Positions 1-64,000 of a DNA stretch of 64,000 nt are shown here, piece after piece. The DNA comes from Pseudomonas sp. PDNC002 (GTDB lineage: Bacteria; Pseudomonadota; Gammaproteobacteria; Pseudomonadales; Pseudomonadaceae), in NCBI RefSeq assembly GCF_016919445.1, contig NZ_CP070356.1:2884001-2948000 (forward strand). Direction: 5' to 3'. Numbering within the stretch: position 1 is the stretch's first letter; each line of letters starts with the position of its first letter. The notes under the pieces are model-generated. The model was given only the letters and a program-made list of their open reading frames with translations, searched no databases and was not told the origin of the DNA. The translations under genes and the position numbers were made by a program.

Positions 1-1868
<1,868 letters not shown>

Positions 1869-1912
1869 GAATCGGCTCGATGCCTGCCGCGCGCAGCACG
1901 GCAGGCCCTTGA

Positions 1913-3262
<1,350 letters not shown>

Positions 3263-3280
3263 CGCTAGTCTGGTACGGTG

Positions 3281-3304
3281 AAGGGGTGGCAGGAGCCACC
3301 CCTT
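3281..3304 (+). terminator. Hairpin after eno, possible weak terminator
   Basis: AAGGGGTGGC and GCCACCCCTT form a perfect 10-bp stem with an AGGA loop. The following T run is short (ttt), so it may attenuate or stabilise the eno transcript rather than fully terminate before ftsB. Confidence 0.55.
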
Positions 3305-3323
3305 TGCGTATGGAGCTTATGGT

Positions 3324-3608
3324 TTGAGGTTACGTAGCCCTTACTGGCTGTTCGTCGTGCTGATCCTGGCGCTGGCCGGTCTGCAGTATCGCCTGTGGGT
3401 CGGTGATGGCAGCCTGGCGCAGGTGCGCGACCTGCAGAAGCAGATCGCCGACCAGCAGGGCGAGAACGAGCGTTTGCTCGAGCGTAACCGCATACTCGAG
3501 GCCGAAGTGGCCGAGCTCAAGAAAGGCACCGAGACGGTCGAGGAACGTGCCCGCCACGAACTCGGCATGGTCAAGGACAAGGAAACCCTCTACCAGCTCG
3601 CGCAATGA
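3324..3608 (+). CDS. ftsB: Cell division protein FtsB
   Basis: Small bitopic divisome protein that joins FtsL and FtsQ at the septum. The 94 residues comprise a short cytoplasmic start (MRLRSPYW), one membrane helix at about residues 8-24 (LFVVLILALAGLQYRLW) and a periplasmic coiled coil from about 30 to 75 with LQKQIADQ and ERNRILEAEVAELKK heptads. I chose the TTG at 3324, which follows tatggagc and gives the family N-terminus. It overlaps ispD by 4 bases (ATGA), implying coupled translation. Confidence 0.95.
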   Translation: MRLRSPYWLFVVLILALAGLQYRLWVGDGSLAQVRDLQKQIADQQGENERLLERNRILEAEVAELKKGTETVEERARHELGMVKDKETLYQLAQ

Positions 3609-4303
3609 CCACTTCCGCCTTCTGGGCCGTGATTCCGGCCGCCGGCATCGGTTCGCGGATGCGCGCCGATCGCCCCAAGCAATACCTCGACCTCGCTGGT
3701 CGCAGCATTCTCGAACGTACGCTCGACTGCTTCCTCGGCCATTCCCGTCTGAAAGGGTTGGTGGTCTGCCTGGCCGCCGATGATCCCTGGTGGCCGACCC
3801 TGCCCAGCGCTTCCAATGAATTGATCCAGCGTGCCGACGGTGGCCGCGAGCGCGCCGACTCGGTGCTCAATGGCCTGCTGCGCCTGGCCGAGCTGGGCGC
3901 TACGCCGGATGACTGGGTGCTGGTGCATGACGCCGCCCGGCCGAACCTGGCGCGCGCCGATCTGGATCGCTTACTGGACGAGTTGGAGTTCGACGCTGTG
4001 GGCGGCCTGCTCGGCGTGCCTGCGCGGGATACCTTGAAGCGCGTGGGCGCTGATGGCCGTGTAGTCGAAACCATCGACCGCAGCGTGGTCTGGCAGGCCT
4101 ATACCCCGCAGATGTTCCGCCTCGGCGCGTTGCATCGCGCACTCGCGGATGCGCTGGTGGCCGATGCGGCCATCACTGACGAGGCGTCTGCCATGGAGTG
4201 GGCGGGCTATGCGCCGCGCATGGTGGAAGGGCGGGCGGACAACATCAAGGTCACCACCCCGGAAGACCTGCAGCGCCTGCAGCGTAACTTCGCCAAGCAC
4301 TGA
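3605..4303 (+). CDS. ispD: 2-C-methyl-D-erythritol 4-phosphate cytidylyltransferase
   Basis: Second committed enzyme of the methylerythritol phosphate route to isoprenoids: transfers CMP from CTP to MEP. At 232 residues it has the normal size. The nucleotide-binding signature PAAGIGSRM with the following RPKQYL is at residues 11-27, VHDAARP near residue 103 and the ribose/cytidine contact region around DRSVVWQAYTPQ near residue 158. Its ATG overlaps the ftsB stop. The pathway partner ispF lies 5 kb downstream, at 9280, separated by the yedEF and formaldehyde genes. Confidence 0.96.
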   Translation: MTTSAFWAVIPAAGIGSRMRADRPKQYLDLAGRSILERTLDCFLGHSRLKGLVVCLAADDPWWPTLPSASNELIQRADGGRERADSVLNGLLRLAELGATPDDWVLVHDAARPNLARADLDRLLDELEFDAVGGLLGVPARDTLKRVGADGRVVETIDRSVVWQAYTPQMFRLGALHRALADALVADAAITDEASAMEWAGYAPRMVEGRADNIKVTTPEDLQRLQRNFAKH

Positions 4304-4375
4304 GCGCTCCTCCAGCCTGCGCCCCGGCCGAGCCTTGGGAGCAGTTATCTTTCCGGAGGTCCGTGTCGATGCTTT

Positions 4376-4487
4376 CCCCTCATCTCAGCCCTCTCCCGGA
4401 GGGGAAGGGGGCAGATCGTGCCGACTGACGCAATGGTTTCACCCTGCTCAGAACCGTCCCCTCTCCCGCTTGCGGGAGAGGGGCTTT
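4376..4487. repeat. Intergenic inverted-repeat element, copy A
   Basis: About 110 bp bounded by CCCTCTCCCGGAGGGG and CCCTCTCCCGCTTGCGGGAGAGGG segments, with the internal core GCCGACTGACGCAATGGTTT at 4420-4439. The same core and arms recur at 31461-31590 (inverted), 44645-44770 and, without the core, at 48353-48526. It contains no open frame of its own and is probably a nonautonomous, mobile or hairpin-forming repeat. Confidence 0.7.
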
Positions 4488-4494
4488 TGACTTT

Positions 4495-4566
4495 GTAGGA
4501 GCGGACTCCGTCCGCGATGGGTTCGAAGCGCGCCGGAAGCCGATCGCGGACGGAGTCCGCTCCTAC
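4495..4566. repeat. REP pair (perfect 24-bp inverted arms)
   Basis: GTAGGAGCGGACTCCGTCCG (plus CGAT) at 4495-4518 is exactly mirrored at 4543-4566, with a 24-base spacer. This is the Pseudomonas-type REP/REPIN architecture, and similar GTAGGAGCGGA pairs occur at 26849-26979 and 29308-29398. It lies between the convergent ends of ispD and yedF and could also act as a bidirectional terminator or mRNA-stability hairpin. Confidence 0.8.
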
Positions 4567-4576
4567 AAAAGTAGCC

Positions 4577-4825
4577 TCAGCCCAGCAGCGGTACTTCGAT
4601 CAGGAAGCGGAACAGCGCCCCATGCTGCTCCACCGCCAGGCAGTGATAGCCGTGGCGCTTGGTGTCTTCCGGAATGCCATGCACCGACTGCGAACAGTCG
4701 GTGATCACCTCCAGCAGATCGCCCGGCTTGAGCGTCTCCAGGGTTTCCAGGGTGGCGAGGGCGTTGTACGGGCAATGTTCGCCGCGCAGATCAAGCGACA
4801 GCGTCGGCGTCTTGGTTTCGGACAT
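4577..4825 (-). CDS. yedF: TusA/SirA-family sulfur carrier, YedF-like
   Basis: Small cytoplasmic protein of the TusA fold (82 residues), the family that shuttles persulfide sulfur or selenium on a conserved cysteine. Residues 12-27 hold LDLRGEHCPYNALATL, with the key Cys18. YedF proteins normally read CPYP; here the second proline is Asn21. The DCSQSVHGIP segment at about 43-52 is typical of YedF rather than TusA. The start overlaps the end of yedE by 35 bases, so the two are translated as a unit. A role with YedE in selenium or sulfur supply is inferred from the pairing. Confidence 0.85.
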   Translation of the reverse strand: MSETKTPTLSLDLRGEHCPYNALATLETLETLKPGDLLEVITDCSQSVHGIPEDTKRHGYHCLAVEQHGALFRFLIEVPLLG

Positions 4826-6017
4826 CGTTGGCTTTCCGTTTACGAGTGAAGCGTTGCGCGTTGAGTTGAACCAGCAGCATGCACAGCGCGAGGCCGGCGA
4901 AGGTGATCAGCAGCCCGCCGCCGGGGCCGAACTCCTGCAGCAGGTTGAGCTTGGGATAGGGCAGGGCGAGGCTGGTGCCGAGCTGGTCCCAGAACACCGC
5001 GACCAGGGTTCCGCCGATCACGTTGCCGACGCCGACTACCCAGAAGTGCACCTGGCCTTCCATCGATCGGTACATCCAGCCGGTCTCGCAGCCGCCGGCC
5101 AGCACGATGCCGATACCAAACAGCACACCGCCGATCACGGCGTTCGGACCCATCCAGAAGATCTTCGGCGGCAAGCCGTTGTGGATCGCCGCGAAGGTGC
5201 CGACGCAGGCGGCCGCCATGCCGAGCAGGATGCCGAACGCGGCCTGGGTCCTGCCGGTGGTCCAGAGGTCACGGGCGGCGCTGGTGAAGCAGATCTGTGC
5301 GCGCTCGATCAGGCCGCCGAACAACAGGCCGAACAGGCAGGCCATGCCCAACACCAGTGAGACCTCAAAGCGCCAGGCGGCGAAGAGTGCTGCGATCGCC
5401 AACACGCCCATGCCCAGCCGCCATTGCAGTTTGGCGCGGCGGGCCAAGGCTTCGGCACTGGGCAAGGTGGCAGCCTTGCCGCCGACTTTCAGTGGAATAC
5501 GCAGGAAGGGAAGCAGGCTGATCTTCACGCCGAACCAGGCACCGATCACCGTGGAAAACATGAAGGCCCAGGCGTGCGCCGAGAACATCGGGATGCCGGT
5601 GAAGAATGCGGCGAGGTTGCAGCCCATGGCCAGGCGCGCGCCGAAACCGGCGATCACGCCACCGATCAGGCCCTGCAACAGGCGCCGCTTGCTGGTCGGC
5701 CAGCGCAGGCTGACGTTGCCGGCCCAGAGCGCACAGACCAGCGCGCCGAGGAACATGCCGATGATCATCACACCATCGACGCGGTCCAGTGGCGTGCCCT
5801 GTAGGCCGATGATCTTGAAGTAGCTCCACTCTTGCGGCTGCAGGCCGAACCAGGACAGCACATGGCCGCCCCAGCGAGTGAACTCGCCGGTGACCGCCCA
5901 GAAGGTACCGGTCATTGCGAAGTAGTAGGCGGACGCGACGCCCAGTGCGATCAGGGTCGGCAGTGGCGACCAGAAGCGCAGCAGGTAGCGTTCGCGGAAG
6001 GCGGAGAGGGCGGACAT
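4791..6017 (-). CDS. yedE: YedE/FdhT-like membrane transporter (YeeE/YedE family)
   Basis: A 408-residue polytopic inner-membrane protein with two YeeE/YedE repeats. Each half carries a cysteine in a conserved setting: Cys133 in ARLAMGCNLAAF and Cys310 in LAGGCETGWM, plus Cys243 in RAQICF. The related thiosulfate transporter TsuA passes substrate along conserved cysteines; the longer YedE/FdhT branch is linked to selenium metabolism. Length and the TGWMYRSMEGQ segment favour YedE/FdhT. The gene overlaps yedF, which encodes the likely cytoplasmic acceptor. Substrate (selenium compound or thiosulfate) cannot be decided from sequence. Confidence 0.8.
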   Translation of the reverse strand: MSALSAFRERYLLRFWSPLPTLIALGVASAYYFAMTGTFWAVTGEFTRWGGHVLSWFGLQPQEWSYFKIIGLQGTPLDRVDGVMIIGMFLGALVCALWAGNVSLRWPTSKRRLLQGLIGGVIAGFGARLAMGCNLAAFFTGIPMFSAHAWAFMFSTVIGAWFGVKISLLPFLRIPLKVGGKAATLPSAEALARRAKLQWRLGMGVLAIAALFAAWRFEVSLVLGMACLFGLLFGGLIERAQICFTSAARDLWTTGRTQAAFGILLGMAAACVGTFAAIHNGLPPKIFWMGPNAVIGGVLFGIGIVLAGGCETGWMYRSMEGQVHFWVVGVGNVIGGTLVAVFWDQLGTSLALPYPKLNLLQEFGPGGGLLITFAGLALCMLLVQLNAQRFTRKRKANDVRNQDADAVA

Positions 6018-6106
6018 GGCGTCTTCCTTGAAACAGGCACTTACGAACCGCCCATTCTAGCTGACCCTGCCGATCTTCAATTGCCGCAGGGCAAGTGGGA
6101 AACCTC

Positions 6107-6991
6107 TTACATTGGCTGCAATTGCTGTAGCCCGTCCTTCAGGTGGTCGACCAGTTGGCGCACCTTTGGCGAGAGGTGTCTCTGCTGCGGATACAATGCC
6201 CAGACCCCGGTGTTGGGGGGCTGATGGGCATCCAGAAGGGAGATCAGCCTTCCGCTGCGCAGATGTTCGAGTACGTAGTAGTCCGGTAACTGGCACAAAC
6301 CAAAGCCACGCAGCGCCGCGTCGAGCACCGCCTGGCCGCTGTTGCAGCGCCAATTGCCCTGCACGCGGTGCTGGGTTTCGCGGCCCTCTTCGAGGAAGCT
6401 CCACTGGTCGCTGCTGCCAACCAAACAGTTGTAGTGCGCCAGATCCGCGGGACTCTGTGGCGCCCCGTGGCGAGCGAGGTAGTCCGGCGTGGCGCACAGG
6501 TACATCACCCGGGGTGCCAGACGCGTCGCTACCAGCCGAGAATCGCTCAGCCGACCCAGGCGGATGGCGAGATCGAAGCCTTCATGGAACAGGTCCAGTT
6601 GGCGATTGGACAGCTCGATTTCCACCCTTAGTTGCGGAAACTGCGCCATGAACTCGTTCACCAGCGGCACCACGAAGCGCTCGCCATAGGCCACCGCGCA
6701 GGTCATCCGCAGCAGGCCCTTGGGTTCGGCGGACAGGTCGCTGACGGCGCGCAGCGCTTCCTCGCGCGCATCCTGCAGGCGGCGACAGTGCTGCAGGAAA
6801 GTCTGCCCGGCTTCGCTCAGCGTTACCTTGCGCGTGTTGCGGTAGAGCAGGCGGGTCTGCAGGCGTTCCTCCAGGCGAGCCACCTGGCGGCTGACATGGG
6901 ACGACGAGACTCCAAGGCGTTCGGCGGCGGCAGTGAACTGCCCGGTTTCGGCGACGGCGACGAATTCGTCCAGCCCTTCCCAGCGGTGCAT
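6107..6991 (-). CDS. gfnR: LysR-type regulator, GfnR-like (formaldehyde detoxification)
   Basis: A 294-residue LysR-type transcription factor: N-terminal winged helix-turn-helix at about residues 1-60 (FTAAAERLGVSSSHVSRQVARLE) and a periplasmic-binding-like effector domain after a linker helix. It is divergent from adhC-fghA, with 214 bases between start codons. In P. aeruginosa the LysR gene in this position is GfnR, an activator of glutathione-dependent formaldehyde removal; the identification rests on that context and on family. A perfect 9-bp dyad at 7009-7032, 17 bases before its start codon, is a probable binding and autoregulation site. Confidence 0.8.
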   Translation of the reverse strand: MHRWEGLDEFVAVAETGQFTAAAERLGVSSSHVSRQVARLEERLQTRLLYRNTRKVTLSEAGQTFLQHCRRLQDAREEALRAVSDLSAEPKGLLRMTCAVAYGERFVVPLVNEFMAQFPQLRVEIELSNRQLDLFHEGFDLAIRLGRLSDSRLVATRLAPRVMYLCATPDYLARHGAPQSPADLAHYNCLVGSSDQWSFLEEGRETQHRVQGNWRCNSGQAVLDAALRGFGLCQLPDYYVLEHLRSGRLISLLDAHQPPNTGVWALYPQQRHLSPKVRQLVDHLKDGLQQLQPM

Positions 6992-7008
6992 CTGGATTGT
7001 CCCTGTAT

Positions 7009-7032
7009 GGCAATAATGTTTTGATTATTGCC
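7009..7032. promoter_or_regulatory. Perfect dyad in gfnR-adhC intergenic region, candidate LysR operator
   Basis: GGCAATAAT and ATTATTGCC are exact 9-bp arms around a 6-base centre. The site contains the T-N11-A type symmetry expected for LysR proteins and sits close to the gfnR start, where binding could both activate adhC and repress gfnR. A partial repeat (TGATTATTCCC) follows at 7033. Confidence 0.65.
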
Positions 7033-7046
7033 TGATTATTCCCTGA

Positions 7047-8318
<1,272 letters not shown>

Positions 8319-8324
8319 TCGCAT

Positions 8325-8348
8325 CGCCGGGGCCTTTCGGCCCCGGCG
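8325..8348 (+). other. Intercistronic hairpin between adhC and fghA
   Basis: CGCCGGGGCC and GGCCCCGGCG form a perfect 10-bp stem with a TTTC loop, without a following T run. It probably modulates relative adhC/fghA mRNA stability rather than terminating; fghA has its own strong ribosome binding site (aaaggaggg) just after it. Confidence 0.55.
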
Positions 8349-8368
8349 TCACAGGAAAGGAGGGTTTC

Positions 8369-9220
8369 ATGACGGATTCCATCGAACTGATCAGCAGCCA
8401 GAAGAGCTTTGGCGGTTGGCACCAACGCTATCGCCATCGCTCCGAAACCCTCGGCTGCGACATGGTTTTCGCGGTCTACCTGCCGCCGCAAGCCGAGCCC
8501 GAGGCGGGTCTGCCAGTGCTGTACTGGCTGTCCGGCCTGACCTGCACCGACGAAAATTTCATGCAGAAAGCCGGCGCCCAGCGCATGGCGGCCGAACTCG
8601 GTCTTGTGATCGTGGCGCCGGACACCAGTCCGCGTGGCCCCGAGGTGCCCGGTGATCCGGATGGCGCCTGGGATTTCGGCCTGGGGGCGGGGTTCTATGT
8701 AAACGCTACCCAGGAGCCCTGGGCACGCCACTACCGGATGCACGACTACGTGGTACAGGAGTTGCCGGCGCTGATCGAGGCGAATTTCCCGGTTTCCCAG
8801 AAGCGCGGCATCAGCGGACACTCCATGGGAGGCCATGGTGCGCTGGTCTGCGCCTTGCGCAATCCGGGGCGCTACCTGTCGCTGTCGGCATTCGCACCCA
8901 TCACCCACCCGAGCGATTGTCCCTGGGGACAGAAGGCGCTGGGCCGCTTCCTCGGCGAAGACCCCGCGGCGTGGCGCGAGTGGGACGCGGTGGAATTGCT
9001 GGCCGATGCCAGCGAGCGCCTGCCCATCCTGGTGGACCAGGGCGACCGCGACGACTTCCTCGCTGTGCAACTCAAGCCCGACGCCTTGCGCGAAGCGGCA
9101 GCCGCGGCCGGCCATCCATTGGAGCTACGCCTGCAGCCGGGGTACGACCACAGCTACTACTTCATCGCCAGCTTCATTGAGGATCACCTGCGCCATCACG
9201 CCGCGGCGCTGTGTGGCTGA
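8369..9220 (+). CDS. fghA: S-formylglutathione hydrolase
   Basis: Serine esterase that releases formate and glutathione from S-formylglutathione, the product of adhC. The 283-residue alpha/beta hydrolase has the nucleophile elbow SGHSMGGHG around residue 150, the oxyanion region [11 protein letters not shown] around residue 54, an acid in DQGDRDDF near 227 and the catalytic His in GYDHSYYF near 262. The gene lies 50 bases after adhC with a consensus Shine-Dalgarno (aaaggaggg). Together the pair forms the formaldehyde detoxification operon. Confidence 0.95.
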
Positions 9221-9250
9221 CACCCTGAGCGCGGTGATCCGGTAGAATCG

Positions 9251-9278
9251 ACGCCCTGACATCAACAGGGCGTTTTTT
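9251..9278 (+). terminator. Terminator-like hairpin directly before ispF
   Basis: ACGCCCTG and CAGGGCGT form an 8-bp stem followed by six T, ending one base before the ispF ATG at 9280. A TAGAAT hexamer at 9243-9248 looks like a -10 box, so the hairpin could lie inside the ispF leader as well as ending fghA transcription. Confidence 0.6.
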
Positions 9279-9279
9279 C

Positions 9280-9753
9280 ATGCGTATCGGACATGGTTAC
9301 GACGTGCACCGCTTCGGCGAGGGCGACTTCATCACCCTCGGCGGCGTGCGCATTCCCCACAAGTTCGGGCTCATCGCCCATTCCGACGGCGACGTACTCC
9401 TGCACGCTCTCTCCGATGCCCTGCTGGGCGCCTGCGCGCTGGGCGACATCGGCAAACACTTCCCCGACACCGACCCGCAGTTCAAGGGCGCCGACAGCCG
9501 CGCGCTGCTGCGTCACGTGCTGTCCCTGGTGGAGGCCAAGGGCTGGAAAGTGGAAAACGTCGACACCACCATCATTGCCCAGGCTCCCAAGATGGCCCCG
9601 CACATCCAGTCCATGCGCGAGACCATCGCCGCCGACCTCAAGGTCGAACTGGACCAGGTCAACGTCAAGGCGACCACCACCGAGAAACTCGGCTTCACCG
9701 GCCGTGAAGAGGGCATCGCGGTTCACGCCGTGGCCCTGCTGAGCCGCGCATGA
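9280..9753 (+). CDS. ispF: 2-C-methyl-D-erythritol 2,4-cyclodiphosphate synthase
   Basis: Cyclises CDP-methylerythritol phosphate in the MEP isoprenoid pathway, releasing CMP. Normal length at 157 residues. The zinc site residues are in GYDVHRF at residues 6-12 and the substrate loop in [19 protein letters not shown] at about 34-52; the C-terminal family signature [16 protein letters not shown] is present. The ATG has no visible Shine-Dalgarno, being preceded by the T run of a hairpin. It overlaps truD by 4 bases. Confidence 0.96.
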
Positions 9754-10808
9754 CCGAGCTGGAACTGCTGGGCCCGCGTGCCCATGGCGAACCCTGCGGG
9801 AGCGGTGTCCTCAAGGCCGTGGCCGAGGACTTCCAGGTCGACGAAGTGCTCGATATCCCGCTTTCCGGTGACGGTGAGCATCTGTGGCTGTGGGTGGAAA
9901 AGCGTGGGCTGAATACCGAGGAGGCCGCCCGCCGCCTGGCCCGCGCTGCGGGTGTGCCGGTGAAGATGATCAGCTACGCCGGCCTGAAAGACCGTCAGGC
10001 GCTGACCCGCCAGTGGTTCAGTCTGCACCTGCCGGGCAAGTCCGATCCGGACCTGGCCGCCGCCGAGGATGACACTCTGCGCATCCTCGAACGCAATCGT
10101 CACCGCCGCAAACTCCAGCGGGGCGCGCATTCGGCCAACGGCTTCACCTTGCGCCTGACCGAGCTGCAGGCGGATCGCGAGGCGCTCGAAGCGCGCCTGA
10201 AGGCCATCGTCGCCCAGGGCGTGCCGAACTACTTCGGCACCCAGCGCTTCGGCCATGACGGCGGCAACGTCTTTGATGCCCGTGGCTTTGCCGAGCGCGG
10301 CAAGCTGCCGGAACATCGCAACATGCGCTCGCGGATGCTGTCGGCCGCCCGCAGCTACATCTTCAATCAGGTGCTGGCTCGCCGCGTTGAGGACGGGACC
10401 TGGAACCAGGCGCAGGTCGGTGACCTGTTGGCGTTCACCGACAGCCGCAGCTTCTTCCCCGCTGGCGAAGCGGAATGCTCAGATCCGCGGCTTGCGGTGC
10501 TGGACCTGCACCCGACGGGGCCGATGTGGGGCGAGGGCGATTCACCGGCGACGAACTTGCCCGGAGACATCGAGCGCAGCGTACAGCAGGCCGAGATGGC
10601 GCTATGCCAGTGGCTCGCCAGTGCGGACATGGCGCACGAACGGCGCATTCTGCGCCTCCCCATCCCGGGCCTGACATGGCATTATCCCGCCCCTGACATT
10701 CTGCAACTGGAATTCGTCCTGCCGGCGGGCTGCTTCGCCACCGTGGTAGTGCGCGAGCTGATCGACCTCGTGCCGGCAGGGCAGACGGAAAGCCCATGCG
10801 CATATTGA
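9750..10808 (+). CDS. truD: tRNA pseudouridine(13) synthase
   Basis: Isomerises U13 of tRNA-Glu to pseudouridine. The 352-residue protein carries the TruD family signature with the catalytic aspartate in the [17 protein letters not shown] segment (about residues 72-88), [12 protein letters not shown] near 162-173 and the inserted TRUD domain before a C-terminal part ending the catalytic fold ([11 protein letters not shown]). Start codon overlaps the ispF stop (ATGA), and the 3' end overlaps surE by 13 bases, so ispF-truD-surE are translationally coupled. Confidence 0.95.
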
Positions 10809-11554
10809 TTGCCAACGACGACGGGGTCACAGCACCCGGTATCGCCGCGCTTCACGACGCGCTGTCGGATTATGCCGACTGCATCGTGATCGCCCCGGAA
10901 GCCGATCGCAGCGGAGCGAGCAGTTCGCTCACGCTGGATCGGCCGCTGCATCCTCATCGCCTCGGCAATGGCTTCATCAGCCTCAACGGCACACCGACGG
11001 ACTGCGTGCACCTGGGCCTCAACGGCCTGCTGAAGGACGTGCCGGACATGGTCGTGTCGGGAATCAACCTGGGGGCAAACCTTGGTGACGACGTGCTCTA
11101 CTCGGGCACCGTGGCCGCGGCCCTGGAGGGGCGTTTCCTGTCACGCCCAGCCTTCGCCTTCTCGCTGTGCTCGCGCCTGACCGACAATTTGCCCACCGCG
11201 ATGCATTTCGCCCGCCTGCTGGTGGAGTCCCACGAGAAGCTCGCGCTGCCGCCGCGCACCGTGCTCAACGTGAACATCCCCAACCTGCCGCTGGAGCGCA
11301 TCAAGGGCATCCAGCTGACGCGCCTGGGACATCGTGCCCGCGCCAAACCGCCGGTCAAGGTGGTCAACCCGCGCGGCAAGGAAGGTTACTGGATTGCCGC
11401 CGCCGGCGATGCCGAAGATGGCGGGGAGGGCACCGATTTCCACGCCGTCATGCAGGGTTACGTGTCGATCACGCCGCTGCAGATGGACCGGACCTATCGA
11501 GAGGCGTTCAATGTCCTTGGCGACTGGCTCGGAGGGCTCGACCATGGCCAATGA
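10796..11554 (+). CDS. surE: 5'/3'-nucleotidase SurE
   Basis: Metal-dependent nucleoside monophosphate phosphatase, stationary-phase survival family. The 252-residue protein begins [11 protein letters not shown], with the metal-binding Asp8-Asp9, followed by SGASSSLT near residue 38 and [20 protein letters not shown] near 85-104, all SurE hallmarks. It overlaps truD at its start and is followed by pcm, the usual surE-pcm pairing before nlpD-rpoS in gammaproteobacteria. Confidence 0.95.
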
Positions 11555-11579
11555 ACTGTCGCGCCGCGGGGGGATTGGC

Positions 11580-12215
11580 ATGACCTCACAGCGAACCCGC
11601 GAGCGTCTGATCCAGCGGTTGTATGAAGAGGGCTTGTCCAACGCCCACGTGCTGGAAGTGATTCGCCGGACACCGCGCCACCTGTTCGTTGATGAGGCGT
11701 TGTCGCATCGTGCGTATGAAGACACGGCGCTGCCCATCGGCCATAACCAGACCATCTCGCAGCCCTTCATGGTGGCGCGGATGACGGAGCTCCTGCTGGC
11801 TGCCGGCCCGCTGGACAAGGTGTTGGAGATCGGAACGGGGTCTGGATATCAGACTGCGGTGCTTTCCCAGCTGGTGGAGCGGGTATTCTCCGTCGAGCGC
11901 ATCCAGGCGCTGCAGGATCGCGCCAAGGAGCGACTTGCGGAGCTAAATCTGAGAAATGTTGTCTTTCGTTGGGGCGACGGCTGGGAAGGCTGGCCTGCCC
12001 TGGCACCTTACAACGGCATCATTGTCACTGCTGCTGCCGCGGAAGTCCCACAAGCCCTGCAGGATCAGCTGGCGCCTGGTGGGCGGCTGGTGATTCCGGT
12101 CGGGAGCGGCGAAGTGCAGCAACTGATGCTGATCGTCCGCACCGAGGACGGTTTCCAACGCCAGGTGCTGGACTCCGTGCGCTTCGTGCCGCTGCTCAAT
12201 GGTCCGCTAGGCTGA
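11580..12215 (+). CDS. pcm: Protein-L-isoaspartate O-methyltransferase
   Basis: Repairs aged proteins by methylating isoaspartyl residues with S-adenosylmethionine. The 211-residue protein shows the PCMT substrate loop [19 protein letters not shown] (about residues 49-67) and the SAM-binding motif [13 protein letters not shown] (about 81-93). Two starts are possible: an ATG at 11544 would add 12 residues, but the one at 11580 matches the family N-terminus ([10 protein letters not shown]) and follows a ggggg stretch. Located in the surE-pcm-nlpD-rpoS block. Confidence 0.94.
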
Positions 12216-12290
12216 AAGCGAAGCGCTAACGGCGACGGATAGACTACCGGCCAGTGAGGCTGGATGTAATTTCATGGATAAGGGGGATGG

Positions 12291-13142
12291 GTGAGCTTGT
12301 CAGCGACCCTGCATCAACGGAACTGGATCAAGGGCCTGGGCCACATCATGGTGACTGTTGCCGTTTGCTCTCTGCTGGCGGCCTGCTCATCGACTTCTCG
12401 TGGCGGCGCCACAGTCGTCGACCGCAATGCGGCTGCGAGCAAGCCTGCAACCACCAGCGGCCAGTACGTGGTGCGTCGAGGTGACACCCTGTACTCCATC
12501 GCCTTCCGCTATGGCTGGGACTGGAAAGCCCTGGCTGCGCGCAACAACATCCCAGCGCCCTATACCATTCGCCCGGGACAATCGATCCGTTTTGACGGTG
12601 GCCCTTCCTCTGCGCCATCCGTCGCCAAAAATACAACGCCTGTCGCGCCGGTAATCGTCAACAAACCGGCTACAACTCCTGCTGCCGCCAGTAAACCGAC
12701 TACCACTTCGCCTGCACCCATCGCCCAGGCCCCCGCCAGCAGCGCAACTCCGGCTGTGTCGGGAGGTGCCGTGGGTGGGTGGATATGGCCCACCAACGGC
12801 ACCCTGATTGGGCGTTTTGCATCAAACGGCAGTTTGAATAAAGGGATTGATATAGCCGGGCAATTGGGCCAGCCTGTCCTGGCTGCGTCTAATGGCACGG
12901 TGGTGTACGCCGGTAGTGGTTTGCGGGGCTACGGCGAACTCGTGATCATTAAGCACAGCGATACCTACGTGAGCGCCTACGGTCACAACCGCAGGTTGCT
13001 GGTGCGGGAAGGGCAACAGGTCAAAGTCGGGCAGAACATTGCCGAGATGGGCTCCACAGGGACTGACCGGGTGAAGCTGCACTTCGAGATTCGCCGCCAG
13101 GGTAAACCTGTAGATCCGCTGCAATACCTGCCAAGTCGTTGA
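12291..13142 (+). CDS. nlpD: NlpD-type lipoprotein, LysM and degenerate M23 domains
   Basis: Outer-membrane lipoprotein that in enterobacteria activates the amidase AmiC at the septum. The 283-residue protein starts at a GTG preceded by aaggggga, has a signal segment and lipobox LLAAC at about residues 25-29, a LysM peptidoglycan-binding domain (YVVRRGDTLYSIA...RPGQSI, about 57-100), a long Ala/Pro/Thr-rich linker, and a C-terminal LytM/M23 domain. The zinc ligands are not conserved: the usual H-x-G-x-D is NKGID and the last H-x-H is KLH, so it should be a non-catalytic activator. The rpoS promoter normally lies within this gene. Confidence 0.93.
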   Translation: MSLSATLHQRNWIKGLGHIMVTVAVCSLLAACSSTSRGGATVVDRNAAASKPATTSGQYVVRRGDTLYSIAFRYGWDWKALAARNNIPAPYTIRPGQSIRFDGGPSSAPSVAKNTTPVAPVIVNKPATTPAAASKPTTTSPAPIAQAPASSATPAVSGGAVGGWIWPTNGTLIGRFASNGSLNKGIDIAGQLGQPVLAASNGTVVYAGSGLRGYGELVIIKHSDTYVSAYGHNRRLLVREGQQVKVGQNIAEMGSTGTDRVKLHFEIRRQGKPVDPLQYLPSR

Positions 13143-13237
13143 CGCTAGCTGTTCCCCTGCGTGGGTGAGCGGGCCTCGGTGTCCTAAGGATAAGGACGCA
13201 CCTGGGCTTGTTGTCGAACTCAGCAAGGGATAACGAC

Positions 13238-14242
13238 ATGGCACTTAAAAAAGAAGGGCCGGAGTTTGACGTCGATGATGAAGTGCTCCTTCTGGAGCCT
13301 GGCATCATCCTTGAAGAGTCGCTTGCCGAAGAGCAGGTATCACTTCGAGTCACTCCTAAAGCCACCTCTCTCTCCTCTCTCAAGCAACACAAGCATATCG
13401 ACTACAGCCGCGCGCTCGACGCGACCCAGCTGTATCTGAATGAAATCGGTTTCTCGCCGCTTCTGACTCCGGAAGAGGAAGTCCACTTTGCGCGTCTCGC
13501 GCAGAAGGGCGACCCGGCCGGGCGTCGGCGAATGATCGAAAGCAACTTGCGTCTGGTGGTGAAGATTGCGCGGCGTTACGTCAATCGCGGTCTTTCCCTG
13601 CTCGACCTGATCGAAGAGGGCAACCTCGGGCTGATCCGCGCGGTGGAGAAATTCGACCCCGAGCGTGGCTTCCGCTTCTCCACCTATGCAACCTGGTGGA
13701 TTCGTCAGACCATCGAACGGGCCATCATGAACCAGACCCGAACCATCCGTTTGCCGATCCACGTGGTGAAGGAACTCAACGTCTATCTGCGGGCGGCTCG
13801 CGAGCTGACCCACAAGCTGGACCACGAGCCTTCTCCCGAGGAAATCGCCAACCTGCTCGAGAAGCCGGTGGAAGAGGTCAAGCGCATGCTCGGTCTGAAC
13901 GAGCGGGTGACCTCCGTGGATGTCTCGCTCGGCCCGGACTCGGACAAGACCCTACTCGATACCCTGACCGATGATCGCCCCACTGATCCTTGCGAGCTGC
14001 TGCAGGATGATGATCTCAGCGAGAGCATCGACCAGTGGCTGTCGGAACTGACCGACAAGCAGCGCGAGGTGGTGATCCGCCGCTTCGGCCTGCGTGGCCA
14101 TGAAAGCAGTACCCTGGAGGAAGTTGGCCAGGAGATCGGTCTGACCCGCGAGCGGGTTCGGCAGATTCAGGTCGAAGCCCTCAAGCGCTTGCGCGAAATC
14201 CTTGAGAAGAACGGTCTTTCAAGCGACGCCCTGTTCCAATAG
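13238..14242 (+). CDS. rpoS: RNA polymerase sigma factor RpoS (sigma S)
   Basis: General stress and stationary-phase sigma factor. The 334-residue protein has region 1.2/2 ([16 protein letters not shown] from about residue 58, [17 protein letters not shown] at about 147-163), region 3 and region 4.2 with the helix-turn-helix [20 protein letters not shown] near 287-306. Start is the ATG at 13238 ([10 protein letters not shown]), preceded by caaggga; an upstream TTG at 13208 in frame has no support. It follows nlpD by 95 bases and ends at a strong hairpin terminator. Confidence 0.97.
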
Positions 14243-14263
14243 CGCCTCGGCAGGACCACAAAG

Positions 14264-14289
14264 AAGCCCGGATGATTCCGGGCTTTTTT
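14264..14289 (+). terminator. rpoS intrinsic terminator
   Basis: AAGCCCGGA and TCCGGGCTT pair in a 9-bp stem with TGAT loop followed by six T. It lies 22 bases after the rpoS stop codon. Confidence 0.9.
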
Positions 14290-14300
14290 ATTCGCCGTGC

Positions 14301-14318
14301 TGTAAGCATTCGCTTACA
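14301..14318 (+). promoter_or_regulatory. GacA box (upstream activating sequence) for rsmZ
   Basis: TGTAAGCATTCGCTTACA is an exact match to the GacA recognition pattern TGTAAG-N6-CTTACA and a perfect dyad apart from its centre. It lies about 180 bases before the inferred rsmZ start, the spacing known for GacA-controlled small RNAs in Pseudomonas. Confidence 0.92.
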
Positions 14319-14445
14319 TAAGCTGTGAGCGATAAGCTTGAAATTGGCTTGGTACAAACCTAATTCTTTGCCAAGCATTTGTTTTAAAAGGGTTTATTTT
14401 TTGTTTTTGCCTGGGGGAGTTACTGGGTGCGCGAATCTGTCCTAG

Positions 14446-14473
14446 TTGCCGCAACCGGGTAGGCGGGTAATAT
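14446..14473 (+). promoter_or_regulatory. rsmZ core promoter
   Basis: TTGCCG at 14446-14451 and TAATAT at 14468-14473 are separated by 16 bases, giving a predicted start near 14480. The GacA box lies 128 bases upstream of the -35 element, with an AT-rich stretch between. Confidence 0.65.
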
Positions 14474-14479
14474 CACTCC

Positions 14480-14597
14480 TGCGTACACGGAAAGACGCAA
14501 GCCGGTAAGGATGCCGGTCAGGACATCGCAGGATGGCGATTCATCAGGATGATGAACTAGGGAAGAAAGAGTGGGCGGGTTATCCCGCCCCTTTTTT
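14480..14597 (+). ncRNA. rsmZ: RsmZ small RNA (RsmA/CsrA decoy)
   Basis: An untranslated RNA of about 115-120 nt that sequesters the translational repressor RsmA and so links the GacS/GacA system to secondary metabolism, biofilm and virulence. The sequence shows six GGA motifs (14489, 14509, 14521, 14531, 14547, 14561), several in hairpin-loop contexts such as CATCGCAGGATGGCGAT and TCATCAGGATGATGA. It ends in a strong terminator: GGGCGGG at 14573, loop TTAT, CCCGCCC, then seven T. Position between rpoS and fdxA is the conserved rsmZ locus. The 5' end is inferred from the promoter. Confidence 0.92.
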
Positions 14598-14627
14598 TGC
14601 CCGCAGAAAAGTAGTGCTCCAGATGCA

Positions 14628-14654
14628 GAAAGGCCCGCGCGAAGCGGGCCTTTC
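14628..14654 (-). terminator. fdxA terminator
   Basis: GAAAGGCCCGC and GCGGGCCTTTC form an 11-bp stem 20 bases after the fdxA stop on the minus strand. The T run is short in both directions, so it may work for either strand. Confidence 0.65.
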
Positions 14655-14673
14655 TTGTTTGAAGCGGTGGAGA

Positions 14674-14997
14674 TCAACGCTCCAGGTACTGCATCTTGTT
14701 CGGCTTGCCGTCCCACTCTTCAGCGTCCGGCAGGGAATCCTTCTTCTCGGTGATGTTTGGCCATACATCGGCCAGATCCTTGTTCAGCTCGATGAACTCC
14801 TGCATACCATCCGGGACTTCGTCCTCGGAGAAGATCGCCTGTGCCGGGCACTCCGGTTCGCACAGGGCGCAGTCAATGCACTCATCCGGGTGGATGACCA
14901 GGAAGTTCGGGCCTTCGTAGAAGCAGTCCACCGGGCATACTTCCACGCAGTCGGTGTATTTGCACTTGATGCAGTTGTCGGTGACGACGAAGGTCAT
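14674..14997 (-). CDS. fdxA: 7Fe ferredoxin (FdxA)
   Basis: Low-potential electron carrier of 107 residues holding one [3Fe-4S] and one [4Fe-4S] cluster. Cysteines at 9, 17 and 50 and at 21, 40, 43 and 46 match the Azotobacter FdI pattern, shifted by one, with extra Cys12 and Cys25. An RBS-like ctcctc complement (gaggag) lies just before the ATG on the minus strand. The gene is convergent with rsmZ and downstream of mutS in the same orientation, 65 bases apart. Physiological partner is unknown; a reductase (fpr) is encoded elsewhere in the window. Confidence 0.95.
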
Positions 14998-15062
14998 TTC
15001 TAATTTTCTCCTCAGGCGGGCGGCTAAGCGCGCGCGATTCTAGCAGCTTGTCCTGCGATTCG

Positions 15063-17636
15063 TCAGACTCGCATCTTCCATGCATATAACAATTCGAGAG
15101 CTTGGCGCGGTGTCAGGTCATCCGGGCTGACATGCATCAGCTCTTCGACAATCGGATGCGGCAGGCTGGCGAACAGGTCGCTTTGCAGCGGTGCTGGGCT
15201 CTTCGGGTCGTTCGAGCGGGGCGCTTCGTGGGGCAGGCTGGTGGTTTCCAGGCGCGACAGATGCTCCCGGGCGCGCTGAATTACCGCACCCGGCACGCCG
15301 GCCAGTTGCGCAACCGCCAGGCCATAACTCTGGCTTGCCGGACCGGGCAGCACGTGGTGCAGGAACACGATGCGCTCGTTGTGCTCGGTAGCGTTCAGGT
15401 GAACGTTGGCAACCGCCGGCTCGCTTTCGGGCAGCACGGTCAGCTCGAAATAGTGAGTAGCGAACAGGGTGAAAGCGCGCAACTTCGCCAGGTGTTCGGC
15501 AGCCGACCATGCCAGCGACAGGCCGTCGAAGGTGCTGGTGCCGCGACCCACTTCGTCCATCAGCACCAGGCTGCGCTCACTGGCATTGTGCAGGATGTTG
15601 GCGGTTTCGCTCATCTCCACCATGAAGGTCGAGCGACCGCCGGCGAGGTCGTCGGAGGAGCCAATCCGGGTGAAGATGCGATCCACCAGCGACAGCTCGC
15701 AGCGCGCGGCCGGGACGAAGCTGCCGATATGAGCAAGCAGTACGATCAACGCTGTTTGACGCATATAGGTCGATTTACCGCCCATGTTCGGACCGGTAAT
15801 CACCAGCATGCGAGTGTCTTGATCGAGATTCAGGTCGTTCGCGACGAAGGGCGTATTCAGCACCTGCTCGACCACCGGGTGACGACCCTGCTCGATGAGA
15901 ATGCCGGACTCTTCGACGAAGCGCGGGCGATTCAGATCCAGGTTCAGTGCGCGCTCGGCCAGGTTTGACAGCACATCCAGTTCGGCGAGTGCAGCGGCAG
16001 TGTCCTGCAGCGGCGCGAGCTGCGCGATCAGCAGCTCCAGCAACTCTTCATAGAGTTGTTTCTCGCGGGCCAGTGCACGGCTCTGGGCGGACAGCGCCTT
16101 GTCCTCGAATGCCTTCAACTCCGGGGTGATGAAGCGCTCGGCGCCTTTCAGGGTCTGGCGGCGGATGTAGTCAGCCGGCGCCTGCTCGGCCTGCACACGT
16201 GGCAGCTCGATGTAGTAGCCGTGGATCCGGTTGTAACCGACCTTCAGGTTCGGCAGGCCGGTGCGGGCTTTTTCCCGAGTTTCCAGGTCCATCAGGTACT
16301 GGCCGGCGTTCTCGCTGAGCATCTGCAGCTCGTCGAGCTCGGCGTCGTAACCGCGGGCGATGACGCCGCCATCGCGGATCACCGCCGGCGGGTTTTCGAT
16401 CACGGCGCGCGCAAGCAGATCGGCCAGTTCCGGGTAGGTGCGGATGCTGACGGCCAGTTCGCCGAGATGCGGAGCTTCCAGTTCTGTCATGCCCCGTTGC
16501 AGTTCGGGCAATGCGGCGAGCGCGTCACGCAGGCGTGCAAGGTCACGCGGGCGGGCGTTTCTCAGGCCGATTCGGGCAAGGATGCGTTCAACATCGCCGA
16601 TTTCCTTCAGTTGTGGCTGAAGAGTCTCGAATCGGTAGCGCTCAAGCAGGCAGGCGATGGACTCCTGGCGAGCTTCGAGCACCGCGCGGTCGCGCAGCGG
16701 ACGATTCAACCAACGGGTCAGCAAGCGGCTGCCCATGGCGGTCTGGCAGCGGTCGACCACTGATTGCAGGGTGTTGTCACGGCCACCGGCGAGGTTGGTG
16801 TCGAGTTCCAGGTTGCGGCGGCTGGCGCCGTCGAGGATCACCGTGTCGTCGATGCGTTCGTGACGCAGGCTGCGCAGGTGCGGCAGGGCGGTGCGCTGGG
16901 TTTCCTTGGCGTAGGCCAGCAGGCAGCCGGCGGCGCCGATGGCCAGGGTCAGGTCCTGGCAGCCGAAGCCTTTCAGGTCCTGGACGCCGAATTGTTGGCA
17001 CAGGCTCTTGCGCGCGGAATCGCGATCGAAATCCCACGGTGCGCGGCGGTGCGAGCCACGGCGTTTCTCCGCCGGCAGGCCCTGCGGCCAGTCGTCGGGG
17101 ATCAGCAACTCGGCGGGGTTCATGCGCTCCAGTTCGGCCAGCAGGGTTTCCCAGCCTTTTATCTCCTGGACGTTGAAGCGGCCGCTGGTGATGTCCAGCA
17201 CGGCCAGGCCGAACAGGCGTTCGTCGCCCAGCACGGCGGCGATCAGGTTGTCGCGGCGCTCGTCGAGCAGCGCTTCGTCACTGACGGTGCCGGGAGTCAG
17301 GATGCGCACGACCTGGCGCTCCACCGGACCCTTGCTGGTGGCGGGGTCGCCGATCTGCTCGCAGATCACTACCGACTCGCCGAGCTTTACCAGCTTGGCG
17401 AGATAGCCTTCGGCGGAATGGAAAGGGATGCCGGCCATGGGAATGGCATTGCCGGCGGACTGGCCGCGCGCGGTGAGGGTGATATCGAGCAGCTTGGCCG
17501 CCTTTTTGGCGTCCTCGTAGAACAGTTCGTAGAAGTCGCCCATGCGGTAGAACATCAGTTGATCCGGGTGCTGGTTCTTCAGTCCCCAGTACTGCTGCAT
17601 CATTGGCGTGTGGGCGGAGAGATCGCTCTGACTCAT
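15063..17636 (-). CDS. mutS: DNA mismatch repair protein MutS
   Basis: Recognises mispairs and small loops and starts methyl-independent or directed repair with MutL. The 857-residue protein has the mismatch-wedging Phe-X-Glu motif in MGDFYELF (about residues 31-38), connector and lever domains, and the ABC-type ATPase with Walker [14 protein letters not shown] (about residue 615) and the [12 protein letters not shown] signature (about 692). Start chosen at 17636 (MSQSDLSAH); an in-frame TTG ten codons upstream is less likely. C-terminal region is complete, so the strain should be mismatch-repair proficient at this gene. Confidence 0.96.
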
Positions 17637-17718
17637 GGCTTCTGGCTGTCCGGCTTCAACATGCAAAAGCGCCTAGTGTACGGTATCCGCCTGGCCTTCT
17701 TTAACCCCGGAGCGCACT

Positions 17719-18231
17719 GTGCCCGTTACCGATTCCTTTATTACCGATCTCTCCTCCCGGCTCGGCGCGCGGCTCGCGGCCAACCAGTTGCGCGTCACCA
17801 CCGCCGAATCCTGCACCGGCGGTGGGATTGCCGAGGCAATCACGCGCATTTCCGGCAGTTCGGCCTGGTTCGAGGCGGGTTACGTGACCTATTCCAATAA
17901 CCAGAAGACCCGCCAGCTGGATGTCGCGCCGGAGCTGTTTGCGAAGGTCGGCGCCGTCAGTCGCGAAGTGGTCGAGGCCATGGTCGCTGGTGCCCTGCCG
18001 CGCAGCGGGGCGGATATCGCCGTGGCGGTCAGCGGCATTGCCGGCCCGGACGGCGGCTCCGCCGAGAAGCCGGTAGGAACCGTCTGGCTGGCCTGGCGCA
18101 AAGGCGAACAGGTGTTCAGTGAGCGTCGTCTTTATGCCGGCGATCGGGAAGCCGTGCGCCGGCAAACCGTGGCGACCGCTCTGGAAGGGCTGTTGCGACT
18201 GGCGGACGGGGAAAATCCGATTCAGGGGTAG
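17719..18231 (+). CDS. pncC: CinA C-terminal / nicotinamide-nucleotide amidase
   Basis: Stand-alone CinA C-terminal domain enzyme of 170 residues, which deamidates NMN to NaMN in pyridine nucleotide recycling. Family motifs are TAESCTGGGIAEAIT (about residues 28-42), YVTYSNNQK (about 55-63) and AVSGIAGPDGGS (about 106-117). The GTG at 17719 is used as start, with ccggagcg just before it. In many bacteria it precedes recA, as here (85 bases apart), though recA has its own LexA-controlled promoter. Confidence 0.92.
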   Translation: MPVTDSFITDLSSRLGARLAANQLRVTTAESCTGGGIAEAITRISGSSAWFEAGYVTYSNNQKTRQLDVAPELFAKVGAVSREVVEAMVAGALPRSGADIAVAVSGIAGPDGGSAEKPVGTVWLAWRKGEQVFSERRLYAGDREAVRRQTVATALEGLLRLADGENPIQG

Positions 18232-18240
18232 GCGAGCGGC

Positions 18241-18269
18241 TTGCCCTGTGGAATAATACTGGCTACTTA
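18241..18269 (+). promoter_or_regulatory. recA promoter
   Basis: TTGCCC at 18241-18246 and TACTTA at 18264-18269 are spaced by 17 bases. The -10 element lies inside the LexA box, which fits repression by blocking RNA polymerase. Confidence 0.65.
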
Positions 18270-18274
18270 TACAG
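18259..18274. promoter_or_regulatory. LexA (SOS) box of recA
   Basis: CTGGCTACTTATACAG matches the gammaproteobacterial SOS box CTG-N10-CAG with the usual AT-rich right half (TATACAG). It is 42 bases before the recA start codon and overlaps the -10 box. Confidence 0.88.
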
Positions 18275-18316
18275 TTGTTCGTGGCCGCCCGGCCGCCTGA
18301 CTTCGCGAGGACTTCA

Positions 18317-19372
18317 ATGGACGACAACAAGAAGCGCGCCCTGGCCGCGGCCCTGGGACAGATCGAACGCCAATTCGGCAAAGGCGCGGTCATGCGCATG
18401 GGCGACCATGAGCGCCAGGCTATCCCTGCCATCTCCACCGGCTCGCTGGGTCTGGACATCGCGCTGGGCATTGGCGGTCTGCCGCGCGGCCGTATCGTTG
18501 AGATCTACGGTCCGGAATCTTCGGGTAAGACCACGCTGACTCTGTCGGTCATCGCTCAGGCGCAGAAAGTAGGCGCCACCTGTGCCTTCGTCGATGCCGA
18601 GCACGCGCTCGACCCCGACTATGCTGGCAAGCTGGGCGTCAACGTTGACGATCTGCTGGTTTCCCAGCCGGACACCGGCGAGCAGGCCCTGGAAATCACC
18701 GATATGCTGGTGCGCTCCAATGCTGTTGACGTGATCATTGTCGACTCCGTAGCCGCCCTTGTACCGAAAGCCGAAATCGAAGGCGAGATGGGCGATCAGC
18801 ACGTCGGTCTGCAGGCCCGCCTGATGTCCCAGGCGCTGCGCAAGATCACCGGCAACATCAAGAACGCCAACTGCCTGGTCATCTTCATCAACCAGATCCG
18901 CATGAAGATCGGTGTGATGTTCGGCAACCCGGAAACCACCACCGGTGGTAACGCGCTGAAGTTCTACTCCTCCGTCCGCCTGGACATCCGTCGTACTGGC
19001 GCGGTGAAGGAAGGCGACGAGGTGGTCGGCAGCGAAACCCGCGTCAAGGTCGTGAAGAACAAGGTCGCCCCGCCGTTCCGTCAGGCCGAGTTCCAGATCA
19101 TGTATGGCCGCGGCATCTACCGCACCGGCGAGATCATCGACCTGGGTGTACAGCTGGGTCTGATCGAGAAGTCCGGCGCCTGGTACAGCTACCAGGGCAG
19201 CAAGATCGGCCAGGGCAAAGCCAACGCGGCCAAGTTCCTGGAAGATAACGCCGAGATCTGCACCACTCTCGACAAGGCTATCCGTGATCAACTGCTGACC
19301 AACCAGGCAGCTCCGACCAAGGCCGAGCTCGCGGCGGCGGAAGCCGAAGCAGAAGCTGAAGCCGACTATTAA
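18317..19372 (+). CDS. recA: Recombinase RecA
   Basis: Forms the ATP-dependent nucleoprotein filament for homologous recombination and triggers LexA cleavage in the SOS response. The 351-residue protein has Walker [10 protein letters not shown] at about 65-73, Walker [11 protein letters not shown] near 140, the L2 loop region [16 protein letters not shown] and an acidic C-terminus rich in Glu and Ala (AEAEAEADY) that is a little longer than in P. aeruginosa. Start is the ATG at 18317 (MDDNKKRA), 6 bases after gagga. recX follows 5 bases after the stop. Confidence 0.98.
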
Positions 19373-19377
19373 TAGTC

Positions 19378-19842
19378 ATGGCCGCCGAGCTCGATAACCC
19401 CGTCGCGGTGCGGCGGGTCGCCATGGACCTGCTGGCAAGACGCGAGCATGGCCGGGCGGAGCTCTCGCGCAAGCTGCGGCAACGCGGTGCGACGCAGGAC
19501 CTGATCGACCCCGCCCTCGACCGCCTGGCCGAGGAGGGGTTGCTCAACGAAAGCCGTTACCTGGAAAGCTACATCGCCAGCCGTGCGCGGGCCGGTTACG
19601 GTCCGATGCGGATTCGCGAAGAGTTGTCGCAACGCGGTTTACCCCGTGGGGAAATCGATGGCGCGCTGAGCGAGTCGGGTGTCGACTGGAATGAAAACCT
19701 GCGCGAAGTCTGGCGCCGCAAGTTCACCCGGTTGCCGCAGGACGCGCGTGAACGGGCCCAGCAGGGGCGGTTCCTGAGTTATCGGGGCTACTCGATGGAG
19801 GCCATCAGTCGTCTATTGAGCGGTCGACGCTCGGACGATTGA
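19378..19842 (+). CDS. recX: Regulatory protein RecX
   Basis: Modulates RecA by capping or destabilising its filaments. The 154-residue, highly charged helical protein has the RecX repeats: [20 protein letters not shown] (about 18-37), [17 protein letters not shown] and [16 protein letters not shown] (about 78-93). It starts 5 bases after recA stops and shares its SOS-regulated transcript. It is followed by a strong hairpin shared with the convergent gene. Confidence 0.94.
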
Positions 19843-19855
19843 GAGCGCAGTTGAA

Positions 19856-19883
19856 AACAAGGCACCCACTCGGGTGCCTTGTT
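19856..19883. terminator. Bidirectional terminator between recX and the LOG-family gene
   Basis: A perfect 12-bp stem (AACAAGGCACCC / GGGTGCCTTGTT) with a four-base loop lies between two convergent genes; T-rich flanks occur on the plus side and A-rich on the other. Confidence 0.85.
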
Positions 19884-19901
19884 CGTTTCCGGGGCGGTGA
19901 A

Positions 19902-20975
19902 TCAGCGTTCCCAGTTCTCCGGCTGGTTGATGAAGTTCAACAGCTCGCGCAGACGTCCCTGATGCCGGCCATTGAAAGCGAAAGCCAGGCGGGTGAGGTG
20001 GGAGAACTCGGGCTCGTCCAGCTCGGAGTCGCTGTAGGGTTGCTGGTGGAAGCCGTCGGTGACGCAGAGGTCGCCGAACTCCTGTTCCAGCAACGCCAGC
20101 GCGCGAGTGCTCAAGGGGTGGTTCAGTCGGATGACGAAGCGGTCCTTGAGCCAGCGACTGGAGTGGAAGTTGCTGTAGAACTGGGCTATTTCCTCGACGG
20201 CATCCTCGGCCGAAAACACCAGTTTCATCAGGTTCATGTCGCTCGGCAGGATGTAGCCATTGTCCTCTAGCTGGTCCTTGATGAACTCCAGCGCGTGGTC
20301 CCAGTAATGCCCGCCAGGCTGGTCGAGTAGCACCACCGGCACCAGCGGACTCTTGCCGGTCTGGATAAGGGTCAGTACTTCCAGCGCTTCGTCGAGCGTG
20401 CCAAAACCACCAGGGCAGAGCACCAGGGCATCGGCTTCCTTGACGAAGAACAGCTTGCGCAGGAAGAAGAAGTGGAATGACAGCAGGTTGTTGGTGCCGT
20501 CCACGATGCGATTGGCGTGTTGCTCGAAGGGCAGGGTGATGTTGAAGCCGAGGCTGTTTTCCAGTCCTGCGCCTTCATGGGCAGCGGCCATGATGCCGCC
20601 GCCAGCGCCGGTAATGACCATCAGGTCGTAGCGGGCCAGGGTTTGGCCCAGTTCGCGGGCGAGCGCGTAGACGGGGTGATCGACCGGCGTGCGGGCCGAG
20701 CCGAACACCGTGACTTTGCGGCGTCGCTTGAACTGCTCCAGCGTGCTGAAGGCATGCTCCATTTCACGCAGGGTCTGCAGCATGATCTTGGCGTCCCAGC
20801 GGTTGCGGTCGGCCTGGGCCATGCGGGCGACGGTGGTGAGCATCTCGCGGTACAGCGGCAGGTTCTGGCTGTTGCCGGGGGCGGCCAGTTCGGCCAGCTC
20901 CTCGATCTTTTGCGTCAGGTCCGTTCCGCTGGTCTGGAAGTGCCTGGAGAGGTAGTCGTCGGGCTCATAGGGCAT
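19902..20975 (-). CDS. LOG-family protein (TIGR00730-related nucleotide hydrolase)
   Basis: A 357-residue cytoplasmic protein of the lysine-decarboxylase-like/LOG fold. The nucleotide-binding sequence VFGSARTP (about 90-97), ITGAGGGIMAAAHEGA (about 119-134) and the active-site motif CPGGFGTLDE (about 187-196) are all present. Proteins of this type cleave nucleoside 5'-monophosphates to base and ribose 5-phosphate (PpnN, LOG); the exact substrate here is not known. Start ATG has aaggag eight bases before it. It is separated by the MBL-gene on the same strand by 167 bases. Confidence 0.8.
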   Translation of the reverse strand: MPYEPDDYLSRHFQTSGTDLTQKIEELAELAAPGNSQNLPLYREMLTTVARMAQADRNRWDAKIMLQTLREMEHAFSTLEQFKRRRKVTVFGSARTPVDHPVYALARELGQTLARYDLMVITGAGGGIMAAAHEGAGLENSLGFNITLPFEQHANRIVDGTNNLLSFHFFFLRKLFFVKEADALVLCPGGFGTLDEALEVLTLIQTGKSPLVPVVLLDQPGGHYWDHALEFIKDQLEDNGYILPSDMNLMKLVFSAEDAVEEIAQFYSNFHSSRWLKDRFVIRLNHPLSTRALALLEQEFGDLCVTDGFHQQPYSDSELDEPEFSHLTRLAFAFNGRHQGRLRELLNFINQPENWER

Positions 20976-21142
20976 GTTGATACTCCTTGTTCATCAACCC
21001 CTGTTCGCCTGTCCACGGGCGGCGCCGGCCACGCAAGGTGACGCTGGGCGGTAACGCAATCGCGCCTCGCCGCATGCACAGGAATAAGCAGGAGGCCTGC
21101 GCAGTCTGGCACGCGGGTGTGACAGTCGGTGAGGCCTCGATT

Positions 21143-22564
21143 TCAGATGGCGATCCGGTCCCCTTGCTCCGGAATATTGGCTGTCCAGTTCAGGCGATCC
21201 TGGAGTGCGCCTTTGAGTGCATCCATTTTTTCCCGCTCGCCATGTATCAGGTATAGCTCGGGTTTGTGTGCGAAGTGGCCAACCCACTGAATCAATTGTG
21301 ATTGTCCGGCATGCGCGGAGAATCCGCCGAGGGTATGGACTTGAGCTTTCACGCCGATGCGCTGACGCAGGATGCGTACCGATTCCGCGCCGTCGACGAT
21401 GGCTCGTCCCAGCGTGCCCTTGGCCTGGAACCCTGGGAAGACGATATGGCATTCCTGCCGCCAGAGGTTGTGCTTGAGATGGTGGACGATACGCCCGCCG
21501 GTGCACATGCCGCTGCCGGCTATGATGATCGCGCCGCTCTTGATCCGATTCAGTGCCATGGACTCTTCGGCACTTTGGGTCGTGCGCAGGATCGGCAGCC
21601 AGTCGCCGACCTTGGCCGTGCCGGTACCGCGCATGTATTCGCGGTCGACGTCGGCGATCTCGCCAATGTGTTGCAGGTAGATATTGTTGGCCTGGGCGGC
21701 CATGGGGCTGTCGAGATAGACCACTTGCTGCGGCAGCCGGCCTTCCTGGTAGAAGCGCCCGAGGTAATAGATCAGATCCTGCGTGCGGCCAACGGCGAAG
21801 GAGGGAATCAGCACGTTGCCGCCATCGGCTTGCGCGCGCTGGAGAACTCCGCTGAGTTCCAGCAGGGTTTCGTTAGCATCCCGGTGATCGCGGTCGCCGT
21901 AAGTGGACTCCAGCAACACCACATCGGCGCGTGTCAGCGGAGTGGGCGTGCGCATCAGCGGCGAGCAGGTACTGCCCAGGTCGCCGGAGAACACCAGGCG
22001 CCGGGTCGTACCAAATTCGTGAATCTCGATTTCAACGATGGCCGAGCCGAGGATGTGCCCGGCATTGTGGAAGGTCAGGCGAATGCCGCGGGCGACGTCC
22101 ACCGTGCTGCCGTAGCTGACGCGGCGCCGCTGGTTCAGCGTGCGCGAGGCGTCTTCCACGGTATACAGCGGCTTCACCGGGGGCTTTCCGAGGCGTGCGC
22201 GCCACTTGTTTTCCCATTCCGCGTCCTTTTCCTGGATGTGCGCTGAATCCATCAGCATCAGTTCCAGCAGGTCGCAGCAGGATTCGGTGGCGTAGATCGG
22301 CCCTTTGTAGCCTTCCCTTACCAGGCGCGGCAGCAGACCGCTGTGGTCGAGGTGGGCGTGGGACAGCACGACCGCATCGAGTTCCTTGGGATCGAAGGGG
22401 AAGGGGGTGCGGTTGTTCGCCTCGTTTTCACGGGTGCCCTTGTTCGCGCTGCGCCCCTGGCGCATCCCGCACTCGAGCAGCACGCGGACGCCATCGCGGG
22501 TTTCCAGCAGGTAGCAGGAACCGGTGACTTCCTGGATCGCGCCGATGAAGGTGAGAAGCGCCAT
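21143..22564 (-). CDS. Beta-CASP metallo-beta-lactamase-fold hydrolase (RNA-specific type)
   Basis: A 473-residue protein of the metallo-beta-lactamase superfamily with the two-zinc motif SHAHLDHSG at about residues 58-66, a further ligand region NAGHILGSA near 157, FSGDLG near 181, a central beta-CASP insertion (YLDSPMA, near 278), and the C-terminal RMMBL segment GGFSAHAGQ near 412. Relatives are CPSF-73/RNase J-like nucleases, so RNA cleavage is plausible but unproven. The start at 22564 (MALLTFIGAI) has ctaggag five bases before it. Confidence 0.85.
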   Translation of the reverse strand: MALLTFIGAIQEVTGSCYLLETRDGVRVLLECGMRQGRSANKGTRENEANNRTPFPFDPKELDAVVLSHAHLDHSGLLPRLVREGYKGPIYATESCCDLLELMLMDSAHIQEKDAEWENKWRARLGKPPVKPLYTVEDASRTLNQRRRVSYGSTVDVARGIRLTFHNAGHILGSAIVEIEIHEFGTTRRLVFSGDLGSTCSPLMRTPTPLTRADVVLLESTYGDRDHRDANETLLELSGVLQRAQADGGNVLIPSFAVGRTQDLIYYLGRFYQEGRLPQQVVYLDSPMAAQANNIYLQHIGEIADVDREYMRGTGTAKVGDWLPILRTTQSAEESMALNRIKSGAIIIAGSGMCTGGRIVHHLKHNLWRQECHIVFPGFQAKGTLGRAIVDGAESVRILRQRIGVKAQVHTLGGFSAHAGQSQLIQWVGHFAHKPELYLIHGEREKMDALKGALQDRLNWTANIPEQGDRIAI

Positions 22565-22689
22565 ATGGTCTCCTAGTCGGAATTCTCTTTCAGCCTTGCC
22601 CGAAAGGTCGGGACGGTCGTTGATACATGTCAGCGCCGGTCCGATCTGTGGCGACCTAGACTTTCCTGCATAACCAAGGGAGAGCCGAT

Positions 22690-25095
22690 ATGTCACAGAT
22701 CCTGCCAAGTCCTGAGGAGCTTGCCGCCCACGCGGCAAGCGAGCCGGAATATGCTCGCTGGCTGCGAGGCCGTGGTCCGCTTCAGCATAGCCCGCAGACC
22801 CAGGCGGCGGTCTTCCGTATGGCACATCAATTGGTTCAGTACGGCCTGCAGCCGGATCTGGCCAGCGCTTACCGGTTGTTCGTTGCGCTGGATCGCCTGA
22901 CTTGCACCGGCTTATGGCTGGTGGCGCACATGACCTACGCCAAGCGTGTCCGCCTCGATGGCGCCCCGCTGCGGGCCGAGGATTTCAAGGCGCATCCCGA
23001 GGGCCACACCGGCGGCGCGCTGAACATGGTGCCAGCCTACGCGGGCTATCTGGCGCTTAACGCACTGAGCGGCAAGACTCGCGGCTGGTTGATGGGGCAG
23101 GGCCACTGCGTGGCGGCGATCGACGCGCTCAACGTGCTGACCGGCAACCTGCATCCCGAGCAGGCAGCCGCCTACGGCCAGGGCGAGGCTGGGCTGGATC
23201 GGCTGCTGCAGGACTTCTACAGCTATGCCCAGGCGCCCGACGGCAAGGTCGCTGTGCCGCTGGGCAGCCATGTGAACCCGCATACCGCCGGTGGCGTCGC
23301 CGAAGGCGGCTACCTCGGTTTCGCCGAACTGATGTATGCCCACATGCCATTGCCCGGCGAGACGCTGGTGGCATTCCTCTCGGACGGCGCCGCGGAGGAG
23401 CAGCGCGGCAGCGACTGGATTCCTCGCTGGTGGCGTGCGGAAGACTGCGGGACGGCGTTACCCGTGATGATCGCCAACGGCAGGCGCATCGAGCAGCGCA
23501 CCGACCTGGGCACCCATGAGGGTCTGGAGGGCTTCAAGCAGCACCTGCGTCGTTGTGGCTTCGATCCGATCAGTTTCGACGGGCGCGACCCAGCGGCGTT
23601 CGTCTGCGCGCTGTGGGAGATGGAGGAACGCCTCCAGCATCGGGTCGAGGAGAAGGCGCGTGGCATCCTGCGTTATCCGTTGCCGATTCCCTATGGCATC
23701 GCCGAGACGATCAAGGGTTACGGCTTCTTCGGTGCCGGCAGCAATGCGGCGCATAACCTGCCGCTGCCGGGCAATCCCAGCGCGGATGCCGAGGCGCGCG
23801 AGCTGTTCAACCAGCACGCGGCGCCGCTGTGGGTCGATGCGCAAGAGCTTTCCGACGCCTGCGGTCTCTTCGCTGCCTCGCGCAGCGGCCGGGTACTGGA
23901 ACGGGATAATCCGCTGGCGGTTCGCCGTCCCATCGAGCCCTCGATTCCGCCACTGCATTACCGTAGCGACGAGTGCTCGCCCATGGCTGCGCTAGACCGC
24001 TTCTACGTGGACCTGTGCGGCGCCAACCCTGACTTGCGCGCCCGTGTCGGCAACCCGGACGAGCTGGCGAGCAACCGGCTGGGCGGGGTGCTCAAGGCGC
24101 TGCGGCATCGGGTGAGCGAGCCGGAAAGCGAGCTTGAGGCCGTGGACGGTCGGGTGATCACCGCGCTCAATGAGGAGGCGGTGGTGTCGGCCTGCCTGGC
24201 CAACCAGGGCGGACTGAACCTCGTCGCCAGCTATGAAGCCTTCTGCGTGAAGATGCTCGGCGCAGTGCGGCAGACGCTGATCTTCGCCCGCCAGCAGAAG
24301 GAGGCGGGGCGTCCCGCCGGCTGGCTCGGCTGGCCATTGGTGGCGACGTCGCATACCTGGGAGAACGGCAAGAACCAGCAGTCTCACCAGGACACCACGT
24401 TCTGCGAGGCGCTGCTGGGCGAGATGAGCGACATGGTGCGGGTGGTGTTCCCAGCCGACCACAACAGCCTGCTGGCGCTTTTGCCGGGAATCTACCTCAG
24501 TCGTGGCCAATTGACCTGCATGGTGGCGCCCAAGCGCGAGCGCCCGGTGGTGTTCAACCAGGCACAGGCGGAGCAGTTGGCTCGCGATGGCGCCCTGCTG
24601 ATGGATGAGCACCCGGGAGCCGATCCGTTGCTGTTGATCGCCAACGGTAGTTATCAGTTGGCGGAGATGCGCCGGGCCGCGTCGCGACTGGAGGAGGCGG
24701 GCTATCCCTATCGACTGGTGTACCTGCAGGAGCCGGGGCGCTTCCGGGCTCCGCGCGATAGCTGGGAGTTGCGCGAGGTGGCCGATGAATCGCTCGCCGC
24801 GCGGCTGTTCCCTGATCACTACGAACGACGCGTGCTGCTGACGCACATGCGCCCGGAAGTGGCGCGCGGACATCTCTGGCCGATCCTGCCGGATGCGTTG
24901 AAGACGGCGGTGCTGGGTTATCGCAACCAGGGAGGGACTTTGGACGAGGCGGGCATGCTGTTCGCCAACCGTTGCACCTGGGCGCATGTGCTGGCGGCTT
25001 GCGCGCGCCTGATGGACGTACCGCGCAGTGCGCTGCTGACGCCCGAGGAAGCGGCGGCGGTAGCGAGCAAGGGTAGCCCGAACGCCCTGCGCTAG
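22690..25095 (+). CDS. Divergent phosphoketolase-family protein
   Basis: An 801-residue thiamine-diphosphate enzyme homologous to D-xylulose-5-phosphate/fructose-6-phosphate phosphoketolases, which make acetyl phosphate. Family-like segments are EGHTGGALNMVPAY (about residue 103), NPHTAGGVAEGGYLG (about 197), the ThDP-binding-like FLSDGAAEEQ (about 229), SHTWENGKNQQSHQD (about 557) and the C-terminal domain with TFDEAG-like and RCTWAHV segments. Some catalytic stretches differ from the classic enzymes (for example MGQGHCVA for the usual glycine-rich loop), so substrate and activity are uncertain; annotation pipelines sometimes name this group an epimerase. Strong ribosome binding site agggaga precedes the ATG. 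Confidence 0.75.
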   Translation: MSQILPSPEELAAHAASEPEYARWLRGRGPLQHSPQTQAAVFRMAHQLVQYGLQPDLASAYRLFVALDRLTCTGLWLVAHMTYAKRVRLDGAPLRAEDFKAHPEGHTGGALNMVPAYAGYLALNALSGKTRGWLMGQGHCVAAIDALNVLTGNLHPEQAAAYGQGEAGLDRLLQDFYSYAQAPDGKVAVPLGSHVNPHTAGGVAEGGYLGFAELMYAHMPLPGETLVAFLSDGAAEEQRGSDWIPRWWRAEDCGTALPVMIANGRRIEQRTDLGTHEGLEGFKQHLRRCGFDPISFDGRDPAAFVCALWEMEERLQHRVEEKARGILRYPLPIPYGIAETIKGYGFFGAGSNAAHNLPLPGNPSADAEARELFNQHAAPLWVDAQELSDACGLFAASRSGRVLERDNPLAVRRPIEPSIPPLHYRSDECSPMAALDRFYVDLCGANPDLRARVGNPDELASNRLGGVLKALRHRVSEPESELEAVDGRVITALNEEAVVSACLANQGGLNLVASYEAFCVKMLGAVRQTLIFARQQKEAGRPAGWLGWPLVATSHTWENGKNQQSHQDTTFCEALLGEMSDMVRVVFPADHNSLLALLPGIYLSRGQLTCMVAPKRERPVVFNQAQAEQLARDGALLMDEHPGADPLLLIANGSYQLAEMRRAASRLEEAGYPYRLVYLQEPGRFRAPRDSWELREVADESLAARLFPDHYERRVLLTHMRPEVARGHLWPILPDALKTAVLGYRNQGGTLDEAGMLFANRCTWAHVLAACARLMDVPRSALLTPEEAAAVASKGSPNALR

Positions 25096-25133
25096 AGGAG
25101 AGGCGCAACCGCCAGCGGGCGGTTGCGCAGGGA

Positions 25134-25349
25134 TCAGCGCTTGAGCGGCTTGATCAGGCCATCGAGGCCGTCGATCTTCAGCTCCAGGGTCAGTTGCATC
25201 AGCCGGCCCAGTTCACCGGGCGGGAACTGGCCCTTCTTGTAGAACCACAGCAGGTACTCGTCCGGCAGGTCCACCAGCATGCGGCCCTGGTATTTGCCGA
25301 AGGGCATCGGCGTGCGCGCGATCTTCAGCAACTGTTCCTTGTCGAGCAT
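25134..25349 (-). CDS. DUF3820 family small protein
   Basis: A 71-residue protein with the DUF3820 signature: MPFGKYQGRMLVDLPDEYLLW at about residues 14-34, a putative nucleic-acid-associated fold. Function is unknown. It is encoded 9 bases after the gene at 25359-25766 on the same strand, and probably shares its transcript; the same two genes are adjacent in P. aeruginosa. Confidence 0.85.
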   Translation of the reverse strand: MLDKEQLLKIARTPMPFGKYQGRMLVDLPDEYLLWFYKKGQFPPGELGRLMQLTLELKIDGLDGLIKPLKR

Positions 25350-25358
25350 GGGCGCGGC

Positions 25359-25766
25359 TTACTTCTTCAGCTTGATCTTGCAGCTGCCAGCGTCGAAACG
25401 CTCGGTGGCGACCGGGGCGTTGGTCTTGTACTCGGTGAAGCTGTAAGTGAGGATCGCGCCCTGTGCCAGCAACTGGCGGTAAGCGGTGTTGCTACAGACG
25501 CTGTCACCCAGTTGGCTGCGCACGCTATCGGGGTTCTGGCGCATGCGTTCGGCATGGCTGGCGCGCACGCTCAGGTGGTTGATCAACTGTGGGCCGTCAA
25601 CGGTGTAGCCCTGGTCGAGGATGTCCTCGTTGATGGCGCGCGGGGTGCCTTCGCTGCTTTCCTTGGCGACCTTTTCCAGGGTCTGGGTCAGTTCGAAGTC
25701 CTTCTTCGACGCGGCGTGCGCGACGGGAAGAACGAGGCAGAGGGCGAGGGCGGTGAGGCGCAACAT
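25359..25766 (-). CDS. Secreted PA3611-like protein (quorum-sensing-regulated family)
   Basis: A 135-residue protein with a typical signal peptide (LRLTALALCLVLPVAHAA, cleavage near residue 19) and two cysteines likely paired in the periplasm (SVCSNTAY, AGSCKIKL). It resembles the family named after P. aeruginosa PA3611, described as quorum-sensing regulated, molecular role unknown. Two ATGs are present; I prefer the second (25766) because caggag is six bases upstream of it, whereas it touches the first (25772). Co-transcribed with the DUF3820 gene. Confidence 0.75.
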   Translation of the reverse strand: MLRLTALALCLVLPVAHAASKKDFELTQTLEKVAKESSEGTPRAINEDILDQGYTVDGPQLINHLSVRASHAERMRQNPDSVRSQLGDSVCSNTAYRQLLAQGAILTYSFTEYKTNAPVATERFDAGSCKIKLKK

Positions 25767-26091
25767 GGGCATCTCCTGACAATGGTGCCGATTCGACCGT
25801 GGCGAGCCTTCCGGGTTCGCTGGTCATTACAGCCGCCTATTGTCCCTTAAAACGGCCCGTGTGCCGAGAAGCTGTTGGTTCAGGCCTGAAGCGCGCCGCC
25901 AGGCGGCCAAATCCGTCAAAGGCGGGAGCGAGGCTCGCGCCTGTGCTGATGGCGACAAGTGGTGCCACTCTCATAGCCTGTGGCCTGCCTGCAGGGAGGT
26001 GGCGGCGGCTCTGGTACAATCGGCAGCCCGCAACCGCCGTCCCGTTCGAGCCTTCGATGTACCGTCCGATTTTCCGCCTTCCGGTGGCCCG
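25767..26091. other. Intergenic region upstream of tapT
   Basis: 325 bases between divergent genes. A TACAAT hexamer at 26015-26020 is a candidate -10 box for tapT, without a good -35. No open frame with coding character and no repeat was recognised. Confidence 0.5.
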
Positions 26092-26808
26092 ATGAGCCAC
26101 GCCGTCGCCCGCCTGCGCGATGAGCGCCTGGCCCGCTGCCTCAAGCCCTTCGTGGCCCGTGGCTCGCGTTCGCCGCGCTGCCCCGGCTGCCGCCTACGCC
26201 CGAACTACTGCATGTGCGGCCTGCGCCCGCAGGTCGAGTCCAACGCGGCCATGTGCCTGGTGATGTTCGATACCGAACCGCTCAAACCGAGCAATACCGG
26301 CTGGCTGATTGCCGAGACGGTGCCCGAGACCTGGGCCTTCGGCTGGTCGCGCATCGAGGTCGATCCGGCGCTGCTGGCGCTGCTCGACGATCCGCAGTGG
26401 CAGCCGTACGTGGTCTTCCCTGGCGAGTTCGTGCAGCCCGAGCGCGTGGTGACCACGGTGGAACCGCAGGATGGCAAGCGGCCGCTGTTCATCCTGCTCG
26501 ACGCCACCTGGAACGAGGCGCGCAAGATGTTCCGCAAGAGCCCGTACCTGGACCGCTTCCCGGTACTCAGCATCACGCCGGACGCCCTGTCACGCTATCG
26601 CCTGCGCCGCTCCAAGTTCGATGAGCACCTGTGCACCGCCGAAGTGGCCGCGCTGTGTCTGGGACTGGCCGGTGACCGCCGCGCCGGCGATGCGCTGGAT
26701 GCCTACCTGGACGTGTTCAGCGAACGATACCTGGGCTCCAAGCGCCAGCAGCCGCTGGACGAGCAGAGCCCGGCGCATCAGGCGTTGATGCCGTTTACCC
26801 AACGTTAG
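26092..26808 (+). CDS. tapT: DTW-domain tRNA-uridine aminocarboxypropyltransferase
   Basis: Adds the 3-amino-3-carboxypropyl group to uridine 47 of tRNAs (acp3U) using S-adenosylmethionine. The 238-residue protein has an N-terminal zinc-binding cysteine set CPGCRLRPNYCMC at about residues 30-42 and the diagnostic DATW motif (DTW variant: LDATWNEARKM, about 134-144) followed by KFDEHLCTAEV near 186. Start chosen at ATG 26092 after a gtggccc stretch; an in-frame extension upstream lacks family similarity. Confidence 0.9.
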   Translation: MSHAVARLRDERLARCLKPFVARGSRSPRCPGCRLRPNYCMCGLRPQVESNAAMCLVMFDTEPLKPSNTGWLIAETVPETWAFGWSRIEVDPALLALLDDPQWQPYVVFPGEFVQPERVVTTVEPQDGKRPLFILLDATWNEARKMFRKSPYLDRFPVLSITPDALSRYRLRRSKFDEHLCTAEVAALCLGLAGDRRAGDALDAYLDVFSERYLGSKRQQPLDEQSPAHQALMPFTQR

Positions 26809-26848
26809 ATTCGACTGCCATCTCGCCGGACTACCGCGGCGCCACGCG

Positions 26849-26979
26849 GATCGCGGACAAGGTCCGCTCCTACAGTTAAACGCCTTGCAGGATCAGGGGT
26901 TGAGCGATGCCCGTGCTCATGGTCTGGAATGCGCCCCGGCCTCTGTTCGACCTTGTAGGAGCGGACCTTGTCCGCGAAT
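26849..26979. repeat. REP pair between tapT and the EamA gene
   Basis: TCGCGGACAAGGTCCGCTCC-TAC at 26851-26873 and the inverted GTAGGAGCGGACC-TTGTCCGCGA at 26955-26977 form an inverted pair about 80 bases apart. Same family as the elements at 4495 and 29308, but with the two GTAGGAG tips facing each other. It fills most of the 203-base gap between the convergent genes. Confidence 0.75.
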
Positions 26980-27011
26980 GGCGCCTGCAACGAGCACCTC
27001 GGGAACCTCGA

Positions 27012-27896
27012 TCAGGCCGCCGTGGCCTCGGCCTTCTTCGGCCACAACTGCGCCACCAGCATGCCGGCCAGCATCAGCGCGCAGCCGAAGTAGCCGCGCA
27101 GATGCAGGGTTTCGTTGAGGAAAATGGCGCCAGCGATGGCGGCGAAGACCGCTTCCAGTGACAGGATGATCGCCGCGTGCGATGCAATGGCATGCTTCTG
27201 CGCCACGACTTGCAGGGTGAAGCCGGTGGCGACGCCGAACAGGCCACCGTAGATCAGGGCGGGACCGGCCTGGACGATGGCGTCCCAGTGAATTTCCTCG
27301 AAGATCACCGCCAGGATCAGGCTCACCACCGAGCAGGTCACGAATTGCAGGAAGGCCAGGCGAATCGGGTCGTAGCGGCTGGCGAACAGGCCCACCAGCA
27401 GGACGTGGCCACCCCAGATGAAGGCACCGGTCAGTTGCAGCCAATCACCGGAGGCGACGTGGAAATTCGGGCCGATGCTCAGCATGGCCATGCCGGTCAC
27501 GGCCAGCGCCGCGCCGATCCAGGTGCCCATGCCGGCGCGATGGCCGATCAGCAGGCCCAGCAGCGGCACGATGATCACGTACAGACCGGTGATGAAGCCG
27601 GAGTTGGTGACGCTGGTGAACATCAGGCCGACCTGTTGCAGGTTGATGCCCACGGTCAGCGCGGTGCCGATGGCCAGGCCCGCGAGGATCAGGCCACGAT
27701 TGAACGGCTGGGCGCCGCGCTTGCTCGACCAGGCCAGCAGCGGCAGCAATGCCACGGCGCCAAGGGCGAAGCGCAGGCCCGTATAGAGGAAGGGGCCGAT
27801 GGCATCCATCCCGAGCCGTTGAGCGACGAAGGACACCCCCCAGATCATCGCGGTAAACAGCATCAGGAAATCGGCGCGCAGCGCTTGGCTTTTCAT
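27012..27896 (-). CDS. EamA/DMT-family transporter
   Basis: A 294-residue inner-membrane protein with about ten hydrophobic helices arranged as two EamA repeats, starting with LMLFTAMIWGVSFVAQRLG (about 10-28) and ending with LMLAGMLVAQLW before a short basic tail. The drug/metabolite transporter superfamily exports amino acids, metabolites or drugs; substrate cannot be told. The start at 27896 (MKSQALRADF) gives the normal topology; an upstream in-frame extension to 28028 has no transporter features. Confidence 0.85.
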   Translation of the reverse strand: MKSQALRADFLMLFTAMIWGVSFVAQRLGMDAIGPFLYTGLRFALGAVALLPLLAWSSKRGAQPFNRGLILAGLAIGTALTVGINLQQVGLMFTSVTNSGFITGLYVIIVPLLGLLIGHRAGMGTWIGAALAVTGMAMLSIGPNFHVASGDWLQLTGAFIWGGHVLLVGLFASRYDPIRLAFLQFVTCSVVSLILAVIFEEIHWDAIVQAGPALIYGGLFGVATGFTLQVVAQKHAIASHAAIILSLEAVFAAIAGAIFLNETLHLRGYFGCALMLAGMLVAQLWPKKAEATAA

Positions 27897-28159
27897 CGTG
27901 TTCTCGAACGGCAGGTAAAAAAGCGGAACTCTGCCGTAACGCTCAGGCTTTGGAAAGGGGAGAGACTTCTCGGCGGGCACACTGGCAGGTGCGTCGTTCG
28001 GGCCTGGGCAGGCAGCCCGGAGGCGCATTCGCGGGGCGCGCGTGCGCGCGAGATTCAGTACAATGCGCGAACCAGTGCTCTATCCGTGCTCCGATCTTTC
28101 CTGCGCAGGTCTGGCTGTTATCCACGGCGAGACTTCGGCGCGGCCTTCAAGGACTATCC

Positions 28160-28810
28160 ATGGCTTCCTACGAGATCCTGATCGCTGACGATCACCCGCT
28201 GTTCCGCAGTGCCCTGCACCAGGCCCTGACCATCGGCCTGGGTCCCGAGGCGCGACTGTCGGAGGCGGCGAGTATCGCGGAGCTTGAGGCGCGCCTGAAC
28301 GAGAAGGCGGACTGGGACCTGGTGCTGCTGGACCTGAACATGCCCGGCGCCTACGGCTTCTCCGGGCTGGTACTGCTGCGCGGGCAGTACCCGCAGATTC
28401 CGGTGGTGATGGTCTCGGCCCAGGAAGACGCCGCCGTGGTGCAGCGCTCCCGCGAGTTCGGCGCCAGCGGTTTCATCCCCAAATCCAGTGAGCTGAGCGT
28501 GCTGCAGCAGGCCGTGCGTGCGGTGCTCGACGGTGATGTCTGGTGGCCGCCGCAGGTGGACGCCGTGACCACCATGAGCGAAGAAGTCCGTGCCGCCAGC
28601 GCCGGCCTGGCGAGCCTCACGCCGCAGCAGTTCCGCGTGCTGACCATGGTCTGCGAAGGCCTGCTGAACAAGCAGATCGCCTTCGAACTGAGCGTTTCCG
28701 AGGCGACGGTGAAAGCCCATGTCACGGCGATCTTCCGCAAGCTCAACGTGCGCACCCGCACCCAGGCGGCATTGCTGCTGCAGCAGATGGAGTCCGTCCC
28801 GGGGGCCTGA
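28160..28810 (+). CDS. erdR: LuxR-type response regulator, ErdR-like
   Basis: A 216-residue response regulator: receiver domain at about 1-125 with acidic pocket (LIADDHP, residues 6-12), phospho-acceptor Asp in LVLLDLNMPG (about 57), and a C-terminal NarL/LuxR helix-turn-helix (LTPQQFRVLTMVCEGLLNKQIA, about 153-174). In P. aeruginosa the equivalent gene next to dgkA is ErdR, which works with the kinase MxtR in ethanol and acetate metabolism. No kinase gene is adjacent here. Start at 28160 after aagga; upstream in-frame sequence is not regulator-like. Confidence 0.8.
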   Translation: MASYEILIADDHPLFRSALHQALTIGLGPEARLSEAASIAELEARLNEKADWDLVLLDLNMPGAYGFSGLVLLRGQYPQIPVVMVSAQEDAAVVQRSREFGASGFIPKSSELSVLQQAVRAVLDGDVWWPPQVDAVTTMSEEVRAASAGLASLTPQQFRVLTMVCEGLLNKQIAFELSVSEATVKAHVTAIFRKLNVRTRTQAALLLQQMESVPGA

Positions 28811-28895
28811 CGCTGTCACATCCTGTCGAATCGCTTGACCCCTTTTTGACGAGCGCTGGTATAGAGTGCCGCGTCCCTTTGTGTGAGAACTGCCT

Positions 28896-29267
28896 GTGTC
28901 CGCTTCCCCTTTCAAAGGCCAGACCGGCCTGAAACGTGTCCTCAATGCCACCGGTTATTCCCTGGCGGGCTTCGCCGCCGCCTTCAAGGGTGAGGCCGCG
29001 TTCCGTCAGTTGGTGTTGATCAACGTCATCCTGATTCCGCTGTCGTTCTTCTGCGACGTCACCCGTGGCGAGCGCGCCCTGATGATCGCGGTGTGCCTGC
29101 TGGCGCTGATCGTCGAGCTGCTCAACTCCGCCATCGAGGCGGTGGTGGACCGGGTTTCCCTGGAGCGCCACCCGCTGTCGAAGAACGCCAAGGACATGGG
29201 CAGCGCCGCCCAGTTCGTAGCCCTGACCATCATCACCGTGACCTGGGCGGGCATTCTGCTGGGCTAA
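28896..29267 (+). CDS. dgkA: Diacylglycerol kinase
   Basis: Small inner-membrane kinase that phosphorylates diacylglycerol to phosphatidic acid, recycling lipid from membrane-derived oligosaccharide and LPS modification. The 123-residue protein has three membrane helices and the family catalytic signature ELLNSAIEAVVDR (about residues 69-81) with the Glu near residue 28 (GEAAFRQ). A GTG start at 28896 gives the family length. Follows erdR by 85 bases. Confidence 0.94.
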   Translation: MSASPFKGQTGLKRVLNATGYSLAGFAAAFKGEAAFRQLVLINVILIPLSFFCDVTRGERALMIAVCLLALIVELLNSAIEAVVDRVSLERHPLSKNAKDMGSAAQFVALTIITVTWAGILLG

Positions 29268-29307
29268 AGGCGCTGGGCGGATCGCCAGGCGCATCGGACC
29301 TGCTTTC

Positions 29308-29398
29308 GTAGGAGCGGAGCTTCTCCGCGAAATCCCGGCGCAGCCGGGACAACCTGAACCGGCCTGCCGGCCGGATCGCGGATAAGATCCGCTCCTAC
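29308..29398. repeat. REP pair between dgkA and finR
   Basis: GTAGGAGCGGAGCTTCTCCG-CGA at 29308 and TCGCGGATAAGATCCGCTCC-TAC at 29376-29398 form an imperfect inverted pair. Inner hairpins (TCCCGGC/GCCGGGA and CCGGCCTGCCGG) fold the spacer. Convergent genes flank it. Confidence 0.75.
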
Positions 29399-29413
29399 GG
29401 GATCAAGGGCGTT

Positions 29414-30340
29414 TCAGGGAATCATCGGCAGGATGATGTCTTCGCTGCGCGTCACCCCGGCGGTTTCGCTGCGGCAGAGTTCGAGGAACTCGCGCATGGT
29501 CGCGGTCTGGTACTTCTGCCGGTGCCAGATGAAGTAGAACTGCCGGCGCAGGTCCAGGTCCGGGGTTTCCACCGGGACCAGGCTGCCGCGGCGGAAAGCG
29601 TCGCGCAGGGCCAGGCGCGAGATGCAGCCGATGCCCAGGCCCGACTCCACGGCGCGCTTGATCGCCTCGGTATGTTCCAGCTCCAGCCGCACGTTCAAGG
29701 GCTCGATGTGATGACGCATGGCCTGGTCGAAGGTCAACCGCGTGCCTGAGCCCTGTTCGCGCAGAATCCATGCCTCTTCGATCAGCCGCGCCAGGTCCGC
29801 GCGACCTTCGCGGGCCAGCGGATGCTGCGGCGCGCAGAACACCACCAGTTCGTCCTCCATCCACGGCTGCACCTCGATGTCCGGGTGCTGGCAGTCGCCT
29901 TCGATCAGCCCGAGGTCCAGCTCGTAATGCGCCACGCGCTGCACGACATGGGCGGTGTTGTGCACGTGCAGGCGCACCCGGCAATCCGGCTGGCGCTGCA
30001 TGAAGGTGCCGATCAGCAGGGTGGCCAGGTAGTTGCCGATGGTCAGCGTGGCGCCCAGGTCCAGCGAGCCGAAGGCGCTCTTGCCGTTGAGCATGTTCTC
30101 GATCTCGCCGCCGCGGTCGAGCAGGGCAACCGCCTGGGGCAGCAACTGGCGGCCGAGGGCGTTGAGGGTCAGGCGCTTGCCGGAACGGTCGAACAGCTTG
30201 CAGTCGAACTGCCGCTCCAGCTCGCCCAGCGCGGTACTGGTGGCGGACTGCGACATGGCCAGTATCTCGGCCGCGCGGGAGACGCTTTCCTGCTGGGCGA
30301 CGCCGACGAAGACTTCGAGCTGGCGCAGGGTGAATTTCAT
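29414..30340 (-). CDS. finR: LysR-type regulator, FinR-like
   Basis: A 308-residue LysR-type regulator with helix-turn-helix SRAAEILAMSQSATSTALGE at about 22-41 and a two-lobed effector domain. It is divergent from fpr; in P. putida and P. aeruginosa the regulator in this position, FinR, activates fpr on superoxide stress or iron-sulfur demand. The start at 30340 (MKFTLRQLEVF) was chosen because LysR proteins begin just before the HTH; an in-frame extension to 30421 would add 27 residues without similarity. A dyad between the genes is the probable operator. Confidence 0.85.
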   Translation of the reverse strand: MKFTLRQLEVFVGVAQQESVSRAAEILAMSQSATSTALGELERQFDCKLFDRSGKRLTLNALGRQLLPQAVALLDRGGEIENMLNGKSAFGSLDLGATLTIGNYLATLLIGTFMQRQPDCRVRLHVHNTAHVVQRVAHYELDLGLIEGDCQHPDIEVQPWMEDELVVFCAPQHPLAREGRADLARLIEEAWILREQGSGTRLTFDQAMRHHIEPLNVRLELEHTEAIKRAVESGLGIGCISRLALRDAFRRGSLVPVETPDLDLRRQFYFIWHRQKYQTATMREFLELCRSETAGVTRSEDIILPMIP

Positions 30341-30450
30341 GGATGGGCTCCGGAAAGGGCTGCGCGACATTTCGTCACCCCGGAGTAGGAAAGACCCGAA
30401 GGTATCCTTTCGCGGCGACATGACATGGCCTTATCTGCGTTTTGGATTAG

Positions 30451-30482
30451 CAATATCCAGATAATTTATTTTGCGGATATTG
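30451..30482. promoter_or_regulatory. Candidate FinR operator
   Basis: CAATATCC at 30451-30458 is exactly mirrored by GGATATTG at 30475-30482, centred 96 bases before the fpr start. A TATAAAAT -10-like sequence at 30491 follows with no good -35, as expected of an activator-dependent promoter. Confidence 0.65.
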
Positions 30483-30562
30483 TCGCCGCCTATAAAATGT
30501 CGCGCAATTGCGCTACGTCCGGGATCTGCTGGGGTGCGCCACGTTTCTCCTAGGAGTCCTTG

Positions 30563-31339
30563 ATGAGCAACCTGTACACCGAGCGCGTTCTCAGCGTGCA
30601 CCACTGGAACGACACCCTCTTCAGCTTCAAGACCACCCGTAACCCGGGTCTGCGCTTCAAGACCGGTCAGTTCGTGATGATCGGCCTGGAAGTCAACGGT
30701 CGTCCGCTGATGCGCGCGTACAGCATCGCCAGCCCGAACTACGAAGAGCACCTGGAGTTCTTCAGCATCAAGGTCCCGGACGGTCCGCTGACGTCGCGTC
30801 TGCAGCACCTGAAGGAAGGCGACGAGCTGATGGTCAGCCGCAAGCCCACCGGCACCCTGGTGCTGGATGACCTCAAGCCCGGCAAGCACCTGTACCTGCT
30901 GAGCACCGGCACCGGCATGGCGCCGTTCCTGTCGGTCATCCAGGACCCGGAAGTCTACGAGCGCTTCGAGAAGGTCATCCTGGTCCACGGCGTACGTTGG
31001 GTCAGTGAACTCGCTTACGCGGACTTCATCACCAAGGTCCTGCCCGAGCACGAATACTTCGGCGACATGGTGAAAGAGAAGCTGATCTATTGCCCGCTGG
31101 TGACCCGTGAAGAGTTCCACAGCATGGGCCGTCAGACCGACCTGATGCGCAGCGGCAAGCTGTTCGCCGACATCGGCCTGCCGCCGATGAACCCGCAGGA
31201 CGACCGCGCCATGATCTGCGGCAGCCCGAGCATGCTCGACGAGACCAGCGAAGTGCTGAACAGCTTTGGCCTGCAGATCTCCCCGCGCATGGGCGAGCCG
31301 GGCGATTACCTGATCGAGCGCGCCTTCGTCGAGAAGTAA
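30563..31339 (+). CDS. fpr: Ferredoxin/flavodoxin-NADP+ reductase
   Basis: FAD enzyme that moves electrons between NADPH and ferredoxin or flavodoxin; in Pseudomonas it supports the oxidative stress response and iron release from bacterioferritin. The 258-residue protein shows the FAD-binding RAYSIASPN (about residues 51-59), NADP-binding STGTGMAPF (about 114-122) and the family C-terminal aromatic end YLIERAFVEK. An ATG at 30563 with taggag eight bases upstream was chosen over the TTG one codon earlier. Divergent from finR. Confidence 0.95.
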   Translation: MSNLYTERVLSVHHWNDTLFSFKTTRNPGLRFKTGQFVMIGLEVNGRPLMRAYSIASPNYEEHLEFFSIKVPDGPLTSRLQHLKEGDELMVSRKPTGTLVLDDLKPGKHLYLLSTGTGMAPFLSVIQDPEVYERFEKVILVHGVRWVSELAYADFITKVLPEHEYFGDMVKEKLIYCPLVTREEFHSMGRQTDLMRSGKLFADIGLPPMNPQDDRAMICGSPSMLDETSEVLNSFGLQISPRMGEPGDYLIERAFVEK

Positions 31340-31365
31340 GCAGCGTCCGACGGTTCAGTCGAAAG

Positions 31366-31400
31366 AACGCCGCGATTCCCTTGGGAGCGCGGCGTTTTTT
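31366..31400 (+). terminator. fpr terminator
   Basis: AACGCCGCG and CGCGGCGTT form a 9-bp stem around a 13-base loop, followed by six T, 26 bases after the stop codon. Confidence 0.9.
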
Positions 31401-31460
31401 ATGGCCTGCATTTTCCGCCAGAGGTGCGAATTACCACAGGGGAAATCGGTGTGCGGGATT

Positions 31461-31590
31461 GCCCTCACCCTAACCCTCTCCCGGAGGGAGAGGGGACCGG
31501 GCGGTGCAGGATGAAACTGCTGCGTCAGTCGGCTCGGATTGCCCCTTCTCCCTTTGAGCGGGGCGCGCAGCCAGGGCTGGGGTGAGGGGC
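31461..31590. repeat. Intergenic inverted-repeat element, copy B (inverted orientation)
   Basis: Arms CCCTCACCCTAACCCTCTCC and GGGCTGGGGTGAGGGGC bound a core that contains the reverse complement of the copy A core (GCAGGATGAAACTGCTGCGTC, at 31506-31526, is split here for length: it continues with AGTCGGC). It shares GCGGGGCGCGCAGCCAGGG with the copy at 48494. Confidence 0.7.
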
Positions 31591-31626
31591 AGACGCTAGC
31601 ACCGCAACTACAGCCGATGTGTTCCT

Positions 31627-32040
31627 TCAGACCAACCGCTGCCCCGACACCGCCGGGTGATACAGCGGCTGCACCTTGTTCCCCGCCGGGTCCAGCAGGT
31701 GGAAGCTGCGCGCGCCGTCGCCATGGTCGAAGGGGTGGTCGAGCAGTGTCACGCCGCGCGCCTTGAAGTACTGGTACCAGGCTTCCAGCTCTTCCACGCT
31801 GTCCACCACGAAACCATAGTGATCCATGGTCTGCAGCCCGTTGGCGGCACCGAAGCCGCGACCCAGCGAGAGGTTGTCGTTGCCGCAGGTGAGGTACACC
31901 AGGTCCTCGTTGGCACGGTTCAGCACCTCCATGCCGAGCACATCGACGTAGAAGCGCTCGCACTCTTCCAGGTTCGGCACCAGCAGGGCGAGATGGCGCA
32001 GGCCGTTGAGGCGGCCGGGGCGGGCAGGGAGATCGGACAT
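31627..32040 (-). CDS. VOC (glyoxalase/dioxygenase-like) family protein
   Basis: A 137-residue vicinal-oxygen-chelate fold protein with two beta-alpha-beta-beta-beta modules: LRHLALLVPNLEECERFY (about 14-31) and DHYGFVVDSVEELEAWY (about 73-89), ending FHLLDPAGNKVQP (about 113-125). Possible metal ligands are His16, His74 and a C-terminal acid. Substrate unknown. Its start lies 60 bases from the divergent monooxygenase-like gene, and the two probably share an operator region. Confidence 0.8.
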   Translation of the reverse strand: MSDLPARPGRLNGLRHLALLVPNLEECERFYVDVLGMEVLNRANEDLVYLTCGNDNLSLGRGFGAANGLQTMDHYGFVVDSVEELEAWYQYFKARGVTLLDHPFDHGDGARSFHLLDPAGNKVQPLYHPAVSGQRLV

Positions 32041-32100
32041 GGACGCGGTTCCTTTTTTGTATACAATTTGTTTTCAAATTTAAAACAAAAGGAACGCCCT
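32041..32100. promoter_or_regulatory. AT-rich divergent promoter/operator with nested dyads
   Basis: The 60 bases between the two start codons contain the perfect 10-bp palindrome TTGTATACAA (32057-32066), arms TTGTTTT / AAAACAA (32068-32074 and 32082-32088), and outer arms GTTCCTTTT / AAAAGGAAC (32048-32056 and 32087-32095) that serve as the two ribosome binding sites. TTGTATACAA is typical of GntR/FCD-class operators. Confidence 0.5.
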
Positions 32101-32403
32101 GTGTACAGTCTGTTCATCAAGACCCGCGTGAAGCCCGGCAGCTCCGAGGATTTCCTCCACGCCATCAAGGCCAACGCCGCTGCTTCCGTGTCCAGCGAGC
32201 CGGGCTGTCTGGTCTTCGATGTGTCCCAGGATCGCCTCGATCCAGACGTGATCTACCTCTACGAGATCTACCGCGACGACGCGGCCTACGAGGCGCACAC
32301 GCAAACCGCGCACTTCCGCGATAGCCGCCCGCTGGTGGAGCCGCTGATCGTCGAGCAGGAGTGCTTCGAGAGCGATGTGATTGCCCTCAATCCGGTGGAT
32401 TGA
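32101..32403 (+). CDS. Antibiotic biosynthesis monooxygenase (ABM) domain protein
   Basis: A 100-residue dimeric alpha+beta barrel protein, YgiN/quinol-monooxygenase-like. ABM hallmarks are FIKTRVKPGSSEDFLHAI at about 5-22, EPGCLVFDVSQD at about 34-45 and YLYEIYRDDAAYEAHTQTAH at about 53-72. It may oxidise a quinol or be a stress protein; the pairing with a VOC-family gene suggests handling of an aromatic or reactive metabolite, but this is inference. GTG start with aaaagga nine bases upstream. Confidence 0.82.
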   Translation: MYSLFIKTRVKPGSSEDFLHAIKANAAASVSSEPGCLVFDVSQDRLDPDVIYLYEIYRDDAAYEAHTQTAHFRDSRPLVEPLIVEQECFESDVIALNPVD

Positions 32404-32411
32404 CGCAGGCT

Positions 32412-33110
32412 TCAGTCGGCGGCGCGTTGCAGGTCCAGCACGCGGATCTCGCCGTCGGCGGGGTAGTGCCAGTGTACGTCGAGGTCCCACAGGCGCACGC
32501 CGTAGCGGCGTTCGGGCGGCGGCTTCTGGTAGGCCGGGCGCGGGTCCTGGGCGAGGCATTGCTCGACCAGTTCGCGCACCGGCTGGCCGAGGCGCAGGCC
32601 GTGTTCGTGGGCCTGGCGCAGGGCGTCGTCGCTCCAGTGCACGGCGATCGGAGCGGGCGGGGCGTCGGCAATGGCGTTGCGCGCATCGAGCACGATGTCC
32701 GCGTAGGGAACGTAAGGCTTGATGTCGATCACCGGCGTGCCATCGAGCAGGTCGATGCCGGACAGCCAGAGCCGGCCGGGCTCGACCTTCTCCAGCTTCA
32801 CCACGGATTGGCCGAGGCCGTTGGGGCGGTGGGTGGCGCGGGTGGCGAAGACGCCCATCGACTGGTTGCCGCCCAGACGCGGCGGACGCACCTTGAGCCG
32901 CGGCTTGTCTTCCAGTGCCTGGTGGAAGAGGAAGATCAGCCAGATGTGGCTGACCTGCTCCAGGCCCTCCACCGCATCGCCCGTGTCGAACGGCGGCAGC
33001 AGTTCCAGCACGCCGGTCGCGGCCGGAGCCAGTTGCGGCTGGCGCGGGATGGCGAACTTCTCCATGAAGCAGGAGCGGACGTGGCCGATGGGCGAGATGG
33101 CGTGGGACAT
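32412..33110 (-). CDS. trmO: tRNA (N6-threonylcarbamoyladenosine(37)-N6)-methyltransferase TrmO
   Basis: SAM-dependent methylase that turns t6A37 into m6t6A37 in tRNA. The 232-residue protein has the TsaA-like/UPF0066 beta-barrel (SPIGHVRSCFMEKFAIPRQP at residues 5-24, HIWLIFLFHQ near 64, RPPRLGGNQSMGVFATRATHRPNGLG near 84-109, DLLDGTPVIDIKPYVPYAD near 127-145) and a C-terminal extension. ATG at 33110 chosen; a longer frame lacks similarity. Ends 9 bases from the convergent ABM gene and lies 57 bases downstream of rhlG. Confidence 0.9.
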   Translation of the reverse strand: MSHAISPIGHVRSCFMEKFAIPRQPQLAPAATGVLELLPPFDTGDAVEGLEQVSHIWLIFLFHQALEDKPRLKVRPPRLGGNQSMGVFATRATHRPNGLGQSVVKLEKVEPGRLWLSGIDLLDGTPVIDIKPYVPYADIVLDARNAIADAPPAPIAVHWSDDALRQAHEHGLRLGQPVRELVEQCLAQDPRPAYQKPPPERRYGVRLWDLDVHWHYPADGEIRVLDLQRAAD

Positions 33111-33167
33111 GGCGGCACAGGCTATTGCAGGGGCCGCCATGGTACCCGATTCCCCTCGAAGCGGGCT

Positions 33168-33941
33168 TCAGCCGAGGTGGAAGCCACCGTCGATGGGAAT
33201 GATGTTGCCGGTCATGTAGGCGCCGGCGGCGCTCGCCAGGCTGATCGCCAGGGCGGACATTTCTTCCTCGCGGCCCCAGCGGCGCATGGGGATGACGGCG
33301 GTGTCCTCGGCCATGGCCTGCTCGTCGTTGGCGATGTGGCGGGTCATCTTGCTGGGGAAGCGGCCGGGGGCGATGACGTTGACGTTGATGTGGTCGCCCA
33401 CCAGCTCGCGGGCGAGCATGCGCGACAGTTGGTGCAGCGCGGCCTTGCTCGGGCCGTAGGCGTAGGCGTTCTCGCCATGGGAGGTGATGCCCGCCACCGA
33501 ACCGATGTTGATTACCCGTGCCGGGCTCTGCGCGCTGCCACCTTTCTTCAGCAGCGGCAGCAATTGCTGGATGCAGCTGAACACGGCGGTGACGTTGAGT
33601 TGCATGACCTTTTCCCAGCCTGCGACCGGATAGGTGTCCAGCGGTGCCCCCCAGCTGGTGCCGGCGTTGTTCACCAGGATGTCGAGGTGGTCGAGGCGCT
33701 CGTTCAACTCGCCGGCCAGGGCGCGGGCGCCTTCCTCGGTGGCGAGGTTGGCGGGCAGGCCGATGCACTCGCCGTACTGCGACAGCTCGGCGGCGGTCTC
33801 CGCGCAGGCAGCACCATCACGGGCGCAGATGATGACGCGGGCGCCGGCTTCGAGCAGGCCCTGGGCGATCATCCGGCCGATGCCGCGGGTGCCGCCGGTA
33901 ACCAGCGCGGTCTTGCCTTCGAGGGAAAAGTAGCGGTGCAT
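33168..33941 (-). CDS. rhlG: Short-chain dehydrogenase, RhlG-like beta-ketoacyl reductase
   Basis: A 257-residue NADPH-dependent SDR closely matching P. aeruginosa RhlG, reported as a beta-ketoacyl reductase connected with rhamnolipid production. It has the cofactor motif TGGTRGIG (about 15-22), LVNNAGTSWGAPL (about 88-100), catalytic Ser in NIGSVAG (about 148) and Tyr-Lys in YAYGPSKAALH (about 162-172). Other rhl genes are not in the window, so a role in rhamnolipid synthesis here is not established. Confidence 0.85.
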   Translation of the reverse strand: MHRYFSLEGKTALVTGGTRGIGRMIAQGLLEAGARVIICARDGAACAETAAELSQYGECIGLPANLATEEGARALAGELNERLDHLDILVNNAGTSWGAPLDTYPVAGWEKVMQLNVTAVFSCIQQLLPLLKKGGSAQSPARVINIGSVAGITSHGENAYAYGPSKAALHQLSRMLARELVGDHINVNVIAPGRFPSKMTRHIANDEQAMAEDTAVIPMRRWGREEEMSALAISLASAAGAYMTGNIIPIDGGFHLG

Positions 33942-34120
33942 GAGCCTCTCCTGGCTGCGAAATTCACCCCACCCTAGCGGGATCGGCGAAGCGCTCCGAG
34001 CACTATCCAGTCGGGAAATGGCGGCGCATCACTTCGTTTCCTCATTTCCTTAACGTCGGCATAACCATCGCTGCCCTAGTGTCCGGGCGCATGACTGGGC
34101 GTGCTCGGGGGAAAGAACGC

Positions 34121-35704
34121 ATGCGGAGCTGGAATGAAGAGCGCAGGGCGCTGGCGCTGCTGTTGGGCGTCACGCTGGTATTGATGGTGTTCGGCCTGGG
34201 CGCGCGCGAGGTCTGGGGGCCGGAAGTCCGCTGGGCGGATATCGCGTTGCAGATGCTGCAGTCGGGGGATTACTTCGATCCCTACCTGCGTGGCGCGCCG
34301 TATTACGACAAGCCGCTGCTGTCGTACTGGCTGATCACCGCGCCGGCCAGCCTGTTCGGTCTCAATCACTGGACGTTGCGCGCCAGCTCGGTGCTGGCCG
34401 GGCTGGGCAGCGTCTGGCTGACCTGGTGGCTGGGCGAACGCCTGCTGCGCAAGGGCACCGGGTTGCTGGCCGGCTGGCTGCTGGCGACCACCTTTTATTT
34501 CCTGTTCTGGGCGCGGGTGGCGACGGCGGACATGCTTACGGTGTTCGGCGTGCTGGCGGCGCTTGCCTGGTACTGGCGTGACCCTGAAGACACGCGCTTC
34601 TCAAGCTACCTCGGCTTCTTCTTGATCCTGTCGCTGACATCGCTGTGCAAGGGGCTGATCGGCTTCGTCCTGCCGGGGCTGGTGTTGCTGCCGCATCTGC
34701 TCGGCGACGGGCGCTGGCGCCGCCACCTCAATCTGCGGCTGCTGGCCGCGCTGGTGGTCGCGGGCGCGGTGTACGCGATTCCCTTCGTGCTGTCGCATAT
34801 GTACGGCCAGCCCAGTTATGGCGAGAGTGGGCTGGCGCTGGTGTTCCGCGAGAACGTGGTGCGCTTCTTCCAGCCCTTCGACCATGAGGGGCCGATCTAT
34901 ACGTACCTGCTTTACCTGCCGGCCTACACGCTACCCTGGGCGCCGTTATGGATCGTCGGGCTGTGGTTTGCTGAGCGTCGCTGGAAGCAGCTGGAGCCCA
35001 ACGCGCGCTGGTTGGTCTGGGCACTGGTGCTGCTGTTCGTGTTCTTCACCGCCAGCGGCAGCCGGCGCAGCTACTACGTGCTTCCCCTGGTGCCGTTTGC
35101 CCAGTTGCTGGCGGCCTGGTGGGTGGTCGAATCGCGGCATGAGCGTGGGCTCGTCGGACTGGGTCGCGTCTGGCCGCGTTCGGTGGGGGCAGGCGCAGCG
35201 GTGATGCTGCTGGTGCTGGGCGTGGCCTACCCGTGGAGCAACGGCGGAGGCGGGGTTCCGCTGTTTGCCAAGGAGGTGCGTGCAGCGGCGGAGCAGACCG
35301 CGCCCTGGTCGCAGTGGCGGGTGCTGATTCTCGGCGATGACGATGCGCGCCTGCCGATGTACCTGGAGCGGCGTGGCGAGCGGCAAGCGCATCCCTTCCT
35401 CTACATCCACTCCGGTTATCCCCAGGGCGACAGCGCCGCGCTGTTCGCCTGGCTGCGCCAGCGCACCGGTGAGGATTGGGACCCGGCGCGCACCCTGATC
35501 ATTTCCCAGGTGACGCATGAAGGTACGCAGCCGCTGAACTGGCTGACGGCGGATCACCGGCTGATCGAGTCCGGGCTCAACAACGGCCAGCGTTTGGGGC
35601 ACGCGAAGAACAAGGAGGCTAGCCTGGCCTATCTGCCGGCGGGCAAGCCGCTCAGCGCGAATGCAGCGCCCGGCGCAGCAGAAGCAGGTAAGGCGGCAGA
35701 TTGA
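34121..35704 (+). CDS. GT39/ArnT-like membrane glycosyltransferase
   Basis: A 527-residue polytopic inner-membrane protein of the PMT/ArnT superfamily. A catalytic acidic residue lies in the first periplasmic loop (GAREVWGPEVRWADIALQML, about 25-44), followed by PYYDKPLLSYWL (about 58-69), at least ten hydrophobic helices and a soluble C-terminal domain of about 150 residues. Such enzymes use undecaprenyl-phosphate sugars to modify lipid A or other envelope glycans; the acceptor is not known. Start at 34121 chosen because gggggaaag lies just upstream; ATG 34091 and GTG 34079 are alternatives. Its 3' end overlaps the next gene's 3' end by 53 bases. Confidence 0.82.
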   Translation: MRSWNEERRALALLLGVTLVLMVFGLGAREVWGPEVRWADIALQMLQSGDYFDPYLRGAPYYDKPLLSYWLITAPASLFGLNHWTLRASSVLAGLGSVWLTWWLGERLLRKGTGLLAGWLLATTFYFLFWARVATADMLTVFGVLAALAWYWRDPEDTRFSSYLGFFLILSLTSLCKGLIGFVLPGLVLLPHLLGDGRWRRHLNLRLLAALVVAGAVYAIPFVLSHMYGQPSYGESGLALVFRENVVRFFQPFDHEGPIYTYLLYLPAYTLPWAPLWIVGLWFAERRWKQLEPNARWLVWALVLLFVFFTASGSRRSYYVLPLVPFAQLLAAWWVVESRHERGLVGLGRVWPRSVGAGAAVMLLVLGVAYPWSNGGGGVPLFAKEVRAAAEQTAPWSQWRVLILGDDDARLPMYLERRGERQAHPFLYIHSGYPQGDSAALFAWLRQRTGEDWDPARTLIISQVTHEGTQPLNWLTADHRLIESGLNNGQRLGHAKNKEASLAYLPAGKPLSANAAPGAAEAGKAAD

Positions 35705-36020
35705 CCGCCACGACCACCAGGCCGAGGACGACTTGCGTCGCCTCGGTCAGGCCGGCGGGGTAGATCAGCGGGATCAGGTAGTGCTCGATGAAACCGCCGC
35801 TGTAGCCGTTGTCGCCGGCCAATTGACGGAAGTGGTTTTCCAGTGGTGTCAGCGGGCAATAGAGGTGGAGGAATTCCACCGCCATGCCCCAGGCCGCCGC
35901 CGGCACGTGCAACCAGGTCAGGCGCGGCCAGCGCAGTACCAGCAGGCCGCCGAGCAGCACGAAGAGGATGAACCCCAGGTGCAGCAGGACGACGGCGTCG
36001 GCGGCCAGGCGATAGAGCAC
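35652..36020 (-). CDS. DUF2784 family membrane protein
   Basis: A 122-residue protein with three or four hydrophobic helices (AADAVVLLHLGFILFVLLGG at about 6-25; LIPLIYPAG... near 86; VVLGLVVVAVNLPPYLLLL near 96) and the DUF2784 signature LHLGFILFV, EFLHLYCPLTPLEN (about 49-62). Function unknown. It is convergent with and overlaps the GT39 gene over 53 bases, and is 7 bases after the DUF1456 gene on the same strand, so the two likely share a transcript. Confidence 0.85.
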   Translation of the reverse strand: MLYRLAADAVVLLHLGFILFVLLGGLLVLRWPRLTWLHVPAAAWGMAVEFLHLYCPLTPLENHFRQLAGDNGYSGGFIEHYLIPLIYPAGLTEATQVVLGLVVVAVNLPPYLLLLRRALHSR

Positions 36021-36027
36021 GGCGGCC

Positions 36028-36489
36028 TCAGCGCTGCTGGCGTTGGGTCAGGCCCTTGAGGAAGTTGCGCAGCAACTGGTCGCCGCAGGGCCGGTAGTTG
36101 TTGTGGCCGGGCTTGCGGAACAGCGCGCCCAGTTCCGTCTTGGTGACGATGAAGTTGACGCTGTCGAGGATCGCGAGGATATCGTCGTCACGAAGCTCGA
36201 AGGCCACGCGCAGTTTCTTCAGGGTGATGTTGTTGGTCAGCGGCAGCTCCACCGGCGGCAGCGGGCGGGATTCGTCGCGGCCGCGGCGATGGATGATCAG
36301 GCCGTCGAGGAAATGCGCCAGCACGCGGTCGCTGCACGGCTTGAAGCCCGGCTCGTCGTCGCGGGCGAGGAAGGCGCCGACGTCCTCGGCGCTGAGGTTG
36401 AAGCCGGCCAGCGCGGTGATCTCGGCGACCTGCGCATCGCGGATGTCCAGCAGGTAGCGCAGGCTGCGCAGTACGTCGTTGTTGGTCAT
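36028..36489 (-). CDS. DUF1456 (YehS-like) protein
   Basis: A 153-residue cytoplasmic protein made of two DUF1456 repeats, each starting with an NNDVLRSLRYLLDIRD or NNITLKKLRVAFELRD helix and carrying FLARDDEPGFKPCSD / LFRKPGHNNYRPCGD, with a conserved cysteine in each repeat. Function unknown. Starts 24 bases after the rimO terminator and is followed by the DUF2784 gene. The order rimO-DUF1456 is also found in P. aeruginosa. Confidence 0.85.
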   Translation of the reverse strand: MTNNDVLRSLRYLLDIRDAQVAEITALAGFNLSAEDVGAFLARDDEPGFKPCSDRVLAHFLDGLIIHRRGRDESRPLPPVELPLTNNITLKKLRVAFELRDDDILAILDSVNFIVTKTELGALFRKPGHNNYRPCGDQLLRNFLKGLTQRQQR

Positions 36490-36511
36490 GGGCTTTCCAA
36501 TAGCAGAAATG

Positions 36512-36537
36512 AAAAGCCCCGCATCGGCGGGGCTTTT
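36512..36537 (-). terminator. rimO terminator
   Basis: AAAAGCCCCGC and GCGGGGCTTTT make a perfect 11-bp stem with an ATCG loop, 5 bases after the rimO stop codon on the minus strand; the T run on that strand is TTTT followed by cattt. Confidence 0.8.
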
Positions 36538-36542
36538 GCGGA

Positions 36543-37865
36543 TCAGACCAGTTCGGCCCAGAGGTCGTACTCGTCGGCGTCGGTGATGCGTACGCGCACC
36601 TTGTCGCCCGGCTTCACATCGAAGGTGTCGATGTACACGGCGCCGTCGATTTCCGGGGCGTCGGCGAAGGAGCGGCCTACAGCGCCTTCGTCGTCCACTT
36701 CGTCGATCAGCACTTCGATTTCCTTGCCGATCTTCAGCTGCAGGCGGGCGGCGGAAATGGCCTGCTGGTGCGCCATGAAGCGCTCCCAACGGTCCTGCTT
36801 GACGTCATCGGGGACGATTTCCAGGCCCAGGTCGTTGGCCGGGGCGCCTTCCACCGGGGAGTACTGGAAGCAGCCGACGCGGTCGAGCTGGGCTTCGGTC
36901 AGCCAGTCCAGCAGGTACTGGAAGTCTTCCTCGGTCTCGCCGGGGAAGCCGACGATGAAGGTGGAGCGGATGGTCAGCTCGGGGCAGATCTCGCGCCACT
37001 TCTTGATGCGCGCCAGGGTCTTGTCCTCGAAGGCGGGGCGCTTCATGGACTTGAGCACTTTCGGGCTGGCGTGCTGGAAGGGGATGTCGAGGTAAGGCAG
37101 CAGCTTGCCCTCGGCCATCAGCGGGATCACGTCGTCGACGTTGGGGTACGGGTAGACGTAGTGCAGGCGCACCCATACGCCCATCGAGGAGAGCGCCTGG
37201 CACAGCTCCAGCATGCGGGTCTTCACCGGCTGGCCGTCCCAGAAATCCATCTTGTACTTCAGGTCCACGCCGTAGGCGCTGGTGTCCTGGGAGATGACCA
37301 GCAGCTCCTTCACGCCGGCTTTCACCAGGCGCTGGGCTTCGCTGAGCACGTCGCCCACCGGGCGGCTGACCAGCTTGCCGCGCATCGACGGGATGATGCA
37401 GAAGCTGCAACTGTGGTTGCAGCCTTCGGAAATCTTCAGGTAGGCGTAGTGGCGCGGGGTCAGCTTGATGCCTTGCGGCGGCACCAGGTCGATCAGCGGG
37501 TTGTGCTCGGCCTTGGGCGGGATCACTTCGTGGACGGCGTTGACCACCTGCTCGTACTGCTGCGGGCCGGTCACGGCCAGCACGCTGGGGTGCACGTCGC
37601 GGATGCTGTCTTCGGCGACGCCCATGCAGCCGGTGACGATCACCTTGCCGTTTTCGGCGATGGCTTCGCCGATGGCATCCAGGGACTCGGCCTTGGCGCT
37701 ATCGATGAAGCCGCAGGTGTTCACCACCACCACGTCCGCGTCCTGGTAGGTGGGGACGATTTCGTACCCTTCCATGCGCAGTTGGGTGAGGATGCGTTCG
37801 GAGTCGACAGTCGCTTTCGGGCATCCGAGCGAGACGAATCCTACTTTGGGTGTGGCGGTGGACAT
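36543..37865 (-). CDS. rimO: Ribosomal protein S12 methylthiotransferase RimO
   Basis: Radical SAM enzyme that methylthiolates an aspartate of ribosomal protein S12. The 440-residue protein has the N-terminal MTTase domain with three cluster cysteines ([11 protein letters not shown] about 14, [10 protein letters not shown] about 49, VTGCMG about 78), the radical SAM motif CNHSCSFC (about 147-154), and a C-terminal TRAM domain. S12-specific rather than tRNA-specific features (the GCPK start, ISQDTSAYG) favour RimO over MiaB. Divergent from kup, with 244 bases between start codons. Confidence 0.95.
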
Positions 37866-38109
37866 GTGCGGCTAACCTCGAAGGGCGCGCTGGCGGCGCC
37901 TCTGATCAAAAAGTGCGCAATTCTAGCGGCGTCCCGCGCACTTGACCAGCCTCTCTGGGACAGTCTGTCGCACGCCGCTGGACAGCCCGGATTGCCCGGT
38001 AATTGTAGGCAACAGGCTCTATAGTCATTCAGAACGATCGCACCCGACTCTTGCATCGACGAAAGGGTCGGAGCAGGATGCGCCGAATTTTTTTGAGGAA
38101 TTTTGTTAC

Positions 38110-40014
38110 ATGTCCGATGCAAGCGCCGGCACCGTTGAGCATGAGCAGCCCCATTCCAGCTCCGCCGTCGGCCTGATGGTCGGCGCCGTGGGCGTCTGCT
38201 ACGGCGATATCGGCACCAGCCCGCTGTACACCCTCAAGGAAGTCTTCGTCGGCGGTTACGGCGTGCAAGCCAACCACGATGGTGTGCTTGGCGTGCTGTC
38301 GCTGATCTTCTGGTCGCTGATCTGGGTGGTGTCGATCAAGTACGTGATCTTCGTGCTGCGCGCCGACAACCAGGGCGAGGGCGGGGTGATGGCACTGTCC
38401 GCGCTGGCCCGCCGGGCCGCCACTGGGCGCCGCAGGCTGCAGGCGATGGTGGTGGTCGCCGGCCTGATCGGCGCGGCGCTCTTCTATGGCGACAGTATGA
38501 TCACCCCGGCGATCTCGGTCCTCTCGGCCATCGAGGGCCTGGAGATCGCGTTCGACGGTCTTGAGCACTGGGTGGTGCCGCTGTCGCTGATCGTGCTGGT
38601 CGGCCTGTTCCTCATCCAGAAGCACGGCACCGCGCGCATCGGCATTCTCTTCGGCCCGGTGATGGTGGCGTGGTTCGTGGCGCTGGCGGCGCTGGGGGCC
38701 TACGGCGTGTCGCAGCAGCCGGAAGTGCTGAAGGCGATGAACCCGGCCTGGGCCGTCAACTTCTTCATTTCCCACCCGGGCATCGGCGTTGCCATCCTCG
38801 GTGCCACCGTGCTGGCGCTGACCGGTGCCGAAGCGCTGTACGCCGACATGGGCCACTTCGGCCGCAAGCCCATCGCCCGCGCCTGGTTTGCCCTGGTGCT
38901 GCCGGCGCTGGTGCTGAACTACTTCGGCCAGGGCGCGACCATCCTGGTCAACCCGGAAGCCGCGCGTAACCCCTTCTACCTGACAGCTCCGGGCTGGGCG
39001 CTGGTGCCAATGGTGGCGTTGTCCACCGCGGCCACGGTGATTGCGTCCCAGGCGGTGATTTCCGGCGCCTTCTCCCTGACCCGCCAGGCCATCCAGCTCG
39101 GCTACGTGCCGCGCATGGTGATCCAGCACACCTCCAGCCACGAGCAGGGGCAGATCTATATCGGCATGGTGAACTGGGCGCTGATGGTCGGCGTGGTGCT
39201 GCTGGTGCTGGGCTTCGAGTCCTCCGCCGCGTTGGCCTCGGCCTACGGGGTGGCGGTGACTGGCACCATGCTGATGACCACGCTGCTGATGGGCGTGGTG
39301 GTCTGGCTGATGTGGAAATGGCCGCTGTGGCTGGCGATTCCGTTCTTCCTGATGATGCTGTTCGTCGACACCCTGTTCTTCGCCGCCAACCTGCCCAAGG
39401 TCGTCCAGGGCGGTGCCTTCCCGGTGATCGCCGGTATCGGCCTGTTCATCCTGATGACCACCTGGAAGCGCGGTCGCCAACTGCTGGTGGACCGCCTGGA
39501 CGAAGGCTCGTTGCCGCTGCCGCTGTTCATTTCCAGCATCCGCTCGCAGCCACCGCACCGCGTTCAAGGTACTGCGGTGTTCCTGACCGCACGTTCCGAC
39601 GCGGTGCCTCATGCGCTGTTGCACAACCTGCTGCACAACCAGGTGCTGCATGAGCAGGTCGTGCTGCTCACCGTGGTCAACGAAGACAGCCCGCGGGTCG
39701 CCCCGGATCGCCGCTTCGAGGTGGACGCCTACGGCGAGGGCTTCTTCCGCGTGGTGTTGCACTTCGGCTTCATCGAGGACCCGGACATTCCGCAGGCGCT
39801 CAAGCTGTGCCACCTCAACGAGCTGGATTTCAGCCCGATGCGTACCACCTACTTCCTCAGCCGCGAGACCGTGATCCCGTCGAAGCTGATCGGCATGGCG
39901 CGCTGGCGCGAGGCGCTGTTCGCCTTCCTGCTGAAGAACGCCAACGGCAACCTGCGCTACTTCAACCTGCCGCTGAACCGGGTGATCGAGCTGGGGACGC
40001 AGGTGGAAATCTGA
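38110..40014 (+). CDS. kup: Low-affinity potassium uptake protein Kup
   Basis: Proton-coupled potassium importer of the inner membrane. The 634-residue protein has twelve predicted helices over the first 440 residues, including the family signatures [20 protein letters not shown] (about 26-45), [15 protein letters not shown] (about 88-102) and [18 protein letters not shown] (about 123-140), then a hydrophilic C-terminal domain of about 180 residues. The ATG at 38110 has gaggaa 10 bases upstream. Followed by a palindromic terminator. Confidence 0.95.
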
Positions 40015-40029
40015 TCTGCCACCCGTACG

Positions 40030-40057
40030 AAAAAGCGCGCCAATTGGCGCGCTTTTT
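40030..40057. terminator. Perfect palindromic terminator after kup
   Basis: A 28-base perfect palindrome: five A, GCGCGCCAA, then TTGGCGCGC and five T. It is symmetric, so it can end kup transcription and also transcription from the opposite-strand DUF2790 gene at 40139. Confidence 0.85.
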
Positions 40058-40138
40058 CTTTCTAGGATCGCCCCCCGACCGCCACCACTGGCTCGCGGGG
40101 TTTGGCCAAGACGGCCGGAAGGCGATGTTCGCTGAAAC

Positions 40139-40405
40139 TCAGCCCTGGCTGGTGCTGCCGCCCCATTCGAGGAAACGGACCTTGTGGGTCTGGCCTTCGT
40201 GATCCTGGTAGACCATGTATGCCGGCACGATGCCGACCTTGCCGGAGTTGTCGGTGCGGTGCAGCACCTTGTCGACGTCCAGGGACATGCCGTAGTGGTA
40301 TTCGGTGGCCGGCAGATCGGCGCCGGGGGTCTTGATTGCGTCCTGGGCAAAAGCCATCGGGGCGAGGCTGGAGATGACAGCCGACACGACAGAGGCAAGC
40401 TTCAT
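40139..40405 (-). CDS. DUF2790 secreted small protein
   Basis: An 88-residue protein with a signal peptide (KLASVVSAVISSLAPMAFAQ, cleavage near residue 20) and a DUF2790 domain: EYHYGMSLDVDKVLHRTDNS at about 35-54 and YMVYQDHEGQTHKVRFLEWG at about 63-82. DUF2790 proteins are numerous in Pseudomonas, usually periplasmic, function unknown. The gene stands alone between kup and the orphan cytochrome oxidase genes, 254 bases from ccoQ4. Confidence 0.8.
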   Translation of the reverse strand: MKLASVVSAVISSLAPMAFAQDAIKTPGADLPATEYHYGMSLDVDKVLHRTDNSGKVGIVPAYMVYQDHEGQTHKVRFLEWGGSTSQG

Positions 40406-40485
40406 TCTTTGTTTCCTCGGTGAAGGGCCTGTGGCCCTTGAATGGGTTTGAAAGCCCCACCGGGGAGCACTGGCATCGATGATGT

Positions 40486-40510
40486 CTGTCCTGGGGTCCA
40501 GACAGGACAG
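40486..40510. other. Hairpin between ccoQ4 and the DUF2790 gene
   Basis: CTGTCCTG and CAGGACAG form an 8-bp stem around nine bases. It lies 150 bases downstream of ccoQ4 and 80 bases upstream of the DUF2790 start; no T run, so function as terminator is doubtful. The rest of the 254-base gap shows nothing recognisable. Confidence 0.4.
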
Positions 40511-40659
40511 GGGACGATGCTTCAGGCGTCCATCAGGTGGCGGGGCACGGGAGTGATATTCCTCCTCGGGGCGCCCGCCGGGAAATTGATGTGCTTGCTA
40601 ATGAAAATTGATGGAGGTGATGTGGCGCCCTGTCGCAGGCATGCCCGCAAAGTGGCGCG

Positions 40660-40890
40660 CTAGGGCTGCCAGTCGCGCCAGTGCTCGCAGTCGCCCCGGC
40701 ACTGGCCAGGGCAGGCGCAACCGGTTCGGCTGCGGCCGGTGGCCTTTTCCATGCGCCGGGCGACGTCCTCGTCATCGGCGAAGGGCAGCATGCTGGCCTC
40801 CTCGATGCCGCGCTCGCGGTGCGCCCGCAGGCTCCAGCCGACGCCGAAATACAGCGCCAGCAGGCCGACCAGCCCCAGCCAGAGCGTCAT
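40660..40890 (-). CDS. ccoQ4: CcoQ-like subunit with cysteine-rich tail (orphan cbb3 oxidase)
   Basis: A 76-residue protein with one N-terminal membrane helix (LWLGLVGLLALYFGVGWSL, about 3-21) and the CcoQ-like region MLPFADDEDVARRMEKATGR (about 34-53). It ends in an unusual CACPGQCRGDC segment (C-x-C-x3-C-x3-C, about 58-68), which could bind metal. The gene begins one base after the ccoN4 stop, so both are translated together. It corresponds in position to the ccoN4Q4 pair of P. aeruginosa, where the subunit modifies cbb3 isoforms. Confidence 0.75.
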   Translation of the reverse strand: MTLWLGLVGLLALYFGVGWSLRAHRERGIEEASMLPFADDEDVARRMEKATGRSRTGCACPGQCRGDCEHWRDWQP

Positions 40891-40891
40891 C

Positions 40892-42319
40892 TCAGGCCAT
40901 CCGCTCGGCGACGCGCATCGCCTCGGGCCGTGCCTGGCGCACGGTGACCCAGGTGTTCCAGGCCATCAGCAGCATGCCGCTGAGGAACATCAGCCCGCCG
41001 GTCATGCGCACCACGAAGCCGGGGTGGCTGGCCTGCAGCGCTTCGACGAAGGAGTAGGTGAGCGTGCCGTCGGCGTTCACCGCCCGCCACATCAGGCCCT
41101 GGGTGATGCCGTTGACCCACATCGAGGCGATGTAGAGCACCGTGCCGATGGTGGCCAGCCAGAAGTGTGCGTTGATCAGTCCGATGCTGTGCATCTGTTC
41201 GCGACCGAAGACCTTGGGGATCAGGTGATAGAGCGAGCCGATGGAAATCATCGCCACCCAGCCCAGCGCGCCGGCATGGACGTGGCCGATGGTCCAGTCA
41301 GTGTAGTGAGACAGGGCGTTGACGGTCTTGATCGCCATCATGGGACCCTCGAAGGTCGACATGCCGTAGAACGCCAGCGAGACCACGAGGAAGCGCAGGA
41401 TCGGGTCGGTGCGCAACTTATGCCAGGCGCCGGAGAGGGTCATCATGCCGTTGATCATCCCGCCCCAGCTGGGCGCCAGGAGGATCAGCGACATCACCAT
41501 GCCGAGGGATTGCGCCCAGTCGGGCAGGGCGGTGTAGTGCAGGTGGTGCGGGCCGGCCCAGATATAGAGAGTGATCAGCGCCCAGAAGTGGACGATGGAC
41601 AGCCGATAGGAATACACCGGGCGCCCGGCCTGCTTGGGCACGAAGTAATACATCATCCCGAGGAAGCCGGTGGTGAGGAAGAAGCCGACGGCGTTGTGCC
41701 CGTACCACCACTGCACCATGGCATCGGTGGCGCCGGAGTAGACCGGGTAGGACTTGAACCAGTCCACCGGAATGGCCAGATGGTTGACGATGTGCAGCAT
41801 CGCCGTGACCAGGATGAAGGCGGCGAAGAACCAGTTGCCCACATAGATGTGCGGCGTCTTGCGCTTCATCAGCGTGCCGAAGAACACCACGGCGTAGGCG
41901 ACCCAGACGATGGCCATCCACACCGCGCCGGTGAACTCGATCTCGGCGTATTCCTTGGTGGTCGTGTAGCCCAGCGGCAGGCTGATCATCATCACCACGA
42001 TCAGCGCCTGCCAGCCCCAGAAGGTGAAGGCCGCGAGGCTGTCGGAGAACAGCCGCGTCTGGCAGGTGCGCTGCACCGTGTAGTAGCTGGTGGCGAACAG
42101 TGCGCAACCGCCGAAGGCGAAGATCACCAGGCTGGTGTGCAGCGGGCGCAGGCGCCCGAAACTGGTCCATGGCAGGTCCAGGTTCAGTTGCGGCCAGACC
42201 AGTTGGGAGGCGATCAGTACCCCCATGGCCATGCCGACGACGCCCCAGACCACCGTCATGATGGCGAATTGGCGGACCACCTTGTAGTTGTACGCCTGCT
42301 CCGTGCTTCTCGTGTTCAT
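40892..42319 (-). CDS. ccoN4: Orphan cbb3-type cytochrome oxidase subunit I (CcoN4-like)
   Basis: Catalytic haem-copper subunit of a cbb3 oxidase, 475 residues, twelve helices. All ligands are in place: His61 and His348 (haem b), His346 (haem b3), His208, His258 and His259 (CuB), and Tyr252 for the cross-link, within [28 protein letters not shown] and WTIGHVHAG. No ccoO or ccoP gene is near, so it must borrow them from a main cco operon elsewhere, as P. aeruginosa CcoN4 does. The N-terminus was set at 42319 ([10 protein letters not shown]). No ANR/FNR box was found upstream. Confidence 0.9.
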
Positions 42320-42469
42320 GCTGGATTCCCGCTTGTGACAGAACGTCCGGGCGCAGCGCTGGAGGAAAACCAGGGCGCTCCGGTGAGCGGGCAATCTAGG
42401 AAAATGCGAGCAGGGGAAACAGATTCAGATGGGCCGCTCAAATGCGTATCAGCGGCCCGGCGCGCGGAT

Positions 42470-42902
42470 TCAGGCGATGTCCATGCGCCCTGCGAGGAAA
42501 TGCCGCAGGCGTTCCTGCAGGTAACCCACGGCCTGTTCCTCGGCGAGGTATTCGCTGACGTGCATCAGCCGCCAGTACTGGCCCTCATCGCCGAAACGGA
42601 TGGCCTCGAACTCCGCCTGCTGCAGCCGCGCCACCAGGAACCAGGCCCAGGGCGCGGGGCCGTGCGTGGCAGGGTAGCGGCGTTGCCATTCGATGCGTTG
42701 CTCGCCCAGGCGCAGGCCAAACTCTTCTTCCAGCTCGCGCAGCGCGCATTGCGCCGGGTTTGTCGCCTTCGCGGCCGCCGCCGGGAAAGTCCCAGCAGCC
42801 GGGGTAGGGGATTCCCGGCTTGTCGTCGCGCTTGTAGACCACCAACTGGCCAGCATGGAACAGCGCCAGTTTCGCCCCGGTGAAATCGTCGTCGCCGTGC
42901 AT
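42470..42902 (-). pseudogene. Nudix hydrolase, frameshifted in the Nudix box
   Basis: The ATG at 42902 starts a clear Nudix N-terminus (residues 1-46: MHGDDDFTGAKLALF..., with CWDFPGGGREGD). Just after that, near 42755-42764, the frame shifts: the remainder of the Nudix box (PAQCALRELEEEFGL) and a normal C-terminus of about 85 residues are found in another frame down to 42470. The intact family would read GGGREGDE-(x)PAQCALREL, so one base too many or two too few are present. Read through, the parts make a roughly 143-residue enzyme of the ADP-ribose/NADH-pyrophosphatase type. Either a recent mutation or a sequencing error. Confidence 0.8.
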
Positions 42903-43023
42903 GGACCCGTTCCCCTTGTAAGTCGGCTAGTCTTTCCCGTTCGCGGGCGGTGCTTTGCCGCACACAAGCGCGTATGATGCGCGACCTTTTTCTTCGTTGC
43001 ACGACACACCGGGAGGTGCCGAG

Positions 43024-44529
43024 ATGAACGACCAGCACGAAAACACAGAACTGACCCCCGCTCCGGAAGGCGAGAAGCTGCAGAAAGTCCTGGCCCGCAT
43101 GGGCGTGGGCTCGCGCCGCGACGTCGAAGCCTGGATCGAGGAAGGCCGGGTCAAGGTAAATGGCGCCGTCGCCACCCTTGGCCAACGCGTGGGCGACCGC
43201 GATGCCATCGCCGTCGATGACCGCCTGCTCAAGCGTGAAAAGATTGAAGAGCATGTCCGCCGCGTCCTGATCTACAACAAGCCCGAAGGCGAAGTCTGCA
43301 CCCGTGACGACCCGGAAGGTCGCCCCACCGTCTTCGACCGCCTGCCGCGTCTGCGCAGCGGCCGCTGGATCAACGTTGGCCGCCTGGACATCAACACCAC
43401 CGGCCTGCTGATGTTCACCACCGACGGTGAGCTGGCCAACCGCCTGATGCACCCGTCCTACGAGATGGACCGCGAGTACGCCGTGCGCGTACGCGGCGAA
43501 GTCGACGAAGAGATGATCGAACGCCTGAAAGCCGGCGTGATGCTCGAAGACGGCCCCGCCAAGTTCAGCGACATCCAGGAAGCGCCGGGCGGTGAAGGCT
43601 TCAACCACTGGTACCACGTCGTGGTGATGGAAGGCCGTAACCGCGAAGTTCGCCGCCTGTGGGAATCCCAGGGCGTGGTGGTCAGCCGCCTGAAGCGCGT
43701 GCGCTTCGGACCGGTGTTCCTGACCTCCGAACTGACCATGGGGCGCTACCGCGAAATGGGCCAGCGCGAGCTGGACATCCTCAGCGAGGAAGTCGGCCTG
43801 ACGCCGGTCGCCCTGCCCGCCGTGTCGACCAAGACCAAAGAGAAGGTTGAGCGCCAGGAGCGCAAGCTCGGCAAGAAACTTGCCCCGAGCGAGCGTCCGG
43901 GTCGTGGTTCGCGGACTCGCAAGGAACACGCCGAAGGCGAGCGCCCGCAACGTGCGCCGCGTCCCGCCGCCGGTGAACGCCCGGCCCGTGCCGCGCGTGA
44001 CTCCGATGAGCGCCCTGCGCGCGCGCCGCGCGGCGACTCCGCTGACAGCCGTGCCCCGCGCCACTCGCGTGATGGTGCTGGCGAGCGTCCGGCTCGTGCT
44101 CCGCGTGATGCGGGTGGTGATCGTCCGGCTCGTGCCCCTCGCGGCGACGCGGCTGATAGTCGTGCTCCGCGTAAGCCGCGTGACGCCGGTGGTGATCGTC
44201 CCGCTCGCGCTCCGCGTGATGCCGGTGACCGCCCGGCCCGTGGCCCGCGTAGCGATTCGGCCGACAGCCGTGCTCCGCGCAAGCCGCGTGACGCCGGTGG
44301 TGATCGCCCTGCTCGCGCTCCTCGCGATGGTGCTGATCGTCCGGCCCGTGGTCCGCGCAGCGATGCTGGTGAAAACCGTGCTCCGCGCAAGACTCCGAGC
44401 GACCGTCCCGCTCGCGAGAAGGGCTCTCCGCTGGCCGAGCGTCCCGGCAAGCCGGTAGCGCGCAAGCCGATCGCCAAGCGTCGTCCGCAGGCTGCCGGTG
44501 ACGGCATGCGTCCGGGCTTCAAGCGCTAA
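43024..44529 (+). CDS. rluB: 23S rRNA pseudouridine synthase RluB with long repetitive tail
   Basis: Isomerises U2605 of 23S rRNA. The 501-residue protein has an S4 RNA-binding domain ([22 protein letters not shown], about 17-38) and the RsuA-type catalytic core with [16 protein letters not shown] (about 118-133, catalytic Asp), EREYAVRV-like region and [11 protein letters not shown] (about 206-216). After about residue 268 comes a 230-residue tail rich in Arg, Ala, Pro, Asp and Gly, made of degenerate repeats such as [11 protein letters not shown] and [11 protein letters not shown]. The family core is about 250-290 residues. ATG 43024 follows gaggtgccgag. A terminator follows. Confidence 0.93.
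43870..44460 (+). repeat. Tandem degenerate coding repeats in rluB tail
   Basis: Repeats of roughly 40-75 bases encoding Arg/Ala/Pro/Asp-rich units; near-identical stretches such as CGTGACGCCGGTGGTGATCG occur at about 44177 and 44288. The repetition keeps other frames open as well. Expected to be intrinsically disordered, basic, and prone to length variation. Confidence 0.85.
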
Positions 44530-44544
44530 GCGTCAGTGGTAAAT

Positions 44545-44572
44545 AAAAAAGGACTCCTCGGAGTCCTTTTTT
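44545..44572. terminator. rluB terminator
   Basis: AAAAAAGGACTC and GAGTCCTTTTTT form a 12-bp stem with a CTCG loop, 15 bases after the stop. The symmetry would also stop transcription from the minus strand. Confidence 0.9.
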
Positions 44573-44644
44573 ATTGCCTGCGATTTACCAGTTGCAGGCC
44601 GGTAGGAGCAACTGTCTTCCTCTGGGAAATCCATGCCCGTGCAT

Positions 44645-44770
44645 CCCCATCACCCCAGCCCTGGCTGCGTGCCCCGCTCCTCAGGGAGAGGGGGCAATCC
44701 GAGCCGACTGACGCAAAGGTTTCAACCTGCGCCGAATGGTCCCCTCTCCCCCTGGGAGAGGGTGAGGGTC
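44645..44770. repeat. Intergenic inverted-repeat element, copy C
   Basis: Arms CCCCATCACCCCAGCCCTGG and CCCTCTCCCCCTGGGAGAGG bound the core GCCGACTGACGCAAAGGTTT (44703-44722), which differs from copy A by one base in the first 18. It fills most of the 250 bases between the rluB terminator and the diguanylate cyclase gene. Confidence 0.7.
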
Positions 44771-44820
44771 GATCCAAGCGCAGAGGCATCTCGTAGCGGG
44801 CCATGCCCGTGATCGCCCAC

Positions 44821-45759
44821 TCAGCTGGCGCAGGCCAGCCGATTGCGTCCGTCGCGCTTGGCTTCGTAGAGCGCGTTGTCAGCTCGGCGCAGCAGGTCGT
44901 CCACCGTTTCGCCGCCATTGAGGGTGGCGCAGCCCAGGCTGATGGAGAGCGGCAAACGCTTGCCGTCGGCGGCGAGGTTCAGTTCCTCCACGGCAGCGCG
45001 CAACCGCTCACCCACCTGCACGGCGGAAACGCCGGGCGTGTTGGAGAGCAGCACGAGGAATTCCTCGCCACCGAAGCGGAACACCATGTCGACGTTGCGC
45101 AGGCTGTCCTTCAACGCAGTGGCCACGGCACGCAGGGCCTCGTCGCCGACGCTGTGGCCGTGCGCGTCGTTGATCTGCTTGAAATGGTCGAGGTCGAGCA
45201 TGAGGATCGACAGCGGCATCAGGTGACGCCGCGCAATCTCCACCTCGCGACCCAGCGCCTGGTCCATGGCAATGCGGTTGCCGGTGCCGGTTAATGCATC
45301 GCGCAGCGCCGACTGCACGGCGGCGCGGTAGAGCAGGGCGTTGCGCAGCGGATAGAGCAGGCAAGCCATCAGGGATTCCAGTTGCGACAACTCGGCATCG
45401 GAGAAACGCTGCGCCCGGCGGAAGCTGATCTCGCCCAGGTATTCGCTGCCGTGGGTGAGGCGGTAATCGGCGCTGTGGCGAGCCACCTCGCCGAATTCCA
45501 GGCGGTAATCGGCGCCCGCGTGGGCGTAGGCCAGGTAGTCCACCGGCAGCATCTGCTGAATTTCCCGGAAGAACACCGCGAGGATGCGCTCGGCCTCCAG
45601 GCTCGCCTGCAGTTGCAGGTTGAGCTGTTGGCGCAGGCTCAGCAGGTCCAGCGGGCGCCGCGACGGCTTGCGCTTTTCCTGCACGGCCAGGCGCTGGAGC
45701 TTGGCGGCATCGAAGTCGATGGTGTTGGACTGCTTGGGAGGAACCATGGCGTTGACCAT
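44821..45759 (-). CDS. Diguanylate cyclase (GGDEF domain)
   Basis: Makes the second messenger cyclic di-GMP from two GTP. The protein is about 312 residues with the start used here: an N-terminal sensor-like region of about 140 residues, including a PLDLLSLRQQLNLQLQASLE helix, then a GGDEF domain with DALTGTGNRIAMDQA, DLDHFKQINDAHGHSVGDEAL and the catalytic motif GGEEF. An inhibitory-site RNVD lies five residues before GGEEF, so product feedback is expected. The start is uncertain: ATG 45759 or 45747 give good proteins, and the frame is open to 45978 without a clear ribosome binding site. Confidence 0.85.
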   Translation of the reverse strand: MVNAMVPPKQSNTIDFDAAKLQRLAVQEKRKPSRRPLDLLSLRQQLNLQLQASLEAERILAVFFREIQQMLPVDYLAYAHAGADYRLEFGEVARHSADYRLTHGSEYLGEISFRRAQRFSDAELSQLESLMACLLYPLRNALLYRAAVQSALRDALTGTGNRIAMDQALGREVEIARRHLMPLSILMLDLDHFKQINDAHGHSVGDEALRAVATALKDSLRNVDMVFRFGGEEFLVLLSNTPGVSAVQVGERLRAAVEELNLAADGKRLPLSISLGCATLNGGETVDDLLRRADNALYEAKRDGRNRLACAS

Positions 45760-46003
45760 TTGTACGGCGTTTGGGATGGACAGAGCGATTTCCGTGCCAG
45801 CCGCGCTGAACGCCTGAAAAGACGCCGTATTGACCGACCGATGGCGGTCAGGGTTCCCGAGGGGAGAAAGGTTTCGCCAGAAGTCTGGCGAAATGATGGC
45901 ACTTTGCCGGGAAAGGAGAGGGAAGGGAGTCAGAAAAGTGGCGGGAGGCGGCGCCGCTGCTGGGCTGCAGGGCGCCACTATCTGGTACGCTCGTGCCGCC
46001 AGA

Positions 46004-46747
<744 letters not shown>

Positions 46748-46799
46748 GGTTTCTCCTTGGCGGAACCCGTCAGTGTCTGGCGGGTTCGCGAGGTTCGGT

Positions 46800-47468
46800 T
46801 CAGCAGGAGCAGAGGGCGCGGTCGAGAACCGCCAGCAGATCGCGGGGATGGTCGACGATGACGTCGGCGCCCCAGTGCGCGGGGTTGTCGTCCGGGTGGA
46901 TATAGCCGTAGCGCACGGCCGCGGTCTTGGTCCCGGCGGCACGGCCCGATTCGATGTCGCGCAGGTCGTCACCGATGAACAGCACTTCGGACGGATCGAT
47001 GTTCAGCTGGCTGCAGGCCAGCAGGAGCATTTCCGGGTCCGGCTTGCTCCTGGTGACGTGGTCCGGGCAGACCAGGACAGCGGAGCGTTCGGCCAGGCCC
47101 AGCTGTTCCATGATCGGCGCGGCGAAGCGCACCGGCTTGTTGGTCACCACGCCCCAGATCAGGCGCGAGCGCTCGATGCTCTCCAGCAGTTCCGCCATGC
47201 CGTCATAAGGGCGGGTGAACACGGCGCAATGCTCCTGGTAGCGGTCGAGGAACTCCTGGCGCAGGGTCTCGAAGCCTGGGGCTTCCGGGTCCATGTCGAA
47301 GGTCGCGGCGACCATGGCGCGGGCGCCGCCGGAAACCACGTCCTGGATGCGCTGGTCGTCGATCGGCGCGCGGCCGTGGGCCTTGAGCATCGCCTGGCAC
47401 ACGGCGACGAAGTCCGGCGCGGTGTCCAGCAAGGTGCCGTCCATGTCGAAGAGAACCGCTCTGAGCAT
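46800..47468 (-). CDS. mupP: N-acetylmuramic acid 6-phosphate phosphatase MupP (HAD family)
   Basis: HAD-superfamily phosphatase of 222 residues in the cell-wall recycling route of Pseudomonas, which removes phosphate from MurNAc-6-P so that AmgK and MurU can bypass de novo UDP-MurNAc synthesis; older annotation calls it phosphoglycolate phosphatase. HAD motifs: [11 protein letters not shown] (about 6-16), VVTNKP (about 112), KPDPEML (about 142) and IGDDLRDI (about 166). ATG at 47468 has gggaggag eight bases before; a GTG three codons upstream is less likely. Starts 5 bases after ubiG ends. Confidence 0.85.
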
Positions 47469-47473
47469 GCGAT

Positions 47474-48172
47474 TCACTCCTCCCGCAGGGTCTGGATCAT
47501 GTAGTTGACGTCGACATCGTTGGCCAGCTTGTAGTGCTTGGTCAGCGGGTTGTAGGTCAGGCCGATGATGTCCTTGACCGCCAGGCCCGCGTCACGCGAC
47601 CAGGCGCCGAGCTCGGAGGGGCGGATGAACTTCTTGAAGTCGTGGGTGCCGCGCGGCAGCAGGCGCATCACGTATTCCGCGCCGACGATGGCGAACAGGT
47701 AGGCCTTCGGGTTGCGGTTGATGGTGGAGAAGAACACCTGGCCGCCGGGCTTGACCATCTTGTGGCAGGCGCGGATCACCGAGGCCGGGTCGGGCACGTG
47801 CTCGAGCATTTCCAGGCAGGTCACCACGTCGAACTGCTCGGGCATTTCCTCGGCCAGCTCTTCGGCGGTGATGCGGCGGTATTCCACCGGTACGCCGGAT
47901 TCCAGCTGGTGCAGCTGGGCGACGGCCAGGGGCGCTTCGCCCATGTCGATGCCGGTGACGGTGGCGCCGCGCTGGGCCATGGCTTCGCTGAGGATGCCGC
48001 CGCCGCAGCCGACGTCGAGCACCTTCTTGCCGGCGAGGCTGACGCGCTCGTCGATCCAGTTGACCCGCAGCGGGTTGATGTCGTGCAGGGGCTTGAACTC
48101 GCTTTCGCGGTCCCACCAGCGGTGGGCGAGGGCCTCGAATTTGGCGATCTCGGCGTGGTCGACGTTGCTCAT
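47474..48172 (-). CDS. ubiG: Ubiquinone biosynthesis O-methyltransferase
   Basis: SAM-dependent enzyme performing both O-methylations of ubiquinone synthesis. The 232-residue protein has the family N-terminus [21 protein letters not shown] motif [16 protein letters not shown] (about 52-67), and [10 protein letters not shown] (about 119-128). Start at 48172 (MSNVDHAEI); a longer frame adds six residues. Head of the ubiG-mupP-yciK cluster on the minus strand. Confidence 0.96.
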
Positions 48173-48352
48173 GGGGTCCCTATTGATCAAAAAGCTGGAA
48201 ACGAAGACTGACTATGATGCCAGCTTCGCGGAATGGATGGGGCGCGGCATGACAGATTGTCGCAGCGGCGCCTTGGTCGGGCGCGTGTAGCAATCAGCAG
48301 GATGCGAACCTGAAGTGGCCTGCCGTGGCTTTGGAGTGCTGGTGCTGGGCGT

Positions 48353-48526
48353 TACCCTCTCCCCAGCCCTCTCCCTGAAGGGAGAGGGAGCGTTCTGTGC
48401 AGCGTGAAGGATTCTGCGCTTCCAGCTGCCATAGTATCAGGCGACCTTCAGACTCAACTTTCGCGCCGATCCAGTCCCCTCTCCCTTCGGAGCGGGGCGC
48501 GCAGCCAGGGTTAGGGAGAGGGGCTC
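48353..48526. repeat. Intergenic inverted-repeat element, copy D (variant core)
   Basis: Arms CCCTCTCCCCAGCCCTCTCC...GGGAGAGGGAG at the left and CCCCTCTCCCTTCGGAGCGGGGCGCGCAGCCAGGG...GGGAGAGGGGC at the right (each quoted in pieces). The central 70 bases lack the GCCGACTGACG core of copies A to C. It occupies half of the 370-base gap between ubiG and the deaminase gene; the remainder shows no gene. Confidence 0.65.
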
Positions 48527-48542
48527 TTCCTGAGCGGAGTAT

Positions 48543-49871
48543 CTATCGGGCCCCGGCGATCTTCCGGCCCCACTCGCCTGCTACGGCGATCAGGCGCTCT
48601 TCGTCCAGGCGGGTGAGCTTGCCGTCTTCGAGCAGTTGCTTGCCGCCGACCCAGACGTGGCGCACGCAGTCACGGCCGCTGGCGTAGATCAGCTGGGAAA
48701 CCGGCTCATACACCGGCTGCTGGGCCAGTCCGGAAAGGTCGAAGGCGGTGATATCGGCGGCCTTGCCCAGCTCCAGGCTGCCGGTCTCCTGCTCCATGCC
48801 CAGCGCGCGGGCGCCGTTCAGGGTGGCCATGCGCAGGGCGCGGTGGGCATCCAGCGCGGTGGCCTGGCCGGCCACGGCCTTGGCCAACAGGGCGGCGGTG
48901 CGGGTTTCGCCAAGCAGGTCGAGGTCATTGTTGCTGGCCGCGCCGTCGGTGCCGATGGCGACATTGACGCCGGCCTGCCACAAGCGCTCTACGGGGCAGA
49001 AGCCGCTGGCCAGCTTGAGGTTGGATTCGGGGCAGTGCACCACCGAGCTGTTGGTTTCCACCAGCCTGGCCAGGTCCTCGTCGTTCACCTGGGTCATGTG
49101 CACGGCCTGGAAGCGCGGGCCGAGCAGGCCCAGGCGATGCAGGCGGGCCAGCGGGCGCTCGCCGTGCTTCTCCAGCGCCTGCTGGACCTCGAAGGCGGTC
49201 TCGTGGACGTGCATATGAATGCCGGCGTCCAGTTCCTCGGCGAGCATCAGGATGTTTTCCAGCTTGTCGTCGCTGACCGTGTACGGCGCGTGCGGGCCGA
49301 AGGCGACCTTGATGCGCGGGTGATGCTTGAGGTCATCGCGCAGCGCCAGCCCTTGGCGGATGGCGTCGTCGGCATCGCGGGCGCCGGGGACCGGGAAATC
49401 CAGCACCGGCACGCTGATCTGCGCGCGAACTCCGGCCTTGTGTACCGCCTCGCAGGCCACCTGCGGCAGGAAATACATGTCAGAGAAGCAGGTGATGCCG
49501 CCCTTGAGTTGCTCGGCGATCGCCAGCTCGGTGCCATCGCGGACGAAGTCCTCGCTGACCCATTTGGCCTCGGCCGGCCAGATGTGCTCCTGCAGCCAGG
49601 TCATCAGCGCGAGATCATCGGCCAGGCCACGGAACAGGCTCATCGCCGCGTGGCCGTGGGCGTTGATCAGGCCGGGGGAGAGCAGCATGCCCGGCAGCTC
49701 GCGGGTTTCCGTGGCTGGATGGCGCATCGCCTCGGCGCGCGGCGCAAGCAGGGCGATGCGGCCGTCGCGGATGCCCAGGCCATGATCGCGCAGGACGACG
49801 CCGGCGGGTTCCACGGGGACGATCCAGGTGGGGAATAGCAGCAGGTCGAGCAGGGCTTTGGCGGTGGGCAT
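48543..49871 (-). CDS. mtaD: 5-methylthioadenosine deaminase (amidohydrolase)
   Basis: Amidohydrolase of 442 residues converting methylthioadenosine, the by-product of polyamine and acyl-homoserine lactone synthesis, to methylthioinosine. The metal-binding motif [13 protein letters not shown] (about 69-81), [10 protein letters not shown] (about 217), the HxE-type region and [17 protein letters not shown] (about 297-313) are all present. P. aeruginosa PA3170, next to mtnA, was shown to be a methylthioadenosine deaminase. It is divergent from mtnA with 153 bases between, which carries the salvage pathway onward. Related proteins deaminate other purines or triazines. Confidence 0.85.
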
Positions 49872-50024
49872 GAAGCGCATCCTGGGCGCGTTGATAAAGG
49901 GCCCGAGTATAGCCGAGCGCCACCGCCGCAGGCTCGGTATACTCGGCGCTTTTACCCGCCTGCGCGGGAAGATTCCTGGGGGCCGGGAAAGGCCCGCGAT
50001 TCCATTCGAATGAAGAGGTGTTCC

Positions 50025-51101
50025 ATGCGTGAGCGACTGTTGGCGGCCGAACGGGTCACGGCCATTGATTGGCGCAAGGGCACACTCCGACTGCTGGACC
50101 AGCGCCTGCTGCCGCTGGAGGAAACCTGGCTGTCCTACGAAACCGCCGAAGGCGTGGCCGAGGCCATCCGCCAGATGGTCGTGCGCGGTGCGCCGGCCAT
50201 CGGTATCGCCGCTGCCTACGGCCTGGCACTCGGGCTGCGCGCCCGTCTGGCGGCTGGTGGCGACTGGCGCGCGGCGCTGGAAGAAGACTTCACCGTGCTG
50301 GCCGAATCGCGTCCCACCGCGGTCAACCTGTTCTGGGCGCTGAACCGCATGCGTGACCGCCTGGAGCGCCTGAAGCCGGGCGAAGACCCGCTGCCGGTAC
50401 TGGAAGCCGAAGCCGTGGCGATCCACGAGAGCGACCGCGAGGCGAACCTGACCATGGCCCAGCTGGGCGTGGACCTGATCCGCAAGCATCACGGCGGCCC
50501 GCAGAAAATCCTCACCCACTGCAATACCGGCGCCCTCGCCACTGGCGGCTTCGGCACCGCGCTGGGCGTGCTGCGCGCGGCACACCTGGAAGGGCTGATC
50601 GAGCGTGTCTACGCCGACGAAACCCGCCCCTGGCTGCAAGGCGCGCGCCTCACCGCCTGGGAACTGGCCAACGAAGGCGTGCCGGTCACCCTGAACGCGG
50701 ATGCCGCCGCCGCGCACCTGATGAAGACCGAAAGCATCACCTGGGTCATCGTCGGCGCCGACCGCATCACTGCCAACGGCGACGTGGCGAACAAGATCGG
50801 CACGTACCAGCTGGCGGTGAACGCCATGCACCACGGTGTGCGCTTCATGGTGGTGGCGCCCAGTTCGACCATCGACATGGGGCTGGAAAGCGGCGAGGAC
50901 ATCCCGATCGAGGAGCGCGACGGTCGCGAACTCCTGGAAATCGGCGGCAAACGTATCGCGGCTGACGTCGATGCCTACAACCCGGTGTTCGATGTGACTC
51001 CGGCGGACCTGATCGATGCCATCGTGACCGAGCGCGGCGTCGTCGAGCGTCCGGACACCGAGCGCATGGCCCAGCTGATGAGCCGCAAGCGCCTGCATTG
51101 A
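50025..51101 (+). CDS. mtnA: S-methyl-5-thioribose-1-phosphate isomerase
   Basis: Isomerises methylthioribose-1-phosphate to the ribulose form in methionine salvage. The 358-residue protein shows the eIF2B-alpha/MtnA fold with [16 protein letters not shown] (about 49-64), [18 protein letters not shown] (about 159-176, catalytic Cys), and [20 protein letters not shown] (about 242-261, catalytic Asp). Start ATG 50025 after gaagaggtg; an ATG at 50010 is in frame. With mtaD it provides two steps; no mtnP phosphorylase is seen nearby, in line with the deaminase route. Confidence 0.95.
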
Positions 51102-51334
51102 CGGGGCCTGCGGCAATTCATCGTGGGGCTTGGCCGAGGGTAGGGTTTGACCCTGGCTTGTGGTAAGCTCCGACGGTTCTTGATGGGGCATTTTTTCGCC
51201 CCCCACAGCATCGCGGATCAACGGCCAAGTCGTTGATTTGTAGAGAGTCGGTGGCGCTTTGATAGCTCACCGCGCTCCGCCAGGCCCAGGACGGGCATGA
51301 CGGAGACCCATTTGAAAAAGGAACCAGGCTTCTC

Positions 51335-54124
<2,790 letters not shown>

Positions 54125-54138
54125 TAGCGAGAGTGGAT

Positions 54139-55224
54139 GTGAGCAAGCGAGCCTTTAACTTCTGCGCCGGTCCCGCGGCGCTTCCCACCGAGGTACTGGA
54201 GCGCGCCCGCGCCGAACTGCTGGATTGGCAGGGCAAGGGCCTGTCGGTCATGGAGATGAGCCACCGTAGCGATGACTACGTGGCCATCGCCGAGAAGGCC
54301 GAGCAGGACCTGCGCGACCTGATGGCGATCCCGTCGAACTACAAGGTGCTGTTCCTGCAGGGCGGCGCCAGCCAGCAGTTCGCCGAGATTCCGCTGAACC
54401 TGCTGCCCGAAGACGGCGTGGCGGACTACGTGGAAACCGGCATCTGGTCGAAGAAGGCCATCGAAGAGGCTCGCCGCTACGGCAACGTCAACGTCGCCGC
54501 CAGCGCATCCAAGTACGACTACTTCGCCATCCCCGGCCAGAACGAGTGGAACCTGTCCAAGGACGCGGCGTACCTGCACTACGCGTCCAACGAGACCATC
54601 GGCGGCCTGGAATTCGACTGGATTCCGGAAGTCGGTGACGTCCCGCTGGTGGTGGACATGTCCTCGGACATCCTCTCCCGCCCGACCGACGTGTCGAAAT
54701 TCGGCCTGATCTACGCCGGCGCGCAGAAGAACATCGGCCCGTCCGGCCTGGTGGTGGTCATCGTTCGCGAAGACCTGCTGGGCCGCGCCCGCAGCATCTG
54801 CCCGACCATGCTCAACTACAAGGTCGCCGCCGATAACGGCTCCATGTACAACACCCCGGCAACCTACTCCTGGTACCTCTCCGGCCTGGTCTTCCAGTGG
54901 CTGAAGGAGCAGGGCGGTGTCGACGCCATGGAGCAGCGCAACCGCGCCAAGAAGGACATGCTGTACGGCTTCATCGACAGCAGCGACTTCTACACCAACC
55001 CGATCCAGCCCAGTGCCCGCTCCTGGATGAACGTGCCGTTCCGCCTGGCCGACGAGAAGCTCGACAAGGCCTTCCTCGAAGGCGCCGACGCGCGCGGCCT
55101 GCTCAACCTCAAAGGCCACCGTTCGGTGGGCGGCATGCGTGCCTCCATCTATAACGCCCTGGGCCTGGACGCCATCGAAGCCCTGGTTGGCTACATGGCC
55201 GAGTTCGAGAAGGAGCACGGCTGA
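54139..55224 (+). CDS. serC: Phosphoserine aminotransferase
   Basis: PLP enzyme making phosphoserine from 3-phosphohydroxypyruvate, also acting in pyridoxal phosphate synthesis. The 361-residue protein starts SKRAFNFCAGPAALP, holds the PLP lysine in YAGAQKNIGPSG (about residue 196) and ends GLKGHRS-like LKGHRSVGGMRASIYNA (about 324-340). The GTG at 54139 gives the family N-terminus; a GTG two codons upstream is also possible. The stop overlaps the pheA start by one base (TGATG). Confidence 0.95.
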   Translation: MSKRAFNFCAGPAALPTEVLERARAELLDWQGKGLSVMEMSHRSDDYVAIAEKAEQDLRDLMAIPSNYKVLFLQGGASQQFAEIPLNLLPEDGVADYVETGIWSKKAIEEARRYGNVNVAASASKYDYFAIPGQNEWNLSKDAAYLHYASNETIGGLEFDWIPEVGDVPLVVDMSSDILSRPTDVSKFGLIYAGAQKNIGPSGLVVVIVREDLLGRARSICPTMLNYKVAADNGSMYNTPATYSWYLSGLVFQWLKEQGGVDAMEQRNRAKKDMLYGFIDSSDFYTNPIQPSARSWMNVPFRLADEKLDKAFLEGADARGLLNLKGHRSVGGMRASIYNALGLDAIEALVGYMAEFEKEHG

Positions 55225-56321
55225 TGAGCGACGCTGACCAGCTCAAGGCTTTGCGCGTACGCATCGACAGCCTCGACGAGAAGATCCTCGAGCTGATCAG
55301 CGAACGCGCCCGCTGCGCCACCGACGTGGCGCGCGTGAAATTGGCCTCCCTGCCCGAAGGCGAGAAGCCGGTGTTCTACCGGCCCGAGCGCGAGGCCTGG
55401 GTGCTCAAGCACATCATGGAGCTGAACAAGGGTCCGCTGGATAACGAGGAAGTCGCTCGTCTGTTCCGCGAGATCATGTCCTCCTGCCTGGCCCTGGAGC
55501 AGCCGCTGAAAGTGGCCTACCTCGGCCCGGAAGGCACCTTCACCCAGGCCGCGGCGCTCAAGCACTTCGGTCATGCGGTGATCAGCACGCCGATGGCGGC
55601 CATCGACGAAGTGTTCCGCGAAGTTGCCGCCGGTGCGGTGAACTTCGGCGTGGTGCCGGTGGAAAACTCCACCGAGGGCGCGGTCAACCACACCCTCGAC
55701 AGCTTCCTCGAACACGACCTGGTGATCTGTGGCGAGGTGGAACTGCGTATCCACCACCACCTGCTGGTGGGCGAGAACACCAAGACCAACAACATCACCC
55801 GCATCTATTCCCACGCCCAGTCCCTGGCCCAGTGCCGCAAGTGGCTGGACGCCCACTATCCGAACGTCGAACGCGTGGCGGTCTCCAGCAACGCCGACGC
55901 CGCCAAGCGGGTGAAGAGCGAGTGGAACAGTGCGGCCATCGCCGGCGACATGGCGGCCAGCCTGTATGGCCTGGACAAGCTGCACGAGAAGATCGAGGAC
56001 CGCCCGGACAACTCCACGCGCTTCCTCATGATCGGCAACCAGGAAGTGCCGCCCACCGGCGACGACAAGACGTCCATCATCGTCTCCATGCGCAACAAGC
56101 CGGGTGCGCTGCACGAACTGCTGGTGCCGTTCCACAGCAACGGTGTCGACCTGACCCGTATCGAGACCCGTCCGTCGCGCAGCGGCAAGTGGACCTACGT
56201 GTTCTTCATCGACTTCGTCGGCCACCACAAGGACCCGCTGATCAAGGACGTGCTGGAAAAGATCAACAGCGAAGCCGTTGCCCTGAAGGTGCTGGGCTCG
56301 TACCCCAAAGCGGTCCTCTGA
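55224..56321 (+). CDS. pheA: Bifunctional chorismate mutase / prephenate dehydratase
   Basis: P-protein of phenylalanine synthesis. The 365-residue protein has an N-terminal chorismate mutase helix bundle (LKALRVRIDSLDEKILELISERA, about 7-29), a prephenate dehydratase domain (YLGPEGTFTQAAA, about 99; NFGVVPVENSTEGAVN, about 140-155) and a C-terminal ACT regulatory domain (KPGALHELLVPFHSNGVDLTRIETRPS, about 293), where phenylalanine should bind. Linked to serC by overlapping codons and followed by hisC. Confidence 0.96.
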   Translation: MSDADQLKALRVRIDSLDEKILELISERARCATDVARVKLASLPEGEKPVFYRPEREAWVLKHIMELNKGPLDNEEVARLFREIMSSCLALEQPLKVAYLGPEGTFTQAAALKHFGHAVISTPMAAIDEVFREVAAGAVNFGVVPVENSTEGAVNHTLDSFLEHDLVICGEVELRIHHHLLVGENTKTNNITRIYSHAQSLAQCRKWLDAHYPNVERVAVSSNADAAKRVKSEWNSAAIAGDMAASLYGLDKLHEKIEDRPDNSTRFLMIGNQEVPPTGDDKTSIIVSMRNKPGALHELLVPFHSNGVDLTRIETRPSRSGKWTYVFFIDFVGHHKDPLIKDVLEKINSEAVALKVLGSYPKAVL

Positions 56322-56409
56322 GACCGCGAGCCGCAAGCCAGGGCCGCAAGCTGCCGGTACGCCGGTGGATGGTTGATGGCTTGCGGCCCATAGCTTGAGG
56401 CTTTTAGCG

Positions 56410-57522
56410 ATGTCGTGTGATTTCCTTGCCCTGGCCCAGCCGGGCGTGCAGAAGCTTTCCCCCTATGTGCCGGGCAAGCCGGTCGATGAACTGGCCCGCG
56501 AGCTGAAGCTCGACCCCGCCGGCATCGTCAAGCTGGCCAGCAACGAGAACCCGCTGGGCCCGAGCCCGAAGGTCCTCGACGCCATCCGCGCCGAACTGGC
56601 CGAACTGACCCGCTACCCCGACGGCAACGGCTTCGAGCTGAAGTCCCGCCTGGCCGCCCGTTGCGGCGTCGAGACCGCGCAGGTCACTCTGGGCAACGGC
56701 TCCAACGACATCCTCGATCTGGTTGCCCGCGCCTACCTCGCGCCCGGCCTGAACGCCGTGTTCAGCCAGTACGCCTTCGCCGTCTACCCGATCTCCACCC
56801 AGGCTGTTGGTGCCCAGGGCAAGGTCGTGCCGGCGAAAGACTGGGGGCATGACCTGGAAGCCATGCTGGCGGCCATCGACGGCAACACCCGCGTGGTCTT
56901 CATCGCCAACCCGAACAACCCCACCGGTACCTGGTTCGGCCCGGATGCGCTGGAGCGCTTCCTATCGCAGGTGCCGGAGAGCGTCCTGGTGGTGCTCGAC
57001 GAGGCCTACATCGAGTACGCCGAAGGCGAGGAACTGCCCGACGGCCTGAAATATCTGGCCCGTTACCCGAACCTGCTGGTCTCGCGCACTTTCTCCAAGG
57101 CCTATGGCCTGGCGTCACTGCGCGTGGGCTACGCGATCTCCTCGGCGCAGGTCGCCGACGTGCTCAACCGCGTGCGCCAGCCGTTCAACGTCAACAGCCT
57201 GGCCCTGGCCGCCGCTTGTGCCGCACTGGATGACGCGCAGTACCTGGCCGAAGGCAAGCGCATCAACGACGAAGGCATGGTCCAGCTGGAAAGCGGCCTG
57301 CGTGCCCTCGACTTGCAATGGATTCCCTCCAAGGGCAACTTCATCGCCGTGGACCTCAAGCGCGACGCTGGTCCGATCTACCAGGCTCTGCTCGCCGAAG
57401 GCGTAATCGTCCGTCCGGTGGGCGGCTACGGTATGCCGCAGCACCTGCGTATCTCCATCGGCCTGCCGGCCGAGAACGCCCGCTTCCTCGAAGCGCTGGC
57501 CAAGGTGCTCGCCCGTGCCTGA
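56410..57522 (+). CDS. hisC: Histidinol-phosphate / aromatic aminotransferase
   Basis: PLP-dependent class II aminotransferase of 370 residues. Motifs: KLASNENPLGPSP (about 43-55), ANPNNPTGTW (about 169-178), LDEAYIEYA (about 197-205) and PLP Lys in SRTFSKAYGLASLRVGY (about 222-238). Located inside the aromatic block, it may serve tyrosine and phenylalanine synthesis as well as, or rather than, histidine; in P. aeruginosa the gene here is called hisC2. Starts at the ATG 56410, 88 bases after pheA, and overlaps tyrA-aroA by 8 bases. Confidence 0.92.
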   Translation: MSCDFLALAQPGVQKLSPYVPGKPVDELARELKLDPAGIVKLASNENPLGPSPKVLDAIRAELAELTRYPDGNGFELKSRLAARCGVETAQVTLGNGSNDILDLVARAYLAPGLNAVFSQYAFAVYPISTQAVGAQGKVVPAKDWGHDLEAMLAAIDGNTRVVFIANPNNPTGTWFGPDALERFLSQVPESVLVVLDEAYIEYAEGEELPDGLKYLARYPNLLVSRTFSKAYGLASLRVGYAISSAQVADVLNRVRQPFNVNSLALAAACAALDDAQYLAEGKRINDEGMVQLESGLRALDLQWIPSKGNFIAVDLKRDAGPIYQALLAEGVIVRPVGGYGMPQHLRISIGLPAENARFLEALAKVLARA

Positions 57523-59740
57523 TGTCCAGCCGCACAAGCTCCGCCGCCTCGTCGTGGTGGGGCTCGGCCTGATCGGCGGCTCCTTTGCCAAGGGCATCCG
57601 CGAGAAGGGGCTGTTCGAGGAAGTGGTCGGCGTCGACCGCGATCCGCAGACCCGCCGCCTGGCAGTTGAGCTGGGCGTGGTCGACCGCTGCGAGGAGAGT
57701 CTCGCCGCTGGCTGCCGCGAGGCCGACGTGATCCAACTCGCCGTGCCGATCCTGGCCATGGAGAAAGTCCTTGGCGAACTCGCCACCCTCGATATCGGCA
57801 ATGCGATTCTCACCGACGTGGGCAGCGCCAAGGGCAATGTCGTGCGCGCCGCGAAAGCCGTCTTCGGCAGCATGCCGGCGCGCTTCGTTCCCGGCCATCC
57901 CATCGCCGGCTCGGAGCAGAGCGGGGTGGAGGCGGCCAACGCGAAACTGTTCCGCCGTCATAAAGTCATCCTCACACCGCTGGATAATGCCGATGCGGAC
58001 GCGATCCAGTGCATCGAAGCGCTCTGGCGCGAGCTGGGCGCGGATGTCGAGCAGATGGACGTCGAGCACCACGACGAAGTCCTCGCCGCCACCAGCCACC
58101 TGCCGCACCTGCTGGCCTTCACGCTGGTCGACTCGCTGGCCAAACGCAGCGAAAATCTGGAAATCTTCCGTTATGCCGCTGGTGGCTTCCGCGACTTCAC
58201 GCGGATCGCCGGCAGCGACCCGGTGATGTGGCACGACATCTTCCTCGCCAACCGCGAGGCGGTGCTGCGCATCCTCGATGTATTCCGTGACGACCTCGAT
58301 GATCTGCGCGAGGCCGTCGACTATGGGGACGGGCAACAACTGATGGGCGTCTTCACCCGCGCCCGGGTTGCCCGCGAGCACTTCAGCAAAATCCTGGCCC
58401 GCCGGGCCTATGTGGACGCCATGCACAACAATGACCTGATTTTCCTGGCCCAGCCGGGTGGCCGCCTCTCCGGACGTGTTCGCGTACCGGGCGACAAGTC
58501 CATTTCCCACCGCTCGATCATGCTCGGCTCGCTGGCCGAAGGCACGACCGAGGTGCAAGGCTTCCTCGAGGGTGAAGACGCCCTCGCCACCATCCAGGCG
58601 TTCCGCGACATGGGCGTGGTCATCGAAGGCCCGCACCACGGCCGCGTGACCGTGCACGGCGTTGGCCTGCATGGCCTGAAGACGCCTCCCGGCCCGATCT
58701 ACCTGGGCAACTCCGGCACCTCCATGCGCCTGCTCAGTGGCCTGCTCGCCGCCCAGCCGTTCGACACCACCCTGACCGGTGATGCCTCGCTGTCCAAGCG
58801 CCCGATGAACCGCGTCGCCAAGCCGCTGCGCGAGATGGGCGCCGTGATCGAGACCGGTCCCGAGGGCCGTCCGCCGCTGACCATTCGTGGCGGCCAGAAG
58901 CTGACCGGCATGCACTACGACATGCCCATGGCCAGCGCCCAGGTGAAATCCTGCCTGCTGCTCGCCGGCCTCTATGCCGCTGGTGAAACCTCCACCACCG
59001 AGCCGGCTCCGACTCGCGACCACACCGAACGCATGCTGCGCGGCTTCGGCTACCCGGTCGACGTCGACGGCGCCACCGCCCGCGTCGAGTCCGGCCACAA
59101 GCTCACCGCCACCTCCATCGAAGTCCCGGCCGACATTTCCTCCGCCGCCTTCTTCCTGGTTGCCGCGAGCATCGCCGAAGGTTCCGACCTGACCCTGGAG
59201 CATGTCGGCATCAACCCGACCCGCACCGGAGTCATCGACATCCTCAAGCTGATGGGCGCCGATATCACCCTGGAAAACCAGCGTGAAGTGGGCGGCGAGC
59301 CGGTCGCGGACATCCGTGTTCGTTCGGCCCAGCTGAAAGGCATCGACATCCCCGAAGACCTGGTGCCGCTGGCCATCGATGAGTTTCCGGTGCTCTTCGT
59401 CGCTGCCGCCAACGCCGAAGGTCGCACCGTGCTGCGTGGCGCGGAAGAACTGCGGGTGAAGGAGTCCGATCGCATCCAGGTCATGGCCGACGGCCTGCTG
59501 GCGCTGGGCGTGAAGTGCGAGCCGACCCCGGACGGCATCATCATCGACGGCGGCAGCTACGGCGGCGGCGAAGTCTGGAGCCACGGCGACCACCGTATCG
59601 CCATGTCCTTCAGCGTGGCGTCCCTGCGCGCTGGCGCGCCTATCCGCATCCACGACTGCGCCAACGTCGCGACCTCCTTCCCGAACTTCCTCGGGTTGGC
59701 GTCCGGCGCGGGCATTCGCGTCGCCGAGGAGAAAAACTGA
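57515..59740 (+). CDS. tyrA-aroA: Fused cyclohexadienyl/prephenate dehydrogenase - EPSP synthase
   Basis: A 741-residue fusion typical of Pseudomonas. Residues 1-295 are TyrA: NAD motif [13 protein letters not shown] (about 13-25), [11 protein letters not shown] (about 126-136), [14 protein letters not shown] (about 184-197). Residues 305-741 are AroA (5-enolpyruvylshikimate-3-phosphate synthase): [14 protein letters not shown] (about 324-337), [11 protein letters not shown] (about 397-407), [12 protein letters not shown] LRVKESDRI near 646. The GTG start overlaps the hisC end. Residue context of the glyphosate site (GNSGTSMRL) is the ordinary sensitive class I form. Confidence 0.96.
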
Positions 59741-60429
59741 TGAACGGCGAATGGCCGGTCGTCGCCATCGACGGCCCCAGCGGCTCCGGTAAAGGCACTG
59801 TCGCCGGCTTGCTGGCCAAGCGTTTGGGCTGGAACCTGCTGGACTCGGGTGCGCTGTATCGCCTGCTGGCGTTCGCCGCCGGCAACCACGGCATCGACCT
59901 GACCAACGAGGAAGCCCTCAAGGTCCTGGCCGCGCACCTGGACGTGCAGTTCACCCACGCCAAGGGTGGGCAAGGCCAGCACATCATCCTCGAAGGCGAT
60001 GATGTCACCGATGTGATCCGCACCGAACAGGTTGGTGCCGGTGCCTCGCAAGTCGCCGCGCTACCGGCGGTGCGCGATGCGCTGCTGCAACGCCAGCGCG
60101 CATTCCTCGAAGCGCCTGGCCTGGTGGCCGACGGTCGCGACATGGGCACCGTGGTCTTTCCCAGCGCACCGCTGAAAATCTTCCTTACCGCCTCCGCCGA
60201 AGAGCGCGCCCGTCGCCGTTACCTGCAGTTGAAAGGCAAAGGTATCGACAGCGACCAGGCCCAGTTGGCCGAGGAGATTCGCACCCGCGACGAGCGTGAC
60301 AGCCAGCGTGCGGTAGCGCCGTTGAAGCCGGCAAATGGTGCGATCGTGCTGGACTCCACCAGCATGTCGATCGACGAGGTGCTGGAGGTAATCCACACGG
60401 AAGTCGTGCGCCTGGGCTTCACCGACTGA
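59740..60429 (+). CDS. cmk: Cytidylate kinase
   Basis: Phosphorylates CMP and dCMP to the diphosphates. At 229 residues the P-loop [15 protein letters not shown] is at residues 11-25, YRLLAF near 38, [13 protein letters not shown] near 125-137 and [19 protein letters not shown] near 142-160. Its ATG overlaps the tyrA-aroA stop (TGATG), so it is the final gene of the serC operon. In P. aeruginosa rpsA follows directly; here 3 kb of polysaccharide genes intervene. Confidence 0.96.
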
Positions 60430-60603
60430 TCGCCCTTCACCGGGCGGTTCGCTGAATCGCGGATCGCTCGGCGGAGCACTCGGAAATTGCTTTCCGAGGA
60501 TGCGGAAGCATCCTGCATTCATCCCTCCCGCTCACGAGCACCATACCCGTCCTAGTATTTCTGGCAGCCCTTAGATTGGCCGCCTAGTTCGGTCGGGGGT
60601 TGC
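60430..60603. other. Intergenic region after cmk
   Basis: 174 bases with two small hairpins (CGGAAA...TTTCCG at about 60480 and GATGC...GCATC at about 60498) but no clear T run. No JUMPstart element and no good promoter for the downstream polysaccharide genes was found. Confidence 0.4.
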
Positions 60604-61413
60604 TTGCTAACACGTTTCCTTCCTACCTGGCTCGATGCATTCCGCGATCGGTCCGGTCTGATCCTTTCGCTGGCGCGTCGCGACGTCGCCTCCCGCTACC
60701 ATGGCACCTTGCTTGGCAGCGTATGGGTGTTCCTCGCCCCCCTCCTGATGCTGCTGGTCTATACCTTCGTCTTCGGTCACATCCTCAAGGCCCGCTGGGG
60801 TGGTGATCAGAGCACCACCGCATTTGCCCTCACGCTGTTCTCCGGGCTCCTGCTCAACAGTCTCCTCGCCGACTGCCTGGGGCGAGCCTCCGGCGTCGTT
60901 CACCAGCACAGCAACTATGTGAAGAAGCTGGTCTTTCCGCTGGAAACGCTGCCTCTCTCGGTCGTTCTCGCCGCGCTGACCAATACCGTGGTGGGGTACC
61001 TGATACTGCTGCTGGCAATGTTCCTGTTGGGGCCGGCGCCGGGTTGGAATGCCCTCCTGTTGCCGCTGGCACTTTTGCCTTTCCTCATCTGCGTGGTTGG
61101 CCTGGCGTGTGGCGTCGCCGCCCTGGGGGCTTACTTCCGTGACGTCGGCCAGATCGTGCAATTTCTGCTGGTCCTGCTGCTGTTCCTCAGTCCGGTGCTG
61201 TATCCACTGACTTCCCTGCCTCCCGAGGCACGCGATTTTCTGCTGCTGAATCCGCTGACGATTCCGGTGGAAACGGTGCGAAGCGTCCTGTTCGGATCGC
61301 CGCTTCCTCCGGAATCGCAGATCTGGTCCTACACCCTCATTTCGGCGTTGATCGCCCTGCTCGGCGTGTCCCTCTTCCTGCGCGTCAAGAGTGGATTCGC
61401 GGATGTCCTTTGA
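60604..61413 (+). CDS. wzm: ABC-2 polysaccharide exporter permease (Wzm-like), without its ATPase
   Basis: A 269-residue inner-membrane permease with about six helices and an ABC-2 fold, of the type that exports O-antigen or teichoic-like polymers on a lipid carrier. Typical features: LILSLARRDVASRYHGTLLGSVW (about 19-41), FSGLLLNSLLADC (about 81), PLTSLPPEARDFLLLNPLT near 202-220. TTG start at 60604 follows ggggg. Wzm normally needs Wzt, an ABC ATPase usually encoded next to it; none follows here, so the exporter is either orphaned or completed elsewhere. Stop overlaps the next remnant by 11 bases. Confidence 0.85.
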   Translation: MLTRFLPTWLDAFRDRSGLILSLARRDVASRYHGTLLGSVWVFLAPLLMLLVYTFVFGHILKARWGGDQSTTAFALTLFSGLLLNSLLADCLGRASGVVHQHSNYVKKLVFPLETLPLSVVLAALTNTVVGYLILLLAMFLLGPAPGWNALLLPLALLPFLICVVGLACGVAALGAYFRDVGQIVQFLLVLLLFLSPVLYPLTSLPPEARDFLLLNPLTIPVETVRSVLFGSPLPPESQIWSYTLISALIALLGVSLFLRVKSGFADVL

Positions 61414-61567
61414 GACGCAGACGGCACCGTCCGACCTTCTCGGTCAGCGGCTGATTGCCAAGGAACTCGCCAGCGCCCAGGAGATCGCACGTGCCATCGA
61501 TTTGCAGGTGCGTATCGGCGGACGCCTGGGGGCGATCCTCATGCGCTCCGGTGTCATTTCCGAGACT
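61403..61567 (+). pseudogene. Truncated GspE-N/MshEN-like N-terminal domain
   Basis: From an ATG that overlaps the wzm stop, about 54 residues match the start of a MshEN/GspE-N-type domain (DLLGQRLIAKELASAQEIARA, RIGGRLGAILMRSGVISE). In many Pseudomonas polysaccharide loci this domain heads a larger glycosyltransferase. After GVISE at about 61564 similarity ends and the frame runs into unrelated sequence (stop 61639). This is the left side of an apparent deletion junction. Confidence 0.65.
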
Positions 61568-61574
61568 AAGCGCC

Positions 61575-61916
61575 CCCAAAGTTCGGGAGCGAATGGGCGC
61601 AAATGCCAGGAAGCGTATTTTATCTTCCTTCAACTCTAGTCAATTCCGTCGTCGACTAGATGTGTTGCTGGAAGTGGCGTTGAAAGATTCAAATGCTACG
61701 CCCCCTGCCCCTTCGGTGGGGACGCGGTTTTTTGCTATTTCAAGACTCCATGGCCAGTGGGGGTATGCTAGAGCTCGTCGTAAGATGGAGCATACGCGAT
61801 TGGGAAGGATGCTATTGGCGGCAAGCATGCCGCAGAATTTATTGAAGGCTTTATTTGTCGCTTGGGCATTTGGCAAGGCTCTGTTAGGGACAAGACTTTT
61901 TCAAGCAGGGGACTGA
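61575..61916 (+). pseudogene. C-terminal remnant of a glycosyltransferase
   Basis: In a different frame from the preceding fragment, KVRERMGANARKRILSSFNS and the following QFRRRLDVLLEVALK look like the end of a GT4-type glycosyltransferase; another 75 residues, basic and hydrophobic in places, follow before the TGA at 61914. No start codon in a plausible position belongs to it. Base composition becomes AT-richer from about 61600. It represents the right side of a deletion that removed most of one or several genes. Confidence 0.65.
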
Positions 61917-61918
61917 AA

Positions 61919-63199
61919 GTGAGCAGGATCCTAGTTGTGCTCGGTATGCACAGGTCTGGCTCTAGTCTGCTAGCGGCTGCGATGGAGTCGCTTGGTGTGG
62001 AGTTTGGTGATCAACTAATTAAGCCGCGCGTGGATAATCCCAAAGGGTTTTGGGAGGATCAGGATGTTATAAATATCAATGATGCTTTGTATAACGTGTT
62101 GGGCGGATTTTCATCAAGTCTCGGCTTCGATGAGCGGGAGCTCGTGCTTGCACCACAGTATGGTGAGATTGAGGCTCAAATAGTAGAGCTAATATCTTGT
62201 CGTTTGCGATCTCATCCCGTTTATGGTGTCAAGGATCCTCGTATGGCGCGACTCATGGCAGTATGGGGTCCGCTTCTGGAGAGCGCCGCTGATCACGTTA
62301 GCTATCTTGTACCTCTGCGGAATCCATTGAGTGTTGCAGCCTCTTTGAATGCTAGGGATGGCTTTTCCATGCGCAAGGGGATGCTTCTCTGGTATGAGCA
62401 TATGTATCGGGCTTTATCGTATGCCAAGGATCGAGAAGTTGTCGTTGTAGACTATGATGTGTTTCTCGATGATCCGGCGGCGGTACTATCAAGGGTTGCG
62501 GAAAAAATTCATCTGACCTTTGACGTTGATAGGATAGATAGTTTCGTTGAACGCGTTTTTGATAGAGAGTTACGACATAGCTCCTTTGATTCGAACGATC
62601 TGCGTGCTCATCCAGACTCATTCCCAGCACTTTGTCGCCTTTATGATGTTTTGTGCGATATCTCGAATGACAGCTGCCAATCCGACAAGAAGTTTCAGCT
62701 GAAGCTCGCCCAAGTCGAAGAGGATTACCGTTCGCTCTGGACATTGCTGCGTCATTGCGGAGAGCAGGACGTTAACCTTTGGCGGTCGTGGCAGGAACGA
62801 TGCTCCGAGCGCGAGCGGTGGGACGAGAGAGAGCGAGAACTGTCCAGTTGGACCGGTCAGCTGGAGTCGCAAGTCAATTCACTCACAGCAGACTTGGGAC
62901 GCTTAGAGGGAGATAGGTTGCTGCTGCTTACGAGCTGGCTCCTTGACTGTAGGCAGTTTTCACTTGCGAAGGCCGAGCTAGAGGCGTTAGTGGAAGGTCG
63001 TGGCTTGGAATTGGCGGCCGCGCAATTCGAGGCTGACCGGCTTGCGCATGAGCTTTTTGTGAAAGCGGCGGAAGTCGATAACCTTTGTCGTGTGAATGAG
63101 GCAATGCTTTCCAGCCGGTCGTGGCGCCTTACGGCTCCACTGCGCAAGCTTCGAGCTGTGTTGATGGCGGCCATTGACCAGAAAGGGCATCGTTGCTAA
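61919..63199 (+). CDS. Sulfotransferase-like protein with coiled-coil C-terminus
   Basis: A 426-residue protein. The first 250 residues are sulfotransferase-like: 5'-phosphosulfate loop VLGMHRSGSSLLAAAMESLG (about 7-26), VKDPRMARL (about 103) and the 3'-phosphate motif LVPLRNPLSVAASLNARDGF (about 123-142). Residues about 270-400 form a charged coiled coil (SERERWDERERELSSW), ending with SRSWRLTAPLRKLR (about 398-411), a motif often seen at the edge of Pseudomonas surface-glycan glycosyltransferases. GTG 61919 with gggga upstream is 3 bases after the previous stop. AT-rich codon use sets it apart from neighbours. PAPS-dependent sulfation of a surface glycan is inferred. Confidence 0.75.
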   Translation: MSRILVVLGMHRSGSSLLAAAMESLGVEFGDQLIKPRVDNPKGFWEDQDVININDALYNVLGGFSSSLGFDERELVLAPQYGEIEAQIVELISCRLRSHPVYGVKDPRMARLMAVWGPLLESAADHVSYLVPLRNPLSVAASLNARDGFSMRKGMLLWYEHMYRALSYAKDREVVVVDYDVFLDDPAAVLSRVAEKIHLTFDVDRIDSFVERVFDRELRHSSFDSNDLRAHPDSFPALCRLYDVLCDISNDSCQSDKKFQLKLAQVEEDYRSLWTLLRHCGEQDVNLWRSWQERCSERERWDERERELSSWTGQLESQVNSLTADLGRLEGDRLLLLTSWLLDCRQFSLAKAELEALVEGRGLELAAAQFEADRLAHELFVKAAEVDNLCRVNEAMLSSRSWRLTAPLRKLRAVLMAAIDQKGHRC

Positions 63200-63406
63200 C
63201 ATTCCAGACCTTATATCGGGACCGTTTCGCCCCTCCGGAGCGAATCGATTCCCCTAAAATCTGAATGTGGAGTGCCCGTTTCGGCGGGTGCAACAGGGGG
63301 CCGGCGGGATACCAGTCTTGATCCTGCTGGCTTCTTTTTCATCACTTGACCGTGTTCGCTGGTGACGCGGAATCGGGCTTACAAGCCTTTGACTACAGGT
63401 ATAGAC
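63200..63406. promoter_or_regulatory. rpsA upstream/leader region
   Basis: 207 bases between the sulfotransferase gene and rpsA. Composition returns to the host pattern around 63290. A TTGACC hexamer near 63347 may be a -35 element, and GGCTTACAAGCC at 63376-63387 a small hairpin before the rpsA ribosome binding site. The region resembles the leader that in relatives follows cmk directly. Confidence 0.45.
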
Positions 63407-64000
63407 ATGAGCGAAAGCTTCGCAGAACTCTTTGAAGAAAGTCTGAAATCCCTCGACATGCAGCCGGGTGCAATCATCACCGGCATCGTGGTTGACATCG
63501 ATGGTGACTGGGTCACCGTCCATGCTGGCCTCAAGTCCGAGGGCGTCATCCCGGTCGAGCAGTTCTACAACGAACAGGGCGAGCTGACCATCAATGTGGG
63601 TGACGAAGTCCACGTTGCGCTGGACGCGGTAGAAGACGGCTTCGGTGAAACCAAGCTGTCCCGCGAAAAAGCCAAGCGTGCCGAGAGCTGGATTGTTCTG
63701 GAAGCTGCTTTCTCTGCCGACGAAGTGGTCAAAGGCGTCATCAACGGCAAGGTCAAGGGTGGTTTCACCGTCGACGTCAACGGCATCCGCGCGTTCCTGC
63801 CGGGTTCGCTGGTCGACGTACGTCCGGTTCGCGACACTACTCATCTGGAAGGCAAAGAGCTCGAGTTCAAGGTCATCAAGCTGGACCAGAAGCGCAACAA
63901 CGTTGTCGTTTCCCGCCGCAGCGTGCTGGAAGCCGAGAACAGCGCCGAGCGCGAAGCTCTGCTGGAATCCCTGCAGGAAGGTCAGCAAGTCAAAGGTATC
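63407..64000 (+). CDS. rpsA: 30S ribosomal protein S1, N-terminal part (3' end outside window)
   Basis: Largest ribosomal protein, which binds mRNA leaders and delivers them to the 30S subunit. The frame opens at ATG 63407 ([21 protein letters not shown]) and is still open at the window end after 198 codons; the family is about 560 residues. Two S1 OB-fold domains are seen: about residues 21-88 ([21 protein letters not shown]) and 105-170 ([19 protein letters not shown]). It should belong with cmk, but is displaced from it by the polysaccharide genes. Confidence 0.97.

Follow-up and report, generated by a model that had tools for sequence, protein, structure and literature searches.

Organization of the cmk–rpsA interval

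The window, that is, the whole 64,000-nucleotide stretch analysed here, ends in a region where cmk and rpsA are separated by 3 kb. According to the ORF list and tblastn, cmk ends at position 60429 and rpsA starts at position 63407. The following features were assigned (G numbers denote the genomes compared):

59740–60429, + strand: cmk (cytidylate kinase), left flank; ORF and tblastn across 25 genomes
60604–61413, + strand: wzm, intact ABC-2 glycan export permease, 269 aa; Pfam ABC2_membrane, E 8.9e-25
61403–61567, + strand: gspE stump, N-terminal part of a T2SS ATPase; tblastn with GspE of five relatives
61568–61589, no strand: deletion junction, lying between the last position with GspE homology and the first with GT4 homology
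61590–61916, + strand: C-terminal stump of a GT4 glycosyltransferase, the penultimate cluster gene; tblastn, counterpart of G024_21
61919–63199, + strand: sulfotransferase-like gene, last of the cluster, 426 aa; alignment to relatives and Pfam
63174–63202, + strand: predicted sigma-70-like rpsA promoter, TTGACC-17-TAACAT; promoter scan
63407–64000, + strand: rpsA (ribosomal protein S1), right flank, running off the window; ORF and tblastn

The wzm gene, listed with a predicted TTG start, encodes a product with 60–71% identity to that of the first cluster gene in six relatives; its stop is overlapped by the start of the gspE stump. The sulfotransferase-like gene is full length, without an internal stop, and a GTG start was assigned to it from the alignment. 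Its match to Sulfotransfer_3 (E 1.1e-5, 26.2 bits) is just under the Pfam cut-off of 27, and the last cluster gene of four relatives is 41–47% identical to it (E down to 3e-129). Judged by eye, its C-terminal tail has a coiled-coil look. The third-position bias of wzm is like that of the intact copies, and the sulfotransferase-like gene is also biased. GC content falls from 0.646 in window bases 1–60429 to 0.502 in the second stump and 0.515 in the sulfotransferase-like gene; the values for wzm (0.612) and for the first stump (0.624) are near normal. Since only the second stump and the sulfotransferase-like gene are low in GC, the AT-rich part extends from about 61590 to 63199. The predicted rpsA promoter overlaps the 3′ end of the sulfotransferase-like gene. 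The promoter scan returned two sites, compared to 1.4 expected, and a similar TTGACG...TTGCTA(A/C) stretch is found in 13 of 14 empty-site genomes, G018 being the exception.

An earlier note, made from the sequence of this region, had given the same interval boundaries, gene count and composition shift, all of which we confirm. It named a permease, two glycan-enzyme stumps and a sulfotransferase-like gene. The permease, the sulfotransferase-like gene and the second (GT4) stump stand; tblastn identifies the first stump as GspE, which rules it out as a glycan enzyme.

An intact cluster occupies the same site in relatives

A 23–27 kb cluster is present between cmk and rpsA in six of 24 other genomes of the genus, and in one more it is split in two. 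The carriers are P. citronellolis, P. delhiensis, P. jinjuensis, P. schmalbachii and three more Pseudomonas. The intact order is wzm – gspE, F, pseudopilins, K, L, M, orf, D – a 602–608 aa protein – GT4 – wzt – glycosyltransferases/sulfotransferases – rpsA. Cluster ORF lists followed a longest-ORF rule and sometimes contained antisense frames; the order was therefore re-read by tblastn, and the pseudopilins by motif. The gspK and gspL genes, whose G024 products matched no family, are named by position only. In the six whole clusters and the split one the T2SS genes lie between wzm and wzt, and in four carriers an epimerase gene also lies between the secreted protein and wzt.

The intact wzm-wzt-glycosyltransferase loci that the earlier note proposed to look for at this place in relatives thus exist, and its view of a surface-polysaccharide export locus reduced by internal deletion is borne out. 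The four-gene arrangement of the window, which the note would have read as a stable locus rather than a remnant if all close relatives shared it, occurs in none of the 24 other genomes. A locus for polysaccharide only is too narrow a description, since gspE to gspD takes up about 10.4 kb in G022 and G024, or 40–45% of the locus, and is followed by a conserved secreted-looking protein.

In G024, Wzt_C (E 1.5e-13) and several GT2/GT4 proteins were identified, and tblastn revealed the same genes in the other carriers. The carriers therefore possess what marks an ABC-transporter-dependent O-polysaccharide locus: wzm, wzt with a C-terminal carbohydrate-binding domain, and glycosyltransferases. Scores of the G024 secretion proteins are below the NCBIfam equivalog cut-offs for GspE (571.7 vs 630) and GspD (259.1 vs 351), and far below for GspM (28 vs 60). 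GspC and a prepilin peptidase were not identified in the cluster. The GspE of G024, the one GspE scanned, carries an MshE-type c-di-GMP-binding domain. The best conserved cluster proteins, by identity to G022 in six relatives, are the secreted protein (73–84%), GspE (72–80%) and GspF (73–82%); the rest are mostly 44–71% identical, except for the glycosyltransferases of G015 (74–84%).

The stumps delimit a single deletion

The first stump comprises about 55 residues of the GspE N-terminus, with homology up to residue ~60. It is 60–78% identical to the GspE of five relatives (tblastn, E 1e-12 to 2e-16), and all five matches end at 61564 or 61567. The second stump is the C-terminal end, ~108 residues long, of a GT4 glycosyltransferase; it matches residues 488–582 of the G024 protein (tblastn, 34% over 95 aa, E 2e-11) and, at 28–29% identity, those of G004 and G014 (E 4e-5 and 2e-4). 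What is missing, across a single junction, runs from GspE residue ~60 to residue ~488 of the penultimate glycosyltransferase, about 22.4 kb relative to G024. Of the cluster, the window retains the two outermost genes, wzm and the sulfotransferase-like gene, together with the beginning of gspE and the end of the penultimate gene; wzt is absent from the locus. Since the whole cluster of relatives begins and ends with the same two outermost genes, the layout is not due to chance. We regard it as practically certain that the interval is a relic, left by deletion, of the cluster found whole in relatives.

The deletion was seen in one assembly, the only one available for this species, which is a single 6.39-Mb contig and 100% complete. 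No copy of the secreted protein was found in this assembly, and the locus gave no secretin match. Wzt_C proteins are encoded at two other loci of the genome, in each of which wzt has its own wzm.

History of the site

The carriers belong to three groups of the flank tree and share the same gene order. Trees of cluster genes, which like the flank tree are small and unrooted, group the genomes almost as the flanks do, except that G014 is placed differently. The wzm of this genome groups with those of G022, G015 and G024, all members of its 16-row flank group. Because the cluster gene trees largely follow the flanks, the locus is probably old at cmk–rpsA and was lost repeatedly, rather than freshly docked; an insertion special to this lineage, as the earlier note had it, is probably not what happened. 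Genomes G008, G016 and G023 have other, unrelated genes in the same interval. These were considered as further relics and rejected: inspection of the sequence puts other genes in their 1.5-kb intervals, with no blastp match to cluster proteins.

A link through rpsA and ihfB to the P. aeruginosa O-antigen locus had also been suggested. It fails in this genome, where an EamA-type gene follows rpsA (as in G017, G022 and G024) and ihfB is ~2.5 Mb away; among the six genomes whose downstream genes were read, ihfB follows rpsA in G002 and G012. The O-specific antigen locus of P. aeruginosa likewise places genes for a surface polysaccharide in the broader vicinity of rpsA; it runs from ihfB-wzz to wbpM and is of the Wzx/Wzy type. 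In contrast, the Pseudomonas cluster relies on ABC (Wzm/Wzt) export, carries a T2SS and lies on the other side of rpsA, between cmk and rpsA rather than between ihfB and wbpM. No Wzx or Wzy family was found among the 19 cluster proteins scanned.

The 602–608 aa protein

In all seven carriers the 602–608 aa protein is encoded directly after gspD. Its N-terminus looks like a signal peptide by eye. It matched no Pfam or NCBIfam family above cut-off and no PDB sequence, and no enzymatic domain was found in it. The model of the full 608-aa protein is poor (pLDDT 56.9), and Foldseek and VIA-align searches with it returned nothing reliable. The C-terminal ~130 residues are conserved and are predicted to form a beta-sandwich with a weak resemblance to the ASRT fold, with a Foldseek best E of 0.059, which is not significant. 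Searching the sequences of PDB chains with an alignment of this domain gave one match, a beta-galactosidase (E 0.043). Among the structure matches listed for the full model and the C-terminal domain there is no solved S-layer structure, a result that excludes nothing.

Homologs were sought in samples of one genome per species: 398 Pseudomonadaceae (of a larger number), 390 genomes from the order and 369 from the class. Five matches lay outside the genus (G607, G690, G711 and, weakly, G435 and G665), and a further sample yielded four (G944, G1050, G800 and G954). Sequences from G607, G690, G711, G944 and G1050 were taken in for comparison; G435, G665, G800 and G954 were left out. A plasmid-borne copy was rejected, there being no match in 72,556 plasmid records.

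Comparison with S-layer systems

The published Aeromonas A-layer locus has vapA, the S-layer gene, and the genes of a dedicated T2SS between wzm and wzt. In Aeromonas salmonicida, where it lies in wbsalmo, the order is wzm – spsE..spsD – vapA – wzt – glycosyltransferases, and the O11 locus of A. hydrophila AH-1 is similar. In the intact Pseudomonas cluster the T2SS genes are arranged alike (E, F, pseudopilins, K, L, M, orf, D), a gene for a secreted-looking protein comes next, wzm and wzt enclose them all, and O-polysaccharide genes likewise come after. The differences are the site (cmk–rpsA, compared to oprM/UDP-ep in Aeromonas), the GT4 gene (in four carriers with the epimerase gene) between the secreted protein and wzt, the presence of sulfotransferases with no rhamnose genes seen and, in the window, the deletion. 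Unlike Pseudomonas, AH-1 has its complete wzm after vapA and only a truncated wzm before the T2SS. Gene order likens the Pseudomonas protein, at 602–608 aa, to the shorter VapA, which has 469 aa in AH-1.

The NpdA S-layer family of Delftia and Paracidovorax, according to the part of the published description available, has a gsp cluster upstream of npdA and is scattered over Beta- and Gammaproteobacteria. NpdA resembles the Pseudomonas protein in context and description: a Sec-type signal (putative in Pseudomonas), lack of a conserved domain, upstream gsp genes and rough size (mature NpdA is ~52 kDa); that part of the description contains no wzm/wzt arrangement. For the carriers' named species we came across no S-layer in the literature searched; one survey lists npdA orthologues in Pseudomonas mendocina and other Pseudomonas.

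Slr4 (PF19526), the S-layer protein of Pseudoalteromonas tunicata, is also a beta-rich secreted protein whose gene adjoins T2SS genes; its homologues are reported from marine metagenomes only. Of 14 C-terminal fragments, a single one, that of the distant homologue G944, matched the end of the Slr4 profile with 19.6 bits, compared to a cut-off of 25. For the Pseudomonas proteins there was no match to PF19526, which was absent from the families matched by 11 members of alignment A2 and from all 15 genomes searched at E 1.

The ASRT/ASRAH beta-sandwich superfamily (TM1070, Anabaena sensory rhodopsin transducer) is predicted to bind sugars (PMC2739507). The C-terminal domain of the secreted protein has a similar predicted fold, with no significant sequence or Foldseek E-value.

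A relic of a putative S-layer locus

We propose, with a probability of about 0.8, that a single internal deletion in a long-resident cluster left the cmk–rpsA interval as its scar, and that the intact form of this cluster makes an S-layer. By analogy with Aeromonas, a relic of a T2SS-secreted S-layer with an ABC-exported polysaccharide anchor is the best reading and a likely one, S-layer formation being what we infer; gene content and order likewise make it likely that the intact cluster produces a T2SS-secreted S-layer. In this reading Sec would take the 608-aa protein across the inner membrane, and the dedicated T2SS would take it across the outer one. An O-polysaccharide, probably sulfated, would be exported by Wzm/Wzt, and the lattice would be attached to it through the C-terminal beta-sandwich, which resembles the ASRT fold with its predicted sugar binding. 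That this domain is the polysaccharide anchor is suggested by the structural model, and we hold it as a tentative idea, more doubtful than the lattice itself. Slightly better placed, though still short of even odds, is the full picture: carriers may wear an undescribed S-layer made from one locus, with a T2SS whose ATPase has a c-di-GMP-binding domain, a 608-aa lattice protein and a sulfated, ABC-exported polysaccharide gripped by an ASRT-like lectin domain. Given the MshE-type domain in the G024 ATPase, secretion of the coat is proposed to follow the biofilm signal.

Instead, the cluster could be an ABC-type O-antigen locus with an ordinary T2SS that secretes an exoenzyme or adhesin; the 608-aa protein would then be cargo that forms no lattice. 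The lack of a family match for this protein and the Wzm/Wzt, glycosyltransferase and sulfotransferase genes typical of O-polysaccharide loci agree with such an arrangement, and a lattice in Pseudomonas carriers is a prediction from genes. However, the protein has no enzymatic domain, is as conserved as GspE and GspF, as expected of a structural subunit, and is encoded in the gene order of the Aeromonas S-layer locus, so we consider this unlikely. Insertion of a polysaccharide locus at an alternative docking site in this lineage, followed by trimming, would account for the AT-rich second half, and the unrelated genes in G008, G016 and G023 indicate that the interval takes up DNA. The trees that speak against it are small and unrooted, and G014 moves between them; still, carriers in three flank-tree groups share one gene order, cluster and flank groupings nearly agree, and the wzm of this genome stays within its own flank group, which makes late insertion less probable again.

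Two further possibilities concern the window alone. The four genes could be a functional minimal locus whose permease and sulfotransferase, both open and with third-position bias, act on another glycan, and the two other Wzt_C loci of the genome are in keeping with this; however, those wzt genes have their own wzm, two truncated genes lie between the pair, and the locus has no wzt, so that such a function is very unlikely. Least credible of all is collapse in the assembly of 22 kb present in the organism: a single assembly of the species was available, but this is one complete contig with neither the secreted protein nor a secretin match at the locus.

With wzt, the T2SS genes and the secreted protein of this locus gone under the deletion scenario, wzm and the sulfotransferase are very probably idle remnants that are being lost. 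On the simplest reading of the trees, the coat would have been shed several times, the window capturing one loss before the ends decay. If so, the S-layer would be an old feature of a Pseudomonas group, and its gain or loss could alter phage entry, predation and biofilm behaviour. As the whole pathway would lie in one gene cluster of cultured bacteria, Gram-negative S-layer secretion and its tie to LPS could be tested by single-gene deletions. The window itself illustrates a route of loss: one ~22 kb deletion that spared the predicted rpsA promoter overlapping the last gene.

Gene remnants between cmk and rpsA

The genome of Pseudomonas sp. PDNC002 (G000) is a single contig of 6.39 Mb, of which the window spans bases 2,884,001-2,948,000. 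The following features were found around and within the cmk-rpsA interval of its window:

60429, end of cmk (left flank)
60604-61413, + strand, wzm (ABC2_membrane, E 8.9e-25)
61403-61567, + strand, start of an open frame, gspE stump, aligning with GspE of five relatives up to residue ~60 (E 1e-12 to 2e-16) and not beyond
61590-61913, + strand, GT4 glycosyltransferase stump, C-terminal ~100 residues (E 2e-11 in genome G024, 4e-5 in P. jinjuensis, G004, and 2e-4 in P. schmalbachii, G014)
61919-63199, + strand, sulfotransferase-like gene, 426 aa
63407, start of rpsA (right flank)

An earlier note had proposed this interval as a likely insertion point for an O-polysaccharide or capsule locus, later reduced. 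The remnant is real, and an S-layer-type locus is a better reading of what left the scar than a plain O-antigen locus. Taken alone, the window shows ordinary decay, and it is the intact locus to which the scar points that is of interest.

The GC content is 0.612 for wzm, 0.624 for the gspE stump, 0.502 for the GT4 stump and 0.515 for the sulfotransferase-like gene, with 0.646 for window bases 1-60429. The other AT-richer dip, at 12291-15000 (GC about 0.55-0.59), corresponds by eye to the usual nlpD-rpoS region with mutS after it. Two promoter-like sites were observed in 60300-63500, with 1.4 expected. One of them, 63174-63202, lies within a pre-rpsA stretch kept in 13 of the 14 empty-site genomes, and the 3' end of the last cluster gene falls inside it.

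The interval in other Pseudomonas genomes

The surroundings of cmk and rpsA were taken from 24 other genomes of the genus (25 with G000), and the interval was measured between the points where the tblastn matches to cmk and rpsA end. The interval was 145-420 bp in 14 of the 24 genomes, 1.46-1.65 kb with other genes in three (G008, G016, G023) and 23.3-27.4 kb in six: P. citronellolis (G001), P. delhiensis (G003), G004, G014, G022 and G024. Three genomes have other genes in the interval, so the earlier note was reasonable in regarding the site as one that acquires DNA. By eye, this cargo is a BRO-like small protein in G023 (stretch L052) and a secreted Ig-like-looking protein, minus strand, in G008 and G016 (L050, L051).

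In a further carrier, G015, the cluster is split: cmk with wzm to gspM lies on one strand, and an orf with gspD to rpsA lies about 2 Mb away on the other. The break lies between gspM and the orf preceding gspD, an arrangement as after inversion (L047, L048). By eye, the genes downstream of the wzm half encode an aromatic aminotransferase-like protein and a PhhR-like regulator; these genes also come after the cluster of another genome, G088.

Gene content of the intact cluster

The six whole clusters share one gene order, which both halves of G015 follow as well. The first part comprises wzm, gspE, gspF, pseudopilin genes, gspK, gspL, gspM, an orf of about 159 aa, gspD and the gene of a secreted-looking protein. 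The second comprises an epimerase gene (G001, G003, G004 and G014), GT4, wzt, a glycosyltransferase/sulfotransferase, one or two small GT2, GT4, GT2, a second GT4 (G004, G014 and G024) and a sulfotransferase, followed by rpsA.

Domain evidence came from G024 proteins, except that the secreted-looking protein was that of G022 and the epimerase that of G004. Family matches in G024 were T2SSE (E 1e-133), T2SSF (2e-49), Secretin (7e-45), Wzt_C (1.5e-13), Sulfotransfer_3 (3e-12 and 7e-7) and several GT2/GT4. Scores were below the cut-offs of the stricter NCBIfam equivalog models for GspE (571.7 of 630 bits), GspD (259.1 of 351) and GspM (28.1 of 60). gspK and gspL had no family match in domain scans and are named from position and size only; neither GspC nor prepilin peptidase was identified among cluster proteins. 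The prepilin motif GFTLLE occurs in four frames between gspF and gspK in each of the four clusters inspected. The N-terminus of G024 GspE (L045 3532-5256) matches an MshE-related c-di-GMP-binding domain (53.7 bits vs NCBIfam cut-off of 38), and the gspE stump of the window spans most of the stretch matching this domain.

Likeness to known S-layer loci

In Aeromonas salmonicida A450, wzm and wzt enclose the T2SS genes together with vapA, and in-frame vapA deletion abolishes the A-layer protein with O-antigen retained (excerpts of PMC4483657). In A. hydrophila AH-1 the block consists of spsE (551 aa), F (399), G, H, I, J, K, L, M (198), orf2 (166), D (743) and VapA (469 aa), preceded by a truncated wzm and followed by a complete one (excerpts of PMC4413209). 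The Pseudomonas clusters have the same order (E, F, pseudopilins, K, L, M, orf, D, then the secreted-looking protein), with longest-ORF sizes of 396-399 (F), 196-207 (M), about 159 (orf) and 785-830 aa (D). The gene of the secreted-looking protein adjoins gsp genes, as do those of NpdA and Slr4 (excerpts of PMC10765051 and PMC7821379), and in Azotobacter vinelandii a T2SS, a putative S-layer gene and glycosyltransferases are reported in a single cluster (excerpts of PMC4465626). Judged by these cases, the locus is of a kind already known. The NpdA survey, as excerpted, includes Pseudomonas mendocina and 'species', without P. citronellolis, P. delhiensis, P. jinjuensis or P. schmalbachii. The literature searched, most subscription journals lying outside its scope, gave no report of a copy in this Pseudomonas group, of its location between cmk and rpsA or of its repeated loss.

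Distant homologues of the secreted-looking protein occur as adjacent pairs in two further genomes, G944 (L106 29-3250) and G1050 (L104). In G944 a gene resembling a secretin is found some 11 kb from the pair; T2SS genes had no match within the 36 kb fetched from G1050.

Deletion and history of the site

Matches to GspE run no further than 61564 or 61567, and those to the GT4 protein set in at 61590 or 61593, so a single junction accounts for the interval. Relative to G024, whose penultimate gene is the same, 22.4 kb is absent from the window. Since wzm and the sulfotransferase-like end gene have no stops and keep a third-position bias resembling that of intact pairs, loss of the cluster middle in G000 was probably recent; the end genes give no date. 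Changes in wzm per codon position were 0.24, 0.15 and 0.53 for G000/G022 and 0.27, 0.14 and 0.48 for G022/G015. The secreted-looking protein had no match anywhere in the G000 genome, secretin matches (two good, one weak) were all away from cmk-rpsA, and two Wzt_C genes elsewhere each adjoin a wzm of their own. Of the two other wzm-wzt loci of G000 (L059/L060; G000:C1 3.73-3.75 and 0.67-0.69 Mb), by eye one resembles the common (A-band) antigen locus and the other has, besides glycosyltransferases, a polysaccharide-pyruvyl-transferase-like gene.

A 25-row tree of the flanks placed the carriers in three separate groups: G004 with G014; G001 and G003 alongside empty G002, G005 and G011; and a poorly resolved group of 16 with G022, G024, G015, the scar of G000, three mid-sized intervals and nine empty sites. 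Nine cluster gene trees grouped the carriers nearly as the flanks did; the main departure was G014, which lay closer to the G022 group or in between instead of beside G004. The tree of the last sulfotransferase gene was weakly resolved. The simplest reading is an old cluster with several losses and some exchange. Gains by transfer between relatives may also have occurred, a reading for which the trees, small and unrooted, leave room.

The rpsA-ihfB neighbourhood

As read from the sequences, a rearrangement has severed the rpsA-ihfB linkage in one subgroup, and the classical O-antigen site of G000 looks reduced too. An EamA-type transporter and a RarD-like gene come after rpsA in G000, G017, G022 and G024 (window 63407-64000; L002 7408-11008), and ihfB does so in G002 and G012. 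By ihfB of G000 (L065 4262-10130; G000:C1 ~5.458-5.464 Mb) are LapB-like, epimerase-like, WecA/WbpL-like and WbpM-like genes (names by eye), with no wzx/wzy obvious by eye between them.
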